Below, piece by piece: positions 1-51,242 of a DNA stretch of 51,242 nucleotides. Source of the DNA: Cyclobacteriaceae bacterium (GTDB taxonomy: Bacteria > Bacteroidota > Bacteroidia > Cytophagales > Cyclobacteriaceae). Made by a program: the position numbers and the translations under genes. The stretch is taken from NCBI GenBank assembly GCA_026989505.1, contig JALSJF010000217.1, positions 1 through 51,242 of the forward strand, given 5' to 3'. Each line of letters begins with the position of its first letter. The first letter of the stretch is position 1. The notes below the pieces were generated by a model. The model searched no databases. It worked only from the letters and a program-made list of their open reading frames with translations, and was not told the origin of the DNA.

Positions 1-105
1 ATATCCGGGCTGGCCGGGCAAGAAATTGCCAAAGGCGACAAGGTGGTTTTTGAACTGGCAGAAGGGCCGAAAGGGTTTTATGCCATAAAGGTGAAAAAGG
101 TGTAA
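1..105 (+). CDS. Cold-shock domain protein, C-terminal fragment (cut by window edge)
   Basis: The first 34 codons in frame 1 end at TAA (103-105). The text EIAKGDKVVFELAEGPKGFYA matches the last strand region of CspA-type cold-shock proteins, where a 'GxxVxFE..EGPKG..A' pattern precedes the final beta strand. Such proteins are small cytosolic RNA chaperones with an OB fold. The RNP motifs that would prove it lie upstream of the window, so the assignment rests on this short tail only. Confidence 0.65.
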   Translation: MSGLAGQEIAKGDKVVFELAEGPKGFYAIKVKKV

Positions 106-167
106 CTATACCTGAACAATTACTGCTGTACCTCAACCCTTTAGTCAGCAGGATCGTCTGTATATTT

Positions 168-640
168 ATGCAAAAGCTGATAATAACAGCTCTCCTTGCT
201 ATACTGCTTATGAGCGCCATATTCCTTGTTTTTTGCGTTAGCCCGAAAAATTCACAAAAATCTTTCGGGCTATGGCCTTTGGCAACCGGCATAACCCGCC
301 CTTATGGCCCGTTCATGGCTCCCGGGTGATTGGTTGGCCTGGGAAAATCTTATGGCCCGGCTACCGGCAAAGCAGCAATAGCGAGATGCTGGGCCTGGCG
401 GCCGGATTGCAGGCCCGGGAAGAGAAGTTGCCGGTCGTAACTACCCCAATATTCTATTTACAGCGTAAGCAAGCTGTGCTGCTTCCGGCCGTATCGGTAG
501 ATTACTTTCGCCAACATAAACTACATGGAGTAAAATATAGTATTATTGCAGCCAGGAACCATTTTATCCCTGGTCAGGTCCGTACCTGGTTAACGATGCG
601 GTTTTGGGCAAGGTAAAAGACAACGAAACTTTTATAGTAT
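168..640 (+). pseudogene. Possible frameshifted remnant of a membrane protein gene
   Basis: No single frame is convincing, but four coding-looking pieces follow one another in different frames. Frame of 168 gives a signal/TM-like start (MQKLIITALLAILLMSAIFL). Frame of 304 gives ARSWLPGDWLAWENLMARL. The frame holding 387-570 gives EMLGLAAGLQAREEKLPVV and a further 40 residues. The frame of 574 gives GPYLVNDAVLGKVKDNETF. Together they could be a short membrane-anchored protein, perhaps the tail of a glycosyltransferase-like family, broken by three frameshifts. The 114-residue frame starting at 272 also exists as an open frame but its first 35 residues look non-coding. A hairpin (241-270) lies inside the first piece, which weakens the idea. 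Function is unknown. Confidence 0.3.
241..270. repeat. Hairpin, GCCCGAAA / TTTCGGGC
   Basis: An 8-bp perfect inverted repeat (241-248 with 263-270) encloses a 14-base loop. Its left part, CCCGAAAAATTCA, recurs exactly at 40602-40614 in another intergenic hairpin and resembles the CCCGG(A/T)TTATTCAC start of repeat family A. Confidence 0.55.
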
Positions 641-1256
641 GGCGGAGTTTGATGAAAAAGCAGCTACCTGGGATGATGACCCGGTACGGGTACAGCGGGC
701 CGCAGAGATTGCCGGTTTTTTGGCTAACAGAATCGACTTAACGAAAATCACCTCAGCTCTGGAATATGGTAGCGGTACCGGTTTGCTGAGTTTTGCCCTT
801 AAGGATAAGTTGAAAAATGTGGTGCTGATGGATGAATCGGCCGAAATGACCAAAGTAGCCCGGAACAAATGCAAAACGTTGCAAGTAGCCCATTTTAAGC
901 CTGTACAATATGACCTGAACAAGCAACCGCTACCGGCTGACCGGTATGGCCTGATTTATAGCCTGCTCACCCTGCACCATATAGCCGACACCGGGGCTAT
1001 TCTGGCCAAATTTTATCAATTGCTTAATCCGGGGGGCTATCTGGCGATTATTGATTTAGACCAAGAGGATGGCAGCTTTCATGAGGGTGCCTTTCATGGT
1101 CATCATGGCTTCGACCGGCAAGAGCTGGAAAACAAAATTATAGCAGCCGGGTTGCAACCGGTCAGTTATGCTATCTGCTATGAACTTACCAGGGAAACCG
1201 ATAGCGGATTGAAAAAATTTCCCCTCTTTTTGCAAATTGCGCAACGCCCGGCTTAG
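639..1256 (+). CDS. Class I SAM-dependent methyltransferase
   Basis: This 205-residue cytosolic protein has a Rossmann-type methyltransferase fold. Motif I is LEYGSGTGLLSF (residues 41-52), the acidic end of beta strand 2 is VVLMDES, and the post-I region contains LLTLHHIADT and LNPGGYLAIIDLD, typical of UbiE/COQ5-like small-molecule methyltransferases. The substrate cannot be read from the sequence. The start at 639 is the first ATG and gives the expected short N-terminal helix before motif I. It stands alone: the next gene begins 41 bases later with its own promoter. Confidence 0.85.
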   Translation: MAEFDEKAATWDDDPVRVQRAAEIAGFLANRIDLTKITSALEYGSGTGLLSFALKDKLKNVVLMDESAEMTKVARNKCKTLQVAHFKPVQYDLNKQPLPADRYGLIYSLLTLHHIADTGAILAKFYQLLNPGGYLAIIDLDQEDGSFHEGAFHGHHGFDRQELENKIIAAGLQPVSYAICYELTRETDSGLKKFPLFLQIAQRPA

Positions 1257-1262
1257 CCATAG

Positions 1263-1294
1263 TTGAACGAAATACAGAATATTCCATATTTTAG
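1263..1294 (+). promoter_or_regulatory. Promoter of the TonB-dependent receptor operon
   Basis: TTG at 1263-1265, a 21-base spacer, then TATTTTAG at 1287-1294. This is one mismatch from the Bacteroidota -7 box TAnnTTTG. The box ends three bases before the ATG at 1298, so the transcript may be leaderless. Confidence 0.45.
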
Positions 1295-1297
1295 GGT

Positions 1298-3670
1298 ATG
1301 CGTTTGCTGCTGCTTTTGCTGTTAATAGCCCCTGTGGGGGTATGTGCCCAATACTCCCTGAGTGGCAAGGTGGTGGAAGCCCGCACGGGAGAACCCCTGT
1401 CGTATGCCACTATCGTTATCAAAACACGTAAAACAGGCACTACTACTAATGTTGACGGCTTTTTTACCCTCTTTGGCATCCCAACGGATACTTCGATAAT
1501 TCAGTTTAGCTATATGGGCTATGCCTTAAAGGAATTTGCCTACAAGGATATTGCCGGTAGTAACCCGGTAATTCGTCTTAAGCCGCTTTCCATCTCGTTA
1601 TCCGAAGTGGTTGTCCAGGCCAATACCAATAATTATATCAATGTGCAGGAGGGGGTGAGCCGGGTACGCTTATCTACCCGGCAGATTGCAGCTTTGCCCA
1701 ATGTGGGCGAAGTGGATATTTTCCGCTCGCTGCAACTGTTGCCTGGCGTTAGTGGCACCAACGAAAGTTCGGCCGGGCTTTTTGTGCGGGGCGGCACCCC
1801 CGACCAGAACCTGGTACTGTTAGACGGGATGACTGTGTATAAAGTTGATCATTTTTTTGGTTTTTTCAGTGCTTTTAATGCCAATGCCATCAAAGATGTA
1901 CAATTGTATAAAGGGGGCTTTCCGGCAAAATATGGCGGGCGTACTTCCAGTGTGGTTGACCTGACGGGAAAAACGGGTAGCTTCGAAAAATTTGGCGGTA
2001 ATGTGGGTATTAACCTGTTGAGTGCCAATGCTATGCTGGAACTTCCCCTGGGGAGAAAGGTTTCAGTGCTGGTGGCCGGCCGCAGGTCCTACACCGATGT
2101 AATCCAAAGCGACCTCTATAAAAACCTGACCGGCAACCTCCTGGATAAGGACCAGCAGTTTCGTAACCTTAACTTTAATGAGATTGAGCCGGCCTTCTAT
2201 TTTTATGACTGGAATGCCAAACTATCCTTCCGGCCTTCTGACAAAGATATGCTCTCGGCAAGTGTGTATAATGGCCGTGATTTTCTTGACCAATCGCGGA
2301 ACTTGTTGCGGATAGTTAACTTCGGCTCCGGTATCCCTGTCAGGCACCTGACCATTGATGTGGCTGAAAAAACCGACTGGGGCAACCTGGGCGCTTCGTT
2401 AAAATGGTCGCGGCAATGGAACAGCAAATGGTACACTAACTTGCTGGTTGCGGGCTCAGAATACTTTAGTAATTATGATATCCGGGGCGTTTTCCGGCAA
2501 ACAATCCCTGCCCTCGATTCGCTGGAAAATGAAATAAAAGCCGGAGGCATTGAAGAAAACAAGGTTACGGATTATACCGTAACCTTCGATAATGAAATTC
2601 TTCTTTCCGCTAAGCATAAGCTTTCGGTGGGGGCTGCCTATACGCAAACAGCTATTGATTACCAGGCTGTCCGGGATGATAGCATCACTATCCTGCAAAC
2701 CGATCAGGAAGCCTACTATACTTCGGTTTACCTGGCCGACTCCTGGACCCCAACTACCAAATTTACCGTGGATGCCGGCCTCAGGGCCACCTACTATGAA
2801 ATGACGGATAATTTTTTCTTTGCCCCGCGCTTGAATATGACCTATCAGCTACAGGATAAAATAAAGCTAAAGGCCGCTTATGGTTTGCATTACCAGTTTG
2901 TCAACCGGGTAATCAATGAAAACCTTACCGAAGGCTCCCGTGATTTCTGGTTGCTGGCCGATGGCGGGCAGGTAGAAGTAAGCAGCGCCAGCCATTATGT
3001 ACTGGGTATTGCCTACGAAACCCACGGCTGGCTTTTTGATGTGGAAGGATACTGGAAGGAAATGCAGGGGCTGTCGGAGTTCTCTCTGCGCTTCCGGACC
3101 AACGAGGAATTTAATCCTGACGAACTGTTTTTTACCGGGGATGGTTCTGCCCAGGGGATTGAGTTTCTAATCCAAAAAAAAGCGGGCCAGTATTCGGGCT
3201 GGTTCTCTTATACCCTGGGGCAGGTGGTGCATACCTTTGCCGGTTTAAATGAGGGGCAGCCCTTTTATGCCCTGCATGACCAGCGGCATGAGATAAAACT
3301 GGTAAATAGTTATGATATTGGCGCCTGGTCAGTGGCAGCCAACTTTGTTTTTGGCTCAGGTAAACCTTTTTCTGAGCCGGAAGGTTTCTACACCATTGCA
3401 CAACTTAACGGAGACCCGCTGCAGTTTGTCAGTGTCGGCAGCAAAAACGCTTCCCGTTTGCCGGCCTACCACCGGTTAGACGTCTCGGCCCACCACCGGC
3501 TGGCCCTGGGCAAAACAGCAGAGCTTGATATTGGCCTATCCATATTCAACCTTTACGGACGGAGGAATACCTGGTATTATAAATATGATTTTCAACAAAC
3601 CCCTTATGTGAAAACCGAAGTTAATTACCTCGGAATTACCCCCAATATTTCACTAAATCTTAGTTTTTGA
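1298..3670 (+). CDS. TonB-dependent outer-membrane receptor with carboxypeptidase-like N-terminal domain
   Basis: The 790-residue protein starts with a signal peptide (MRLLLLLLLIAPVGVCAQ). A CarboxypepD_reg-like domain follows (about 20-105: SGKVVEARTGEPLSYATIV, GF.L..IP). Next comes the plug (about 120-235; LPNVGEVDIFRSLQLLPGV, FVRGGTPDQNLVLLDG). The rest forms a 22-strand-type barrel ending in aromatic F (NISLNLSF). It should import a large ligand across the outer membrane using TonB energy. It is not a classic SusC. The stop overlaps the start of the DUF4249 gene by one base (TGATG), so the two are translated together and probably work as receptor and surface lipoprotein. Substrate is unknown; no enzyme genes for glycans or peptides adjoin. 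Confidence 0.9.
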   Translation: MRLLLLLLLIAPVGVCAQYSLSGKVVEARTGEPLSYATIVIKTRKTGTTTNVDGFFTLFGIPTDTSIIQFSYMGYALKEFAYKDIAGSNPVIRLKPLSISLSEVVVQANTNNYINVQEGVSRVRLSTRQIAALPNVGEVDIFRSLQLLPGVSGTNESSAGLFVRGGTPDQNLVLLDGMTVYKVDHFFGFFSAFNANAIKDVQLYKGGFPAKYGGRTSSVVDLTGKTGSFEKFGGNVGINLLSANAMLELPLGRKVSVLVAGRRSYTDVIQSDLYKNLTGNLLDKDQQFRNLNFNEIEPAFYFYDWNAKLSFRPSDKDMLSASVYNGRDFLDQSRNLLRIVNFGSGIPVRHLTIDVAEKTDWGNLGASLKWSRQWNSKWYTNLLVAGSEYFSNYDIRGVFRQTIPALDSLENEIKAGGIEENKVTDYTVTFDNEILLSAKHKLSVGAAYTQTAIDYQAVRDDSITILQTDQEAYYTSVYLADSWTPTTKFTVDAGLRATYYEMTDNFFFAPRLNMTYQLQDKIKLKAAYGLHYQFVNRVINENLTEGSRDFWLLADGGQVEVSSASHYVLGIAYETHGWLFDVEGYWKEMQGLSEFSLRFRTNEEFNPDELFFTGDGSAQGIEFLIQKKAGQYSGWFSYTLGQVVHTFAGLNEGQPFYALHDQRHEIKLVNSYDIGAWSVAANFVFGSGKPFSEPEGFYTIAQLNGDPLQFVSVGSKNASRLPAYHRLDVSAHHRLALGKTAELDIGLSIFNLYGRRNTWYYKYDFQQTPYVKTEVNYLGITPNISLNLSF

Positions 3671-4494
3671 TGAGAAAACTTCTTTTTTTTCTGTCTCCCG
3701 CCATCCTCCTTGCCTGCGATAAGGTACCGGAGCCTGTTTTTGATAATTTTGTGGTTGAAGCCTACCTGTTTACCGGGGAGCCGGTGCGGGAGGTAACCAT
3801 TAAAACCCTGGTGCCGCTGAGCGACCCGGAAGGGGAGTCGGCAATTATTGATTATGCCACAGTTACCATTCGCCAGGAGGGGGTTGATTTTCCCCTAAGT
3901 TTTAATGCGGCCACCCGTAAATATGGGTACTCCGGCAGCGATCTGGAAATAAGGCCCATGGACGAACTGCACCTCAGGGTAGTGGTGCATGGGCGTATAG
4001 CCACCGCCACTACCAGGGTACCCACGCAGCCGGTTAATGTGCAGCAATCGAAAACCCAAATGGTAATCCCGGAAATAAAGAGCGGTGCCGATTTTATCAC
4101 CGGTGACCCCCTGGCCGATGCCGAACTTACCGTACATTGGTCGAATCCCGATAATGAATTACACTATACTGTCATCGAATTCAGGAGTAACGTCCTCGAC
4201 CCCATTTTACCCCCCGATGTACAGGAAGTGGTGGACAATATCCTGGAAGATTTTGCCATCGTTACCATGCCCAGCCGTGATACAGTGCTCACGGTTAACG
4301 GGGGCCTGTTGCCATCGTATGGCCCCTATGTGGTGAAGATTTATAAGGTAAACCAGGAATATGCCGATTTATATGAAAGCCTGGACCAGGATTCGCGCGA
4401 TTTGAATGAGCCGCCCAGTAATATTGTCAATGCCCGGGGAATATTTTCGGCTTTTGCTGCCGATAGTGTTACCTTTTCGGTGGTGTACCCGTAG
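3670..4494 (+). CDS. DUF4249 family outer-membrane lipoprotein
   Basis: This 274-residue protein has a lipoprotein signal, MRKLLFFLSPAILLAC, with the lipidated cysteine at residue 16. The body is beta-rich (VEAYLFTGEPVREVTIKTLV; VTIRQEGVDFPLSF), as in DUF4249 proteins, which are nearly always encoded next to a TonB-dependent receptor in Bacteroidota. The ATG at 3670 is chosen over an in-frame TTG three bases upstream because it overlaps the receptor stop in a TGATG junction. The likely role is a surface or periplasmic partner of the receptor. The next gene is convergent, with three bases between stops. Confidence 0.85.
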   Translation: MRKLLFFLSPAILLACDKVPEPVFDNFVVEAYLFTGEPVREVTIKTLVPLSDPEGESAIIDYATVTIRQEGVDFPLSFNAATRKYGYSGSDLEIRPMDELHLRVVVHGRIATATTRVPTQPVNVQQSKTQMVIPEIKSGADFITGDPLADAELTVHWSNPDNELHYTVIEFRSNVLDPILPPDVQEVVDNILEDFAIVTMPSRDTVLTVNGGLLPSYGPYVVKIYKVNQEYADLYESLDQDSRDLNEPPSNIVNARGIFSAFAADSVTFSVVYP

Positions 4495-4497
4495 TGG

Positions 4498-4869
4498 CTA
4501 CCGGCAACTTTCCTGATATTCAATCTGCCGTACATTGCCGGCTGTTTTGGCTTTGGCCAACATCTCCAGGGCCAGTTCCTGGTCCTGGAGCTTCTGTAGT
4601 GTTAGTTCGCCATTATAATCAGGGGCAATGTTGGCGGTTATCCAGCGGGCAGCCTTTGCGGCAAACCTGCGGTACTTGGCCGACTTCACACAACAAGTGA
4701 TGACCATTGGCTCGGCAGAAACCAGGCGTACCTCTTCACCGTTAATGGGCAGGGTTATATCTATCCAAACATACCAGGTATCCGGGTTGTCGGTGGTTGA
4801 CTGCCCCCTGGCCGGTAAAACTCCGGTAAGCAACCATAGGCCCAAAAGCAAAAGAAGTAGTTGTTTCAT
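4498..4869 (-). CDS. Small secreted protein of unknown function
   Basis: The 123-residue product has a clear Sec signal peptide (MKQLLLLLLGLWLLTGVLPARGQ). The mature part is about 100 residues, with a beta-rich start (WYVWIDITLPINGEEVRLVSAEPMV), a pair of adjacent cysteines (TCCVKS), and a helical lysine-rich tail ending ...EYQESCR. The three cysteines suggest one disulfide. No family is recognised. It is monocistronic and convergent with the DUF4249 gene. A near-consensus -7 box TATCTTTA lies about 17 bases before the ATG. Confidence 0.6.
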   Translation of the reverse strand: MKQLLLLLLGLWLLTGVLPARGQSTTDNPDTWYVWIDITLPINGEEVRLVSAEPMVITCCVKSAKYRRFAAKAARWITANIAPDYNGELTLQKLQDQELALEMLAKAKTAGNVRQIEYQESCR

Positions 4870-5242
4870 AACAGGAATTAAATGCTAAAGATAAACAATT
4901 ATCCGGAAAGCGGACAGGGGCTGCCTACCCATACTGCCGGTACCGGTTAAGTGTGTTTTTTGGGTAGTTAGTGATGGTTTTCCGGAGCCCTGCCATGGGT
5001 ACAAAGCGCCCGGGGCAATTACCCCCATCGGGCTGTCAGCAAAAGCTTACTGCGGCATTCGAAAATGAAGTGCATAAGTAAACCCTTGCGGGCAAAGCTA
5101 CTTCAACCCAGGCAGCTAAATTTGTTTTGCTGACCCTAAACCAGCCCTGCCATATAGTTGCCGGTAAATAATTTACCACAACCCTGTTTTAAATTAGCCC
5201 GGGATGTTGCATTTTTAACTATCCGCAACTAAACCCGAAACG
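4870..5242. other. Intergenic region between divergent genes
   Basis: These 373 bases contain no convincing gene. A weak stem CTACCC/GGGTAG spans about 4924-4966 and includes the palindrome CCGGTACCGG. The region must hold promoters for the small secreted protein (leftward) and for tryptophan dioxygenase (rightward), but no perfect -33/-7 pair is visible for the latter; TTG at 5207 with TAAACCCG 20 bases later is the nearest candidate. Confidence 0.4.
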
Positions 5243-6277
5243 ATGGCAAAGGAAATTTACTATGGCGATTACCTGCAGTTAGACAAAATTTTAACCGCCC
5301 AACAGCCCGAAAGTGCCTTGCATGGGGAGGAAGCCCATGATGAGATGTTGTTTATCATTGTGCACCAGGCCTATGAGTTGTGGTTCAAGCAAATGGCCCA
5401 TGAAATGCAGTCGGTTATCAATATCCTCAACCAGCCGCGGGTTGATGATAACTCGCCCGATATTTTCACTGTGGTCCACCGCCTTAAGCGCATTGCGGCT
5501 ATCTGGGAGTTAGCTATCCATCAGGTTGATGTGATTGAAACCATGACCCCGCTTGATTTTCTCGATTTTCGTGACCAGTTGCGGCCGGCCTCGGGGTTTC
5601 AAAGTTTTCAGTTTAAATCGCTGGAAGCCATGATGGGGCTTAAGTTCAGCGACCGCCATGGTAAGGATTTTTACCAACAACACCTGCGGCCTGAACATAT
5701 TGCCCTGATTGCCAAAATTGAGGCTCAGCCCTCGTTGATGGAATTATTAAACAAATGGCTGGAGCGGATGCCGTTTTTTAATGAAGAGTACTGGCCACAA
5801 ACCCATGAACGCCATTGGCAACAAATTACCGGTCACCCATTCTGGCAAGAGTATATTAAGGCCTACCGGGCCACCCTCAATGACCAGGATGATGCCGGGC
5901 TGAAAAGTTTTACGGCCTCCCTGCTTGCCGACCAGGCTGCGGGCCGGCTCACCACGCGGGCCAACCGGGCAGCCCTGTTTATCATGCTCTACCGTGATTT
6001 CCCCCTGCTGCAAATACCCTATCAGCTTCTCGATACGCTGATAGAAATTGACGACCTGATGGCCACCTGGCGTACCCGGCATATTTCTATGGTACGCAGG
6101 ATGATAGGCGCCCGTTCCGGCACCGGGGGCAGTGCCGGGGCTGAGTATTTACGTCAGTCAAGGGATAAACATTTGATTTTTAGTGAACTGGCCACCCTGA
6201 CGTCTTTCCTGATCCAACGGCACAAAGTACCGGTATTGCCCGACCGTTTACAACAAAAACTGGGGTTTAATGCCTGA
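5243..6277 (+). CDS. kynA: Tryptophan 2,3-dioxygenase
   Basis: The protein (344 residues) catalyses the first step of the kynurenine pathway: haem-dependent dioxygenation of L-tryptophan to N-formylkynurenine in the cytosol. Family landmarks are LHGEEAHDEMLFIIVHQAYE (27-46), with the conserved active-site histidine (His41) before AYELWFKQMAHEM, and WRTRHISMVRRMIGARSGTG, where His280 fits the axial haem ligand. GTGGSAGAEYL is the substrate-pocket loop. It is somewhat longer than the roughly 290-residue proteobacterial enzymes, owing to an insertion around residues 150-250. No other kynurenine genes adjoin, so the pathway must be completed elsewhere. The ATG at 5243 gives the expected YGDYLQLDKIL start. 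Confidence 0.95.
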   Translation: MAKEIYYGDYLQLDKILTAQQPESALHGEEAHDEMLFIIVHQAYELWFKQMAHEMQSVINILNQPRVDDNSPDIFTVVHRLKRIAAIWELAIHQVDVIETMTPLDFLDFRDQLRPASGFQSFQFKSLEAMMGLKFSDRHGKDFYQQHLRPEHIALIAKIEAQPSLMELLNKWLERMPFFNEEYWPQTHERHWQQITGHPFWQEYIKAYRATLNDQDDAGLKSFTASLLADQAAGRLTTRANRAALFIMLYRDFPLLQIPYQLLDTLIEIDDLMATWRTRHISMVRRMIGARSGTGGSAGAEYLRQSRDKHLIFSELATLTSFLIQRHKVPVLPDRLQQKLGFNA

Positions 6278-6357
6278 ATTTTCTTAGCTTAGTCTCCTGA
6301 TGCTGTTAAAGCCGGAATTCTCAAAGGGATTTCGTCATACGGGCATAAACCAGGAAA

Positions 6358-7395
6358 ATGAAACGTTTTTTAATTCTGTTGTTCTTAGCGGTAGCTTTTC
6401 TTACCTTGAAGTTATACTACAAGGCTGGTCAGTTTAAAAGCATCGTGAACCATTTTGCCGGTGAGGTAACCCGGGTTTATACTACTATGCCGGGGCCGGA
6501 AGATATGCAGGTGGATTTTGCCACCGGTAATTTATTTATTGCGGCCACCGACCGCAGGAAGCTGCTTTCCGGGGTGCAAGGCCACGAAGATGGTATTTAT
6601 CTGCTCAATTTAACTACCGGAGGGGACCCCCAGCGGTTGGCCCACAACTATCCGGACGCTTTTCATCCGCATGGGCTTTCACTTTTGCGCGAGGATAGCC
6701 TGCTCTATGTGTTTGTCGTCAACCATAACGACAGAGGTGATTTTGTGGAGGTCTTCCGCTTTACCGGCACCGCCCTGGAACACCGGCAGTCCTATTCAGC
6801 AGCCGCCATGTGCTGCCCAAACGATGTGCTGGCGGTAGCGGTGGATAAATTTTACGTTACCAATGACCACGGGGCAAAAAAAGGCGTGCTGCGCTTCATC
6901 GAAGACTATCTCAGGCTACCCCGTGCCAGCTTGTTGTATTATGATGGCGGGCAATTTGTTAAGGCGGGCGGGCCCTACTATTATGCCAACGGGGTTAATA
7001 AGTCGCCCGATGGCGGGCATTTATACCTTACTACAACCACCGGGGCTTCTATCCTGGTGTATGGCATAGCGGCAGATGGCTCTTTGCATAACGGGTATGA
7101 ACAGGACCTGGGCACCGGGGTGGACAACATTGATGTGGATGCGGAAGGCAACCTGTGGATTGCCGCCCATCCCCGGTTGCTTGACTTCTTAAACCATGCC
7201 CGGGACTCTACCCGCTATTCCCCTTCACAGGTGTTGAAGCTTACCCCGCGGCCGGGCCACGATTTTGCTGTTGAAGAAATATACCTGAATGACGGTAGTG
7301 AAGTGTCCGGCTCCAGTGTGGCGGTACATTATCATAACCAACTGTTTGTGGGCGTAGTTTTTGACCATAAACTACTGCGGGCAACGTTAAAATAA
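6358..7395 (+). CDS. Paraoxonase/arylesterase-like calcium-dependent lactonase, membrane-anchored
   Basis: This 345-residue six-bladed beta-propeller carries an N-terminal uncleaved-looking anchor (KRFLILLFLAVAFLTLKLYY), as mammalian PON1 does. All PON1 signature sites are present: GPEDMQ (Glu48-Asp49, calcium), HPHGLSL (His105, the catalytic dyad equivalent of His115), VVNHND (His123, equivalent of His134), CPNDVLAV (Asn155), YANGVNKSPDG (Asn211) and VDNIDVD (Asp256-Asn257). PON enzymes hydrolyse lactones and aryl esters. Length matches PON1 (about 355). The gene is followed after 31 bases by a secreted amidohydrolase and probably shares its transcript. The natural substrate is unknown; acyl-homoserine or lipid lactones are possible. 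Confidence 0.85.
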   Translation: MKRFLILLFLAVAFLTLKLYYKAGQFKSIVNHFAGEVTRVYTTMPGPEDMQVDFATGNLFIAATDRRKLLSGVQGHEDGIYLLNLTTGGDPQRLAHNYPDAFHPHGLSLLREDSLLYVFVVNHNDRGDFVEVFRFTGTALEHRQSYSAAAMCCPNDVLAVAVDKFYVTNDHGAKKGVLRFIEDYLRLPRASLLYYDGGQFVKAGGPYYYANGVNKSPDGGHLYLTTTTGASILVYGIAADGSLHNGYEQDLGTGVDNIDVDAEGNLWIAAHPRLLDFLNHARDSTRYSPSQVLKLTPRPGHDFAVEEIYLNDGSEVSGSSVAVHYHNQLFVGVVFDHKLLRATLK

Positions 7396-7426
7396 ACGGA
7401 ATATTGAAAATTTAATAAGTAATAAA

Positions 7427-8758
7427 ATGCGCAAGTTATTTTTTACCCTGATGATGAGTGCCGGGTTTTTCCTGGCTGGTGCCCAACATGTAAAAGCCCT
7501 GGTAGGGGGCACCTTAATTGATGGTTTTGGCGGTATGCCAATCCGTAATAGTGTAATAATTATTGAAGGGGAGAAGATCGTAGCAGTTGGCCGCCAGGGG
7601 TCGCTGGATATCCCCGCCAATGCCGAAATTATTTCTACCGAGGGCATGAGTGTGCTGCCCGGCTTGTGGGACATGCACGTGCACCTGATGATCAACGGCC
7701 ATAGCGATTATACCTATTGGGATAAAACCTACCCGCCCTTATTTGAAAAGGTTATTATGCCGGCTTCGGCCCATCAGTTGCTGATGGCCGGTGTCACCAG
7801 CGCCCGTGACCTGGGCGGGCCGCTCAAAGAGAGCCTGGCGGTACGCGATGCCATTAACCGTGGAGAGATCCCCGGGCCTACCATGTATATGTCGGGGCCG
7901 TTTATTCAGCATAAACCTTACCCCGGTACCGAGGCCTTTCGTTGGGGGGTAAATGGCGAAAAAGATGCCCGTGCCAAGGTGAAAAAGCTGGCCGATGCCG
8001 GGGTTGACTGTATTAAACTCATCGACCAGGACCAGATGACCATGGCCGAGGTGTATGCCGTAGTGGACGAAGCCCATAAACATAATTTAACGGTGGTGGC
8101 CCATAGCCATCGTCCCGAAGAAATCAGGCGCGGGTTAATGGCCGGTGTTGACTGCTTTGAGCATACGGGTTTATCTTCTGCACCCGAATACCCGGAGGAT
8201 GTGATGGCCATGATCAAAGAGCGTACCGCCCAGATGAACCTTGGCCCCCTTTACTGGACCCCCACCGTGGAGGGGCTGTACAATTATGAATACCTGCGCG
8301 ATAACCCCGAAGAACTGGATAACGATTCCTGGTACCTTGATTTACCCGATTCGATTATCAACGATATCAAGGCTTCCATCGCTTATCCCGGGCGCTTGCC
8401 TTACTTTCAGATCACCCCCACCCGCAGGCCAACCCTGGAGCGTAAAATCAACCAGATAAAAGAGGCCGGAGCGGTGTTGCTTATTGGTACCGACAGCGGT
8501 ATTCCCATGAAGTTTCACAGCCAGTCAACCTGGCACGAACTGGATGTGTGGGTAAATGATTTTGGCTTTGACCCCATGTATGCTATCAAGGCCGCTACCT
8601 ACTGGCCATCGGTAGTCATGGGCGTTGATAAAGAAGTGGGCACGGTGAGTGAAGGTAAATATGCCGATATTATTGCCGTTAAAGGCGATGTCTTACGGCA
8701 TATCGCTTTATTGCAGGATGTGGATATTATCATTAAACACGGCAAACGGTACAAGTAA
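7427..8758 (+). CDS. Secreted metal-dependent amidohydrolase (imidazolonepropionase/prolidase-like subgroup)
   Basis: The 443-residue protein has a signal peptide (MRKLFFTLMMSAGFFLAGAQ). The N-terminal beta sandwich (LVGGTLIDGFGGMPIRNSVI) leads to metal site HxH in DMHVHL (about residues 84-88). Further TIM-barrel ligands are visible: GVDCIKLI (bridging lysine candidate), VVAHSH and CFEHTG (histidines), and LIGTDSG (aspartate). The C-terminal strand pattern GTVSEGKYADIIAVKGD is typical of the superfamily. It hydrolyses an amide or ester bond in the periplasm; the substrate cannot be told. Co-transcription with the PON-like lactonase suggests joint turnover of one type of external compound. 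Confidence 0.85.
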   Translation: MRKLFFTLMMSAGFFLAGAQHVKALVGGTLIDGFGGMPIRNSVIIIEGEKIVAVGRQGSLDIPANAEIISTEGMSVLPGLWDMHVHLMINGHSDYTYWDKTYPPLFEKVIMPASAHQLLMAGVTSARDLGGPLKESLAVRDAINRGEIPGPTMYMSGPFIQHKPYPGTEAFRWGVNGEKDARAKVKKLADAGVDCIKLIDQDQMTMAEVYAVVDEAHKHNLTVVAHSHRPEEIRRGLMAGVDCFEHTGLSSAPEYPEDVMAMIKERTAQMNLGPLYWTPTVEGLYNYEYLRDNPEELDNDSWYLDLPDSIINDIKASIAYPGRLPYFQITPTRRPTLERKINQIKEAGAVLLIGTDSGIPMKFHSQSTWHELDVWVNDFGFDPMYAIKAATYWPSVVMGVDKEVGTVSEGKYADIIAVKGDVLRHIALLQDVDIIIKHGKRYK

Positions 8759-8795
8759 CCTTGCCTGGCCGCCCCGGGGCGTGGGATAGCCGGCC

Positions 8796-8826
8796 TTGCT
8801 ATGGGCATGATTTAGCCGTAAGTTTG
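8796..8826 (+). promoter_or_regulatory. Promoter, TTG-N20-TAAGTTTG
   Basis: TTG at 8796-8798 and a perfect Bacteroidota -7 box TAAGTTTG at 8819-8826 are separated by 20 bases. Transcription should start near 8830, 18 bases before the ATG at 8848. The site also supports 8848 rather than the in-frame TTG at 8761 as the start of the gene. Confidence 0.65.
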
Positions 8827-8847
8827 CCGCTATCACCTGACCAGCAA

Positions 8848-9651
8848 ATGGGCATAGATTATATAAAAATCAATAGGCAATCCTGGAATCAAAGGGTTCC
8901 GGTACACCTCCAATCAGGCTTCTATGATGTGGCGGGGTTCTTGCAGGGAAAATCTTCCTTGAATGAAATAGAATTGGCCTTACTCGGGGAGGTAAAAGAT
9001 AAATCCATCTTACATCTGCAATGCCATTTTGGGCAGGACACCATTTCGTTGGCCAGGTTGGGGGCCAGGGTAACAGGCATCGATTTTTCTGACAAGGCCA
9101 TTGACAGTGCCAGGATACTGGCGGCAAAGGCTGGTGTTGCGGCAAATTTTATCTGTTGTGCTATTTATGACTTGCCTGATTATCTGCCGGGTGAATTTGA
9201 TAGGGTGTTTACCAGTTACGGTACCATTGGCTGGTTGCCCGGGATTGACCAATGGGCAAAAATTGTTGCCCGGTATTTAAAACCGCAAGGTAAGTTGGTT
9301 TTTGTAGAATTTCACCCCGTGGTATGGATGTTTGACGATGGCTTCAGGAAGGTTAACTACCGGTATTTTAACTCGGGGCCAATTATTGCAACGGGTAGCG
9401 GCACCTATGCGGATAAAGAAGCTGATATTAACCCTGAAAGTATTACGTGGAATCACGGGATAGGGGAAGTTGTCAACAGTCTTGTGCAGAATGGCCTTGA
9501 AATACAATCGTTGCATGAATATGACTACTCACCCTACGATTGCTTTGCGGAAACGGTTGAAGTTGCCCCGGGGAAATACAGGATAAAGCATCTTGCCGAT
9601 AAAATACCCATGGTTTATTCAGTGGTTGCGGCAAAGAAGGGAAAGGGGTGA
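8848..9651 (+). CDS. Class I SAM-dependent methyltransferase
   Basis: The 267-residue protein has motif I as ILHLQCHFGQDTISLA, followed by GARVTGIDFS (acidic end of beta 2), FDRVFTSYGTIGWLPG (motif II) and LKPQGKLVFVEFHPV (motif III). The replacement of the usual GxGxG with CHFGQD is a recognised variant in the branch that also carries W-N-x-R-x-x-x-H near the start (here SWNQRVPVH). The target is unknown. An open frame extends upstream to 8761, but the ATG at 8848 is preferred because it follows the promoter and gives the family N-terminus. It is unrelated in sequence to the methyltransferase at 639. Confidence 0.8.
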   Translation: MGIDYIKINRQSWNQRVPVHLQSGFYDVAGFLQGKSSLNEIELALLGEVKDKSILHLQCHFGQDTISLARLGARVTGIDFSDKAIDSARILAAKAGVAANFICCAIYDLPDYLPGEFDRVFTSYGTIGWLPGIDQWAKIVARYLKPQGKLVFVEFHPVVWMFDDGFRKVNYRYFNSGPIIATGSGTYADKEADINPESITWNHGIGEVVNSLVQNGLEIQSLHEYDYSPYDCFAETVEVAPGKYRIKHLADKIPMVYSVVAAKKGKG

Positions 9652-9969
9652 GGCACCTGCTATGATCTAATTGTTGGTGGTGAGACAAATAAGGATGCTG
9701 CCGGGTACCACCCGCTGGCCAAAGGCATAACCCGGATTATTCACGAAAATCGTTAATAATGAGGTAAATTAACCGCCAAAAAGTTGTTTGTCAGTTAATT
9801 ACATCAGATCCTTAGACTCCGGTTCAGCGGTGGTTAACCCCGATACGCCAAGGGCTATATAGCCTTATGGCAAGGAGTGGAGATAGAACTCTAACGCCTG
9901 CCTTTCCTATAAAAAACATTGAGTTGTTGGTAGATTTTGGCTAAATTCAGGCCAAAACCTGACCTCACC
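9652..9969. other. Intergenic region carrying repeat family A
   Basis: No gene is seen in these 318 bases. The middle is occupied by repeat A (9736-9842). Downstream lie two short self-complementary stretches, GGGCTATATAGCCTT at about 9851-9865 and the AT-rich leader of the aminotransferase gene. A possible promoter, TTG-N20-TAAATTCA, ends about 20 bases before the ATG at 9970. Confidence 0.5.
9736..9842. repeat. Dispersed repeat A, copy 1
   Basis: The element starts with an imperfect palindrome (ATTATTCACGA, AAA, TCGTTAATAAT; 9736-9760) and ends with a conserved block (9795-9842) containing CTTAGACTCCGGTTCA and GGTTAACCC. The same two blocks in the same order, about 100 bp overall, occur at 51022-51121. 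The middle 34 bases are poorly conserved. It encodes nothing. Confidence 0.75.
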
Positions 9970-11259
9970 ATGAACTCACGCAGAAAATTCCTCAAAAGCA
10001 CGGTCGCCTTCTCGGGGTTGGCGGTTTGGCCGGCCTATGCCAGCAATAACTCCCGGGCCACCCCATCATTGGAAGAACTCCGGGCTTTGCCCGAAAAAAC
10101 CAACGGGAAAGCCTACTGGCAGGCCATTCGTTTACTATTCCCTTTAAAGGAAGGACAAACCTACTTCAATAATGGTACCCTGGGGCCGATGCCTGCTTAT
10201 ACACTGAACAAAGTAATTGATAACCTGCGCTATAATGCTATCCACGGGGCCGAAACCGACTACAAAGGGGAGGGGCCGCAGTTGCTTACCGGTTATTTTA
10301 AATATGCGGATACCCGCCAGAAGATTGCGGCCATAATCAATGCAGCTTCTTTTGATGAAATTGCCCTTACCCAGAACGCTACCGTTGGCATGAACTATGT
10401 AGCCAACGGCTTGGAGCTGAAGAGGGGCGATGAAATCATCAATACCAACCAGGAGCACGGGGGTGGCTATGCCGCCTGGCAACTGCTGGCCAAACGCAGG
10501 GGCTGCGGCTACAAGCAGGCCAAAATGCCGGTGCCGGCCAACAGCCCCCGGGAAATTGTTGAGGCTATTTTTGCTGAAGTGACTAAAAAGACCAAAGTTA
10601 TTGCCATCCCGCACATCGTTTCGGTTTACGGGGTGGTAATGCCGGTCAGGGAAATCTGTCAGCGGGCACGGGAGGAAGGTATTTTTACCATCATCGATGG
10701 CGCCCAGGCCGTGGGCCAGGTAAAGGTAGATGTGCAGGATATTGGTTGCGATGCCTATTATTCCAGCCTGCATAAATGGCTGTTGGCCCCGGCTGGCAGC
10801 GGCATCCTGTATGTGCGCAAAGACCGGATGCCGGCAATCTGGTCAACCATTGCCAGCTATAACTGGGACAACCCGGAAGACCACGGCTTCCGGCTGATGC
10901 AGAACGGCACCGGCAATACAGCTATTCTGGCCGGCCTCAATGCCGCTATCGACTTCTATAATGCCATTGGCGAAGACCGGTGGCTGGCCCGCATTAAGTA
11001 CCTGGGTGATTACCTGCGTGCCGGCTTGCAGCAACTGCGCCAGGTAACCATTGTTTCATCTACCCACCCCGAAATGAGTGCCGGGCTTACCACTTATTTT
11101 GTCGAGGGCCTTAGCGGGCCGGAACTACAAAAAAAGCTTTGGCAGGAAGAACGCCTGCAACCCCGCTCAGTGGGCCAGAAGTTGCTGCGTCACTCGGTAC
11201 ATATTTATAATAATGAAGATGAAATAGACCGTACCTTCAACGTGATTAAGGCTGGCTGA
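9970..11259 (+). CDS. Tat-exported class V aminotransferase (isopenicillin-N epimerase-like)
   Basis: The 429-residue protein begins with a twin-arginine signal (SRRKFLKSTVAFSGLAVW), so it should fold with its cofactor and be exported to the periplasm. The PLP-dependent fold type I body shows TQNATVGMNYVANGL, IIDGAQAVGQV (PLP aspartate) and SLHKWLLAPAGSG, where Lys269 is the Schiff-base lysine. The family includes cysteine desulfurase-like and isopenicillin-N epimerase-like enzymes; the reaction is not known. The ATG at 9970 is used because it directly precedes the Tat motif, whereas the upstream TTG adds 11 unlikely residues. It is followed on the same strand by an exported molybdenum hydroxylase. 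Confidence 0.85.
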   Translation: MNSRRKFLKSTVAFSGLAVWPAYASNNSRATPSLEELRALPEKTNGKAYWQAIRLLFPLKEGQTYFNNGTLGPMPAYTLNKVIDNLRYNAIHGAETDYKGEGPQLLTGYFKYADTRQKIAAIINAASFDEIALTQNATVGMNYVANGLELKRGDEIINTNQEHGGGYAAWQLLAKRRGCGYKQAKMPVPANSPREIVEAIFAEVTKKTKVIAIPHIVSVYGVVMPVREICQRAREEGIFTIIDGAQAVGQVKVDVQDIGCDAYYSSLHKWLLAPAGSGILYVRKDRMPAIWSTIASYNWDNPEDHGFRLMQNGTGNTAILAGLNAAIDFYNAIGEDRWLARIKYLGDYLRAGLQQLRQVTIVSSTHPEMSAGLTTYFVEGLSGPELQKKLWQEERLQPRSVGQKLLRHSVHIYNNEDEIDRTFNVIKAG

Positions 11260-11357
11260 ACCCGGTATTGGTGGCCGTTGCAGCCGTTCAAACAAAATAG
11301 CTTTTGACATCAGGCGATTAATACGTAATTTAACATCTGGAAAGTAAAACAACAATT

Positions 11358-11813
11358 ATGGCACAATTTTCTATAACTGTGAATGGTGAGCAACACCAGG
11401 TAGAGGTAGCCCCCGACACCCCCCTGTTATGGGTCCTACGCGACCACCTTAATCTGCCGGGTACTAAATACGGGTGTGGTATTGGCCAATGCGGTGCCTG
11501 TACGGTACATGTTGACGGCCTGGCTACCCGCTCCTGTATGCTGCCGGTAGTTTCGGTGGGTAATAGCAAGATTACCACTATTGAGGGGCTTTCGGCCAAC
11601 GGTGACCACCCGGTACAGGAAGCCTGGCTTGAACACGATGTGGCCCAATGCGGTTATTGCCAGACGGGGCAGATTATGACGGCCGCCTCGCTGCTGGCCA
11701 AAAACCCCAACCCCTCCGATACGGATATCGAAGTCGGTATGAACGGCAATATCTGCCGGTGTGGTACGTATAAACGTATTAAAGCCGCCATTAAAACTGC
11801 CGCCAACGGCTAA
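11358..11813 (+). CDS. Molybdenum hydroxylase 2Fe-2S subunit (IorA/xanthine dehydrogenase small-subunit type)
   Basis: The 151-residue protein has two iron-sulfur sites: the plant-ferredoxin type with Cys40, Cys45, Cys48 and Cys60 (CGIGQCGACTVHVDG), and the helical site with Cys98, Cys101, Cys133 and Cys135 (CGYCQTGQ, NICRCGTY). It passes electrons from the molybdenum centre of the partner encoded 30 bases downstream to an external acceptor. It has no signal peptide, so it probably leaves the cell with the Tat-targeted large subunit. A candidate promoter (TTTTG, 19 bases, TAATTTAA) lies upstream. Confidence 0.93.
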   Translation: MAQFSITVNGEQHQVEVAPDTPLLWVLRDHLNLPGTKYGCGIGQCGACTVHVDGLATRSCMLPVVSVGNSKITTIEGLSANGDHPVQEAWLEHDVAQCGYCQTGQIMTAASLLAKNPNPSDTDIEVGMNGNICRCGTYKRIKAAIKTAANG

Positions 11814-11843
11814 CTCCCCAAACAACCCTAAACCCGTACCATC

Positions 11844-14030
11844 ATGACGCTGATCAAAACTAATTATAACCGCAGGTCTTTTCTGAAAGTTTCAACGGCT
11901 GCCGGAGGTGGCCTGATCCTGGGCTTTAACTGGCTGGCGGCCTGCACCCCCAAAGTGGGCGAAACGGTAAGGCAGGCCCCGGAGGAATGGTTTAATATAA
12001 ATGCTTTCCTGAAAATAGGTAATAATGGCGTGGTGACCATCATGTCGCCCAATCCCGAAGTGGGCCAGAATGTAAAAACCACCATGCCGATGATTGTGGC
12101 CGAAGAGTTAGATGTGGACTGGCACGATGTAATTGTGGAACAGGCTGGCCTTGATACCGATAAATATACCCGCCAGGTAGCCGGTGGCAGCCAGTCTATC
12201 CGCCAGGGGTGGCAAAGTTTGCGCCTGGCCGGGGCTACCGCCCGCAGGATGCTGATGGAGGCGGCCGCCCAACAATGGCAGGTGCCGGTAAGTGAACTGA
12301 CCACCGGCAACGGCCTGATCAAACACGGGGCCGGGAAGTCACTGGGGTATGGCGAGGTTGCCTCCGCTGCTGCTGCCTTACCGGTGCCGGCAGATGTGGA
12401 ACTGAAAGACCACGGGGATTTTAAACTTATTGGTAAGCCTACCAAAAATGTTGACGGTCCGCAGATTGTGACGGGACGGCAGGTATATGGGCTCGATTTC
12501 AGCCGTCCGGGTATGCTGGTTGCTATGATTGAACACCCCCCGGCTTTTGGCATGCAACTGAAATCGGTAGAGGATACCCAGGCCCGGGCCATGCCGGGCA
12601 TCAAAGAGGTGTTTACCATAAAAGACAGCACCGAAGAAACTACCCCGGAGATGGTGGTGGTTGTGGGGAATAGTACCTGGGAGGTAATGAAGGCAAAAAA
12701 AGCCCTGCATATCGAATGGGAGCAGGTTACCCCGGCCGAAAGTACGAAAGACCATGTGCAAAAGTTAACCGGGCTTATGGAGGTTAAACCAGAGAAAGCG
12801 GCCCGGCAGGATGGTGACCCGGAACGGGCGTTTGCCGGGGCAGCTAACGTAATCGAACGAGAATATACCGCCCCGTTTTTACCCCATAACCCGCTGGAGC
12901 CGATGAATTTCTTTGCCGAGGTTACGGCTGATAAGGCTGAACTGATTGGCCCCATTCAGACCCCAGAATCGTTGCGCAAAATGGCTGCCCGTGCCCTCGG
13001 TATGGACCCGGGCAAGGTATCCGTAATGATGACCGGTATCGGGGGTGGCTTCGGCCGCAGGCTTTATGGCCACTTTGGTGTTGAGGCAGCCCTGATTTCG
13101 CAAAAAATAAAAGCCCCGGTGAAAGTGGTTTATACCCGTGAAGATGACATGACCAGGGGCATTTACCGGCCGGCCTATAAGGTGAGGTACCGGGCGGCCC
13201 TCGATGCCGCTAATAACCTTATTGGCTTTCATGTGCGGGGGGCTGGGTACGACCGCGGCCCGGTATTTGCTAACCGCTACCCGGCCGGGGCAGTGGCTAA
13301 CTATCTGGCAGAAAACCACAATGTTAAAACAAATATTACGACCGGTGCCTGGCGGGCTCCGCGCTCCAACTTTATTGCCGGGGCGGAAAACTCCTTTCTT
13401 GACGAAATAGCGGAGGTGGCCGGCAAAGACCCGGTAGCCTTCAGGCTGGAGTTATTCGACCGGGCCATTGATAACCCTGTGGGCGAAGATAATGATTATG
13501 ATGCCAAACGCTATGCCGGGGTTATCCGGCTGGTAAAAGAAAAAGCCAACTGGGGCAAGGAGGAACCCGGGGTTTACCGGGGCTTCTCGGCTTACTATTG
13601 CCATAACTCGTATGTGGCACAAGTACTTGATCTGGTTATGAAAGACGGTGTGCCACGGGTGAAAAAAGTGTGGAGTGCTGTGGATTGCGGCATTGTGGTG
13701 AACCCGGAAGGCGCCCGCAATCAGATAGAAGGAGGGATTGTGGATGGCTTGGGCAATGCTTTCTTTGGTGGCTTAACCTTTACAGCCGGTAAGCCCGATA
13801 AAAATAATTTCGATAACTATCAGATGATCCGCCAGCGGGAAGCCCCTCTGGCCATGGAAACCTTTTTTGTGGAGAACGGTATTGACCCTACCGGCCTCGG
13901 GGAACCCGGCTTGCCACCCATATTTGGTGCCCTGGCCAACGCTTTGTACAAAGCCACCGGTCAACGCTATTACCACCAGCCGTTTATGTTGGCTAACAGT
14001 GAGTTAGGCCTTCGGCAGATGGAAAGTTGA
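11844..14030 (+). CDS. Molybdenum hydroxylase large subunit (IorB/isoquinoline 1-oxidoreductase type)
   Basis: The 728-residue protein carries a Tat signal with a possible lipobox (NRRSFLKVSTAAGGGLILGF, then NWLAAC). The body has the two halves of IorB-type aldehyde/xanthine dehydrogenases: GRQVYGLDFSRPGMLVAMIE, TGIGGGFGRR (molybdopterin contact), DPVAFRLELF, and GLGEPGLPPIFGALANA with Glu687 in the place of the catalytic glutamate. It binds a molybdopterin cofactor, probably the cytosine dinucleotide form, and hydroxylates an aldehyde or N-heterocycle in the periplasm. It works with the upstream 2Fe-2S subunit. No FAD subunit is encoded, so electrons likely go to a cytochrome. Confidence 0.93.
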   Translation: MTLIKTNYNRRSFLKVSTAAGGGLILGFNWLAACTPKVGETVRQAPEEWFNINAFLKIGNNGVVTIMSPNPEVGQNVKTTMPMIVAEELDVDWHDVIVEQAGLDTDKYTRQVAGGSQSIRQGWQSLRLAGATARRMLMEAAAQQWQVPVSELTTGNGLIKHGAGKSLGYGEVASAAAALPVPADVELKDHGDFKLIGKPTKNVDGPQIVTGRQVYGLDFSRPGMLVAMIEHPPAFGMQLKSVEDTQARAMPGIKEVFTIKDSTEETTPEMVVVVGNSTWEVMKAKKALHIEWEQVTPAESTKDHVQKLTGLMEVKPEKAARQDGDPERAFAGAANVIEREYTAPFLPHNPLEPMNFFAEVTADKAELIGPIQTPESLRKMAARALGMDPGKVSVMMTGIGGGFGRRLYGHFGVEAALISQKIKAPVKVVYTREDDMTRGIYRPAYKVRYRAALDAANNLIGFHVRGAGYDRGPVFANRYPAGAVANYLAENHNVKTNITTGAWRAPRSNFIAGAENSFLDEIAEVAGKDPVAFRLELFDRAIDNPVGEDNDYDAKRYAGVIRLVKEKANWGKEEPGVYRGFSAYYCHNSYVAQVLDLVMKDGVPRVKKVWSAVDCGIVVNPEGARNQIEGGIVDGLGNAFFGGLTFTAGKPDKNNFDNYQMIRQREAPLAMETFFVENGIDPTGLGEPGLPPIFGALANALYKATGQRYYHQPFMLANSELGLRQMES

Positions 14031-14112
14031 CGGCCCGCAGGGTGCTTCTCAGGGATGAAATACCGCTTAGGAGGACATAGCCCTGTACCCGGTATCTTCT
14101 TATTATAGGACG

Positions 14113-14143
14113 TTGAGCAAATCAGGCTATCTGCTTATACTTG
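14113..14143 (+). promoter_or_regulatory. Promoter of the beta-mannosidase gene, abutting the start codon
   Basis: TTG at 14113-14115, 20 bases, then TATACTTG at 14136-14143 (one mismatch to TAnnTTTG). Only four bases (TACA) separate the box from the ATG at 14148. With the usual start site 4-7 bases after the box, the mRNA would begin at or inside the start codon. Confidence 0.55.
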
Positions 14144-14147
14144 TACA

Positions 14148-16487
14148 ATGATCATTTGTCGGCTATACCGGTTTCGTCTGCAACAATTCTTCTGTGGTTT
14201 GGGCTTGCTCACTATAGCCCTGGGCTGTCGGCCGGATTTACCCCCCGTACAACGGCCGTTATCCGCTAACTGGCAATTCAAAGCCCTTGATTCAACGGCC
14301 TGGCTGCCGGCTACGGTACCCGGGGTTGTACATACGGATCTGCTGGCCCTCGGCAAAATCCCCGATCCGTTTACCGGCCGGCACGAAGCAGCCGTACAAG
14401 GGTTAGCGGATAACCAGTGGGAATACAGGCTGACGTTCAACCTTACAGAGGAAGAACTGCGCTATCCGCAAATAGACCTGGTGTTTACCGGCCTCGATAC
14501 CTATGCCGAAGTATGGTTGAATGGTCAACATATCCTTTCGGCCAACAATATGTTTCGTAAATGGCGCCTCAAGGTAAAAGAAACGTTGGTAGCAGGTGAA
14601 AACTCCTTGCGGATTGTTTTTACCCCGCCTGTCATAGCCAATAAGCAAAAGCTGGCAGCCTTACCTTATACCTTGCCGGCCGGGGCCGAAACCGGTAAGT
14701 GGCCGGTAAGCCCCTTTACCCGCAAAGCGCCTTACCAGTTTGGCTGGGACTTCGCCCCCCGGCTGGTGACCATGGGTATATGGCAGCCTGTTTACCTCGA
14801 TTTTTGGCCTACCGCCCGTATAGAAGATGTCACCTTTACCTTAAATTATCTGACCGATGAAGAAGCTGGCTATACCGTACACCTGGCCGTTTATGCCGCT
14901 CAGGACAATAGTAAATGCACCCTGAAAGTACACAATGCAACACAGGAAATCACCCTCAGGGAAGGCTATAATAACACGGCTATTGATATTGCCATTCCCA
15001 ACCCCCAATTGTGGTGGCCCAATGGCTGGGGTGAGGCTAACCTCTACGCTATTCCGGTAAGCCTCAGGCAAGATGGGGGGGTAATCGATAGCCTTACTAA
15101 GCGCCTCGGTGTACGTACCGTAGAATTGATACAGGATTTCGATTCCGTAGGCAGGTCGTTTTACGTCAAGGTTAACAATAAGCCGGTGTTTATCAAAGGG
15201 GCTAACTGGACTCCCCTGAGCAGTTTTCCCTCTGCTGTGCCCGACTCCGTGTATTTCAACCGCCTGGAGGCCGTACAGGCGGCAAACATGAACATGCTGC
15301 GGGTATGGGGCGGGGGTATCTATGAGCGCGATTTGTTTTATGACCTCTGCGATGCCAAAGGTATCCTGGTGTGGCAGGATTTTATGTTTGCCAATAGTAT
15401 GTATCCCGGAGATGAAGCGTTTTATGCCAATGTGCGGGAGGAGGTAAAGCAGCAGGTAAAACGTCTGCAAACACATCCGTCACTGGCGTTTTGGAACGGT
15501 AATAACGAGATAGAAGTAGCCTGGAAAAACTGGGGCTGGCAACAACAATATGGCTATACAGCCGGGGATTCAGCCAAAATATGGCAGGATTACCAGTATT
15601 TATTCCGCCAACTTATACCCGAAATCATTGCTTTGTTTGATCCCGGACGCGCTTATACACCTACTTCACCGTTAAGCAATTGGGGCCGGCCGGAGAATTT
15701 CGGCTCAGGCAGCATGCATTATTGGGGCGTATGGCATGGGCCGGATGATTTCCCTGATTTTCGCACGAATGTGGGCCGTTTTATGGCCGAATATGGTTTT
15801 CAGGCCTATCCGGATACGGCTACCGTAGCCTTTTATACCGGTACCCTGCCCGATATCTTCGCCAGCCCGGCCCTGGCCCATCAAAAAAGTTATGTTGGCA
15901 ATAACCTGCTGGTTGCCCAGGCAACAAAGTATTTTGGCCAGCCCGCAGGGGCCGAAGATTTTATTGCCAAAAGCCAGCAAACCCAGGCACTGGCCCTGAA
16001 AATGGCCATCGAGGCCCACCGGCTGGCCAAACCCTTTTGTGGCGGCACCCTCTTCTGGCAGCTTAACGACTGCTGGCCGGGACCGTCCTGGGCGGTAATC
16101 GACTATTTCGGCCGTCCGAAACTGGCCTGGGAAGTGGTTAAAGACAGGTATCAACCGGTGATCCTGGTGGTTTCGGCAGACCGGAAGGCTTTCAGCATAG
16201 AAGTTGTAAACGACTTACCGGATGAGGTAAACGGTCGCCTGCAATTAGCCTTGTGGGATACTGCCGGTACCCGGCATTGGGTCACAGGCAAAGACATTAG
16301 CCTGGGGGCTGACCGGGTAAAGAATATTTACCGCTCGCATGTGAATAAACTCCTCGATGGTAGGCCGGCAGCACAGGTTTATCTCAAGGCTACCCTGTTT
16401 ATTGATGGGCAGCCGGCCGATGTTGAGACGTTTTATTTTGTGCCGCCAAAAGAATTTCGGGGGCGCTATGATATGACCGGTCATTAG
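14148..16487 (+). CDS. Beta-mannosidase, glycoside hydrolase family 2 lipoprotein
   Basis: This 779-residue enzyme removes beta-linked mannose from non-reducing ends. A lipoprotein signal (CGLGLLTIALGC) points to envelope anchoring. The GH2 sugar-binding domain begins WLPATVPGVVHTDLLALGKI. The catalytic acid/base is Glu454 in AFWNGNNEIE, and the nucleophile is Glu548 in FMAEYGFQAYP; GGTLFWQLNDCWPGPSWAV is the family's substrate-binding stretch. The N-terminal sandwich, immunoglobulin-like domain, TIM barrel and C-terminal sandwich are all present, although it is shorter than the roughly 850-residue norm. It stands alone, and the next gene is convergent with nine bases between. Confidence 0.92.
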   Translation: MIICRLYRFRLQQFFCGLGLLTIALGCRPDLPPVQRPLSANWQFKALDSTAWLPATVPGVVHTDLLALGKIPDPFTGRHEAAVQGLADNQWEYRLTFNLTEEELRYPQIDLVFTGLDTYAEVWLNGQHILSANNMFRKWRLKVKETLVAGENSLRIVFTPPVIANKQKLAALPYTLPAGAETGKWPVSPFTRKAPYQFGWDFAPRLVTMGIWQPVYLDFWPTARIEDVTFTLNYLTDEEAGYTVHLAVYAAQDNSKCTLKVHNATQEITLREGYNNTAIDIAIPNPQLWWPNGWGEANLYAIPVSLRQDGGVIDSLTKRLGVRTVELIQDFDSVGRSFYVKVNNKPVFIKGANWTPLSSFPSAVPDSVYFNRLEAVQAANMNMLRVWGGGIYERDLFYDLCDAKGILVWQDFMFANSMYPGDEAFYANVREEVKQQVKRLQTHPSLAFWNGNNEIEVAWKNWGWQQQYGYTAGDSAKIWQDYQYLFRQLIPEIIALFDPGRAYTPTSPLSNWGRPENFGSGSMHYWGVWHGPDDFPDFRTNVGRFMAEYGFQAYPDTATVAFYTGTLPDIFASPALAHQKSYVGNNLLVAQATKYFGQPAGAEDFIAKSQQTQALALKMAIEAHRLAKPFCGGTLFWQLNDCWPGPSWAVIDYFGRPKLAWEVVKDRYQPVILVVSADRKAFSIEVVNDLPDEVNGRLQLALWDTAGTRHWVTGKDISLGADRVKNIYRSHVNKLLDGRPAAQVYLKATLFIDGQPADVETFYFVPPKEFRGRYDMTGH

Positions 16488-16496
16488 TCGCTTATA

Positions 16497-17627
16497 TTAC
16501 CCCGGCTTCCCGATTTCGTTGGCCCAGGCGCTGATCCCCCCGGTAAGGTTATACAGGTTGGTGAAATTATACACATTCTGCAAGTGCAGGATGGCCTCGG
16601 TACTGCGGATGCCCACCTTGCAATAAAGCACCACCTGTTTATCCCGGCTAATCTGGTCAATCTGATTGACAATGTCTTCCAGGGGGATTAAATCACCGCC
16701 AATATTGGCAATATGGTGCTCAAAGGCTGTTCTAACATCAATCAATTGAATATCCTGCCCGGTTTTCAGCAAGGTATTTAACTCCTGAACGGAGATTTCC
16801 TTCACTTCAAAAGGTGATAGACTTTTATTCATGCCGCAAAATTCTTCATAGTCAATCAGTTCTTTTATTTCATGCCCGGGGGAAGCTTTGGGATATTTTA
16901 CCGTCCTGGTTTCCATCGACAGGGTATCAATAATTAATAAACGGCCGCTTAGCACCGTACCGGTACCGGTGATAACCTTGATAACCTCGCTGGCCTGCAT
17001 ACTGCCTACGATACCGGCCAGCACCCCCAATACCCCGCCCTCGGCACAGTTGGGCACCATTTCCGGAGGCGGTGGTGTTGGGTACAGGTCACGGTAATTC
17101 GGGCCCCGGTTGCCATTTTTACCGGTATAATTGAATACAGCCACCTGCCCCTCATAGCGGTAAATCGAGGCGTAAACGTTGGGTATTCCCAGCAGTACAC
17201 AGGCATCGTTTACCAGATAGCGGGTAGGGAAATTGTCCGTACCATCGGCAACCACATCATAACCTTTGAGTATTTCCAGGGCATTGGCCGAAGTCAGCTT
17301 TTCCTGGTAAAGGTTAAACTGTATATGCGGGTTCAGTGCGGTAAGCCGTTCAACAGCCGCTTTTATTTTGGGCTGGCCCAGGCTTTCCTGGCCGTAGAGC
17401 ACCTGGCGTTGCAGGTTACTCAGTTCCACTTCATCAAAATCTATGATACCAAGGGTGCCTACCCCGGCTGCCGTAAGGTAGAGCAGGAGGGGGGCTCCGA
17501 GGCCACCGGCCCCTACCACCAGTACTTTGGCTTTTTTAAGCTTTAGTTGTCCGGGTTCGCCAAATTCGGGTAAGATCAGGTGGCGGCTGTAACGGATTAA
17601 CTCTTCTTTGGTAAAACTATTGTTCAT
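16497..17627 (-). CDS. moeB: MoeB/ThiF-type adenylyltransferase fused to rhodanese
   Basis: The 376-residue protein joins an E1-like adenylyltransferase (1-275) to a rhodanese domain (about 290-376), the layout of eukaryotic Uba4/MOCS3. It should adenylate the C-terminus of a small sulfur-carrier protein (MoaD or ThiS). Visible sites are the nucleotide loop GAGGLGAP (39-46), LSNLQRQVLY, ADGTDNFPTRYLVND, Cys194 in VPNCAEGGVLG and the rhodanese loop CKVGIRS with Cys336. The structural zinc CxxC of E. coli MoeB is absent: the first pair is replaced in GPNYRD (Asn177, Asp180). Molybdopterin made with its help could serve the hydroxylase at 11358-14030. It is last in the accC-maf-moeB unit. Confidence 0.88.
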   Translation of the reverse strand: MNNSFTKEELIRYSRHLILPEFGEPGQLKLKKAKVLVVGAGGLGAPLLLYLTAAGVGTLGIIDFDEVELSNLQRQVLYGQESLGQPKIKAAVERLTALNPHIQFNLYQEKLTSANALEILKGYDVVADGTDNFPTRYLVNDACVLLGIPNVYASIYRYEGQVAVFNYTGKNGNRGPNYRDLYPTPPPPEMVPNCAEGGVLGVLAGIVGSMQASEVIKVITGTGTVLSGRLLIIDTLSMETRTVKYPKASPGHEIKELIDYEEFCGMNKSLSPFEVKEISVQELNTLLKTGQDIQLIDVRTAFEHHIANIGGDLIPLEDIVNQIDQISRDKQVVLYCKVGIRSTEAILHLQNVYNFTNLYNLTGGISAWANEIGKPG

Positions 17628-17651
17628 ACGTACTTGCTGCTGGCCGGGAAT

Positions 17652-18236
17652 TCAGGTGAGCCATTGCCTGTTGCAGGCCATTATGGCCCGGTAGGTTTCA
17701 TGCATAGGCAAACCTACTACATTCGTATAAGAACCCTCAATTTTACGGATGCCAATCTGGCCAATCCACTCCTGGATACCGTAGCTGCCGGCCTTGTCAA
17801 AAGGCTTGTAGTGGTCAACATAATAGGTTATCTCGGCATCGCTTAAACCGGCAAAATAAACCTTGGTGGTAACGCTGAACTGGTGTAAATTACTCCGGTA
17901 ACCCAGGCACACGCTGGTTGTTACCTCGTGCATGGTGCCTGCCAGTTCCTGCAGCATGGCTACGGCATGCTGGCGGTTGTGCGGCTTGCCCATGATTTCA
18001 GGGCCCTGATAAACCAGGGTATCGGCCGTAATTACCAGGGTATCGGCCAGCCATTTTTGGCAGGCAGTCAGCTTCTTTTTGGCCAGATGGGCGACTACGG
18101 CTACCGGGGCCAGTTCCTGAGGGTACGTTTCTTCTACATCTACGGCCATAACTTCAAAATCAAAGCCGGCCTCATGCAGCAATGCCTGCCTGCGTGGCGA
18201 GGCAGAAGCCAGGATAAAAGGGGCTACACTTGTCAT
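17652..18236 (-). CDS. maf: Maf-family nucleotide pyrophosphatase
   Basis: The 194-residue cytosolic protein begins FILASASPRRQALLHEAGF, the Maf signature with the SxSPRR substrate loop. EETYPQE, VITADTLV (catalytic aspartate) and KAGSYGIQ follow in the family order. Maf proteins hydrolyse non-canonical or excess nucleoside triphosphates such as dTTP, UTP or modified bases, and prevent their incorporation. Length is normal (about 190-200). It sits eight bases after accC and 24 bases before moeB on the same strand, so the three probably share one mRNA. Confidence 0.93.
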   Translation of the reverse strand: MTSVAPFILASASPRRQALLHEAGFDFEVMAVDVEETYPQELAPVAVVAHLAKKKLTACQKWLADTLVITADTLVYQGPEIMGKPHNRQHAVAMLQELAGTMHEVTTSVCLGYRSNLHQFSVTTKVYFAGLSDAEITYYVDHYKPFDKAGSYGIQEWIGQIGIRKIEGSYTNVVGLPMHETYRAIMACNRQWLT

Positions 18237-18244
18237 CGCAATGG

Positions 18245-19744
18245 CTATGGTTTGTACAACCGCTGCCGCCAGGCCGAATGGTTGTTGCTGCCGGCACCGG
18301 TTGGGGTGGCCGGATGCTCGGGTTGGCCCTGGTTAAACCCGATGGCCGCCATCAGGCCGGCTATTTCCGCCTCCTCCCCGGTTACTGTTTCAATGGCCTC
18401 GGGGCGGTAATATTTTTCAACAAACTTGGTATCAAAACTGCCATCGATAAAAGCCTCATGGCCAAACACAAAATGGCAAAAAGGCAAAGTTGTTTTGATG
18501 CCGGTGATCTCATATTCTTCTAGGGCCCGCAGCATGCGTGCCCGGGCTTCTTCGCGGGTATGGCCATGCACGGTAAGCTTGGCAATCATCGGGTCATAGT
18601 AAATGGGCACTTCCATGCCCTGCTCAAAGCCGTCATCTACCCTTACCCCGGGCCCCTGAGGGCGCACATAAGTGCTCAGGGTACCTACATCGGGCATAAA
18701 GTTATTGGCCGGGTCTTCGGCATATACTCGTACCTCAAACGCATGGCCATGGATCTGTATATCTTCCTGTTTGAGGGACAAAGGGTTGCCCTCGGCAATC
18801 AGGATCTGTTCGCGTACCAGGTCAACCCCGGTAATAAATTCGGTTACCGGATGCTCCACCTGCAGGCGGGTGTTCATCTCCAGAAAGTAAAACTCACCCT
18901 GGTCGTAAATAAACTCTACCGTACCGGCACTGCTGTAATTACAGGCTTTGGCCACATTTACGGCTGCCTCGCCCAGCGCTTGCCGTTGTTCGGGCGAGAT
19001 AACCATGGATGGCGCCTCTTCAACCACTTTTTGGTGCCTGCGCTGGATAGAGCACTCGCGCTCATTCAGGTGGATGATATTACCGTGCAAATCACCCAAT
19101 ACCTGCACTTCAATATGTTTGTTTGATTCAATAAACTTTTCAATAAAGATGGAGCCATCGCCAAAAGCCGAGGTAGCCTCACTCACGGCCCTTTTCATTT
19201 CTTCTTCTAAGTCTTCGGGTTTGTGTACTACCCGCATACCCTTACCACCGCCCCCGGCACTGGCTTTAATCAGTACCGGATAGCCGATGTCGGCTGCTAT
19301 GCTCTTGGCCTCTGCAATGTCGTCCAGGGCGTGGTCAGTGCCGGGCACCATCGGAATTTTATAGGTGCTTACCGCTTTTTTAGCGGCCAGTTTATCGCCC
19401 ATTACCTCAATAGCCTCAGGGGAAGGGCCGATAAAAATGATATCATTTTCGGTTACTTTCCGTGCAAAGTGGGCATTTTCAGAAAGAAACCCATAGCCCG
19501 GGTGGATAGCATCTACGTGCAATGACCTGCATACTTCAATGATCTTATCTTCCAGCAAATATGACTCGGAAGAAGGTGGCGGGCCCAGGCAAACCGCCTC
19601 ATCGGCATACCGTACGTGCAGGGCATGGCGGTCGGCTTCGCTGAATACGGCCACAGTGGCAATACCCATTTCTTTGGCGGTACGCAAGATGCGCAGGGCG
19701 ATTTCGCCACGGTTGGCGACCAGTATCTTGTTTATTTTCGGCAT
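18245..19744 (-). CDS. accC: Acetyl-CoA carboxylase, biotin carboxylase subunit
   Basis: The 499-residue ATP-grasp enzyme carboxylates biotin on its carrier protein, the first half-reaction of malonyl-CoA (or propionyl-CoA) synthesis. It begins KINKILVANRGEIALRILRT, then shows the glycine-rich ATP loop (SAGGGGKGMR), FIEKFIESNKHIEVQVLGD, EFIYDQGEFYFLEMNTRLQV and VEHPVTEFITGVDLV. It is about 45 residues longer than E. coli AccC, with a low-complexity tail rich in P, G and N. The biotin carrier and carboxyltransferase genes are not adjacent. ATG 19744 is chosen because the nine codons upstream (to a non-ATG start) are atypical. TATACTTG at 19776-19769 is a good -7 box. Confidence 0.92.
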   Translation of the reverse strand: MPKINKILVANRGEIALRILRTAKEMGIATVAVFSEADRHALHVRYADEAVCLGPPPSSESYLLEDKIIEVCRSLHVDAIHPGYGFLSENAHFARKVTENDIIFIGPSPEAIEVMGDKLAAKKAVSTYKIPMVPGTDHALDDIAEAKSIAADIGYPVLIKASAGGGGKGMRVVHKPEDLEEEMKRAVSEATSAFGDGSIFIEKFIESNKHIEVQVLGDLHGNIIHLNERECSIQRRHQKVVEEAPSMVISPEQRQALGEAAVNVAKACNYSSAGTVEFIYDQGEFYFLEMNTRLQVEHPVTEFITGVDLVREQILIAEGNPLSLKQEDIQIHGHAFEVRVYAEDPANNFMPDVGTLSTYVRPQGPGVRVDDGFEQGMEVPIYYDPMIAKLTVHGHTREEARARMLRALEEYEITGIKTTLPFCHFVFGHEAFIDGSFDTKFVEKYYRPEAIETVTGEEAEIAGLMAAIGFNQGQPEHPATPTGAGSNNHSAWRQRLYKP

Positions 19745-19865
19745 TTTTAACTTGCTTGTTTGGCACAACAAGTATAGTGCTTAGACTGCGAACAGCCATG
19801 CTTTTTGCCTGAATTAACTCCCAGGCGCTGCCGGTTGGCCCTTTTTTTTTAATTCTGCCCTGTTT

Positions 19866-19895
19866 TTGAGATGCGCTAAGAACTCTATAACTTTG
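19866..19895 (+). promoter_or_regulatory. Promoter, TTG-N19-TAACTTTG
   Basis: TTG at 19866-19868 and a perfect -7 box TAACTTTG at 19888-19895 are 19 bases apart. Transcription should start near 19900, about 40 bases before the GTG start of the next gene. Confidence 0.65.
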
Positions 19896-19941
19896 CAGCA
19901 CATTTTTGCTACTAGCCAACGCATATTATAATAAAATTACT

Positions 19942-21189
19942 GTGGATATATTCAAGAAACTCTTATTAGACAGGGGGCCGCTTGGCCGCCACCAGAACAT
20001 TGAGGAAGGGTACTTTATGTTCCCTAAACTGGAGGGGGAAATTGCCCCGCGGATGAAATTCAGGGGCAAAGAGGTGCTTACCTGGAGTTTAAACAATTAC
20101 CTTGGCCTGGCCAACCACCCTGAGGTGCGGGAAGCCGATGCCCAGGCGGCCAAAGACTGGGGCCTGGGTTATCCTATGGGCGCCCGCATGATGTCGGGCA
20201 ACACCGATTACCATGAGCAGTTGGAGCGTGAACTGGCCGATTTTGTGCAAAAAGAAACGGCTATGCTGCTCAACTACGGCTATCAGGGCATTTGTTCGAT
20301 TATTGATGCTATTGTTGACCGTAAAGATGTGATTGTTTATGATGCCGAATCGCATGCCAGCATTGTTGATGGTGTACGCCTGCACATGGGTAAACGCTTT
20401 GTTTTTCCGCATAACAACATGGAAAATCTGGAAAAACAGCTTGACCGGGCCACCCGCATAACCAACGAAACCGGGGGCGGTATCCTGGTGATTACCGAAG
20501 GTGTGTTTGGCATGTCGGGCAATATGGGGCTCTTAAAAGAAATTGTGGCGCTCCGTTCTGAGTACGATTTTCGCCTGCTGGTAGATGATGCCCATGGTTT
20601 TGGCACCATGGGGCCTACCGGGGCCGGAGTCGGGGAAGCGCAGGGGGTACAGGCGGATATTGACCTGTATTTTTCAACCTTTGCCAAGTCGATGGCCAGT
20701 ATCGGGGCTTTTGTGGCCGGGGATAAGGAAATAATTGACTACCTGAAATATAATACCCGGTCGCAGATATTTGCCAAATCGGTGCCTATGCCCCTGGTGA
20801 TCGGGGCGTTGAAAAGGTTGGAACTGCTGCGCACCAAACCGGAACTAAGGGATGACCTGTGGAAGGTGGTAAATGCGCTGCAGGAGGGTTTCCGGGCCAA
20901 TAATTTTAATATTGGCACTACCAATACCCCGGTAACCCCGGTACTGCTCAACGGCACGGTGGGGGAAGCGGCCAACCTGGCCATGGACCTGCGCGAAAAC
21001 TATGGTATCTTCTGCTCGGTAGTGATTTACCCGGTGGTACCCAAAGGCACCATTATCTTACGTATTATACCTACTGCGGTACACACCTTAGACGATGTGG
21101 AACAGACAATCACCGCGTTTAACGCCATCAAGAAGAAACTGGATGATGGTTATTATAAGGAGCAGCATTTGGTAGAATTTTCAGAATAA
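19942..21189 (+). CDS. Alpha-oxoamine synthase, probable serine palmitoyltransferase
   Basis: This 415-residue PLP enzyme belongs to the family of 2-amino-3-ketobutyrate CoA ligase, 8-amino-7-oxononanoate synthase and serine palmitoyltransferase. Features are DRGPLGRHQNIEEGYFMFPK, WSLNNYLGLANHP, DAESHASIVDG, VDDAHGFGTMG and STFAKSMASIGAF with Lys249 as the PLP lysine. The STFAKSMAS version and the DRGPLG N-terminus are those of the Bacteroidota branch that makes 3-ketosphinganine for sphingolipids; that choice over the KBL reaction is an inference. The GTG at 19942 (MDIFKKLL...) is preferred to the in-frame TTG at 19906, which would add 12 unlikely residues. Confidence 0.85.
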   Translation: MDIFKKLLLDRGPLGRHQNIEEGYFMFPKLEGEIAPRMKFRGKEVLTWSLNNYLGLANHPEVREADAQAAKDWGLGYPMGARMMSGNTDYHEQLERELADFVQKETAMLLNYGYQGICSIIDAIVDRKDVIVYDAESHASIVDGVRLHMGKRFVFPHNNMENLEKQLDRATRITNETGGGILVITEGVFGMSGNMGLLKEIVALRSEYDFRLLVDDAHGFGTMGPTGAGVGEAQGVQADIDLYFSTFAKSMASIGAFVAGDKEIIDYLKYNTRSQIFAKSVPMPLVIGALKRLELLRTKPELRDDLWKVVNALQEGFRANNFNIGTTNTPVTPVLLNGTVGEAANLAMDLRENYGIFCSVVIYPVVPKGTIILRIIPTAVHTLDDVEQTITAFNAIKKKLDDGYYKEQHLVEFSE

Positions 21190-21299
21190 ATGTAGAAAAA
21201 TCAGCTCAAAGTGTTGTTTTATCAACATTTTAACTATATTGCTACCTGAATTTAATATTTAATTTAATTTTAATCAATAACCTTTAAACTGAAAGTAAA

Positions 21300-21476
21300 A
21301 TGGGAAGATTTAACGAAGTACAAGATTTAGTGAACTCTTTAGAAGCTGATTTCGAGAAATTCTACGAAAAAGGCAATAATGCTGCCGGAACCCGTGTTCG
21401 TAAAGGCATGCAAGCATTGAAAAACCTTGCTCAGGAAATTCGTGTAGAAGTACAGAATAAAAAGAACAACGGATAA
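21300..21476 (+). CDS. Histone H1-like DNA-binding protein
   Basis: A 58-residue basic protein, missed by length cut-offs. It begins MGRFNEVQDLVNSLEADFEK, continues FYEKGNNAAGTRVRKGMQAL, and ends in a lysine/asparagine tail. This is the short 'histone H1' family conserved in Bacteroidota, expected to bind DNA and compact the nucleoid. It has a leader with a candidate promoter (TTG, 18 bases, TATATTGC around 21221-21249) and a strong terminator just downstream, so it is an independent, probably highly expressed unit. Its AT-rich codons differ from those of its neighbours, as is common for small abundant proteins. Confidence 0.85.
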   Translation: MGRFNEVQDLVNSLEADFEKFYEKGNNAAGTRVRKGMQALKNLAQEIRVEVQNKKNNG

Positions 21477-21499
21477 TAATCATTGTTTACTTTCTAAAG

Positions 21500-21531
21500 A
21501 GGAGGAGGTCACTGATCTGCTCCTTTTTTTT
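21500..21531 (+). terminator. Rho-independent terminator after the histone-like gene
   Basis: AGGAGGAG pairs with CTGCTCCT (one G-G mismatch) around a nine-base loop and is followed by eight T residues (21524-21531). It starts 23 bases after the stop. Confidence 0.75.
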
Positions 21532-21568
21532 GGCCTTTTCCCTCCCTGTAAACCAGAAGCAGCTCAGG

Positions 21569-22437
21569 TTACAATAAATTAGCCTGAATTTTTTCCGCCA
21601 GCGATTGGCTGGCCTTTACCAAAGGCAACCGAACGTTGGGCCGGCATAATGCCATGGCAGCCAGCAATTGTTTAATGCCCACCGGGTTGCCCTCTGAGTA
21701 CATCAACTCGTTAATCGCTATTGTCCGGGCGGCTATTCCGGCTGCTTGCCGGTAGTTGCCCTTACTGCACAACGTTAGTATATCTTTATACACTCCGGGA
21801 TAGGCATTGCCTAACACCGAGATCAATCCGGTGGCGCCCACGCTGCAAAGGGGTACGGTAAGCATATCATCCCCGGAAATCAGCAAAAAACTGTCCTCGC
21901 TGCCTGCCCTGATGGCCAGGGCTTGTTCCACGTTGCCGGAAGCCTCTTTAATGCCGATAATATTTTCATGCCCGGCCAGGGTGAGGGTAGTGCCGGCTGT
22001 CATGTTGGAACCGGTACGTGAAGGTACGTTGTACAACAGGATGGGTAAGGGCGAATTATCGGCCAGTTGTTGGTAGTGGGCAATGATGCCGTCCTGCGGT
22101 GGTTTTACGTAAGCCGGGCTGGCCGAGAGTACAGCCGCATAGCCAGTGCAGTCGATGGCGTTCAGTGTTTTGACCAACTCAGGGGTATTGTTGCCACTGT
22201 GGCCAAATAGTAAGGGTAGCCTGCCCTTATTATGATCTTTGACAAAGGTCAGTACAGCCTGTTTTTCAGCCGCAGAAAGTGCTGCAGCCTCTCCGGTAGA
22301 GCCTAAAACAACCAGATAGTCAACCGCCTTGCTGGCATATAAGTGGTCTAAGACCTTGGCCAGGGCAGGAAAATCGATTTCCAGGTTATCATCAAAAGGG
22401 GTTACCAGGGCAACCCCCAAACCGTGCAGGGATTCCA

Positions 22438-22438
<1 letters not shown>
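21569..22438 (-). CDS. dapA: 4-hydroxy-tetrahydrodipicolinate synthase
   Basis: The 289-residue class I aldolase condenses pyruvate and aspartate semialdehyde, the first step of the lysine/diaminopimelate branch. Active-site residues are visible: Thr48 in GSTGEAAAL, Tyr136 and Arg141 in LLYNVPSRTG, and the Schiff-base Lys164 in IIGIKEASGN. Length is standard. Its ATG overlaps the stop of the upstream DUF6913 gene by one base (TAATG), so the two are coupled. dapD, a later enzyme of the same pathway, lies in this window at 47852. Confidence 0.95.
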
Positions 22439-26789
<4,351 letters not shown>

Positions 26790-26842
26790 ACGGCTAAAAT
26801 AGTACACGGAACGTTAGGTTGTAAAAAGGTTTATATTAATGG

Positions 26843-27034
26843 CTAATCCAGCTTGTCAAGGGTCTGGTCAATTTCGGCAGCCGTATCCTTTAACTGCTGC
26901 TTACACTGTTTAAGCAGTTTGGCCGACTCTTTTACCAGCGCTGATAATTGGTTTATATCCTCTATTTCGCCTTCCAGGAGCGTGGATATTTCCTGCAGGC
27001 GGGCCAGGGCCTTGCTATAGTTAAATTTGCTCAT
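26843..27034 (-). CDS. xseB: Exodeoxyribonuclease VII small subunit
   Basis: The 63-residue protein begins MSKFNYSKALARLQEISTLL and continues as two helices (LSALVKESAKLLKQCKQQL), the usual XseB coiled hairpin that binds the XseA large subunit. ATG 27034 is preferred to one three codons upstream. It overlaps the end of xseA by 14 bases, so the two subunits are made together. Confidence 0.93.
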   Translation of the reverse strand: MSKFNYSKALARLQEISTLLEGEIEDINQLSALVKESAKLLKQCKQQLKDTAAEIDQTLDKLD

Positions 27035-28262
27035 TTTTTTCAATGGTGGTTATCGTACTTTCAAGTTTTTGTTTTAAGGTATAAGTTGTGATTTTTTGGC
27101 CTTTTCTGGCCATTTTTCCGGCCACCGGCTGGCCGTTTATTGTGGTAAAGGTAAACCCCCGCCTGAAGGCAGATTCGGGGCTGAGGTGCCGGTGTTTGCT
27201 GTCAATACTTTGCAGTAGGGTGTTATGTGCCTCAAGTTGCCGGGTTGCCCTGTACCGCAACTGGTCGGCAAAGTTTTGCCGGTGATGTTCTTCCCTGACT
27301 ACAACAGCCTGGGCTTTGGCCTTGATGCCGGCCGTGATGCTTTGCAGGTGCAGGGCGGCATTTTGCAGGATAAACCCGGCTGTTTTGGTAATCTGTGCTG
27401 CTGCTTCTTCAAGGGCTCCCTCAAAGGCTGCCATTCCCTGAATAATAAACTCAGCCACTGCGGTAGGGGTCTTGAGTTTGCTGTGGGCTACCCTGTCGGC
27501 TATGGTGTCGTCCCGTTCATGGCCGATGCCGGTAATTACCGGCAGAGGAAACTGCGCCAGGTGCGAACAAAGGTCGTAGTCATCAAAGCATTCCAGGTCA
27601 AGTTGCGAGCCACCGCCCCGGATGAGCGCTACCAGGTCGAAATTGCCCCGGGCATTGATTTGATGCAAGGCCTTGATAATGGAGCCGGGGGCTTGGTTGC
27701 CCTGCATAATGGCCTCAAAGAGCACGGCATTAACCCGGTAGCCATAAGGGTTATTTTTCAGGTGTTCAATAAAATCGCCATAACCGGCTGCGGTGGGCGA
27801 GCTGATAATGGCGATGGCTTGCGGTACGAGGGGCAGGGCGTGCTCTTTGTTCATCTCCAGCACCCCGTCCTGGCGCAAACGGTTGATTACCTCTTGCCGT
27901 TGCCGCTCTTTTTCGCCAAGGGTGTAGCTGGCGTCAATATCCTGGATGTTGAGACTGTAGCCGTAAAGTTCATGAAAGCTGACCTTTACATTGGCAAGGA
28001 TCTTCAAACCTTCGGCCAGCGGCTGGCCGGTAATCCCTTCAAACCAGGCGCTGAGGTTACGGTAGGTATAAGACCAGATCGTGGCCCTCGATTTGGCTAC
28101 CGCCCGGCCGTTTTCATTCTGCACCAGTTCCAGGTAGCAATGCCCTTTCTGGTTGACCCTGAGTTCACTGATTTCAGCCACCAGCCAATACGATGGTTCT
28201 AAGTGGTCTTTCAGGGTGTCCTGAATAAGTTTGTTTAACGCCAGTAACGACAGGTGCTCCAT
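27021..28262 (-). CDS. xseA: Exodeoxyribonuclease VII large subunit
   Basis: The 413-residue subunit forms the nuclease that degrades single-stranded DNA from both ends. An OB-fold N-terminal domain (YWLVAEISELRVNQKGHCYL) precedes the catalytic part: IAIISSPTAAGYGDF, ALIRGGGSQLDLECF, PVITGIGHERDDTIADRVAH and KTPTAVAEF. The C-terminal half is helical. Length is typical of the shorter Bacteroidota form. TAATTTTG at 28274-28267, a perfect -7 box, ends only four bases before the ATG. Confidence 0.96.
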   Translation of the reverse strand: MEHLSLLALNKLIQDTLKDHLEPSYWLVAEISELRVNQKGHCYLELVQNENGRAVAKSRATIWSYTYRNLSAWFEGITGQPLAEGLKILANVKVSFHELYGYSLNIQDIDASYTLGEKERQRQEVINRLRQDGVLEMNKEHALPLVPQAIAIISSPTAAGYGDFIEHLKNNPYGYRVNAVLFEAIMQGNQAPGSIIKALHQINARGNFDLVALIRGGGSQLDLECFDDYDLCSHLAQFPLPVITGIGHERDDTIADRVAHSKLKTPTAVAEFIIQGMAAFEGALEEAAAQITKTAGFILQNAALHLQSITAGIKAKAQAVVVREEHHRQNFADQLRYRATRQLEAHNTLLQSIDSKHRHLSPESAFRRGFTFTTINGQPVAGKMARKGQKITTYTLKQKLESTITTIEKNEQI

Positions 28263-28266
28263 CTGC

Positions 28267-28274
28267 CAAAATTA
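28267..28274 (-). promoter_or_regulatory. Candidate -7 box TAATTTTG in front of xseA
   Basis: A perfect TAnnTTTG match ends four bases upstream of the xseA ATG. No TTG is found at the right distance upstream, so the -33 element is poor. If used, it would give a leaderless xseA transcript within the longer run. Confidence 0.4.
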
Positions 28275-28310
28275 GCTATTCCCATGGTTATTTTGCCCTG
28301 TATGGGCAGA

Positions 28311-29357
28311 CTAAAGCGAAAAAGTATAAATAAAAGTGGCGCTGAAGAAGCTATTGGGGGCGGTGTCCAGGTTTTCTTCGCCCGGCAGGGCTACGGGGAA
28401 GTTGAGGGTATAGGTCAGCAACAAAGCAGATTTCTTGATGTTGATGCTCACCGGCATAAAAATGGCGTAGTTCATTAGGCCAAAGGCATTGGTTGTTTGT
28501 TCTTCGCTAAGCAGTAGTTTCAACTGTTCAGGGTCATTCTGCAGCAGGTACCTGTAACGTCTGAAGCCAATCTGGCGGATTAAATCGCGCCTGTTGTCCA
28601 TGGCAATTTCTTTGCTGAAGACCAGGGTGGTTACATTGGCATTGCCGGCCAGCATTGAGAGGTTGGGGTTGAAGCTGACGCGGTTAATGAAGCCGAGTTT
28701 TCCGGTGGCAAAGCCATAGCCCAGGTTCAGCCGCAGGCGGTGGGCGGTTTCTTCCCCGAAGAGAAAAGAGTAATCAATACCCGCATTTAGTTTTTTCGGG
28801 TTGAAGTAGAATGAGGAGTTGAGGCTGTTGGTCAGCGGGTATGTGCCAGCAAAAGTGGTGTCGGAAGCGGTTTTTTGATTATAGAAAAAATGATCGTAGG
28901 AAAGATAGTAATGCCATTTGGTGCCGAAGGTGCCCATATAGCCCAGGCCGGCAATGGTGGCATTGTACCTGGGGTCCTGGTCGCTATTGTAAAAGCCGGC
29001 CAGGTCGGCATAAAAACCGGATTTGTGGTAGTAAGCCACCCCGGCATTCAGGCCATACTGCTGAATACCAAAGTTGCGGCCGGCATTGGTGATGTCGCTG
29101 GTATAGCCAAAACGCACGGCCAGTTGTGATTTCAAATACGTCTCGTTAATGATATCTTCGAGGATGGACAGCAGGGAAGAGGAATCGTTTTCAATCTCGG
29201 CCAGTAGCAGGGAGTCCAGCAGGGCATAGTCGGCCATCAGCGAATCAAACGCAGTGGTCTCCTGCGCCTTGACAGGGACGGATACCATGAGTAAAAGCAC
29301 CAGGGCCAAAAGAGCCGGGTGTTTTGTTGTTGAGTTGTGCACCATGGGGGGTGTCAT
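28311..29357 (-). CDS. Outer-membrane beta-barrel protein of the sigma-factor cluster
   Basis: The 348-residue protein has a signal peptide (TKHPALLALVLLLMVSVPVKAQ), an acidic leucine/serine-rich segment (about 33-75) and then alternating beta strands with aromatic girdles (FGYTSDIT, YGLNAGVAYYHKSGFYADLA, YYLSYDHFFYN, NAGIDYSFLFG). The end, FIYTFSL, fits an outer-membrane insertion signal. No specific family is recognised. The first ATG is at 29357 and another, four codons in, is equally possible. It follows the Spy-like gene by 40 bases and is probably part of the same stress-response operon. Confidence 0.7.
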   Translation of the reverse strand: MTPPMVHNSTTKHPALLALVLLLMVSVPVKAQETTAFDSLMADYALLDSLLLAEIENDSSSLLSILEDIINETYLKSQLAVRFGYTSDITNAGRNFGIQQYGLNAGVAYYHKSGFYADLAGFYNSDQDPRYNATIAGLGYMGTFGTKWHYYLSYDHFFYNQKTASDTTFAGTYPLTNSLNSSFYFNPKKLNAGIDYSFLFGEETAHRLRLNLGYGFATGKLGFINRVSFNPNLSMLAGNANVTTLVFSKEIAMDNRRDLIRQIGFRRYRYLLQNDPEQLKLLLSEEQTTNAFGLMNYAIFMPVSINIKKSALLLTYTLNFPVALPGEENLDTAPNSFFSATFIYTFSL

Positions 29358-29397
29358 ATAGATTAATCCATGCTGGTTAAGCTATGTAACCGTTTGT

Positions 29398-29895
29398 TTA
29401 ATTATTGCCTTGTTGTAGCCTGCGTTCGCGCTCCATCATCATTTTCTGGCGCTGCATCTGTTGCTGCCTGCGTTGTTCCAGTCTGCGGATAATCATTGCC
29501 CGGAAGTCGTCTTCGGCCTTTTTCAGTGCCATCAGTTGACGGGTGTTGATAACGTTCATCAGCCGGTCGCTGTATTTCTTTTCCAGGTCGAGTTGCTTTT
29601 GTTTGGCCTCCATGCGGGCTTGCATCATCTTCCGGCTTTGTTCTTCGCTCATGTTTTTCATGTCAACACCCCGCTGGGATTGCCTGAACTGCTGCTGGAT
29701 GGTACGCCTTCGTTCGGCATATTCATTATAAATGGGCCAGAATTTTTCAGCCTGCTCCGGGGTCAGGTTCAGCCGCTCGGTAATCAGGGCTATCCTGGCT
29801 GCTTCCAGCTTGGCCCTGGCATCCTGGGGCTTGTTTTGGGCCGGCAAATACGTGCTGATGGTTAACAGCAATAAGGTGGCAACTATCTTTTTCAT
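29398..29895 (-). CDS. Spy/CpxP-like periplasmic protein
   Basis: The 165-residue protein has a signal peptide (MKKIVATLLLLTISTYLPAQ). The mature protein is a long helix with the Spy-like motif LNLTPEQAEKFWPIYNEY and a matching second pass (MNVINTRQLMALKKAEDDFR). The tail is rich in Gln, Arg and Met (RRQQQMQRQKMMMERERRLQ). Spy and CpxP are envelope chaperones or stress sensors; that role is inferred from the helix motif and position. It lies 24 bases after the putative anti-sigma gene, as in many Bacteroidota genomes. Confidence 0.7.
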   Translation of the reverse strand: MKKIVATLLLLTISTYLPAQNKPQDARAKLEAARIALITERLNLTPEQAEKFWPIYNEYAERRRTIQQQFRQSQRGVDMKNMSEEQSRKMMQARMEAKQKQLDLEKKYSDRLMNVINTRQLMALKKAEDDFRAMIIRRLEQRRQQQMQRQKMMMERERRLQQGNN

Positions 29896-29919
29896 GATTT
29901 CAGGTTTTTATCTTCATGA

Positions 29920-30372
29920 TTAAATTTCATGTTCAAATTCCGGGAATTCGTCAAGGATTTCATCCCACTCGGCATCGTCCAGCAGTTGAATATTCTCTTC
30001 AAACATCCCGTCAATATCGAGTTCACTGATATCAATCAGTGACAATAACTCATCGGTAGTTATATCCGATTCGGCCAGGTAACTCACCAATTCTTCGGTA
30101 GGCACCTCATCAATCATGGCCTGTACATTTACCTCAGCACTGGTCATTTTTAAACCAAAATAGGCCAGCATCATCGCCAGGGCCAGCACCGGCAGGGCTA
30201 TCCGCAGGGCTGCGGGCCAGGCAAAGGCCGGGGTTTTGGCCGGCTGTGCTACCCGCGCCTGGATGATCGTTGGCAGCTTATCGAAATAGCCGTCAGGAAC
30301 ACGGAAAGGCTGTGTTCTCTGTAGCTCATCAAGCTTTATGCGTTGGTTGCTATGGCTTTTTTGGTCTTTCAT
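29920..30372 (-). CDS. Putative membrane anti-sigma factor
   Basis: The 150-residue protein has one membrane helix (about residues 50-70; ALRIALPVLALAMMLAYFGL). The cytosolic side contains PFRVPDGYFDKLPTIIQARV, a motif repeated in proteins found directly after ECF sigma genes in this phylum. The periplasmic tail of about 75 residues is extremely acidic (DDAEWDEILDEFPEFEHEI) with two similar DELLSLIDISELD-type segments. It lacks the zinc-binding HxxxCxxC of common anti-sigma factors. Its position (31 bases after the sigma gene) and topology are the basis for the call. Confidence 0.6.
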   Translation of the reverse strand: MKDQKSHSNQRIKLDELQRTQPFRVPDGYFDKLPTIIQARVAQPAKTPAFAWPAALRIALPVLALAMMLAYFGLKMTSAEVNVQAMIDEVPTEELVSYLAESDITTDELLSLIDISELDIDGMFEENIQLLDDAEWDEILDEFPEFEHEI

Positions 30373-30403
30373 CGTTGGTATGACTACCTAATCTACAATG
30401 GGT

Positions 30404-30943
30404 TTAATCCCCGTTCAAAAATTCTTCTATTTTTTTTACCGCCAGATGGTAACTTGCCTTCAGGGCGCCTATGCTGGTATCGGTTATGGCGGCTATCTCT
30501 TCGTATTTCATTTCATCAAAGTATTTCATGTTGAACACCAGGCGCTGTTTGTCCGGTAGTTTAAGCAGGGCCTTTTGCAGTTGGCGTTGAATCTCGTCTC
30601 CGGTAAACCCGCCACCTTGGTCAACCTTATGGGCTAATTCCCCCTCAATATCGCCTATAGGCAGAAAAAACCGCCTTTTCTTTTTGCTTAGAAAGGTCAG
30701 GCATTCATTGGTGGCGATACGGTAGATCCAGGTATATAACCGGGCATCCTGACGAAATTTATCCAGGTTCTGCCATACTTTGATAAACACCTCCTGTACC
30801 AGGTCATCGGCATCGTCATGGTCGATGACCATTTTGCGGATATGCCAGTAGATACGTTCCTGGTATTCCCGTACGAGCAGGTTAAACCCATAGTTACGGG
30901 TTTCTTCATTACGTATTTTCTCCAGCAGGTCTTTATCTTCCAC
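30404..30943 (-). CDS. ECF-type RNA polymerase sigma factor
   Basis: The 179-residue protein has sigma region 2 (about 25-95: LVREYQERIYWHIRKMVIDH, DADDLVQEVFIKVWQNLDKF, YTWIYRIATNECLTFLSKKK) and region 4 (about 120-175: LPDKQRLVFNMKYFDEMKYE, EIAAITDTSIGALKASYHLA). It directs RNA polymerase to stress-type promoters. The start is a GTG at 30943; no in-frame ATG precedes it. It heads a set with the putative anti-sigma factor, the Spy-like protein and the outer-membrane barrel, which are its likely regulator and targets. Confidence 0.9.
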   Translation of the reverse strand: MEDKDLLEKIRNEETRNYGFNLLVREYQERIYWHIRKMVIDHDDADDLVQEVFIKVWQNLDKFRQDARLYTWIYRIATNECLTFLSKKKRRFFLPIGDIEGELAHKVDQGGGFTGDEIQRQLQKALLKLPDKQRLVFNMKYFDEMKYEEIAAITDTSIGALKASYHLAVKKIEEFLNGD

Positions 30944-31013
30944 AATTATGCTTGTTGAGTTGAAGATAAGACATGGATACGCACAAAAGGTTTAGCCGGC
31001 AGAATAAAAAACG

Positions 31014-31181
31014 CTATAAAGTTATGTTTTTCTGCATAAAACCGAGGGTCATGATGATAAAGGCGATACTGAAAGCCAATAGAATACCCACGATGAGCCA
31101 TTTGCGCCAGGCCGGGCGTCCGGCTGCCTGTTCATCGGCCATAACCATTGCGTAAACCTTATCGACAAACTTCTGGATCAC
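31014..31181 (-). CDS. Small single-pass membrane protein coupled to Usp
   Basis: This 55-residue protein was found by reading the gap between the Usp and sigma genes. GTG (31181-31179) overlaps the Usp stop TGA in a GTGA junction, a strong sign of translational coupling. The product begins (M/V)IQKFVDKVYAMVMADEQAAG, then has RPAWRKW and one membrane helix (LIVGILLAFSIAFIIMTLGF). The basic cluster before the helix predicts N-terminus in. No family is recognised. It lies 70 bases upstream of the sigma gene on the same strand. An ATG at 31148 would give a shorter form. Confidence 0.65.
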   Translation of the reverse strand: MIQKFVDKVYAMVMADEQAAGRPAWRKWLIVGILLAFSIAFIIMTLGFMQKNITL

Positions 31182-32128
31182 AGTTTTTTAATCCGGTCCA
31201 GAATGCCGTCATAATCTTTTTTCTTGCGTACGACCAGCAAGCTGAAATTGGTGGTATTGGTAATCAACCTTTCGGCAAAAGAACCCAGAAATAACGCGGC
31301 TGTGGCGGTGCGACCTTTGGAGCCAATCACAATAACATCGGCATCAATTTCCATGGCCAGGTCCCGGATGTCGGAAGTAAGGTCATCGTTATCGTCTTTG
31401 GAATAAACGATCCTGATGTTAACGCCTTCGGTGTCAATGTCTTCGATAAATTCCTCGTACGACTCCTGGGCATTCTTACACATGATTTCCGAGAACTCTT
31501 CTTCGGTTTTCCCCGACAGGTGGTAGCCGGATGGCAGGGCAAATACATGCTGGCAGACAATTTCAATTTCGTGCTTCCTTTTATTCCTGCGGGCGATGTA
31601 TATGGCCCTTTCCAGTGCCATGGCCGAGTATGCAGAGAAATCAATCGGTACCAGGATGGTTTTGATGTGCTCCCCGCCTTTGATTTTCTCATAACTTCCT
31701 TCCGGCACAATCAAAATCTGGCAGGGTGCCCTGCGGGCCAGGCGCTGGGTGACAACGCTGGTTTTTTCTTTGTTTTTTACCCGGCCGATAACAATCAGGT
31801 CGGCATCATATTTACCAATGGCCATCAGCAAGCCTTTTAGTTTGTTGGAGCTTTGGATGACCTCTACGGAGTAGTCCACCGATCTTTCCGGATGGCAGCG
31901 TTCCTTAACCATCGCCTCAACCTCCTGTTGACGTTCGGCAATTGCCTCTTTCTCCAGGTCAGGAAATTCGGCCAGCACTTTGGCCGGCAGTTGAATGTTA
32001 ACCACATGGACAAAATAGATGTGTTCTACCTCGCTGGTGGCCGCCAGAAAATTGGTGTAATCAATAAGGTCTTTGTCAAGTTCGGTATGGCTAAGGCCAA
32101 CAATTACTTTCTTAATAGGTTGTACCAT
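31178..32128 (-). CDS. Tandem universal stress protein
   Basis: The 316-residue cytosolic protein has two Usp domains (about 1-145 and 155-305). The second begins IKTILVPIDFSAYSAMALERA and contains an intact ATP-binding motif G-2x-G-9x-G-S (GSKGRTATAALFLGSFAERL). The first (KKVIVGLSHTELDKDLIDYT, LIVIGRVKNKEKTSVVTQRL) lacks the second glycines and probably does not bind ATP. Usp proteins respond to starvation and stress. It follows the SerC-like gene by 12 bases and overlaps the small membrane protein gene downstream. Confidence 0.9.
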   Translation of the reverse strand: MVQPIKKVIVGLSHTELDKDLIDYTNFLAATSEVEHIYFVHVVNIQLPAKVLAEFPDLEKEAIAERQQEVEAMVKERCHPERSVDYSVEVIQSSNKLKGLLMAIGKYDADLIVIGRVKNKEKTSVVTQRLARRAPCQILIVPEGSYEKIKGGEHIKTILVPIDFSAYSAMALERAIYIARRNKRKHEIEIVCQHVFALPSGYHLSGKTEEEFSEIMCKNAQESYEEFIEDIDTEGVNIRIVYSKDDNDDLTSDIRDLAMEIDADVIVIGSKGRTATAALFLGSFAERLITNTTNFSLLVVRKKKDYDGILDRIKKL

Positions 32129-32140
32129 AGTTACGTTAGC

Positions 32141-33217
32141 TTATTTAAATTTTTCTATCAAATCCGCCAGCATCTCAAATTGCTCTTTCGAGTGCGTAGG
32201 GAAGTTGGCAATCCGCACCTGTTTGCCTTTCATCTTGCCATAGCCGTTGCCGGCTATCATTTTATGCCGGGCCAGATAGTCCAGCAGGTGGTGGGTCCTG
32301 GGCCCCGAATCAATAACGATAATGGTGTCGGAGCGCAGGGCCTTGTCTTGTACAAAAGGCCGGAGCACATCATGCTGGTCGAGCATATTGTACATGATAG
32401 CGGCCTTGTAAATGCCGTCATTCCTGATTTGCCGAATGCCGCGGTCAATCATGTCCCCGGTTACTTTGGCAAATAAATATATGCCTAAAATATTGGGTGT
32501 AGAAGGGGTTTGGTGGTTTTTGGCCTGGTTAATCAGGGAGGTGACATTATGCAGGGTCTGCCGCAACAACCCCTTTTGCTCCATGGCCATTGCCCTTTGC
32601 CGGGCCCGGTCATTAAGCAACCATACCCCCAGGCCGGCCGGCAGGCCGAAGGCTTTTTGTACTGAGGCATAAACCATATCGGTGTCGGCATAGTTTAAAT
32701 CCACTACCGGCAGGGAGGACACCGCATCCAGGGCAATCAGGGCTTCGGGGTACTGTTGCCGTAGCCTGCCGATTTCTGCCAGCGGGGTTTTAACCCCGGT
32801 GCTGGTCTCGTTGTGTACCAGGCCGATAAGGTCATATTCCGTGTCCGGCAGGGCGGCATATCGGGGCAGTTCACCCCAGGGGGCCTCTACGCTGTCGGCT
32901 TGCTTGCCGAGGTCTTTCACCACCTTATAAAACTTGCCGGCAAAAGCCCCGTTTACCAGGTGCAACGACTTCCCGGCCACAAAGGCATCGGTCATCTTCT
33001 CCCAGATTTCGCTGGCCGAATGGGTAAACACCAGTTGGTAGTCATCCGGCAACTGCACTAAGGTGCGCAGGTTGCTTTCGGCTTCGGCAAAGAACGCTTT
33101 AAAGGTATCGCTGCGGTGGGAAACAGAGGCAATACCCTGTTTCAGGGCCTGTTTGAGGTGGTGCTCAACAGTAAAATAGAGTGCTGAGGGTCCGGGTGTA
33201 AAATATACGTTGCGCAT
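32141..33217 (-). CDS. SerC-like class V aminotransferase
   Basis: The 358-residue PLP enzyme begins VYFTPGPSALYFTVEHHLKQ and includes HNETSTGVKTPL, ALDAVSSLPVVDL and YASVQKAFGLPAGLGVWLL with the cofactor lysine in SVQK. The nearest named group is phosphoserine aminotransferase and its Bacteroidota variants, which make phosphoserine from 3-phosphohydroxypyruvate, but the sequence differs enough from E. coli SerC that the substrate is uncertain. No serA is adjacent; L-2-hydroxyglutarate oxidase lies upstream on the same strand. A perfect -7 box TAACTTTG (33241-33234) lies 16 bases before the ATG. Confidence 0.8.
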   Translation of the reverse strand: MRNVYFTPGPSALYFTVEHHLKQALKQGIASVSHRSDTFKAFFAEAESNLRTLVQLPDDYQLVFTHSASEIWEKMTDAFVAGKSLHLVNGAFAGKFYKVVKDLGKQADSVEAPWGELPRYAALPDTEYDLIGLVHNETSTGVKTPLAEIGRLRQQYPEALIALDAVSSLPVVDLNYADTDMVYASVQKAFGLPAGLGVWLLNDRARQRAMAMEQKGLLRQTLHNVTSLINQAKNHQTPSTPNILGIYLFAKVTGDMIDRGIRQIRNDGIYKAAIMYNMLDQHDVLRPFVQDKALRSDTIIVIDSGPRTHHLLDYLARHKMIAGNGYGKMKGKQVRIANFPTHSKEQFEMLADLIEKFK

Positions 33218-33545
33218 GCCAAAAAATCTGCTGCAAAGTTAACTATACTAACCATAGCCGGGATATTTTATAGCAACTTTATTCTATAAAATACTATTTT
33301 TGTCCTACCACATGGTTTGCGCTGCCCGATTAACCAACAGTTACCTATAACCGGGCGGGTTTACCGTTAAAACCGGGCCTCATCCCGCAACTTCGGGACC
33401 TCGTTGTACTTGGGTGCAAAAGGATAACAGTGGAAGGTTGAGACGGCCAAACAGCCCAAATCCTGTTTTTCAGGGTTAATCCGGAGCCAATTGCCATGTG
33501 GTTTTTTTATCCCGTAGAAGAATTGCCTGTGCTGCCTGTGCCCGG
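33218..33545. other. Intergenic region upstream of the SerC-like gene
   Basis: No gene is seen in 328 bases. It holds the -7 box TAACTTTG (complement of 33234-33241), an AT-rich stretch (33260-33300) and a small hairpin TCCCG-CAACTT-CGGGA near 33384-33399. CAGGGTTAATCCGGAG near 33472 faintly resembles repeat A but is too short to call. Confidence 0.4.
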
Positions 33546-34736
33546 TTATTTTATGGCCAGCACAGCTACATAATCCCCGATGGCCAGCGAGGAGGTGGCG
33601 GCAGGCGAGGGGGCATTAAGCACATTGATCACCCGGGCCGACTGGTGGATCAAAAAATCATCAATCAGGCCGCCCTCGCGGTCGCAGGCCTGGGCCCGCA
33701 CTCCGGAACCACCGGCTACCAGGTCATTGGCTTCAATTTCGGGGATTAGCTTTTGCAGGGCTTTGGTAAAAGCGGCTTTGGAATACGAGCGGTAAAACTC
33801 CCCCAGGCCCGTGCGCCAGTATTTTTTGGCTACCTTCCGAAACCCCGGCCAGCCCAGGGTTTCCATGAATTCACGGAAGCTGACATCGGTTTTCTTATAG
33901 CCCTCACGGCTGTAGGCCAATACCGCATTGGGGCCGGCCTCTACACCGCCTTTCTGCATACGGGTAAAGTGCACCCCGAGAAAGGGGAAGTTGGGGTCGG
34001 GTACCGGGTAAATCAGGTTTTTGACCAGATACTCTTTTTCGGGTTTGAGCTTGTAGTATTCGCCCCGGAAGGGAATGATCTTTACCCCGGGGTCATCCCC
34101 GCTCATGGCCGCAATTTTATCGGAATAAAGACCAGCACAATTAATCATTTTACCGGCCTCATATTGCTGGTCACCGGCTGTGATGTGTACGGCTGAGGCT
34201 TTTACCTTAATAGCCGAGACCTTTTGTCCCAGGGCAAAGGCCACTTCCATGCCGGCCAGGGCCTGGTGCATCTTATCCGCTACCACGCCATAATCCACAA
34301 TACCGGTTTGCGGCACAAAAAAGCCCTCCAGGCCATTTACGTGGGGCTCTATTTCTTTTAATTCCTCCCGGTCCAGCATCCGCAGGCCTTCCAGCCCGTT
34401 GGCCATGCCCCGGGTAAACAAGCCATTCAACAGGGGTATTTCTTCCTTGCCGGTGGCCACTACTACCTTGCCGCATTTCTCATACGGCACCTCATGCCGG
34501 TCACAAAACTCGAGCAGCAGCCGGTAGCCGGCAATGCAGTTGGCGGCTTTTAAGGATCCCGGCTTATAATACAGGCCGGAATGAATCACCCCGCTGTTAT
34601 GGCCGGTTTGGTGGGTGGCAACGCCAGCTTCTTTATCAATCACCAGCAGTTTCAGGGCCGGTGATCTTTCTTTTATTTTCAGGGCCGTGGCCAGGCCTAC
34701 TATGCCGGCCCCGATAATGGCTATGTCGTATTTCAA
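33546..34736 (-). CDS. lhgO: L-2-hydroxyglutarate oxidase
   Basis: The 396-residue flavoprotein oxidises L-2-hydroxyglutarate to 2-oxoglutarate and passes electrons to quinones or oxygen. The FAD site is IAIIGAGIVGLATALKIKER, followed by VATHQTGHNSGVIHSGLYY, the family signature, then KCGKVVVAT, INCAGLYSDKIA and GGSGVRAQACDREGGLIDDF. Length matches E. coli LhgO. The start is a TTG at 34736 (MKYDIAII), since no ATG precedes the dinucleotide fold. It is divergent from the CoA-transferase gene. Confidence 0.92.
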   Translation of the reverse strand: MKYDIAIIGAGIVGLATALKIKERSPALKLLVIDKEAGVATHQTGHNSGVIHSGLYYKPGSLKAANCIAGYRLLLEFCDRHEVPYEKCGKVVVATGKEEIPLLNGLFTRGMANGLEGLRMLDREELKEIEPHVNGLEGFFVPQTGIVDYGVVADKMHQALAGMEVAFALGQKVSAIKVKASAVHITAGDQQYEAGKMINCAGLYSDKIAAMSGDDPGVKIIPFRGEYYKLKPEKEYLVKNLIYPVPDPNFPFLGVHFTRMQKGGVEAGPNAVLAYSREGYKKTDVSFREFMETLGWPGFRKVAKKYWRTGLGEFYRSYSKAAFTKALQKLIPEIEANDLVAGGSGVRAQACDREGGLIDDFLIHQSARVINVLNAPSPAATSSLAIGDYVAVLAIK

Positions 34737-34795
34737 TCCTGTTAATTATTTACGCGAAATTAATGTAAATCATTTTTAAAAGGGCATTGCAGCGG

Positions 34796-34803
34796 TATTT
34801 TTG
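34796..34803 (+). promoter_or_regulatory. -7 box TATTTTTG of the CoA-transferase gene
   Basis: A perfect TAnnTTTG match lies 22 bases before the ATG at 34826. TTT rather than TTG sits at the -33 distance, so the promoter is partial. It shares an 89-base gap with the divergent lhgO gene. Confidence 0.45.
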
Positions 34804-34825
34804 AATCACTTAAAGCGAGCATGAA

Positions 34826-36112
34826 ATGATAGATTTTAACAAGGAAAAAACCCCGGCCGAAGCGGCCAAAGCGATTAAACCGGGCGACCGGGTATATATT
34901 CACGGGGCAGGGGCCACCCCGGCCGCGCTGGTGCAGGCCATGGTTGACCGGGCCGATGAACTGAGTAATATTGAAATCTATCATTTACACACCGAAGGGG
35001 AGGCCCGCTACCTGGAGCCACAGTATGAAGATACATTTCACCTGTTTTCGCTGTTCCTGGCTCCTAATTCACGGCAGGCGGTGAATGAGGGCCGGGCCGA
35101 TTTTATCCCTTGCTTTTTGAGTGAAGTACCGATTTTATTCCGCAGGGGCAGAATACCCCTGGATGTGGCCCTGATACAGGTTTCACCGCCCGATAAGCAC
35201 GGGTACTGTTCGTTGGGTATTTCGGTTGAGGCTACTGTGGCGGCTATTGAGGCGGCCGACCATGTAATCGCCCAGATCAATCCCAGGATGCCCCGTACCC
35301 ATGGCGATGGTATGATCCACATGGATCAGATTCACTCGTATTGCTATTGTGAGGAGGAAATACCCGTGTGGGAGCCCAAAGAACTCACCCCGGTACAGTT
35401 GGCTATCGGTGAACACGTGGCCTCGTTAATAGAAGACCGGGCCACCTTGCAAATGGGCATAGGCGCCATCCCCGAGGCAGCCCTGACCTACCTTACTTCC
35501 CATAAAGACCTCGGTATTCATACCGAGATGTTTTCCGATGGTATTTTGCCCCTGGTGGAGAAGGGCGTGATTACCGGCAAGTATAAGGTAAAACATCCGG
35601 GCTTCATCGTTACCGGTTTCATGCTCGGCTCACGCAAACTCTATGATTTTGTAGATGATAACCCTTTGGTGCGGGTAAAGGATATTCAGTATGTAAATAA
35701 CACCTCCATCATCATGTCAAACCCCCGGGTTACCAGCATCAACAGTGCCATTGAGATAGATATGACCGGCCAGGTCTGTGCCGATTCCATTGGTACGCGG
35801 ATGTTTTCGGGGGTAGGCGGGCAAATGGATTTCCTGCGGGGGGCCTCCTTGAGTGAAGGCGGTAAACCGATTATTGCTCTGCCTTCGGTGACTAAACACG
35901 GTGACAGTAAAATCGTTCCCTATTTGAAGCAAGGGGCCGGGGTAGTGACCACCCGCGCCCACGTGCATTTTGTAGTGACCGAGTATGGGGTTGCCGACTT
36001 ATACGGTAAATCATTGAAGCAACGGGCACGGTTATTGATTGATATTGCCCACCCCAACCACCGGGAGGCACTGGCCAAAGCAGCCTTTGAGCGCTTTAAG
36101 CGTGCGGTGTAA
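34826..36112 (+). CDS. Acetyl-CoA hydrolase/transferase family protein (4-hydroxybutyrate CoA-transferase type)
   Basis: The 428-residue protein moves CoA between acyl groups. Signatures are IKPGDRVYIHGAGATPAALV, VSPPDKHGYCSLGISVEATV, LQMGIGAIPEAAL, DLGIHTEMFSDGI (containing the probable catalytic glutamate), and FSGVGGQMDFLRGASLSEGG near the end. This matches the 4-hydroxybutyrate/butyrate:acetate CoA-transferase branch. It may act in short-chain acid uptake or export; the acetyl-CoA acetyltransferase at 40747 could work with it, but they are not adjacent. Confidence 0.88.
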   Translation: MIDFNKEKTPAEAAKAIKPGDRVYIHGAGATPAALVQAMVDRADELSNIEIYHLHTEGEARYLEPQYEDTFHLFSLFLAPNSRQAVNEGRADFIPCFLSEVPILFRRGRIPLDVALIQVSPPDKHGYCSLGISVEATVAAIEAADHVIAQINPRMPRTHGDGMIHMDQIHSYCYCEEEIPVWEPKELTPVQLAIGEHVASLIEDRATLQMGIGAIPEAALTYLTSHKDLGIHTEMFSDGILPLVEKGVITGKYKVKHPGFIVTGFMLGSRKLYDFVDDNPLVRVKDIQYVNNTSIIMSNPRVTSINSAIEIDMTGQVCADSIGTRMFSGVGGQMDFLRGASLSEGGKPIIALPSVTKHGDSKIVPYLKQGAGVVTTRAHVHFVVTEYGVADLYGKSLKQRARLLIDIAHPNHREALAKAAFERFKRAV

Positions 36113-36187
36113 GTAAAACGTTAATCAAAAATAATTGCTATTTTAGTAGCTATAGTCAAAATTACAACAACCTTAAATTAATTAATC

Positions 36188-37555
36188 ATGAAAAAAATCG
36201 GAGTTCTTTTATCCTTTATGTTCATTGCGGCCGGGTTACTGGCGCAACCTAATTTTATTATTGAACGGTATAGTGTTAAGCCGGGCAAGAAGGCCGGTAA
36301 TTATAATAATGAAGCCGGCCGTTTGTTCAAAAAGGGCCAATACAATGCCGCTACCTTAAATGCCGCCCATGCCCTGCGGCTGGCGGTAAAAAAAGGGCAG
36401 ATAAGAGAGGCGCAATCGCGGTTATTAGACAGCTACGACCGGGCAGTGCAGGAAAATTTAAGCAATATAGAAGCCTTGAAAGCCTCTTCGGCCACCTTTG
36501 TTAACGACCAAACCGTAACCGACAGGGCCAAAATTGTCAGCCTTTACCAGGTGATGGTTGATTACAATAGAATATTGTCTGGCCTGCCGCCTTCGGCCTT
36601 TGACCCGGTAAAGAAGAAAGACCCTAAACTTAACCTGGATATTCAGGATTTTACCGGAGACCTGCAGGAGGCCATGACCCGTTACAACGAAGGTAAGAAA
36701 GAGGCTGCGGCCTGGCACTACCAGCAGGGCCGCGACCTGGCCCGCTCTTCGGAACTGGAGGCCAACAAGCAGGCGGCACGCCATTTCCGCTGGGCGATGG
36801 AGTATGTACCCGGGTTTGAAGATGCCCAGGACTGGTATGATAAAACCCGCAAACTGGGCACTACGCGCATGGGCGTGATGAGTTTTGAAACCTCCTCACA
36901 ACCCTCGCAGTACGGTGACCTTGGCGCTATTGCTGCGGATGAATTTATTGCTAAAATGCCTAACGACTATGAGTTTTTCGAGTTGGTTACCCGCGATCAG
37001 CTTGATCTGGTCATCCGCGAACAGCAACTGAATATCTCCGGCCTGATGGACGAAACCTCCACCACCGAAGTAGGTCAGTTAAAAGGGGTAAATGTGTTGT
37101 TGGTAGGTAAAATCACCAGTGCCTCCCAGGACCGGCAGCAGGGAGGTGGCGACCAACTCTATAAAGAGGAGAAAGAGATTGCCGATGGCAAAGAGAAGTA
37201 TGTTGATTCGGAGGGTAATGAAAAAACCAGGACAAAGTACAAGACAGTTACTGCCTATGTCCGGTTTTATAATAAGTCCGCCAACGGTAATGTAACCGGT
37301 TCTTTCAAAATCCTGGATGTAAAAACCGGCACCATTCTCAAGGCCGGGGCCATTGTGGGTAATTATAACTGGACCCACCGCTGGGCTACCTTTACCGGGG
37401 ACGAAAGGGCCTTGAGTTCGGCCACACGAAGCCTGGTAAATAATGGCCACGGTGAGTTTCCCTCGCGTAACAAAATGGTATTGAATGCCAACGAGGATCT
37501 GGCCCATAACCTTATTGAAAAGGTAAAGGAATATGCCGATGAGATAGGCAAGTAG
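36188..37555 (+). CDS. CsgG-domain envelope protein
   Basis: The 455-residue protein has a signal peptide (KKIGVLLSFMFIAAGLLAQ). An N-terminal helical region resembles tetratricopeptide repeats (LFKKGQYNAATLNAAHALRL, HYQQGRDLARSSELEANKQA). From about residue 225 a CsgG-like domain starts: FVLVTRDQLD-type text (FELVTRDQLDLVIREQQLNI), SGLMDETSTTEVGQLKGVNV and LLVGKIT. CsgG homologues form secretion channels or bind penicillin-binding proteins (LpoB). There is no lipobox and no curli gene nearby, so export of curli is unlikely. It is followed by a strong terminator. Confidence 0.75.
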   Translation: MKKIGVLLSFMFIAAGLLAQPNFIIERYSVKPGKKAGNYNNEAGRLFKKGQYNAATLNAAHALRLAVKKGQIREAQSRLLDSYDRAVQENLSNIEALKASSATFVNDQTVTDRAKIVSLYQVMVDYNRILSGLPPSAFDPVKKKDPKLNLDIQDFTGDLQEAMTRYNEGKKEAAAWHYQQGRDLARSSELEANKQAARHFRWAMEYVPGFEDAQDWYDKTRKLGTTRMGVMSFETSSQPSQYGDLGAIAADEFIAKMPNDYEFFELVTRDQLDLVIREQQLNISGLMDETSTTEVGQLKGVNVLLVGKITSASQDRQQGGGDQLYKEEKEIADGKEKYVDSEGNEKTRTKYKTVTAYVRFYNKSANGNVTGSFKILDVKTGTILKAGAIVGNYNWTHRWATFTGDERALSSATRSLVNNGHGEFPSRNKMVLNANEDLAHNLIEKVKEYADEIGK

Positions 37556-37580
37556 GGGGACGAACATGTTTATCAAGATA

Positions 37581-37611
37581 AGGACGGTGCTTTTGCGCTG
37601 TCCTTTTTTTT
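37581..37611 (+). terminator. Rho-independent terminator after the CsgG-like gene
   Basis: AGGACGGTGC pairs with GCGCTGTCCT (two G-T pairs) around a TTTT loop, followed by eight T residues. It begins 26 bases after the stop at 37555. Confidence 0.88.
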
Positions 37612-37688
37612 CTGTCCTTCAGCATTGCAGTACCCTGAATATGCATACCTGATTTTGCCGGGATCATGTTTTTGCCGGTTAACCCGGT

Positions 37689-37711
37689 TTATTCACGACT
37701 TTCGTGAATAA
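37689..37711. repeat. Perfect palindrome of the repeat-A type
   Basis: TTATTCACGA-CTT-TCGTGAATAA forms a perfect 10-bp stem with a three-base loop. The same hairpin, less perfect, opens repeat A at 9736 and 51022, and the preceding AACCCGG also matches the 9730 flank. The conserved CTTAGACTCC block of repeat A is absent here. Confidence 0.7.
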
Positions 37712-37833
37712 TGGGGTAGTAGGTAGCCTGCCGGAGGGTTCCGGAAGAATGGCAACTCTGGTGTTTATTTTCCCGCCCCCCGGTGCCTCATCCGCAGGGC
37801 TGCTGACAAGACCCTTTTTATGCAGCATGAAGG

Positions 37834-39015
37834 CTACAAAGTAGCAAATACCTCCTGCAATACGTTGCAGGACTGGCGGATTTCATCTTCGCTGATGGTT
37901 AGGGGGGGAGAGATGCGGAAACAGTTACGGGTAGAAAGGAACCAGTAAATAATCACCCCCTTGGCCAGGGCCAGTTCAATGGCTTTGTCCACTTTCTTCT
38001 CATCTGCGAGTTCAATGGCCAGCAGCAGCCCTTTTCTGCGGATGGCCCTTACCTGCGGGTGCTGCAGGCATTCGGCCAGCAGGGCTCCCTTCCTTTCTAC
38101 GGCCTGCAAAAATGACGGCTTGCCCACAATATTCAGCACGGCCGTAGCCGCAGCCGCACTTACCGGGTTGCCGCCAAACGTAGTGATATGGCCCAGCATA
38201 GGGTTTTCGGCCAGTAGCTGCATATTTTCATAAGAAGAGATAAAGGCCCCGATAGGCAGCCCCCCGCCCAGGCCTTTGGCCAGGGTAAGGATATCGGGAA
38301 TTACACCAATGTGTTCGAAGGCAAACATTTTGCCCGTGCGGCCAATGCCGGTTTGCACTTCATCAAAGATCAACAGGGCGCCCGCCTCCGTACAGCGCTC
38401 TCGCAGGGCGCGCATAAACCCCTCGTCCGGTACCCTTACCCCGGCATCGCCCTGTATGGGCTCAATGATTACCCCGGCTACGGTTTTATCAATCCCGGAC
38501 AGGCCGGCAAGGTCATTATAGTCCAGGAAAACCGTACCCGGGACCAAAGGGCGGAAAGGTTGCTTTTTGGTTTCGTTGGCCGACACACTCATAGCCCCTT
38601 GCGTGTTGCCATGATATCCGCCTTTAAAGGCAACTATCCTGTGCCTGCCGGTAACCCGCTTGGCCAGCTTCAGGGCCCCCTCGTTGGCTTCGGCACCGGA
38701 GTTGACCAGGTAGGTGGTGCTTAGCCGGGGCGGTAAAAGACTGGCCAGGCTAAAGGCCAGTTGGTTTACCGCGGCCTGCACAAATTCACCGTAAACCATC
38801 ACATGGGCATGGCGGTCCATTTGCTCGTTTACGGCCTGCTTTACGGTAGCATTATTATGGCCTACCGAGGCCACACCAATGCCTGCGATGAGGTCGTAAT
38901 AGTGCTTGCCGGAGGTGTCGGTAATAATTGCGCCTTTGGCGTTAGCTACTTCCAACAGCACCGGGTGCCGGGAGGTAGGGGCCAGGTGACGTAGAAAAAT
39001 ATCTTTGGCATCCAC
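37834..39015 (-). CDS. Class III aminotransferase (acetylornithine/4-aminobutyrate type)
   Basis: The 393-residue PLP enzyme shows GKHYYDLIAGIGVASVGHNN, NSGAEANEGALKLAKRVTGR, VAFKGGYHGNTQGAMSVSA, LLIFDEVQTGIGRTGKMFAF and LAKGLGGGLPIGAFI with the cofactor lysine in AKGLGGG. It transfers an amino group from a terminal amine such as acetylornithine, ornithine or GABA. No arginine genes adjoin, so the substrate is open. The start is not ATG: GTG 39015 (MDAKDIFLRHLAP) is preferred to TTG 39030. A perfect -7 box TATTTTTG (39027-39020) ends four bases before the GTG. Confidence 0.88.
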   Translation of the reverse strand: MDAKDIFLRHLAPTSRHPVLLEVANAKGAIITDTSGKHYYDLIAGIGVASVGHNNATVKQAVNEQMDRHAHVMVYGEFVQAAVNQLAFSLASLLPPRLSTTYLVNSGAEANEGALKLAKRVTGRHRIVAFKGGYHGNTQGAMSVSANETKKQPFRPLVPGTVFLDYNDLAGLSGIDKTVAGVIIEPIQGDAGVRVPDEGFMRALRERCTEAGALLIFDEVQTGIGRTGKMFAFEHIGVIPDILTLAKGLGGGLPIGAFISSYENMQLLAENPMLGHITTFGGNPVSAAAATAVLNIVGKPSFLQAVERKGALLAECLQHPQVRAIRRKGLLLAIELADEKKVDKAIELALAKGVIIYWFLSTRNCFRISPPLTISEDEIRQSCNVLQEVFATL

Positions 39016-39161
39016 CCGACAAAAATACAATGAAGTTTGTTATTCCCCCTGGAGACGGGCACCCGCGTTATACAGACCGGCAGCTAATGTGTTTGTGCTG
39101 AGATTATCACGAAATATAAGTTAGTCAATACTAAAAATAAATTTAGATAATATAAAAATTG

Positions 39162-39183
39162 GATATATAAAAGACTATATATC
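39162..39183. repeat. AT-only hairpin between the aminotransferase and the MORN-repeat gene
   Basis: GATATATA and TATATATC form a perfect 8-bp stem around AAAGAC. The surrounding 39115-39205 is strongly AT-rich, unlike the rest of the window. It has no T-run on the MORN-gene side, so it is not a clear terminator. Confidence 0.5.
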
Positions 39184-39259
39184 TTTAATTTAGCTCCTTT
39201 ATTATAAACTTACAGTTAAGCTTCAGCGACAGGTAGTGCTGCGAACGAGAAGCGCAGGG

Positions 39260-40558
39260 TTATTTCTCTTTTTTAACCACCTTGCCGGTCTCATCATAGT
39301 AAATCCACTCGCCCCCCTTTCTGTTGCCGGCATAACGTCCGGAAATTTTCACTTGGCCCGATGGGTAATATTCCTTGTACGGGCCGTGGCGCTTGTTGGA
39401 TTTATACGTTTGTTCATACTTGAGTTCACCGGTAGGGTAGTAGCCGGTTTCTATGCCTGCTTTGCCATTGCGCACAAAAGGCTCTTTGCGGATGAGTTGG
39501 CCGTTTTCAGCATAGGTAAGCCGGTCACCCGTTATCAGGCCGTCTTCATAAACAATGACTTGCTTTAGCTGGCCGTTGGGGTGCCAGTACTGCCATTTGC
39601 CGGTAGGTTTGCCCTTCTTTTGCTGTATTTTGCTTTCCGGGGTTCCGTCTTCGTAAAAGGTTTCAATACTGAAGGTTTCTTCGTCATCAGCATAATTGCC
39701 CTTGAGCTTTATCCGGCCATTGGCGTAGTACTCAATATTATTGCCTGACCGTTTGCCATTGGTGTAATGAAAGTTGGTTTTCAGGGTGCCGTCAGCATAC
39801 CAGGATTTATTGCTGCCATGTAGTTTGCCGTTTTGATAATGCCCCTCGGCTACCAGCACGCCCTTCTTATTATAGGTTTTAAACTCTCCGGTTTTAGAGC
39901 CGTTTTTGTTGATACTCTCCGTCTCTAACCGGCCGTTGGGATGATAGGTGCGGAAATAACCATTGACGTTGCCGTTGAGGTAATTTTCTTCGGTACGCAG
40001 GTTGCCGTTGGGGTAGTAGGTACGGGTAAGCCCGTTTACCTTGCCGGCTGCGTAGCCCACCACCTGTTTCAGCTGCCCATCGGGGTAGTATTCGGTAACT
40101 GTGCCGTCTGGCTTACCTTTTCTAAAAGTAGTAACCGATTTCAGCTTGCCGGTAGGGTAGTACAGGGTCAGGGTGTCGGTCAGGGTATCGCGGGCAAACT
40201 GGCCCTCCTGAATGAGCGTGCCGTCTTCCGCATAAACCTTTACCGGCCCCGTTTTCAGGCCGTCAACAAACGTGAGGGTTTGCTGAAGCTGCCCCGAAGG
40301 GTAGTACGATTTAAACACGCCCACCTTTTTGCCCTCCTTAAACTGGCCCCTGACAGCGGTTTTGCCATTACGATAGAATTTATAATAATCCCCGGAAATC
40401 CGGGTAGTGTCGTGCCCGATAACCATATACCGTTCCTTGATTAGGGTATTGTGCTTATCGTAGTACGTGCGCACTTCCTGAAAGGCCTGCCCCTGCAGCG
40501 GACTTGCCATTCCGGCCAACAACAGCAATAACAAACTTACCTGAATTGATTTACCCAT
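39260..40558 (-). CDS. Secreted MORN-variant (YwqK-type) repeat protein
   Basis: The 432-residue protein has a signal peptide (MGKSIQVSLLLLLLAGMASP) and about sixteen repeats of roughly 23 residues with the core YYPNGQLK...Y..GK..G, for example YYPSGQLQQTLTFVDGLKTG and YYPTGELKYEQTYKSNKRHG. These form a long beta sheet. Related proteins are called YwqK antitoxins or MORN-variant proteins, but here the signal peptide and length argue for an envelope binding or scaffold role. ATG 40558 starts the signal peptide; the 40 codons upstream are not protein-like. TAAAATTG ends three bases before the ATG. Confidence 0.82.
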   Translation of the reverse strand: MGKSIQVSLLLLLLAGMASPLQGQAFQEVRTYYDKHNTLIKERYMVIGHDTTRISGDYYKFYRNGKTAVRGQFKEGKKVGVFKSYYPSGQLQQTLTFVDGLKTGPVKVYAEDGTLIQEGQFARDTLTDTLTLYYPTGKLKSVTTFRKGKPDGTVTEYYPDGQLKQVVGYAAGKVNGLTRTYYPNGNLRTEENYLNGNVNGYFRTYHPNGRLETESINKNGSKTGEFKTYNKKGVLVAEGHYQNGKLHGSNKSWYADGTLKTNFHYTNGKRSGNNIEYYANGRIKLKGNYADDEETFSIETFYEDGTPESKIQQKKGKPTGKWQYWHPNGQLKQVIVYEDGLITGDRLTYAENGQLIRKEPFVRNGKAGIETGYYPTGELKYEQTYKSNKRHGPYKEYYPSGQVKISGRYAGNRKGGEWIYYDETGKVVKKEK

Positions 40559-40603
40559 AGGCAATTTTACAACGCCAAAAAGCAAGCTGCATTGTCTTAA
40601 CCC

Positions 40604-40625
40604 GAAAAATTCATATGAATTTTTC
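40604..40625. repeat. Perfect 22-base palindrome
   Basis: GAAAAATTCAT and ATGAATTTTTC are exact complements without a loop. The left flank CCC plus the first ten bases (CCCGAAAAATTCA) are identical to 242-254. It lies just upstream of the MORN-repeat gene and next to repeat B. Confidence 0.65.
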
Positions 40626-40640
40626 GCCCGCAGGGCTGAT

Positions 40641-40753
40641 GAACTGCAAAATAATGTAAAACAACATGTTATACACAAAATACAGGATGACTCAAAGATT
40701 AATCATGACCCAAATTTGAGGGTAAAATATTTTACACTCATCAGGGTTAACCT
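40641..40753 (+). repeat. Dispersed repeat B, copy 1
   Basis: These 113 bases match the complement of 51110-51222 without gaps and with about 15 differences (near 87% identity). The core ATGACCCAAATTTGAGGGT (40704-40722) and TGTTATACACAAAA (40667-40680) are unchanged. The right end, CAGGGTTAACCT, runs into the thiolase gene and supplies its TAA stop (40749-40747). Confidence 0.85.
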
Positions 40754-41928
40754 ATCTTTTCAATCACAATAGCCGAAGCCCCACCGCCACCGTTGCAGAT
40801 GCCGGCAGCCCCGTAGCGGGCGTCTTTTTTATGCAATACACTGTTCAGGGTGGTGATGATCCTGGCTCCGGAGGCCCCCAACGGGTGACCCAGGGCTACC
40901 GCCCCGCCAAAACTGTTCACCTTTTCGGCATCCAGGCCAAGTTCCTGGTTATTGGCCAGCGCTACTACGGAAAAAGCTTCATTGATTTCATAGTAGTCAA
41001 TGTCTTCCTGGGTAAGGCCGGCATGGGCAATGGCCTTGGGTATGGCCAGCGATGGGGCCGTGGTAAACCACAACGGGTCCTGGGCGGCATCGCCAAAGCC
41101 GGCAATGCGGGCCACCGGTTGCACGCCCAGTTCTTCGGCTTTTTTCTTACTCATCAGCACCAGGGCTGAGGCGCCATCGTTAATGGTGGAGGCATTGGCT
41201 GCAGTAACAGTGCCTTCTTTATCAAACACCGGCCGCAAATTAGGTATCTTGTCAAATTTTACATTTTTATACTCTTCGTCTTCGGTGACCAAAAGCGGCT
41301 CTCCACGCCTTTGCGGTACTTCAACCGGCACAATTTCATCCTTAAACCAGCCTTCTTCCCAGGCTTTGGCCGAGCGCTTATAGGAATTGATGGCATAGGC
41401 ATCCTGGGCTTCCCGGGAGATGTTTTTTTCCCGGGCCGTGTGGTCGGCACAATTGCCCATGGCAAAATCATTATATACTTCCCACAGGCCGTCCTTCAGC
41501 AAGCCGTCCACCAGTTCACCGTTACCGTATTTATATCCATAACGGGCTTTGGGAACATAGTAGGGGATATTCGACATACTCTCCATACCCCCGGCCACTA
41601 CCGTATCGTTAATGCCCAGCATAATCGACTGTGCCCCCAGCATCACGGCCTTCATGCCCGAGGCACATACCTTATTGATGGTGGTACAGGGCACATTATA
41701 ACCAATACCCGCACCAATGGCGGCTTGCCGGGCAGGGGCCTGGCCTAAATTGGCCGGGATAACATTGCCCATAAAAACTTCGTTTACCTGGTCTGCGCCT
41801 ACCTTTGCCTTTGCCAGGGCACCCTTAATGGCGGCCGCGCCTAATTGCACTGCGGTTAATGAGGATAAAACACCACCAAAACTACCGATGGGGGTACGTA
41901 CTGCCGAGATAATATATACTTCTTCCAT
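40747..41928 (-). CDS. Acetyl-CoA acetyltransferase (thiolase)
   Basis: The 393-residue enzyme condenses or cleaves acetyl-CoA/acetoacetyl-CoA. The three catalytic residues are in place: Cys88 (INKVCASGMKAV), His348 (GHPLGASGARI) and Cys378 (GICNGGGGASA). Length is exactly that of biosynthetic thiolases. The stop codon lies within the GGTTAACC motif of repeat B. A perfect -7 box TATCTTTG sits about 30 bases upstream of the ATG. It could serve in amino acid or fatty acid catabolism, or ketone body use with the CoA transferase. Confidence 0.95.
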   Translation of the reverse strand: MEEVYIISAVRTPIGSFGGVLSSLTAVQLGAAAIKGALAKAKVGADQVNEVFMGNVIPANLGQAPARQAAIGAGIGYNVPCTTINKVCASGMKAVMLGAQSIMLGINDTVVAGGMESMSNIPYYVPKARYGYKYGNGELVDGLLKDGLWEVYNDFAMGNCADHTAREKNISREAQDAYAINSYKRSAKAWEEGWFKDEIVPVEVPQRRGEPLLVTEDEEYKNVKFDKIPNLRPVFDKEGTVTAANASTINDGASALVLMSKKKAEELGVQPVARIAGFGDAAQDPLWFTTAPSLAIPKAIAHAGLTQEDIDYYEINEAFSVVALANNQELGLDAEKVNSFGGAVALGHPLGASGARIITTLNSVLHKKDARYGAAGICNGGGGASAIVIEKIG

Positions 41929-41987
41929 GAATAATAGCTATTGAGATTTAACTTGCAACAAAGATAATCATAGTGGGGCGATTAAAT

Positions 41988-42749
41988 TTAATTTTTATTG
42001 TCGGGTTTATTATGCATAAGCCAACTGAAGCCGGCAGAGGCAAAATTCATCGGGTGGTTAACCCCCGTACCCAAAGAAAAGTCTAATTGAAAGTTGTCTT
42101 TTAGTAAATACGTAAGACCGGCATTAATATTTACCTTGTGATAGAACGCATTAAGGGACCCGTAGGGCTCAAAGAAGACCGATAATTTCTCTGTTATGCC
42201 TGTGCCAACGGCCAGTGTGTAGGTTAATTCTCCTTTGCCGGCACCAGAATGGTTGTAGCCAAAATTATAACCGATGGCGGTGTTTTTACTTAATTGGTGT
42301 GAGACGGAAAGCGTATTACGTGCACCCACAGAATTTAACGTTAACCCTGCAGCGCCTGTTGGCAGAACTACGTGGGATATGATGGCAATTTCGGTGTTTA
42401 TGTCGGCCCGGCTAAGCAGGTTGATTTTTGCCCCGATTTCCAAATCGCTGAAGCCTTTGGTTTCTTTGTCGTTGATTTGGTTGTTGATACGCTCAAATTG
42501 ATTGAATACCCTGAGTTCGATGCTTTTGGTCAGGCCAAAACGCAATAATGTGGTGGGTATCAACAGTTGTTTTACGGAAAATAAATTATCCCCGGTAAAC
42601 CGAAGCAAAACCCCACTCTCTATTTGCATACTTCTCCGGGGAACGGTTGAGGAACTTTCTGTCTGATCCGGCCGGTCCGTAACAATTGTCTGCGCCCTTA
42701 TGCTGCCGGCAGCAAGCATTATAATGAAAAATAACAAGCAGCCCTTCAT
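41988..42749 (-). CDS. Outer-membrane beta-barrel protein at the end of the feo cluster
   Basis: The 253-residue protein has a signal peptide ([20 protein letters not shown]) then [20 protein letters not shown], the usual opening of the 'transporter / phenol MetA-degradation' barrel family (PF13557-like). The rest is alternating strands ([64 protein letters not shown]). ATG 42749 overlaps the stop of the FeoB permease gene in an ATGA junction, so the start upstream at 42860 is rejected. Coupling to FeoB suggests a role in getting iron across the outer membrane; this is inference. Confidence 0.78.
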
Positions 42750-44191
42750 GGTTTCACCTCTGGCATCAGCCAAATTAAATGCCAGAATTGTGTGACCAGA
42801 AAAGTAACTACCAAACCCATGATAACCGGCAATAGGCTGGCCAGGGTAGTCCATTTCCAACTATTGGTTTCTTTGTAGATGGTATAGATGGTTGTGCTGC
42901 ACGGGTTGTGTAATAAGCTGAAGAGCATCAGGTTGATACCGGTAAGCAGGGTCCAACCCCCGGCCGACAAAATGCTGCCGGTTGCCATGGCCGAGTCCAG
43001 TTCAAATAGCTTGCCGCTGGTATCGCCCACCCCAATCAGCCCCAGGTTGGCTACGGTAAGCATGAGGATCGTGGGGATAACGATTTCATTGGCCGGGATG
43101 GCAATGATATACGCCAGCAGGATGACTCCGTTGAGGCCGACAAACACCCCCAATGGGTCAAGGAAATCAATTACGTGATTGGCGATGGTTATGTCCCCGA
43201 TATGCACGTTGGCCACCAGCCAGATCACGGCCCCGGCCGGGGCGGCAAAAATCACAGCCCGCCACAGAACAATTAAGGTACGGTCGATTACCGAGGTATA
43301 AATGGTTTGCCATATCCTGGGTGGCCGGTAGGGGGGCAGTTCCAGGGTAAAGGTTGACACCTCGCCTTTAAGCACTGTTTTTGATAACCCCCAGGAGGTA
43401 AGGAACATAAACGCTACCCCCAGCAGGGCAATACCGATAACGGCAGCCGAGGCCACCAGCCCCGACAGGGAAGCCGGCACCAGGGCACCGATAAAAATAG
43501 TGGCAATCAGGATTTGCGTAGGCCAGCGGCCATTGCAGAGGGAGAAATTATTGGTAATGATGGCAATCAGCCGCTCCCGTGGGCTGTCGATAATGCGCGT
43601 GGCAATAACCCCGGCCGCATTGCAGCCCCAGCCCATGCTCATGGTCAGGGCCTGCTTGCCATGGGCCCCGGCCTTTTTAAACAGGGCATCCATATTGAAG
43701 GCTACCCGGGGCAGGTAGCCGAAATCTTCCAGCAAGGTAAACAAGGGGAAGAAAATAGCCATCGGGGGCAGCATTACCGCCACTACCCAGGCCACGGCCA
43801 GGTAAATACCATCTATCAGCAGGCCGTCCAGCCACAGGGGCAGGCCGATGTGGGCGGCCAGGCTCTTCAGCAACGGGTGAACCGTGTCGATCAACAGGGT
43901 AAAAAGCATTCCCGAAGGGTAATTGGCGCCTTCAATGGTAATCCACAGGATAACGGCCAGCAAGCCGATCATAATCGGGAACCCCCAGGTTTTGCTGGTG
44001 ACGATCTTATCTATTTTACTGTCAAAAGTATAATGGCGTTCCCCTGCCGGTGTTTCTACGGCATGGGCAGCAATTTGGGCTGCATCGGTGTAGATGCCTT
44101 CGGTGAGTTTGTCGTGAAAATTATCACCGAGTTGCCAGCGTAAACCGGCCGCCCGGGCCAGTATTTCGTTATCTTTTTCTGCTTCTGTCAT
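42746..44191 (-). CDS. FeoB membrane domain as a separate protein
   Basis: The 481-residue membrane protein matches the C-terminal part of FeoB, with two Gate (nucleoside-recognition) domains and about nine to ten helices. Conserved landmarks are [57 protein letters not shown] (Cys190) and [17 protein letters not shown] (Cys219), which align with FeoB's GCNVPAI and PFMSCGARLP regions. The GTPase part is missing from this chain and is encoded just upstream, with a four-base ATGA overlap. It should form the ferrous iron pore in the inner membrane. N-terminal residues 1-60 are soluble and may be the docking surface for the GTPase. Confidence 0.87.
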
Positions 44192-44967
44192 GGCCGTACC
44201 AGTTCCTTTAATTCATTGTTTTTTACAGCTGCGGTGATGCGGCTGTCGCCTTCGAGCAGGCGGAAAGCTAGCCAACGGCTGTTGGGCAGGCCGGGGAACT
44301 GCTGCTCGAGGGCTCCGGCCAATTGTTTTACCGCCTTTTCTACCGGTTTGCTCAGGTTTTTCACCTTGTGCGGACGGCAAATGATGGCCCCGGTGGCCAC
44401 ATCGTCAATGGCTTTGAGTAATTCGGGGATGCCTTGCTGGCTGCGGGCCGTAGTGGGCACTACCGGAATGCCCAGGTCCCGGGCCAGGGCCCGCTGGTCT
44501 ATTTTAATGTGGTGCCGGGCGGCTTCGTCAATCAGATTAAGGCACAGTACGGCTTTATCGGTGATTTCAAGCACCTGCAAGGTAAGGTTAAGGTTGCGCT
44601 CTAACCGTGAGGCATCCACCACAATTACCGTTACATCGGGACGGCCAAAGAGAATAAAATTGCGCGCCACCTCTTCATCCTGCGAGGTAGAAAGCAGGGA
44701 ATAGGTGCCTGGCAGGTCGATAAGCTTGTATTTATGGCTGTTATAAGAAAATCCGCCTTCGGCACGCACCACTGTTTTCCCCGGCCAGTTGCCGGTGTGC
44801 TGGCGCATGCCGGTGAGGGCATTGAAAACCGTACTCTTGCCGGTGTTGGGGTTGCCGGCCAGGGCAACCACATAATCAACATTAGCGGTGTCGATCCCGA
44901 GTTTTTTCAACCCCGCGGTATTATGTAAGGCACAATTGTTACAGGCAGTATTATCCGGCATAGGCAT
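44188..44967 (-). CDS. FeoB GTPase domain as a separate protein
   Basis: The 259-residue soluble protein is the G domain plus helical GDI-like domain of FeoB. Motifs are G1 GNPNTGKST (38-46), a G2 threonine in NWPGKTV, G3 DLPG (84-87), G4 NLID (144-147) and G5 TTARS (172-176). There is no membrane helix. The N-terminus has a Cys pair (Cys9, Cys12 in ACNNCALHN) that could bind metal. It is a natural split of FeoB: stop TGA overlaps the permease ATG. The start codon overlaps the end of the FeoA-fusion gene by 17 bases. Confidence 0.9.
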
Positions 44968-45982
44968 GGGTATTGGTTTTTTTGATTAATATCAGGTCGG
45001 CCAGGTCCTGGCGTAAAGCAATGGTGGTATTGCGTATTTTATAGGCTACCGGGTCTTGCAGGGGGCTGGTAAAGTCAACTTCCACGGTGGTGCCCGGCAG
45101 GATGCCGAGGTCGAGCAGGCGCCTGCGGCTGGCCCCCCGGCATTCCTGGGAAATGCCGATCACGCGGGCTTGCTCACCTTCTCGCAAGGCCGACAGGCGG
45201 ATAGCATTTTCCTGATAGTGCTCTTCGGTGGCCAGGGGCCCGACACTAATATTGGCCGCCACAATGGGGGATAAACGGTGTTGATGCCCCTCACAGGTAA
45301 AAACTATTTCACGGGCCGTTGATTTACGTATTTTAACATGCGAACCCACCAAAATGCGCCTGGCCAGGATCTGTTGGTAAATTACACCCGGTTCGTCTTC
45401 AATATGCACAATTTTGCCGGGCACATTCTCCGGGTAGGAGGGTAAGGGCTGCCATTTTACCGGCAACACCTCGCCTTTGGCCGAAGGGATCGGGTCGCCA
45501 TGCGGATCAAATAAGGGGTTGCCCAACGATGCGCTGAGGTTGCTGATGGCCGCTTCGTCCAGCCGGTGTTCCATTTTTTCGGCCAGGTGGTGCCACTCGG
45601 AGGGCTGGTGGCCGGTTTTTTCGGCCAGGTATTTTTCCCATAACCGGTGTACGCGCACTATCTTCAGCGCATATTCACGGCCGGCCGGGGTTAGTTGCAG
45701 GCGGTCATCGGAGGTCTGGATTAACCCTGAGGCAGCCATGGCTTCAATAACCGGTAATATTTTACTTCTGCGTACCTTTAAGGCGCCCGACAAATCGCTG
45801 AGGGTGGCCGACCGCTGGCTTTGCTCTACGTGGTAGAGCTGTTTCAGGATGTCTTCGGTTAGCGTTTTCTGTTGCCTGGTTTTGGTATGCAAAATATTTT
45901 TGCGGGTAATAAGCCGGATAGCCAGCCAGAGGAGGGCAACCAGGGCAAAGAAGCCGATGAGGTTTAAGGCAGCCGGGTTCAT
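44951..45982 (-). CDS. Membrane-anchored DtxR-like protein fused to FeoA
   Basis: The 343-residue chain reads: membrane helix (5-25, LNLIGFFALVALLWLAIRLI), winged helix (about 42-108, LSDLSGALKVRRSKILPVIE), DtxR/MntR metal-binding and dimerisation domain (110-165), SH3-like domain (188-250) and FeoA domain (262-336, RRRLLDLGILPGTTVEVDF). Metal ligands of the MntR type are kept: His112, Glu116, His131/His132, Glu135, Glu138 and His139. The topology predicts all soluble domains in the cytosol. FeoA normally stimulates FeoB; here it is tied to a metal sensor and to the membrane. Whether the winged helix still binds DNA is unclear. ATGA overlap with the upstream regulator gene. Confidence 0.85.
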   Translation of the reverse strand: MNPAALNLIGFFALVALLWLAIRLITRKNILHTKTRQQKTLTEDILKQLYHVEQSQRSATLSDLSGALKVRRSKILPVIEAMAASGLIQTSDDRLQLTPAGREYALKIVRVHRLWEKYLAEKTGHQPSEWHHLAEKMEHRLDEAAISNLSASLGNPLFDPHGDPIPSAKGEVLPVKWQPLPSYPENVPGKIVHIEDEPGVIYQQILARRILVGSHVKIRKSTAREIVFTCEGHQHRLSPIVAANISVGPLATEEHYQENAIRLSALREGEQARVIGISQECRGASRRRLLDLGILPGTTVEVDFTSPLQDPVAYKIRNTTIALRQDLADLILIKKTNTHAYAG

Positions 45983-46638
45983 AGTTTTTCAATAAAGATA
46001 TTGCCGGCCACCTTACCCGATAAGGTGATGGCCGGGCCATGGTTTATACGTACCGAATAGGTGCCATCATAAGCAAAATAATCCAGCAGTTCTATCTCTG
46101 CCCCCAGGCTGATGTTCAGCTTGTCAAGAAACAGCAGGAAGTCGCTGGAAGAATCCTTGGTGGATATGACTTTTCCAAGATCACCGGTGGCCAGCATATT
46201 CAGGGTGGTGGTTGGCCGGGGCGCCATTTTTCCTTCGGCATCGGGGATGGGGTCACCGTGGGGGTCATATTTTGGATGGGCGAGGAACTTGTCGAGCTGG
46301 GCAATTAGTTGGGGCGATTTTATGTGCTCCAGTTCTTCGGCAATAGCGTGTACTTCATTCCAGTTGAACTTGAGCTTTTGTACCAGGAATACCTCCCAGA
46401 GCCGGTGCCTGCGGATTACCTGCAAGGCGGCTTTTTCACCACTCGGGGAGGTGTTTACCCCCTGGTATTTGTGGTAGTGCACAAGCCCCTTTTTGCTCAG
46501 CCGCTGGATCATATCGGTGGCCGAGGCGGCCGAGGTGTCCAGGGTTTCGGCCAGCTTGCTGGTGCTGACAAACTCCTTCTCGTTGCCGGACAGTTTATAG
46601 ATGGCTTTCAGGTAATTCTCTTCTGTTGGCGTAAACAT
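45979..46638 (-). CDS. DtxR/MntR-family metal-dependent repressor
   Basis: The 219-residue cytosolic regulator has a winged helix (MFTPTEENYLKAIYKLSGNE, STSKLAETLDTSAASATDMI), the metal/dimer domain with His78, Glu82, His97, Glu101, Glu104 and His105, the Bacteroidota 'PHGDPIP' motif, and a C-terminal SH3-like domain (145-219). Glu101 replaces the DtxR cysteine, as in MntR, but Asn8 and Lys11 replace the MntR Asp8/Glu11 pair, so the metal (iron or manganese) is uncertain. It heads the feo cluster and most likely represses it through the inverted repeats at 46650-46729. ATG 46638 follows a perfect -7 box by four bases. Confidence 0.9.
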   Translation of the reverse strand: MFTPTEENYLKAIYKLSGNEKEFVSTSKLAETLDTSAASATDMIQRLSKKGLVHYHKYQGVNTSPSGEKAALQVIRRHRLWEVFLVQKLKFNWNEVHAIAEELEHIKSPQLIAQLDKFLAHPKYDPHGDPIPDAEGKMAPRPTTTLNMLATGDLGKVISTKDSSSDFLLFLDKLNISLGAEIELLDYFAYDGTYSVRINHGPAITLSGKVAGNIFIEKL

Positions 46639-46642
46639 GGTA

Positions 46643-46664
46643 CAAATATATTTAGGCAAATATA
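46643..46664 (-). promoter_or_regulatory. Two TATATTTG -7 boxes upstream of the feo-cluster regulator
   Basis: Two perfect TAnnTTTG boxes read leftward at 46650-46643 and 46664-46657. The nearer ends four bases before the ATG at 46638. The left arm of the outer operator repeat (46650-46661) lies across them, so a bound repressor would block polymerase. No TTG is seen at the -33 position. Confidence 0.5.
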
Positions 46665-46729
46665 AAAATAAAATAGCATTAATCTAAAATATTATTTAGA
46701 TTAACCTAAAAATAAACATTTGCCTAAAT
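46650..46729. promoter_or_regulatory. Nested inverted repeats, probable DtxR-type operator
   Basis: Outer arms ATTTAGGCAAAT (46650-46661) and ATTTGCCTAAAT (46718-46729) are exact complements. Inside, TTAATCTAAA (46679-46688) and TTTAGATTAA (46695-46704) are another exact pair. TTTAGATTAACCTAAA (46695-46710) is a near-palindrome much like known DtxR/IdeR/MntR sites (TTAGGTTAACCTAA type). The common half-site is TTTAG(A/G). The rightmost arm covers the stop codon of the glycosyltransferase gene. Confidence 0.75.
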
Positions 46730-47824
46730 TAGCTGGTTGACCAGGGATAGAAGCTTAGTTTCTTCTGTTTTCCACATAATTTCCTTTATATCAGTAGAAT
46801 AGATATTATTTTTTAAGGTGTTAATTCTATTTATCTGGCTTGTAGTAACGGGCTTGTTGAAATCAATAACCATGCCTGCCCGGTATTTTTCAATCCGGTG
46901 TTGCCATTTTAGGTTGGGTGAAATAAGGATGGGCAAACCCAGCCCTAGGTACTCATATAGCTTGGTAGGAATTTTATTCCGGATGCTTTTATTGTCTTCA
47001 TAGGGCAGCAAGCCGATGGTTTTATCGCCAATTTGCTGGTAAATTTCAGCTTGCGGAATGGGTGTTGGAGAGACCCGGAAATTGATGTTCTGCAGTTGGG
47101 CTGTCGCCTGCTGTAATTGCCTTAACGTTGCCGGGTGCGGACAATGCCCGATCAGGGTTAAGGCATATTTTTCCTGTGGCAGTTGCCGGAAAAACCGGAG
47201 GGCGGCAAAGGCCCCGTACTCCTTGCTGATAGTACCTGACAGTAACAGGGTAATTTTATCCTGCGGATTGTTGGCTGGCGGCTGTGCCGGTGGCTTGAAT
47301 TTATTTTCGATGACCGTGTACCGGTTGCCGGTAAATTTCAGTTCCTTCTGATAGCATTGTTCGGCCAGGATAAAATGGCTGAAAAAATGGGCGGTCAGCC
47401 GTTCTTTCAGGCGTACGTAAAAAGCCAGCAGGTGTTTTATGCCCTTGGGGTAATGGCTTTGATAGCGCAGGTTAAAATAGTAATTTTCCCGGATATCGTA
47501 AACGGGGTTATGGCAGGTAATGAGTTTATAGAGTACCGCCATGAAGATTAATTCATGGGTATTGATAATCAATACTTGCGGTTTTATTTTCAGGGTAAGC
47601 CAGAGGATACGCCAGGGCAATAGTAAGCGTTGCCAGCTACCTTTAACCCGGGTTGCCAGCGGATGCAAGGTTATGGCCGCAGTATCTGGCTTCCGGGAGG
47701 GTGCTGAACCGATAATATGCACCGCATATTTACCGGTAGCAGCCAGGCTTTTGGCAAATTTTTCGTAAGCTCTTGGGTCAATTACTGGCTTTAATGTGCC
47801 AGCAATTACTATCTTCGCTTTCAA
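46724..47824 (-). CDS. Glycosyltransferase, GT-B fold, family 4-like
   Basis: The 366-residue cytosolic enzyme begins KAKIVIAGTLKPVIDPRAYE and has VLIINTHELIFMAVLYKL in the N-terminal domain, YDIRENYYFNLRY, and the donor-binding half with LLLSGTISKEYGAFAALRFF, IGLLPYEDNKSIRNKIPTKL and YEYLGLGLPILIS, where the glutamate-rich ESxGLPxL-like site of group 1 transferases sits. Acceptor is unknown; surface polysaccharide is likely. The start is TTG at 47824 because the codon two places upstream is a stop. It is divergent from dapD, with just 27 bases between the two starts. Confidence 0.8.
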   Translation of the reverse strand: MKAKIVIAGTLKPVIDPRAYEKFAKSLAATGKYAVHIIGSAPSRKPDTAAITLHPLATRVKGSWQRLLLPWRILWLTLKIKPQVLIINTHELIFMAVLYKLITCHNPVYDIRENYYFNLRYQSHYPKGIKHLLAFYVRLKERLTAHFFSHFILAEQCYQKELKFTGNRYTVIENKFKPPAQPPANNPQDKITLLLSGTISKEYGAFAALRFFRQLPQEKYALTLIGHCPHPATLRQLQQATAQLQNINFRVSPTPIPQAEIYQQIGDKTIGLLPYEDNKSIRNKIPTKLYEYLGLGLPILISPNLKWQHRIEKYRAGMVIDFNKPVTTSQINRINTLKNNIYSTDIKEIMWKTEETKLLSLVNQLI

Positions 47825-47851
47825 TTAGCTATTTTTTTAATTTTTAAGACA

Positions 47852-48658
47852 ATGATACAAATTATTGAAGCGGCATGGGAAAATCGTGAACTTTTGCAAA
47901 AAAAGGAAACCGTCAGGGCCATTGAGCAGGTAATAGCTGACCTTGACCGGGGTAAACTGCGGGTTGCCGAGCCCGCTGGCGATGGCTGGCAGGTAAACGA
48001 TTGGGTAAAAAAAGCCGTCATCCTGTATTTTCCTACCCGGCAAATGGAGACCCTGGAAGCCGGGCCGCTGGAGTTCCACGATAAAATAAAGCTTAAGACA
48101 GGCTATAAAGAGTTGGGCATCAGGGTAGTGCCGCATGCTGTGGCACGCTACGGGGCCTATATCAGCCGGGGGGTGGTGATGATGCCCTGTTATGTGAATA
48201 TTGGCGCTTATGTGGATGCCGGTACGATGGTAGATACCTGGGCTACGGTAGGAAGTTGTGCCCAGATAGGCCGGAATGTGCATTTGAGCGGAGGTGTAGG
48301 CATTGGCGGAGTGTTGGAGCCGGTGCAGGCGGCCCCGGTGATTATCGAGGACAATGCGTTTATCGGTTCACGGTGTATTTTGGTAGAAGGCGTACGCATT
48401 GGCCAGGAGGCTGTGCTGGGGGCAAATGTTACGCTTACGGCCTCTACCCGTATAATTGATGTTACGGGTGACGAGCCGGTAACCTATCAGGGCTATGTGC
48501 CGCCACGCTCGGTGGTTATTCCGGGCACCTTGCCTAAAGTGTTTAAGGCGGGCACCTATCAGGTTCCCTGTGCCCTGATCATTGGCCAGCGTAAGGCGAG
48601 TACAGACAAAAAAACCTCGTTAAATTCAGCTTTACGTGAGTATGATGTATCGGTTTGA
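47852..48658 (+). CDS. dapD: 2,3,4,5-tetrahydropyridine-2,6-dicarboxylate N-succinyltransferase
   Basis: The 268-residue trimeric left-handed beta-helix enzyme adds succinyl from succinyl-CoA to the dapB product in lysine/diaminopimelate synthesis. Evidence: an N-terminal helical domain (MIQIIEAAWENRELLQKKET), hexapeptide repeats (GVVMMPCYVNIGAYVDAGTM, VGSCAQIGRNVHLSGGVGIG) and the substrate loop DNAFIGSRCILVEGVRIG, then VPPRSVVIPGTLPK. Length is usual. It is not linked to dapA (21569), so lysine genes are dispersed here. Confidence 0.95.
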   Translation: MIQIIEAAWENRELLQKKETVRAIEQVIADLDRGKLRVAEPAGDGWQVNDWVKKAVILYFPTRQMETLEAGPLEFHDKIKLKTGYKELGIRVVPHAVARYGAYISRGVVMMPCYVNIGAYVDAGTMVDTWATVGSCAQIGRNVHLSGGVGIGGVLEPVQAAPVIIEDNAFIGSRCILVEGVRIGQEAVLGANVTLTASTRIIDVTGDEPVTYQGYVPPRSVVIPGTLPKVFKAGTYQVPCALIIGQRKASTDKKTSLNSALREYDVSV

Positions 48659-48703
48659 TATAGCCTGGCATAAACTTTGCGTAGCTCTGATAAAGTCCGG
48701 CCT

Positions 48704-49519
48704 GTGGTAAAGAAAATCCTCATAGCGGTAACCGTGGTAATTGGGTGCAGCAGTTTTGTCTGGCACTGGGCAGTTCAGCCTGCCGTGAGTAAGAGCTTTC
48801 AGAAAGGGGAGTATCTGGAGTTTAAGGCTTCCTATGGATTTTTCACGGTGGGCAAAGGTACCTGGAAAATCCAGCAGAACAGTATTGAGATCCACGACCG
48901 CCCCAATTATCAGGTGGATGTGCACGGCTGGACCAGCGGCTTTGTGGGGTTTGTGGTGCCGGTAAAAGATCATTGGAAATCATACATTGATACAACTACT
49001 TTGCTGACCCACCTGGCGTTACGCAACCTGAAGGAAGGGAATTACAAGAAAATTGATATTACCGAGTTCTTTCATGAGGATTCCCTGATAAAAGTTAAAG
49101 ACCTGGACTTTGCCACCGGGAGCTTTAAAGCGGCTGAAGAGTATAGTATGGAGGCGGCTACCTACGGTATGATTTCCGGCTACCTGTACCTGCGTACACT
49201 CGACTTTAGCCAGTTGCAGGTAGGGGATACCATTACCATTAAATCGTTTTTAGATGATACCTTTTATGATTTGCAGATCATCCTGCACAGGCGGGAAGTG
49301 GTGGAAACCAAAGCCGGCACCTTTAAAAGTGTGGTTTTTCGGCCGGTAATGCCGGAAAATACTGTTTTTGACGGGGAGGACTCGATTCTGGCCTGGATTT
49401 CAGATGACGGGAACAAAATACCCCTGAAAGTAGAAGCCGAGATGTTTGTTGGCCATGCCGGGATAGAACTCACCTCGTTTAGTGGTTTAAGAAACAAACC
49501 AGCCTTGGTTGATGACTGA
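48704..49519 (+). CDS. DUF3108 family envelope protein
   Basis: The 271-residue protein has an N-terminal anchor (MVKKILIAVTVVIGCSSFVW) and a beta-barrel-like body: FQKGEYLEFKASYGFFTVGKG, LRNLKEGNYKKIDITEFFHE, GYLYLRTLDFSQLQVGDTI and VVETKAGTFKSVVFRPVM. This pattern is DUF3108, a periplasmic family of unknown function common in Bacteroidota. GTG 48704 is chosen; the in-frame TTG at 48677 would place nine polar residues before the anchor. CSSF could be a lipobox, but the fit is poor. Confidence 0.75.
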   Translation: MVKKILIAVTVVIGCSSFVWHWAVQPAVSKSFQKGEYLEFKASYGFFTVGKGTWKIQQNSIEIHDRPNYQVDVHGWTSGFVGFVVPVKDHWKSYIDTTTLLTHLALRNLKEGNYKKIDITEFFHEDSLIKVKDLDFATGSFKAAEEYSMEAATYGMISGYLYLRTLDFSQLQVGDTITIKSFLDDTFYDLQIILHRREVVETKAGTFKSVVFRPVMPENTVFDGEDSILAWISDDGNKIPLKVEAEMFVGHAGIELTSFSGLRNKPALVDD

Positions 49520-49534
49520 TTATCATTACTTTTG
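49505..49534 (+). promoter_or_regulatory. Promoter, TTG-N19-TACTTTTG
   Basis: TTG at 49505-49507 and a perfect -7 box TACTTTTG at 49527-49534 are separated by 19 bases. The promoter overlaps the end of the DUF3108 gene and drives the hydrolase gene 17 bases downstream of the box. Confidence 0.7.
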
Positions 49535-49551
49535 TTAAAAAAAATACAGCT

Positions 49552-50289
49552 ATGTACATTATTGTTTTGTTGGCCGGTCTGCTAAGTGGTTTGATACAGG
49601 AGAAAGTGCAGATTAAGTTTCCCTCGATTGACGGGCTGGAACTGACCGCAGATTTGTACATGACCCACGACAAATCGGCACCGTTTGTTGTGCTGTTTCA
49701 CCAAGCCCGCTGGAGCCGGGGTGAATACATGGAAATTGCCCCCCACCTGAACAAGTTGGGGTTTAATTGTATGGCCGTGGATTTACGCTCCGGGGGCGAG
49801 GTAAACGGGGTGAAGAACTTATCGTTTATGGCGGCAGAAAAAGCCATGAAACCTACCAAGTATGTGGATGCCTACCAGGATATTGATGCCGCAGTGAAAT
49901 ATGCCCGGCAATACTTTGCCGAAGGTAAACTTATCGTTTGGGGCAGTTCATATTCCTCGGCTTTGGCTTTGCGTTATGCCGGGGAGCATAATGAGGCAAT
50001 AGATGCGGTATTGGCCTTCTCCCCGGGGGAGTATTTTAAAAGTCAGGGAAAACCGGCTACCTATGTTGCCGAAGGGGCGGCCAAAATTACCCGGCCGGTT
50101 TTTATCACCTCGGCCAAAGGGGAGAAAAACAGTTGGTGGGGCATTTATGAAGCTATTCCGGCTACGGAAAAAACGTATTACTTGCCGGAAACGGCTGGCA
50201 ACCATGGCGCAAAGGCCTTGTGGGCCAAATTTGGTGATTCATTGCGGTATTGGGATGCCGTGGAAAAGTTTTTAGAATCTGTTAACTAA
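49552..50289 (+). CDS. Alpha/beta hydrolase, dienelactone-hydrolase-like, exported
   Basis: The 245-residue protein has a short signal-like start (MYIIVLLAGLLSGLIQ). The fold shows FPSIDGLELTADLYM, VVLFHQARWSRGEYMEIAPH, LIVWGSSYSSALALRYAGEH (nucleophile serine within GSSYS; GxSxS instead of GxSxG) and a histidine in ETAGNHGAKALW as the probable catalytic base. VFITSAKGEKNSWWGIYEAI precedes it. Substrate is unknown. The TPR-lipoprotein gene starts six bases after its stop. Confidence 0.78.
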   Translation: MYIIVLLAGLLSGLIQEKVQIKFPSIDGLELTADLYMTHDKSAPFVVLFHQARWSRGEYMEIAPHLNKLGFNCMAVDLRSGGEVNGVKNLSFMAAEKAMKPTKYVDAYQDIDAAVKYARQYFAEGKLIVWGSSYSSALALRYAGEHNEAIDAVLAFSPGEYFKSQGKPATYVAEGAAKITRPVFITSAKGEKNSWWGIYEAIPATEKTYYLPETAGNHGAKALWAKFGDSLRYWDAVEKFLESVN

Positions 50290-50295
50290 GCTTAC

Positions 50296-50898
50296 GTGAG
50301 AAAAATTAAGGTAGCGGTAGTGATGCTAACTACCCTGGGGCTTTTTATTGGTTGTACCCGGGAGCAAAGCAACCGGGGCGAAGAGTATTTTAAGCAGGGG
50401 GAATATGAAAAGGCCCTGGCCGAGTATAACCGGGTGCTGGCCATCAAGCCACATGATATGGAGGTGATATATAACCGCGGACGTGCCTATCAGGAGCTGG
50501 GTAACGAAGCCAAAGCCACAGAAGATTTCAAGCAAGTGCTGAAGATGGACCCCGACCACGTGCAGGCGCACCTGAGCCTGGGCAATATAGAGTTTAAAAA
50601 TGGTGATTATGAAGGCGCTTTTTTTGAATTTAACAAGGTGGTGAAAAAGTACCGGCAAAACAGCGATGCCCTGATGTACCGGGGTAAGGCTAATTTTAAG
50701 CTGGGCCGTATCGGGGCTGCTTTGCGCGACTACGATGATGCTATCCGCATTAACCCCGGGAATGGCTATGCTTACCTGTACCGCGGGGCGCTGAAAATAA
50801 ACCGGAAACGGCCCAAAGACGCCTGCCGTGATTTCCGTCAGGCACAAGGGCTGGGTGTTGCCGAGGCCGATGAGGCCATAGCCAAATATTGCCGGTAA
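50296..50898 (+). CDS. TPR-repeat lipoprotein
   Basis: The 200-residue protein has a lipoprotein signal (RKIKVAVVMLTTLGLFIGC) and about five tetratricopeptide repeats (EEYFKQGEYEKALAEYNRVL, GRAYQELGNEAKATEDFKQV, GNIEFKNGDYEGAFFEFNKV, GKANFKLGRIGAALRDYDDA). Such lipoproteins scaffold envelope protein complexes. The start is GTG at 50296, six bases after the hydrolase stop, so both share a transcript. Confidence 0.85.
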   Translation: MRKIKVAVVMLTTLGLFIGCTREQSNRGEEYFKQGEYEKALAEYNRVLAIKPHDMEVIYNRGRAYQELGNEAKATEDFKQVLKMDPDHVQAHLSLGNIEFKNGDYEGAFFEFNKVVKKYRQNSDALMYRGKANFKLGRIGAALRDYDDAIRINPGNGYAYLYRGALKINRKRPKDACRDFRQAQGLGVAEADEAIAKYCR

Positions 50899-50909
50899 CC
50901 CGTTCTCAC

Positions 50910-50966
50910 CAGCAGGGGTGATAATCCTGCTGTAACCCGCACCCGGTTTATAGATAAAATCCGGGT
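50910..50966 (+). terminator. Tandem hairpins downstream of the TPR gene
   Basis: CAGCAGG (50910-50916) pairs with CCTGCTG (50926-50932), and ACCCGG (50941-50946) pairs with CCGGGT (50961-50966). There is no T-run after either, so termination is possible but not certain. Confidence 0.45.
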
Positions 50967-51021
50967 TATCCTGCCTTGGCAAGGTGAAGTCCGGCTGATG
51001 GCCCAGGCAGCCTTAGCCCAG

Positions 51022-51121
51022 ATTATTCACGATTTTCGTGGATTAATTCGATAAACCACAATTGTTTATCAAATTAATTACATCAGGTACTTAGACTCCG
51101 GTTCACTGGAGGTTAACCCTG
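51022..51121. repeat. Dispersed repeat A, copy 2, fused to repeat B
   Basis: The hairpin block ATTATTCACGATTTTCGTGG (51022-51041) and the conserved tail (51074-51121) with CTTAGACTCCGGTTCA and GGTTAACCC match copy 1 at 9736-9842. Its GGTTAACC end is shared with repeat B, which continues to 51222. Confidence 0.75.
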
Positions 51122-51222
51122 GTGCGTGCAAAATGTTTTACCCTCAAATTTGGGTCATGCTTAAGCTTTGGGTCATGCTGTTTTTTGTGTATAACATATT
51201 GTATTACAGCATTTTGTAGTTT
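51110..51222 (-). repeat. Dispersed repeat B, copy 2
   Basis: The complement of this 113-base stretch aligns without gaps to 40641-40753 at about 87% identity. It carries two ATGACCCAAA words in tandem (the second extended to ATGACCCAAATTTGAGGGT). Together with repeat A it makes a composite of about 200 bp. It is the last feature before the window edge. Confidence 0.85.
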
Positions 51223-51242
51223 CGGCTTAGCCTGGGCTATTT

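Follow-up and report, generated by a model that had tools for sequence, protein, structure and literature searches.

A membrane-anchored DtxR–FeoA fusion as a candidate metal-sensing subunit of a divergent FeoB in Bacteroidota

The closest published relative of the protein described here is PgMntR, the MntR of Porphyromonas gingivalis (PG1044), in which a DtxR winged helix-turn-helix and metal domain are followed by two FeoA-type domains (PMC4805248). According to that report, PgMntR shares an operon with FeoB2 (FB2), a manganese transporter, binds the promoter DNA of this operon, and takes up both Mn(II) and Fe(II) as ligands; its 933-bp ORF encodes a highly soluble protein whose DNA-binding domain starts at residue 13, leaving no room for a membrane helix (PMC4805248). 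A different kind of fusion has been described in Chlamydia, whose YtgC-YtgR joins an ABC permease to a DtxR module that is released by cleavage and then functions as a repressor; orthologs of this fusion have been reported from 11 phyla (PMC5599777). In Bacteroides fragilis, FeoA is fused to FeoB in a protein, FeoAB, for which an action on the GTPase domain has been proposed, and the same source records FeoA-DtxR fusions as having been excluded from a survey (PMC8980893). The text of PMC8749426 makes no mention of DtxR, and a membrane-anchored DtxR-FeoA protein was not described in the literature searched, which included few subscription papers. The domains and partners of the protein are known, its arrangement is new, and its mode of action is probably new as well. 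The effect of FeoA on FeoB is a long-standing question and the function of FeoA is debated; a natural fusion of FeoA to a sensor provides a direct handle on it.

The locus lies in a 51,242-nt stretch of DNA from a Cyclobacteriaceae bacterium (contig JALSJF010000217.1; hereafter the window), where five overlapping genes run on the minus strand from 46638 to 41988, from a soluble DtxR to a PF13557 protein. The presumed first gene of the operon (45979..46638) encodes a soluble DtxR/MntR-type repressor of 219 aa (PF01325, 3.7e-22; PF02742, 9e-30) with a winged helix, a metal/dimer domain and an SH3-like domain. It is followed, with a 4-nt overlap, by the gene for the fusion (44951..45982; 343 aa), and the coordinates that an earlier sequence-only reading had given for these two ORFs (44951-45982 and 45979-46638) were correct. 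The next two genes encode a split FeoB, whose N half (44188..44967; 259 aa; FeoB_N, 2e-61) overlaps the fusion gene by 17 nt and comprises the GTPase domain and the start of the helical GDI domain, its FeoB_Cyto match covering only profile positions 3-53 of 90. The membrane half (42746..44191; 481 aa), with the Gate and FeoB_C domains, overlaps the N half by 4 nt. These four proteins, the soluble DtxR, the fusion and the two FeoB halves, are the core of the system. A fifth gene (41988..42749) encodes a protein of outer-membrane type (PF13557, 2.8e-20, in a frame scanned from 42773) with its ATG at 42749 and a 4-nt overlap with the FeoB stop. Of the 65 loci, 11 (the window counted) have a PF13557 relative close to the operon on the same strand, and the protein is a possible partner of the system. 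On another contig, the genome of the window encodes a separate, unsplit FeoB with an adjoining FeoA; a profile search of this genome gave no third match to PF02742, the DtxR metal domain.

As had been proposed from the letters alone, the fusion combines a membrane helix, an SH3-like domain and a full FeoA domain in one chain, and hydropathy, Pfam and AlphaFold2 analyses agreed on this. The best 19-residue Kyte-Doolittle mean, 2.41, marks a transmembrane segment at residues ~4-22 (45917..45973, minus strand), which is followed by K/R-rich residues that fit an N-out/C-in orientation. Behind it lie a winged helix (40-98) with a decayed DNA surface, a metal/dimer domain (99-170; Fe_dep_repr_C, 5e-24 over 98-166), the SH3-like domain (186-250) and FeoA (262-335; PF04023, 1e-22 over 262-334); the match to Fe_dep_repress (9e-4) falls short of the Pfam curated cut-off. 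FeoA is here not a small free cytosolic protein but the last domain of a 343-aa chain that also has a predicted transmembrane helix, and FeoB_N is encoded by a separate, overlapping gene and is not joined to it. The chain has only this one membrane helix, and Pfam shows no permease domain in it. The AlphaFold2 model, built from the family alignment (mean pLDDT 93.6, pTM 0.85), has a single helix spanning residues 3-54 and carrying Glu43, Asp44 and Lys47, as if the membrane helix continued into the first helix of the winged-helix sensor. The winged-helix fold is still present at the N-terminus of the sensor, in the model as in its PDB matches. In fold searches, which were dominated by residues 36-250, the best Foldseek match was the Mn-dependent repressor 5zr6 (TM-score by target 0.87-0.89), and a VIA-align comparison with 5zr6_B over residues 41-250 gave Z 22.2 and rmsd 1.6 for 206 residues at 29% identity, chains of the Mn-dependent repressor DR2539 tying within 1 Z. 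With Mn-dependent repressors at the top of the searches, the proposal that the N-terminal part is DtxR-like was borne out.

Searching for this architecture across genomes showed that it is widespread. The fusion was present at E<=1e-30 in 41 of 395 genomes of a phylum sample and in 5 of 59 genomes of close relatives, the window genome being counted in both, and a scan of named genomes, through which alone loci outside the phylum were seen, added 21 fusion loci. Wider stretches were taken for 40 other phylum genomes and four relatives; once L069, identical to L023, had been dropped, 65 distinct copies remained, the window included, all of which differ, although three pairs are more than 90% identical. 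Cultured relatives with the operon include Mangrovimonas sp. ST2L15 and Lutimonas saemankumensis DP2N0-7. PF02742 and PF04023 were found in all 65 copies, as was a hydrophobic segment at the N-terminus (best 19-residue mean 1.47-3.40), which in L073, L076 and L084 starts upstream of the first ATG chosen. The K/R count is higher after this segment than before it in 63 of the 65 members, which fits a cytosolic body. A gene of the same FeoB subfamily directly follows the fusion at every one of the 65 loci, two of which (L104 and L028) have FeoB genes that continue past the contig end. The suggested linkage of the fusion to a split FeoB was supported: FeoB is split at all loci except L027, L100 and L102, where it is in one piece. 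A soluble DtxR directly precedes the fusion in 56 of 65 loci and is one gene away in L068; in the other eight (L026, L027, L028, L073, L082, L084, L100 and L101) none was found at the threshold used. The domain arrangement is not due to chance.

The metal-binding residues of the fusion were found to be nearly invariant. The MntR-like ligands named in the sequence-only reading are all present (across the 65 members His112 is H65, Glu116 E65, Glu135 E64/D1, Glu138 E65 and His139 H65), and the soluble neighbor retains their equivalents, as had also been noted (H78, E82, E101, E104 and H105). Ligand residues beyond those named include His131 and Asp44. Of the 65 fusions, 64 retain all nine metal ligands, and His193, Asp196 and Glu197 occur in all 65 as part of an SH3-domain motif, His193-x-Glu195-Asp196-Glu197-Pro198, which is invariant in the fusions but not in the soluble paralogs. 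The DNA-reading surface differs sharply between the two proteins in the 57 genomes that have both. Mean pairwise identity in the fusion and the soluble paralog, respectively, is 22.9 versus 56.0% in the recognition helix and 29.1 versus 49.8% in the wing, as against 60.8 versus 59.0% in the metal domain, and residues 59-98 carry on average a net charge of -1.25 versus +2.35. The Pfam DNA-binding domain PF01325 was matched at E<=0.01 by 15 of the 65 fusions and by all 57 soluble paralogs. This pattern of conservation points to a fusion whose DNA-reading surface is decayed while its metal sensor is kept, and which would no longer bind DNA. The decay of the recognition helix in the fusion and its conservation in the soluble paralog also accord with the proposed division of labor between a sensor at the transporter and a soluble repressor.

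The best evidence for the function of the fusion came from the loci in which it is missing. The FeoB subfamily (E<=1e-70) was detected in 46 of the 395 genomes, including all 41 with the fusion. In four of the five genomes without it (L138-L141), FeoB_N is immediately preceded by a free FeoA, FeoB is split and the soluble DtxR is separate; the fifth locus (L142) is cut through by a contig end. In every complete locus seen, the slot before FeoB is thus filled either by a free FeoA or by the fusion, which argues for the fusion acting as FeoA for this transporter. Its replacement of free FeoA lends support to the role at FeoB suggested earlier, and the fusion is most likely a membrane-held, metal-sensing FeoB subunit that takes the place of FeoA. 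By sequence, the FeoB concerned belongs to a subfamily very distant from the canonical FeoB also encoded in the window genome. In a tree of 33 of the 65 fusion loci, the four free-FeoA loci and canonical FeoBs from the same or related genomes, very long branches (99-100% support) lay between the subfamily and seven canonical FeoBs; row L098, entered as canonical, was disregarded because its 414 aa are the FeoB_N half encoded at that locus. The free-FeoA loci formed a group with a single fusion locus, L027 (89% support). A tree of FeoA domains was set aside as it was too short and poorly supported and its canonical row L010 was a wrong ORF.

A tree of DtxR modules, which took in 30 of the 65 fusions and 25 of the 57 soluble paralogs, bears on the origin of the sensor. 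The fusions and three ABC-3 permease-DtxR fusions were split from 44 soluble DtxRs with an SH-aLRT of 99, which makes it unlikely that the fusion is a recent copy of its soluble neighbor. Support for the fusions as one group was 41, as L028, which has a very long branch, sits apart, and it rose to 90 without this row; the long rows L028 and L102 make the inner order of the tree unsure. By Pfam, the three permease fusions (L152, L154 and L155) have a permease and the metal domain, with no match to Fe_dep_repress at E<=0.001 in L152 or at E<=0.01 in L154 and L155. The lack of a Pfam DNA-binding match is common to these proteins and most of the FeoA fusions. Soluble proteins of the PgMntR type with twin FeoA domains were sought with a lowered threshold in ten loci, most of them fetched for a long reading frame, and none was apparent among the matches listed: nine have soluble DtxRs in frames of 229-352 aa with no second FeoA apparent, and the tenth is the permease fusion L152.

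A partial candidate operator signal was identified upstream of the soluble DtxR. The motif TWAGG-N3-8-CCTWA occurs in 6 of 55 upstream regions, compared with a mean of 0.23 and a maximum of 2 in 200 shuffles in 2-base blocks, and perfect inverted repeats with arms of at least 7 occur in 11 of 55, compared with a mean of 2.2 and a maximum of 5 in 30 shuffles; these regions represent the 57 soluble DtxR rows less L022 and L068. In the window, the upstream region (46639..46740, minus strand), a candidate operator, has no perfect inverted repeat with arms of at least 7 and carries half-sites only, TTTAGG/CCTAAA, at 90, 72 and 18 nt before the start codon of the soluble DtxR.

The sequence-only reading had left the metal as Fe or Mn. 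The analysis supported a DtxR-like metal sensor, and of the two metals Mn(II) is probably the one sensed, ahead of Fe(II). We base this preference on the MntR-type ligands, the scarcity of MntH, the presence of MntH in one operon, and PgMntR as the closest published relative. Positions 44 and 135, assigned by alignment to IdeR, are sites that we take from the MntR/DtxR literature to set the preference for Mn or Fe, and they are of the MntR type in the family, with Asp at position 44 in 60 of 65 fusions (Asn in the other 5) and Glu at position 135 in 64. Strong Nramp matches (E<=1e-100) were found in 2 of the 46 genomes with the FeoB subfamily versus 145 of the 349 others (Fisher p 6e-8, a value that ignores kinship, 54 of the 145 belonging to one family); at E<=1e-20 the counts were 13 of 46 versus 233 of 349. 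In L068 (genome G294), the operon itself contains an Nramp gene, flanked by those for the soluble DtxR and the fusion. G294 is one of the two FeoB-subfamily genomes with a strong Nramp. Among the matches listed, 34 of 43 genomes have a DtxR other than the fusion no more than 3 kb from a strong Nramp. Two weaker Nramp matches (best 1.6e-61) were found in the window genome itself; together with the matches in 13 of 46 genomes, this shows that Mn import is not unique to the system studied here. An iron version of the device, with the same anatomy but a sensor and FeoB that handle Fe(II), is unlikely in our judgement. FeoA and FeoB are named for Fe(II), which counts toward it, as does the binding of Fe(II) by PgMntR (PMC4805248), but it has to contend with MntR-type ligands at two positions, the rarity of strong Nramp in the subfamily genomes and its presence in one operon, and the separate canonical FeoA/FeoB pair of the window genome.

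We propose, with a probability of roughly 60%, that the fusion is a metal-sensing FeoA, derived from a DtxR/MntR protein and held at the inner membrane with a cytosolic body, which stands in for the free FeoA in a FeoB importer of the Mn(II) type. The dimeric sensor would bind cytosolic Mn(II) or, with lower likelihood, Fe(II); metal binding would move the SH3-like domain and FeoA relative to the GTPase of FeoB, and this shift would lower import in the metal-replete cell, while the transcriptional part would be handled by the adjoining soluble DtxR. That the fusion gates FeoB, and in which direction, we infer. The fuller form of the proposal, a membrane-held Mn(II) sensor that has lost DNA reading and whose FeoA directly opens and closes a FeoB-type Mn importer while its soluble cousin controls transcription, is put forward more tentatively, at slightly short of even odds. 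The chief rival is a cleaved repressor of the YtgR kind: a membrane-stored transcription factor released by proteolysis, or acting at the membrane, with a FeoA that is structural as in PgMntR. YtgC-YtgR, a permease-DtxR fusion that releases its repressor (PMC5599777), is a precedent, PgMntR binds DNA despite its twin FeoA domains (PMC4805248), the winged helix-turn-helix fold persists in the AlphaFold2 model, and the transporter-attached DtxR modules share one side of the tree. Such a factor would, however, have a recognition helix and wing that are unconserved and on average net negative; in 56 of 65 loci its immediate neighbor is a soluble repressor whose reading head is conserved, and it would occupy the place of free FeoA; the three ABC-3-DtxR fusions likewise go without a Fe_dep_repress match. 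We therefore regard it as improbable. Still less probable is a scaffold only, in which the anchor and FeoA keep the GTPase half of FeoB close to its membrane half, with the DtxR part serving as a non-sensing dimeriser. A tether could help a FeoB that is split inside its GDI domain, as in the window, and split in most loci, but the fusion also occurs with an unsplit FeoB (L027, L100 and L102) and a split FeoB occurs with a free FeoA and no fusion in four loci, so that tether and split are not bound together. Nor would a plain dimeriser need nine ligands kept in 64 of 65 members.

If the metal-sensing FeoA is real, DtxR-type sensors can act by protein contact instead of DNA binding, and Bacteroidota genomes that mostly have no strong MntH match have a Mn(II) import route. 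FeoA would gain a clear role as a docking port for regulation, and with the ABC-permease-DtxR fusions there would be a lineage of transporter-attached DtxR sensors. Many Bacteroidota carry the fusion, and its build suggests a direct, metal-operated control on an importer.

Each of the known systems shares a part of this arrangement. The structures of 5zr6 and of DtxR, IdeR and MntR have the same fold over residues 41-250, whereas 5zr6 is a solved repressor chain and the match leaves out the transmembrane helix and the C-terminal FeoA of the fusion. FeoAB of B. fragilis, as far as it is described in PMC8980893, has a FeoA covalently tied to its own Feo system but no DtxR sensor. From the account in PMC5599777, YtgC-YtgR likewise has a DtxR module covalently joined to the membrane part of a metal importer, but its sensor is C-terminal on an ABC permease and is not followed by a C-terminal FeoA. 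The resemblance to PgMntR, traced by published residue numbers only, is the closest (PMC4805248). In PgMntR the sensor is followed by two FeoA-type domains, as it is in the fusion by the SH3-like domain (186-250) and FeoA (262-335). Its residues His85, Glu89, His104, Cys108, Glu111 and His112 correspond to positions 112, 116, 131, 135, 138 and 139 of the fusion, and Asp132, His134, His166, Asp169 and Glu170 to 159, 161, 193, 196 and 197, the numbering always differing by 27 and the residues being identical throughout except for Cys108/Glu135. What sets the two proteins apart is the membrane: PgMntR, as published, is soluble and without a transmembrane helix, whereas the fusion has one at its N-terminus.

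In the window, FeoB is divided within its GDI helical domain, the two halves overlapping by 4 nt (44188-44191), and the protein is unsplit in three relatives (L027, L100 and L102). The end of FeoB is in turn overlapped by the gene for an outer-membrane type PF13557 protein (41988-42749), which is perhaps an outer-membrane metal porin. Of the 65 fusion loci, 11, among them the window, have a relative of this protein close to the operon and on its strand; in 3 further loci the nearby relatives are all on the opposite strand. The operon of a separate locus (L068:7775-10421) contains an MntH-type Nramp gene, flanked by the soluble DtxR and the fusion, whose 641-residue product has a Usp domain at its C-terminal end.

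Three other loci (L152:5241-6791, L154:688-2175 and L155:1495-2985) encode an ABC-3 permease joined to a DtxR metal domain and an SH3-like domain; the DtxR DNA-binding domain had no Pfam match in these proteins. In the tree of DtxR modules, all three group with the TM-DtxR-FeoA family, apart from the soluble DtxRs.

Lys47 of the fusion (gene 45982-44951 in the window) is invariant, being lysine in all 65 copies, and its counterpart in Bacillus subtilis MntR is Glu11. Since the PDB holds a structure of the MntR E11K mutant (4hx7), the lysine that occurs naturally here may change the fusion's second metal site.
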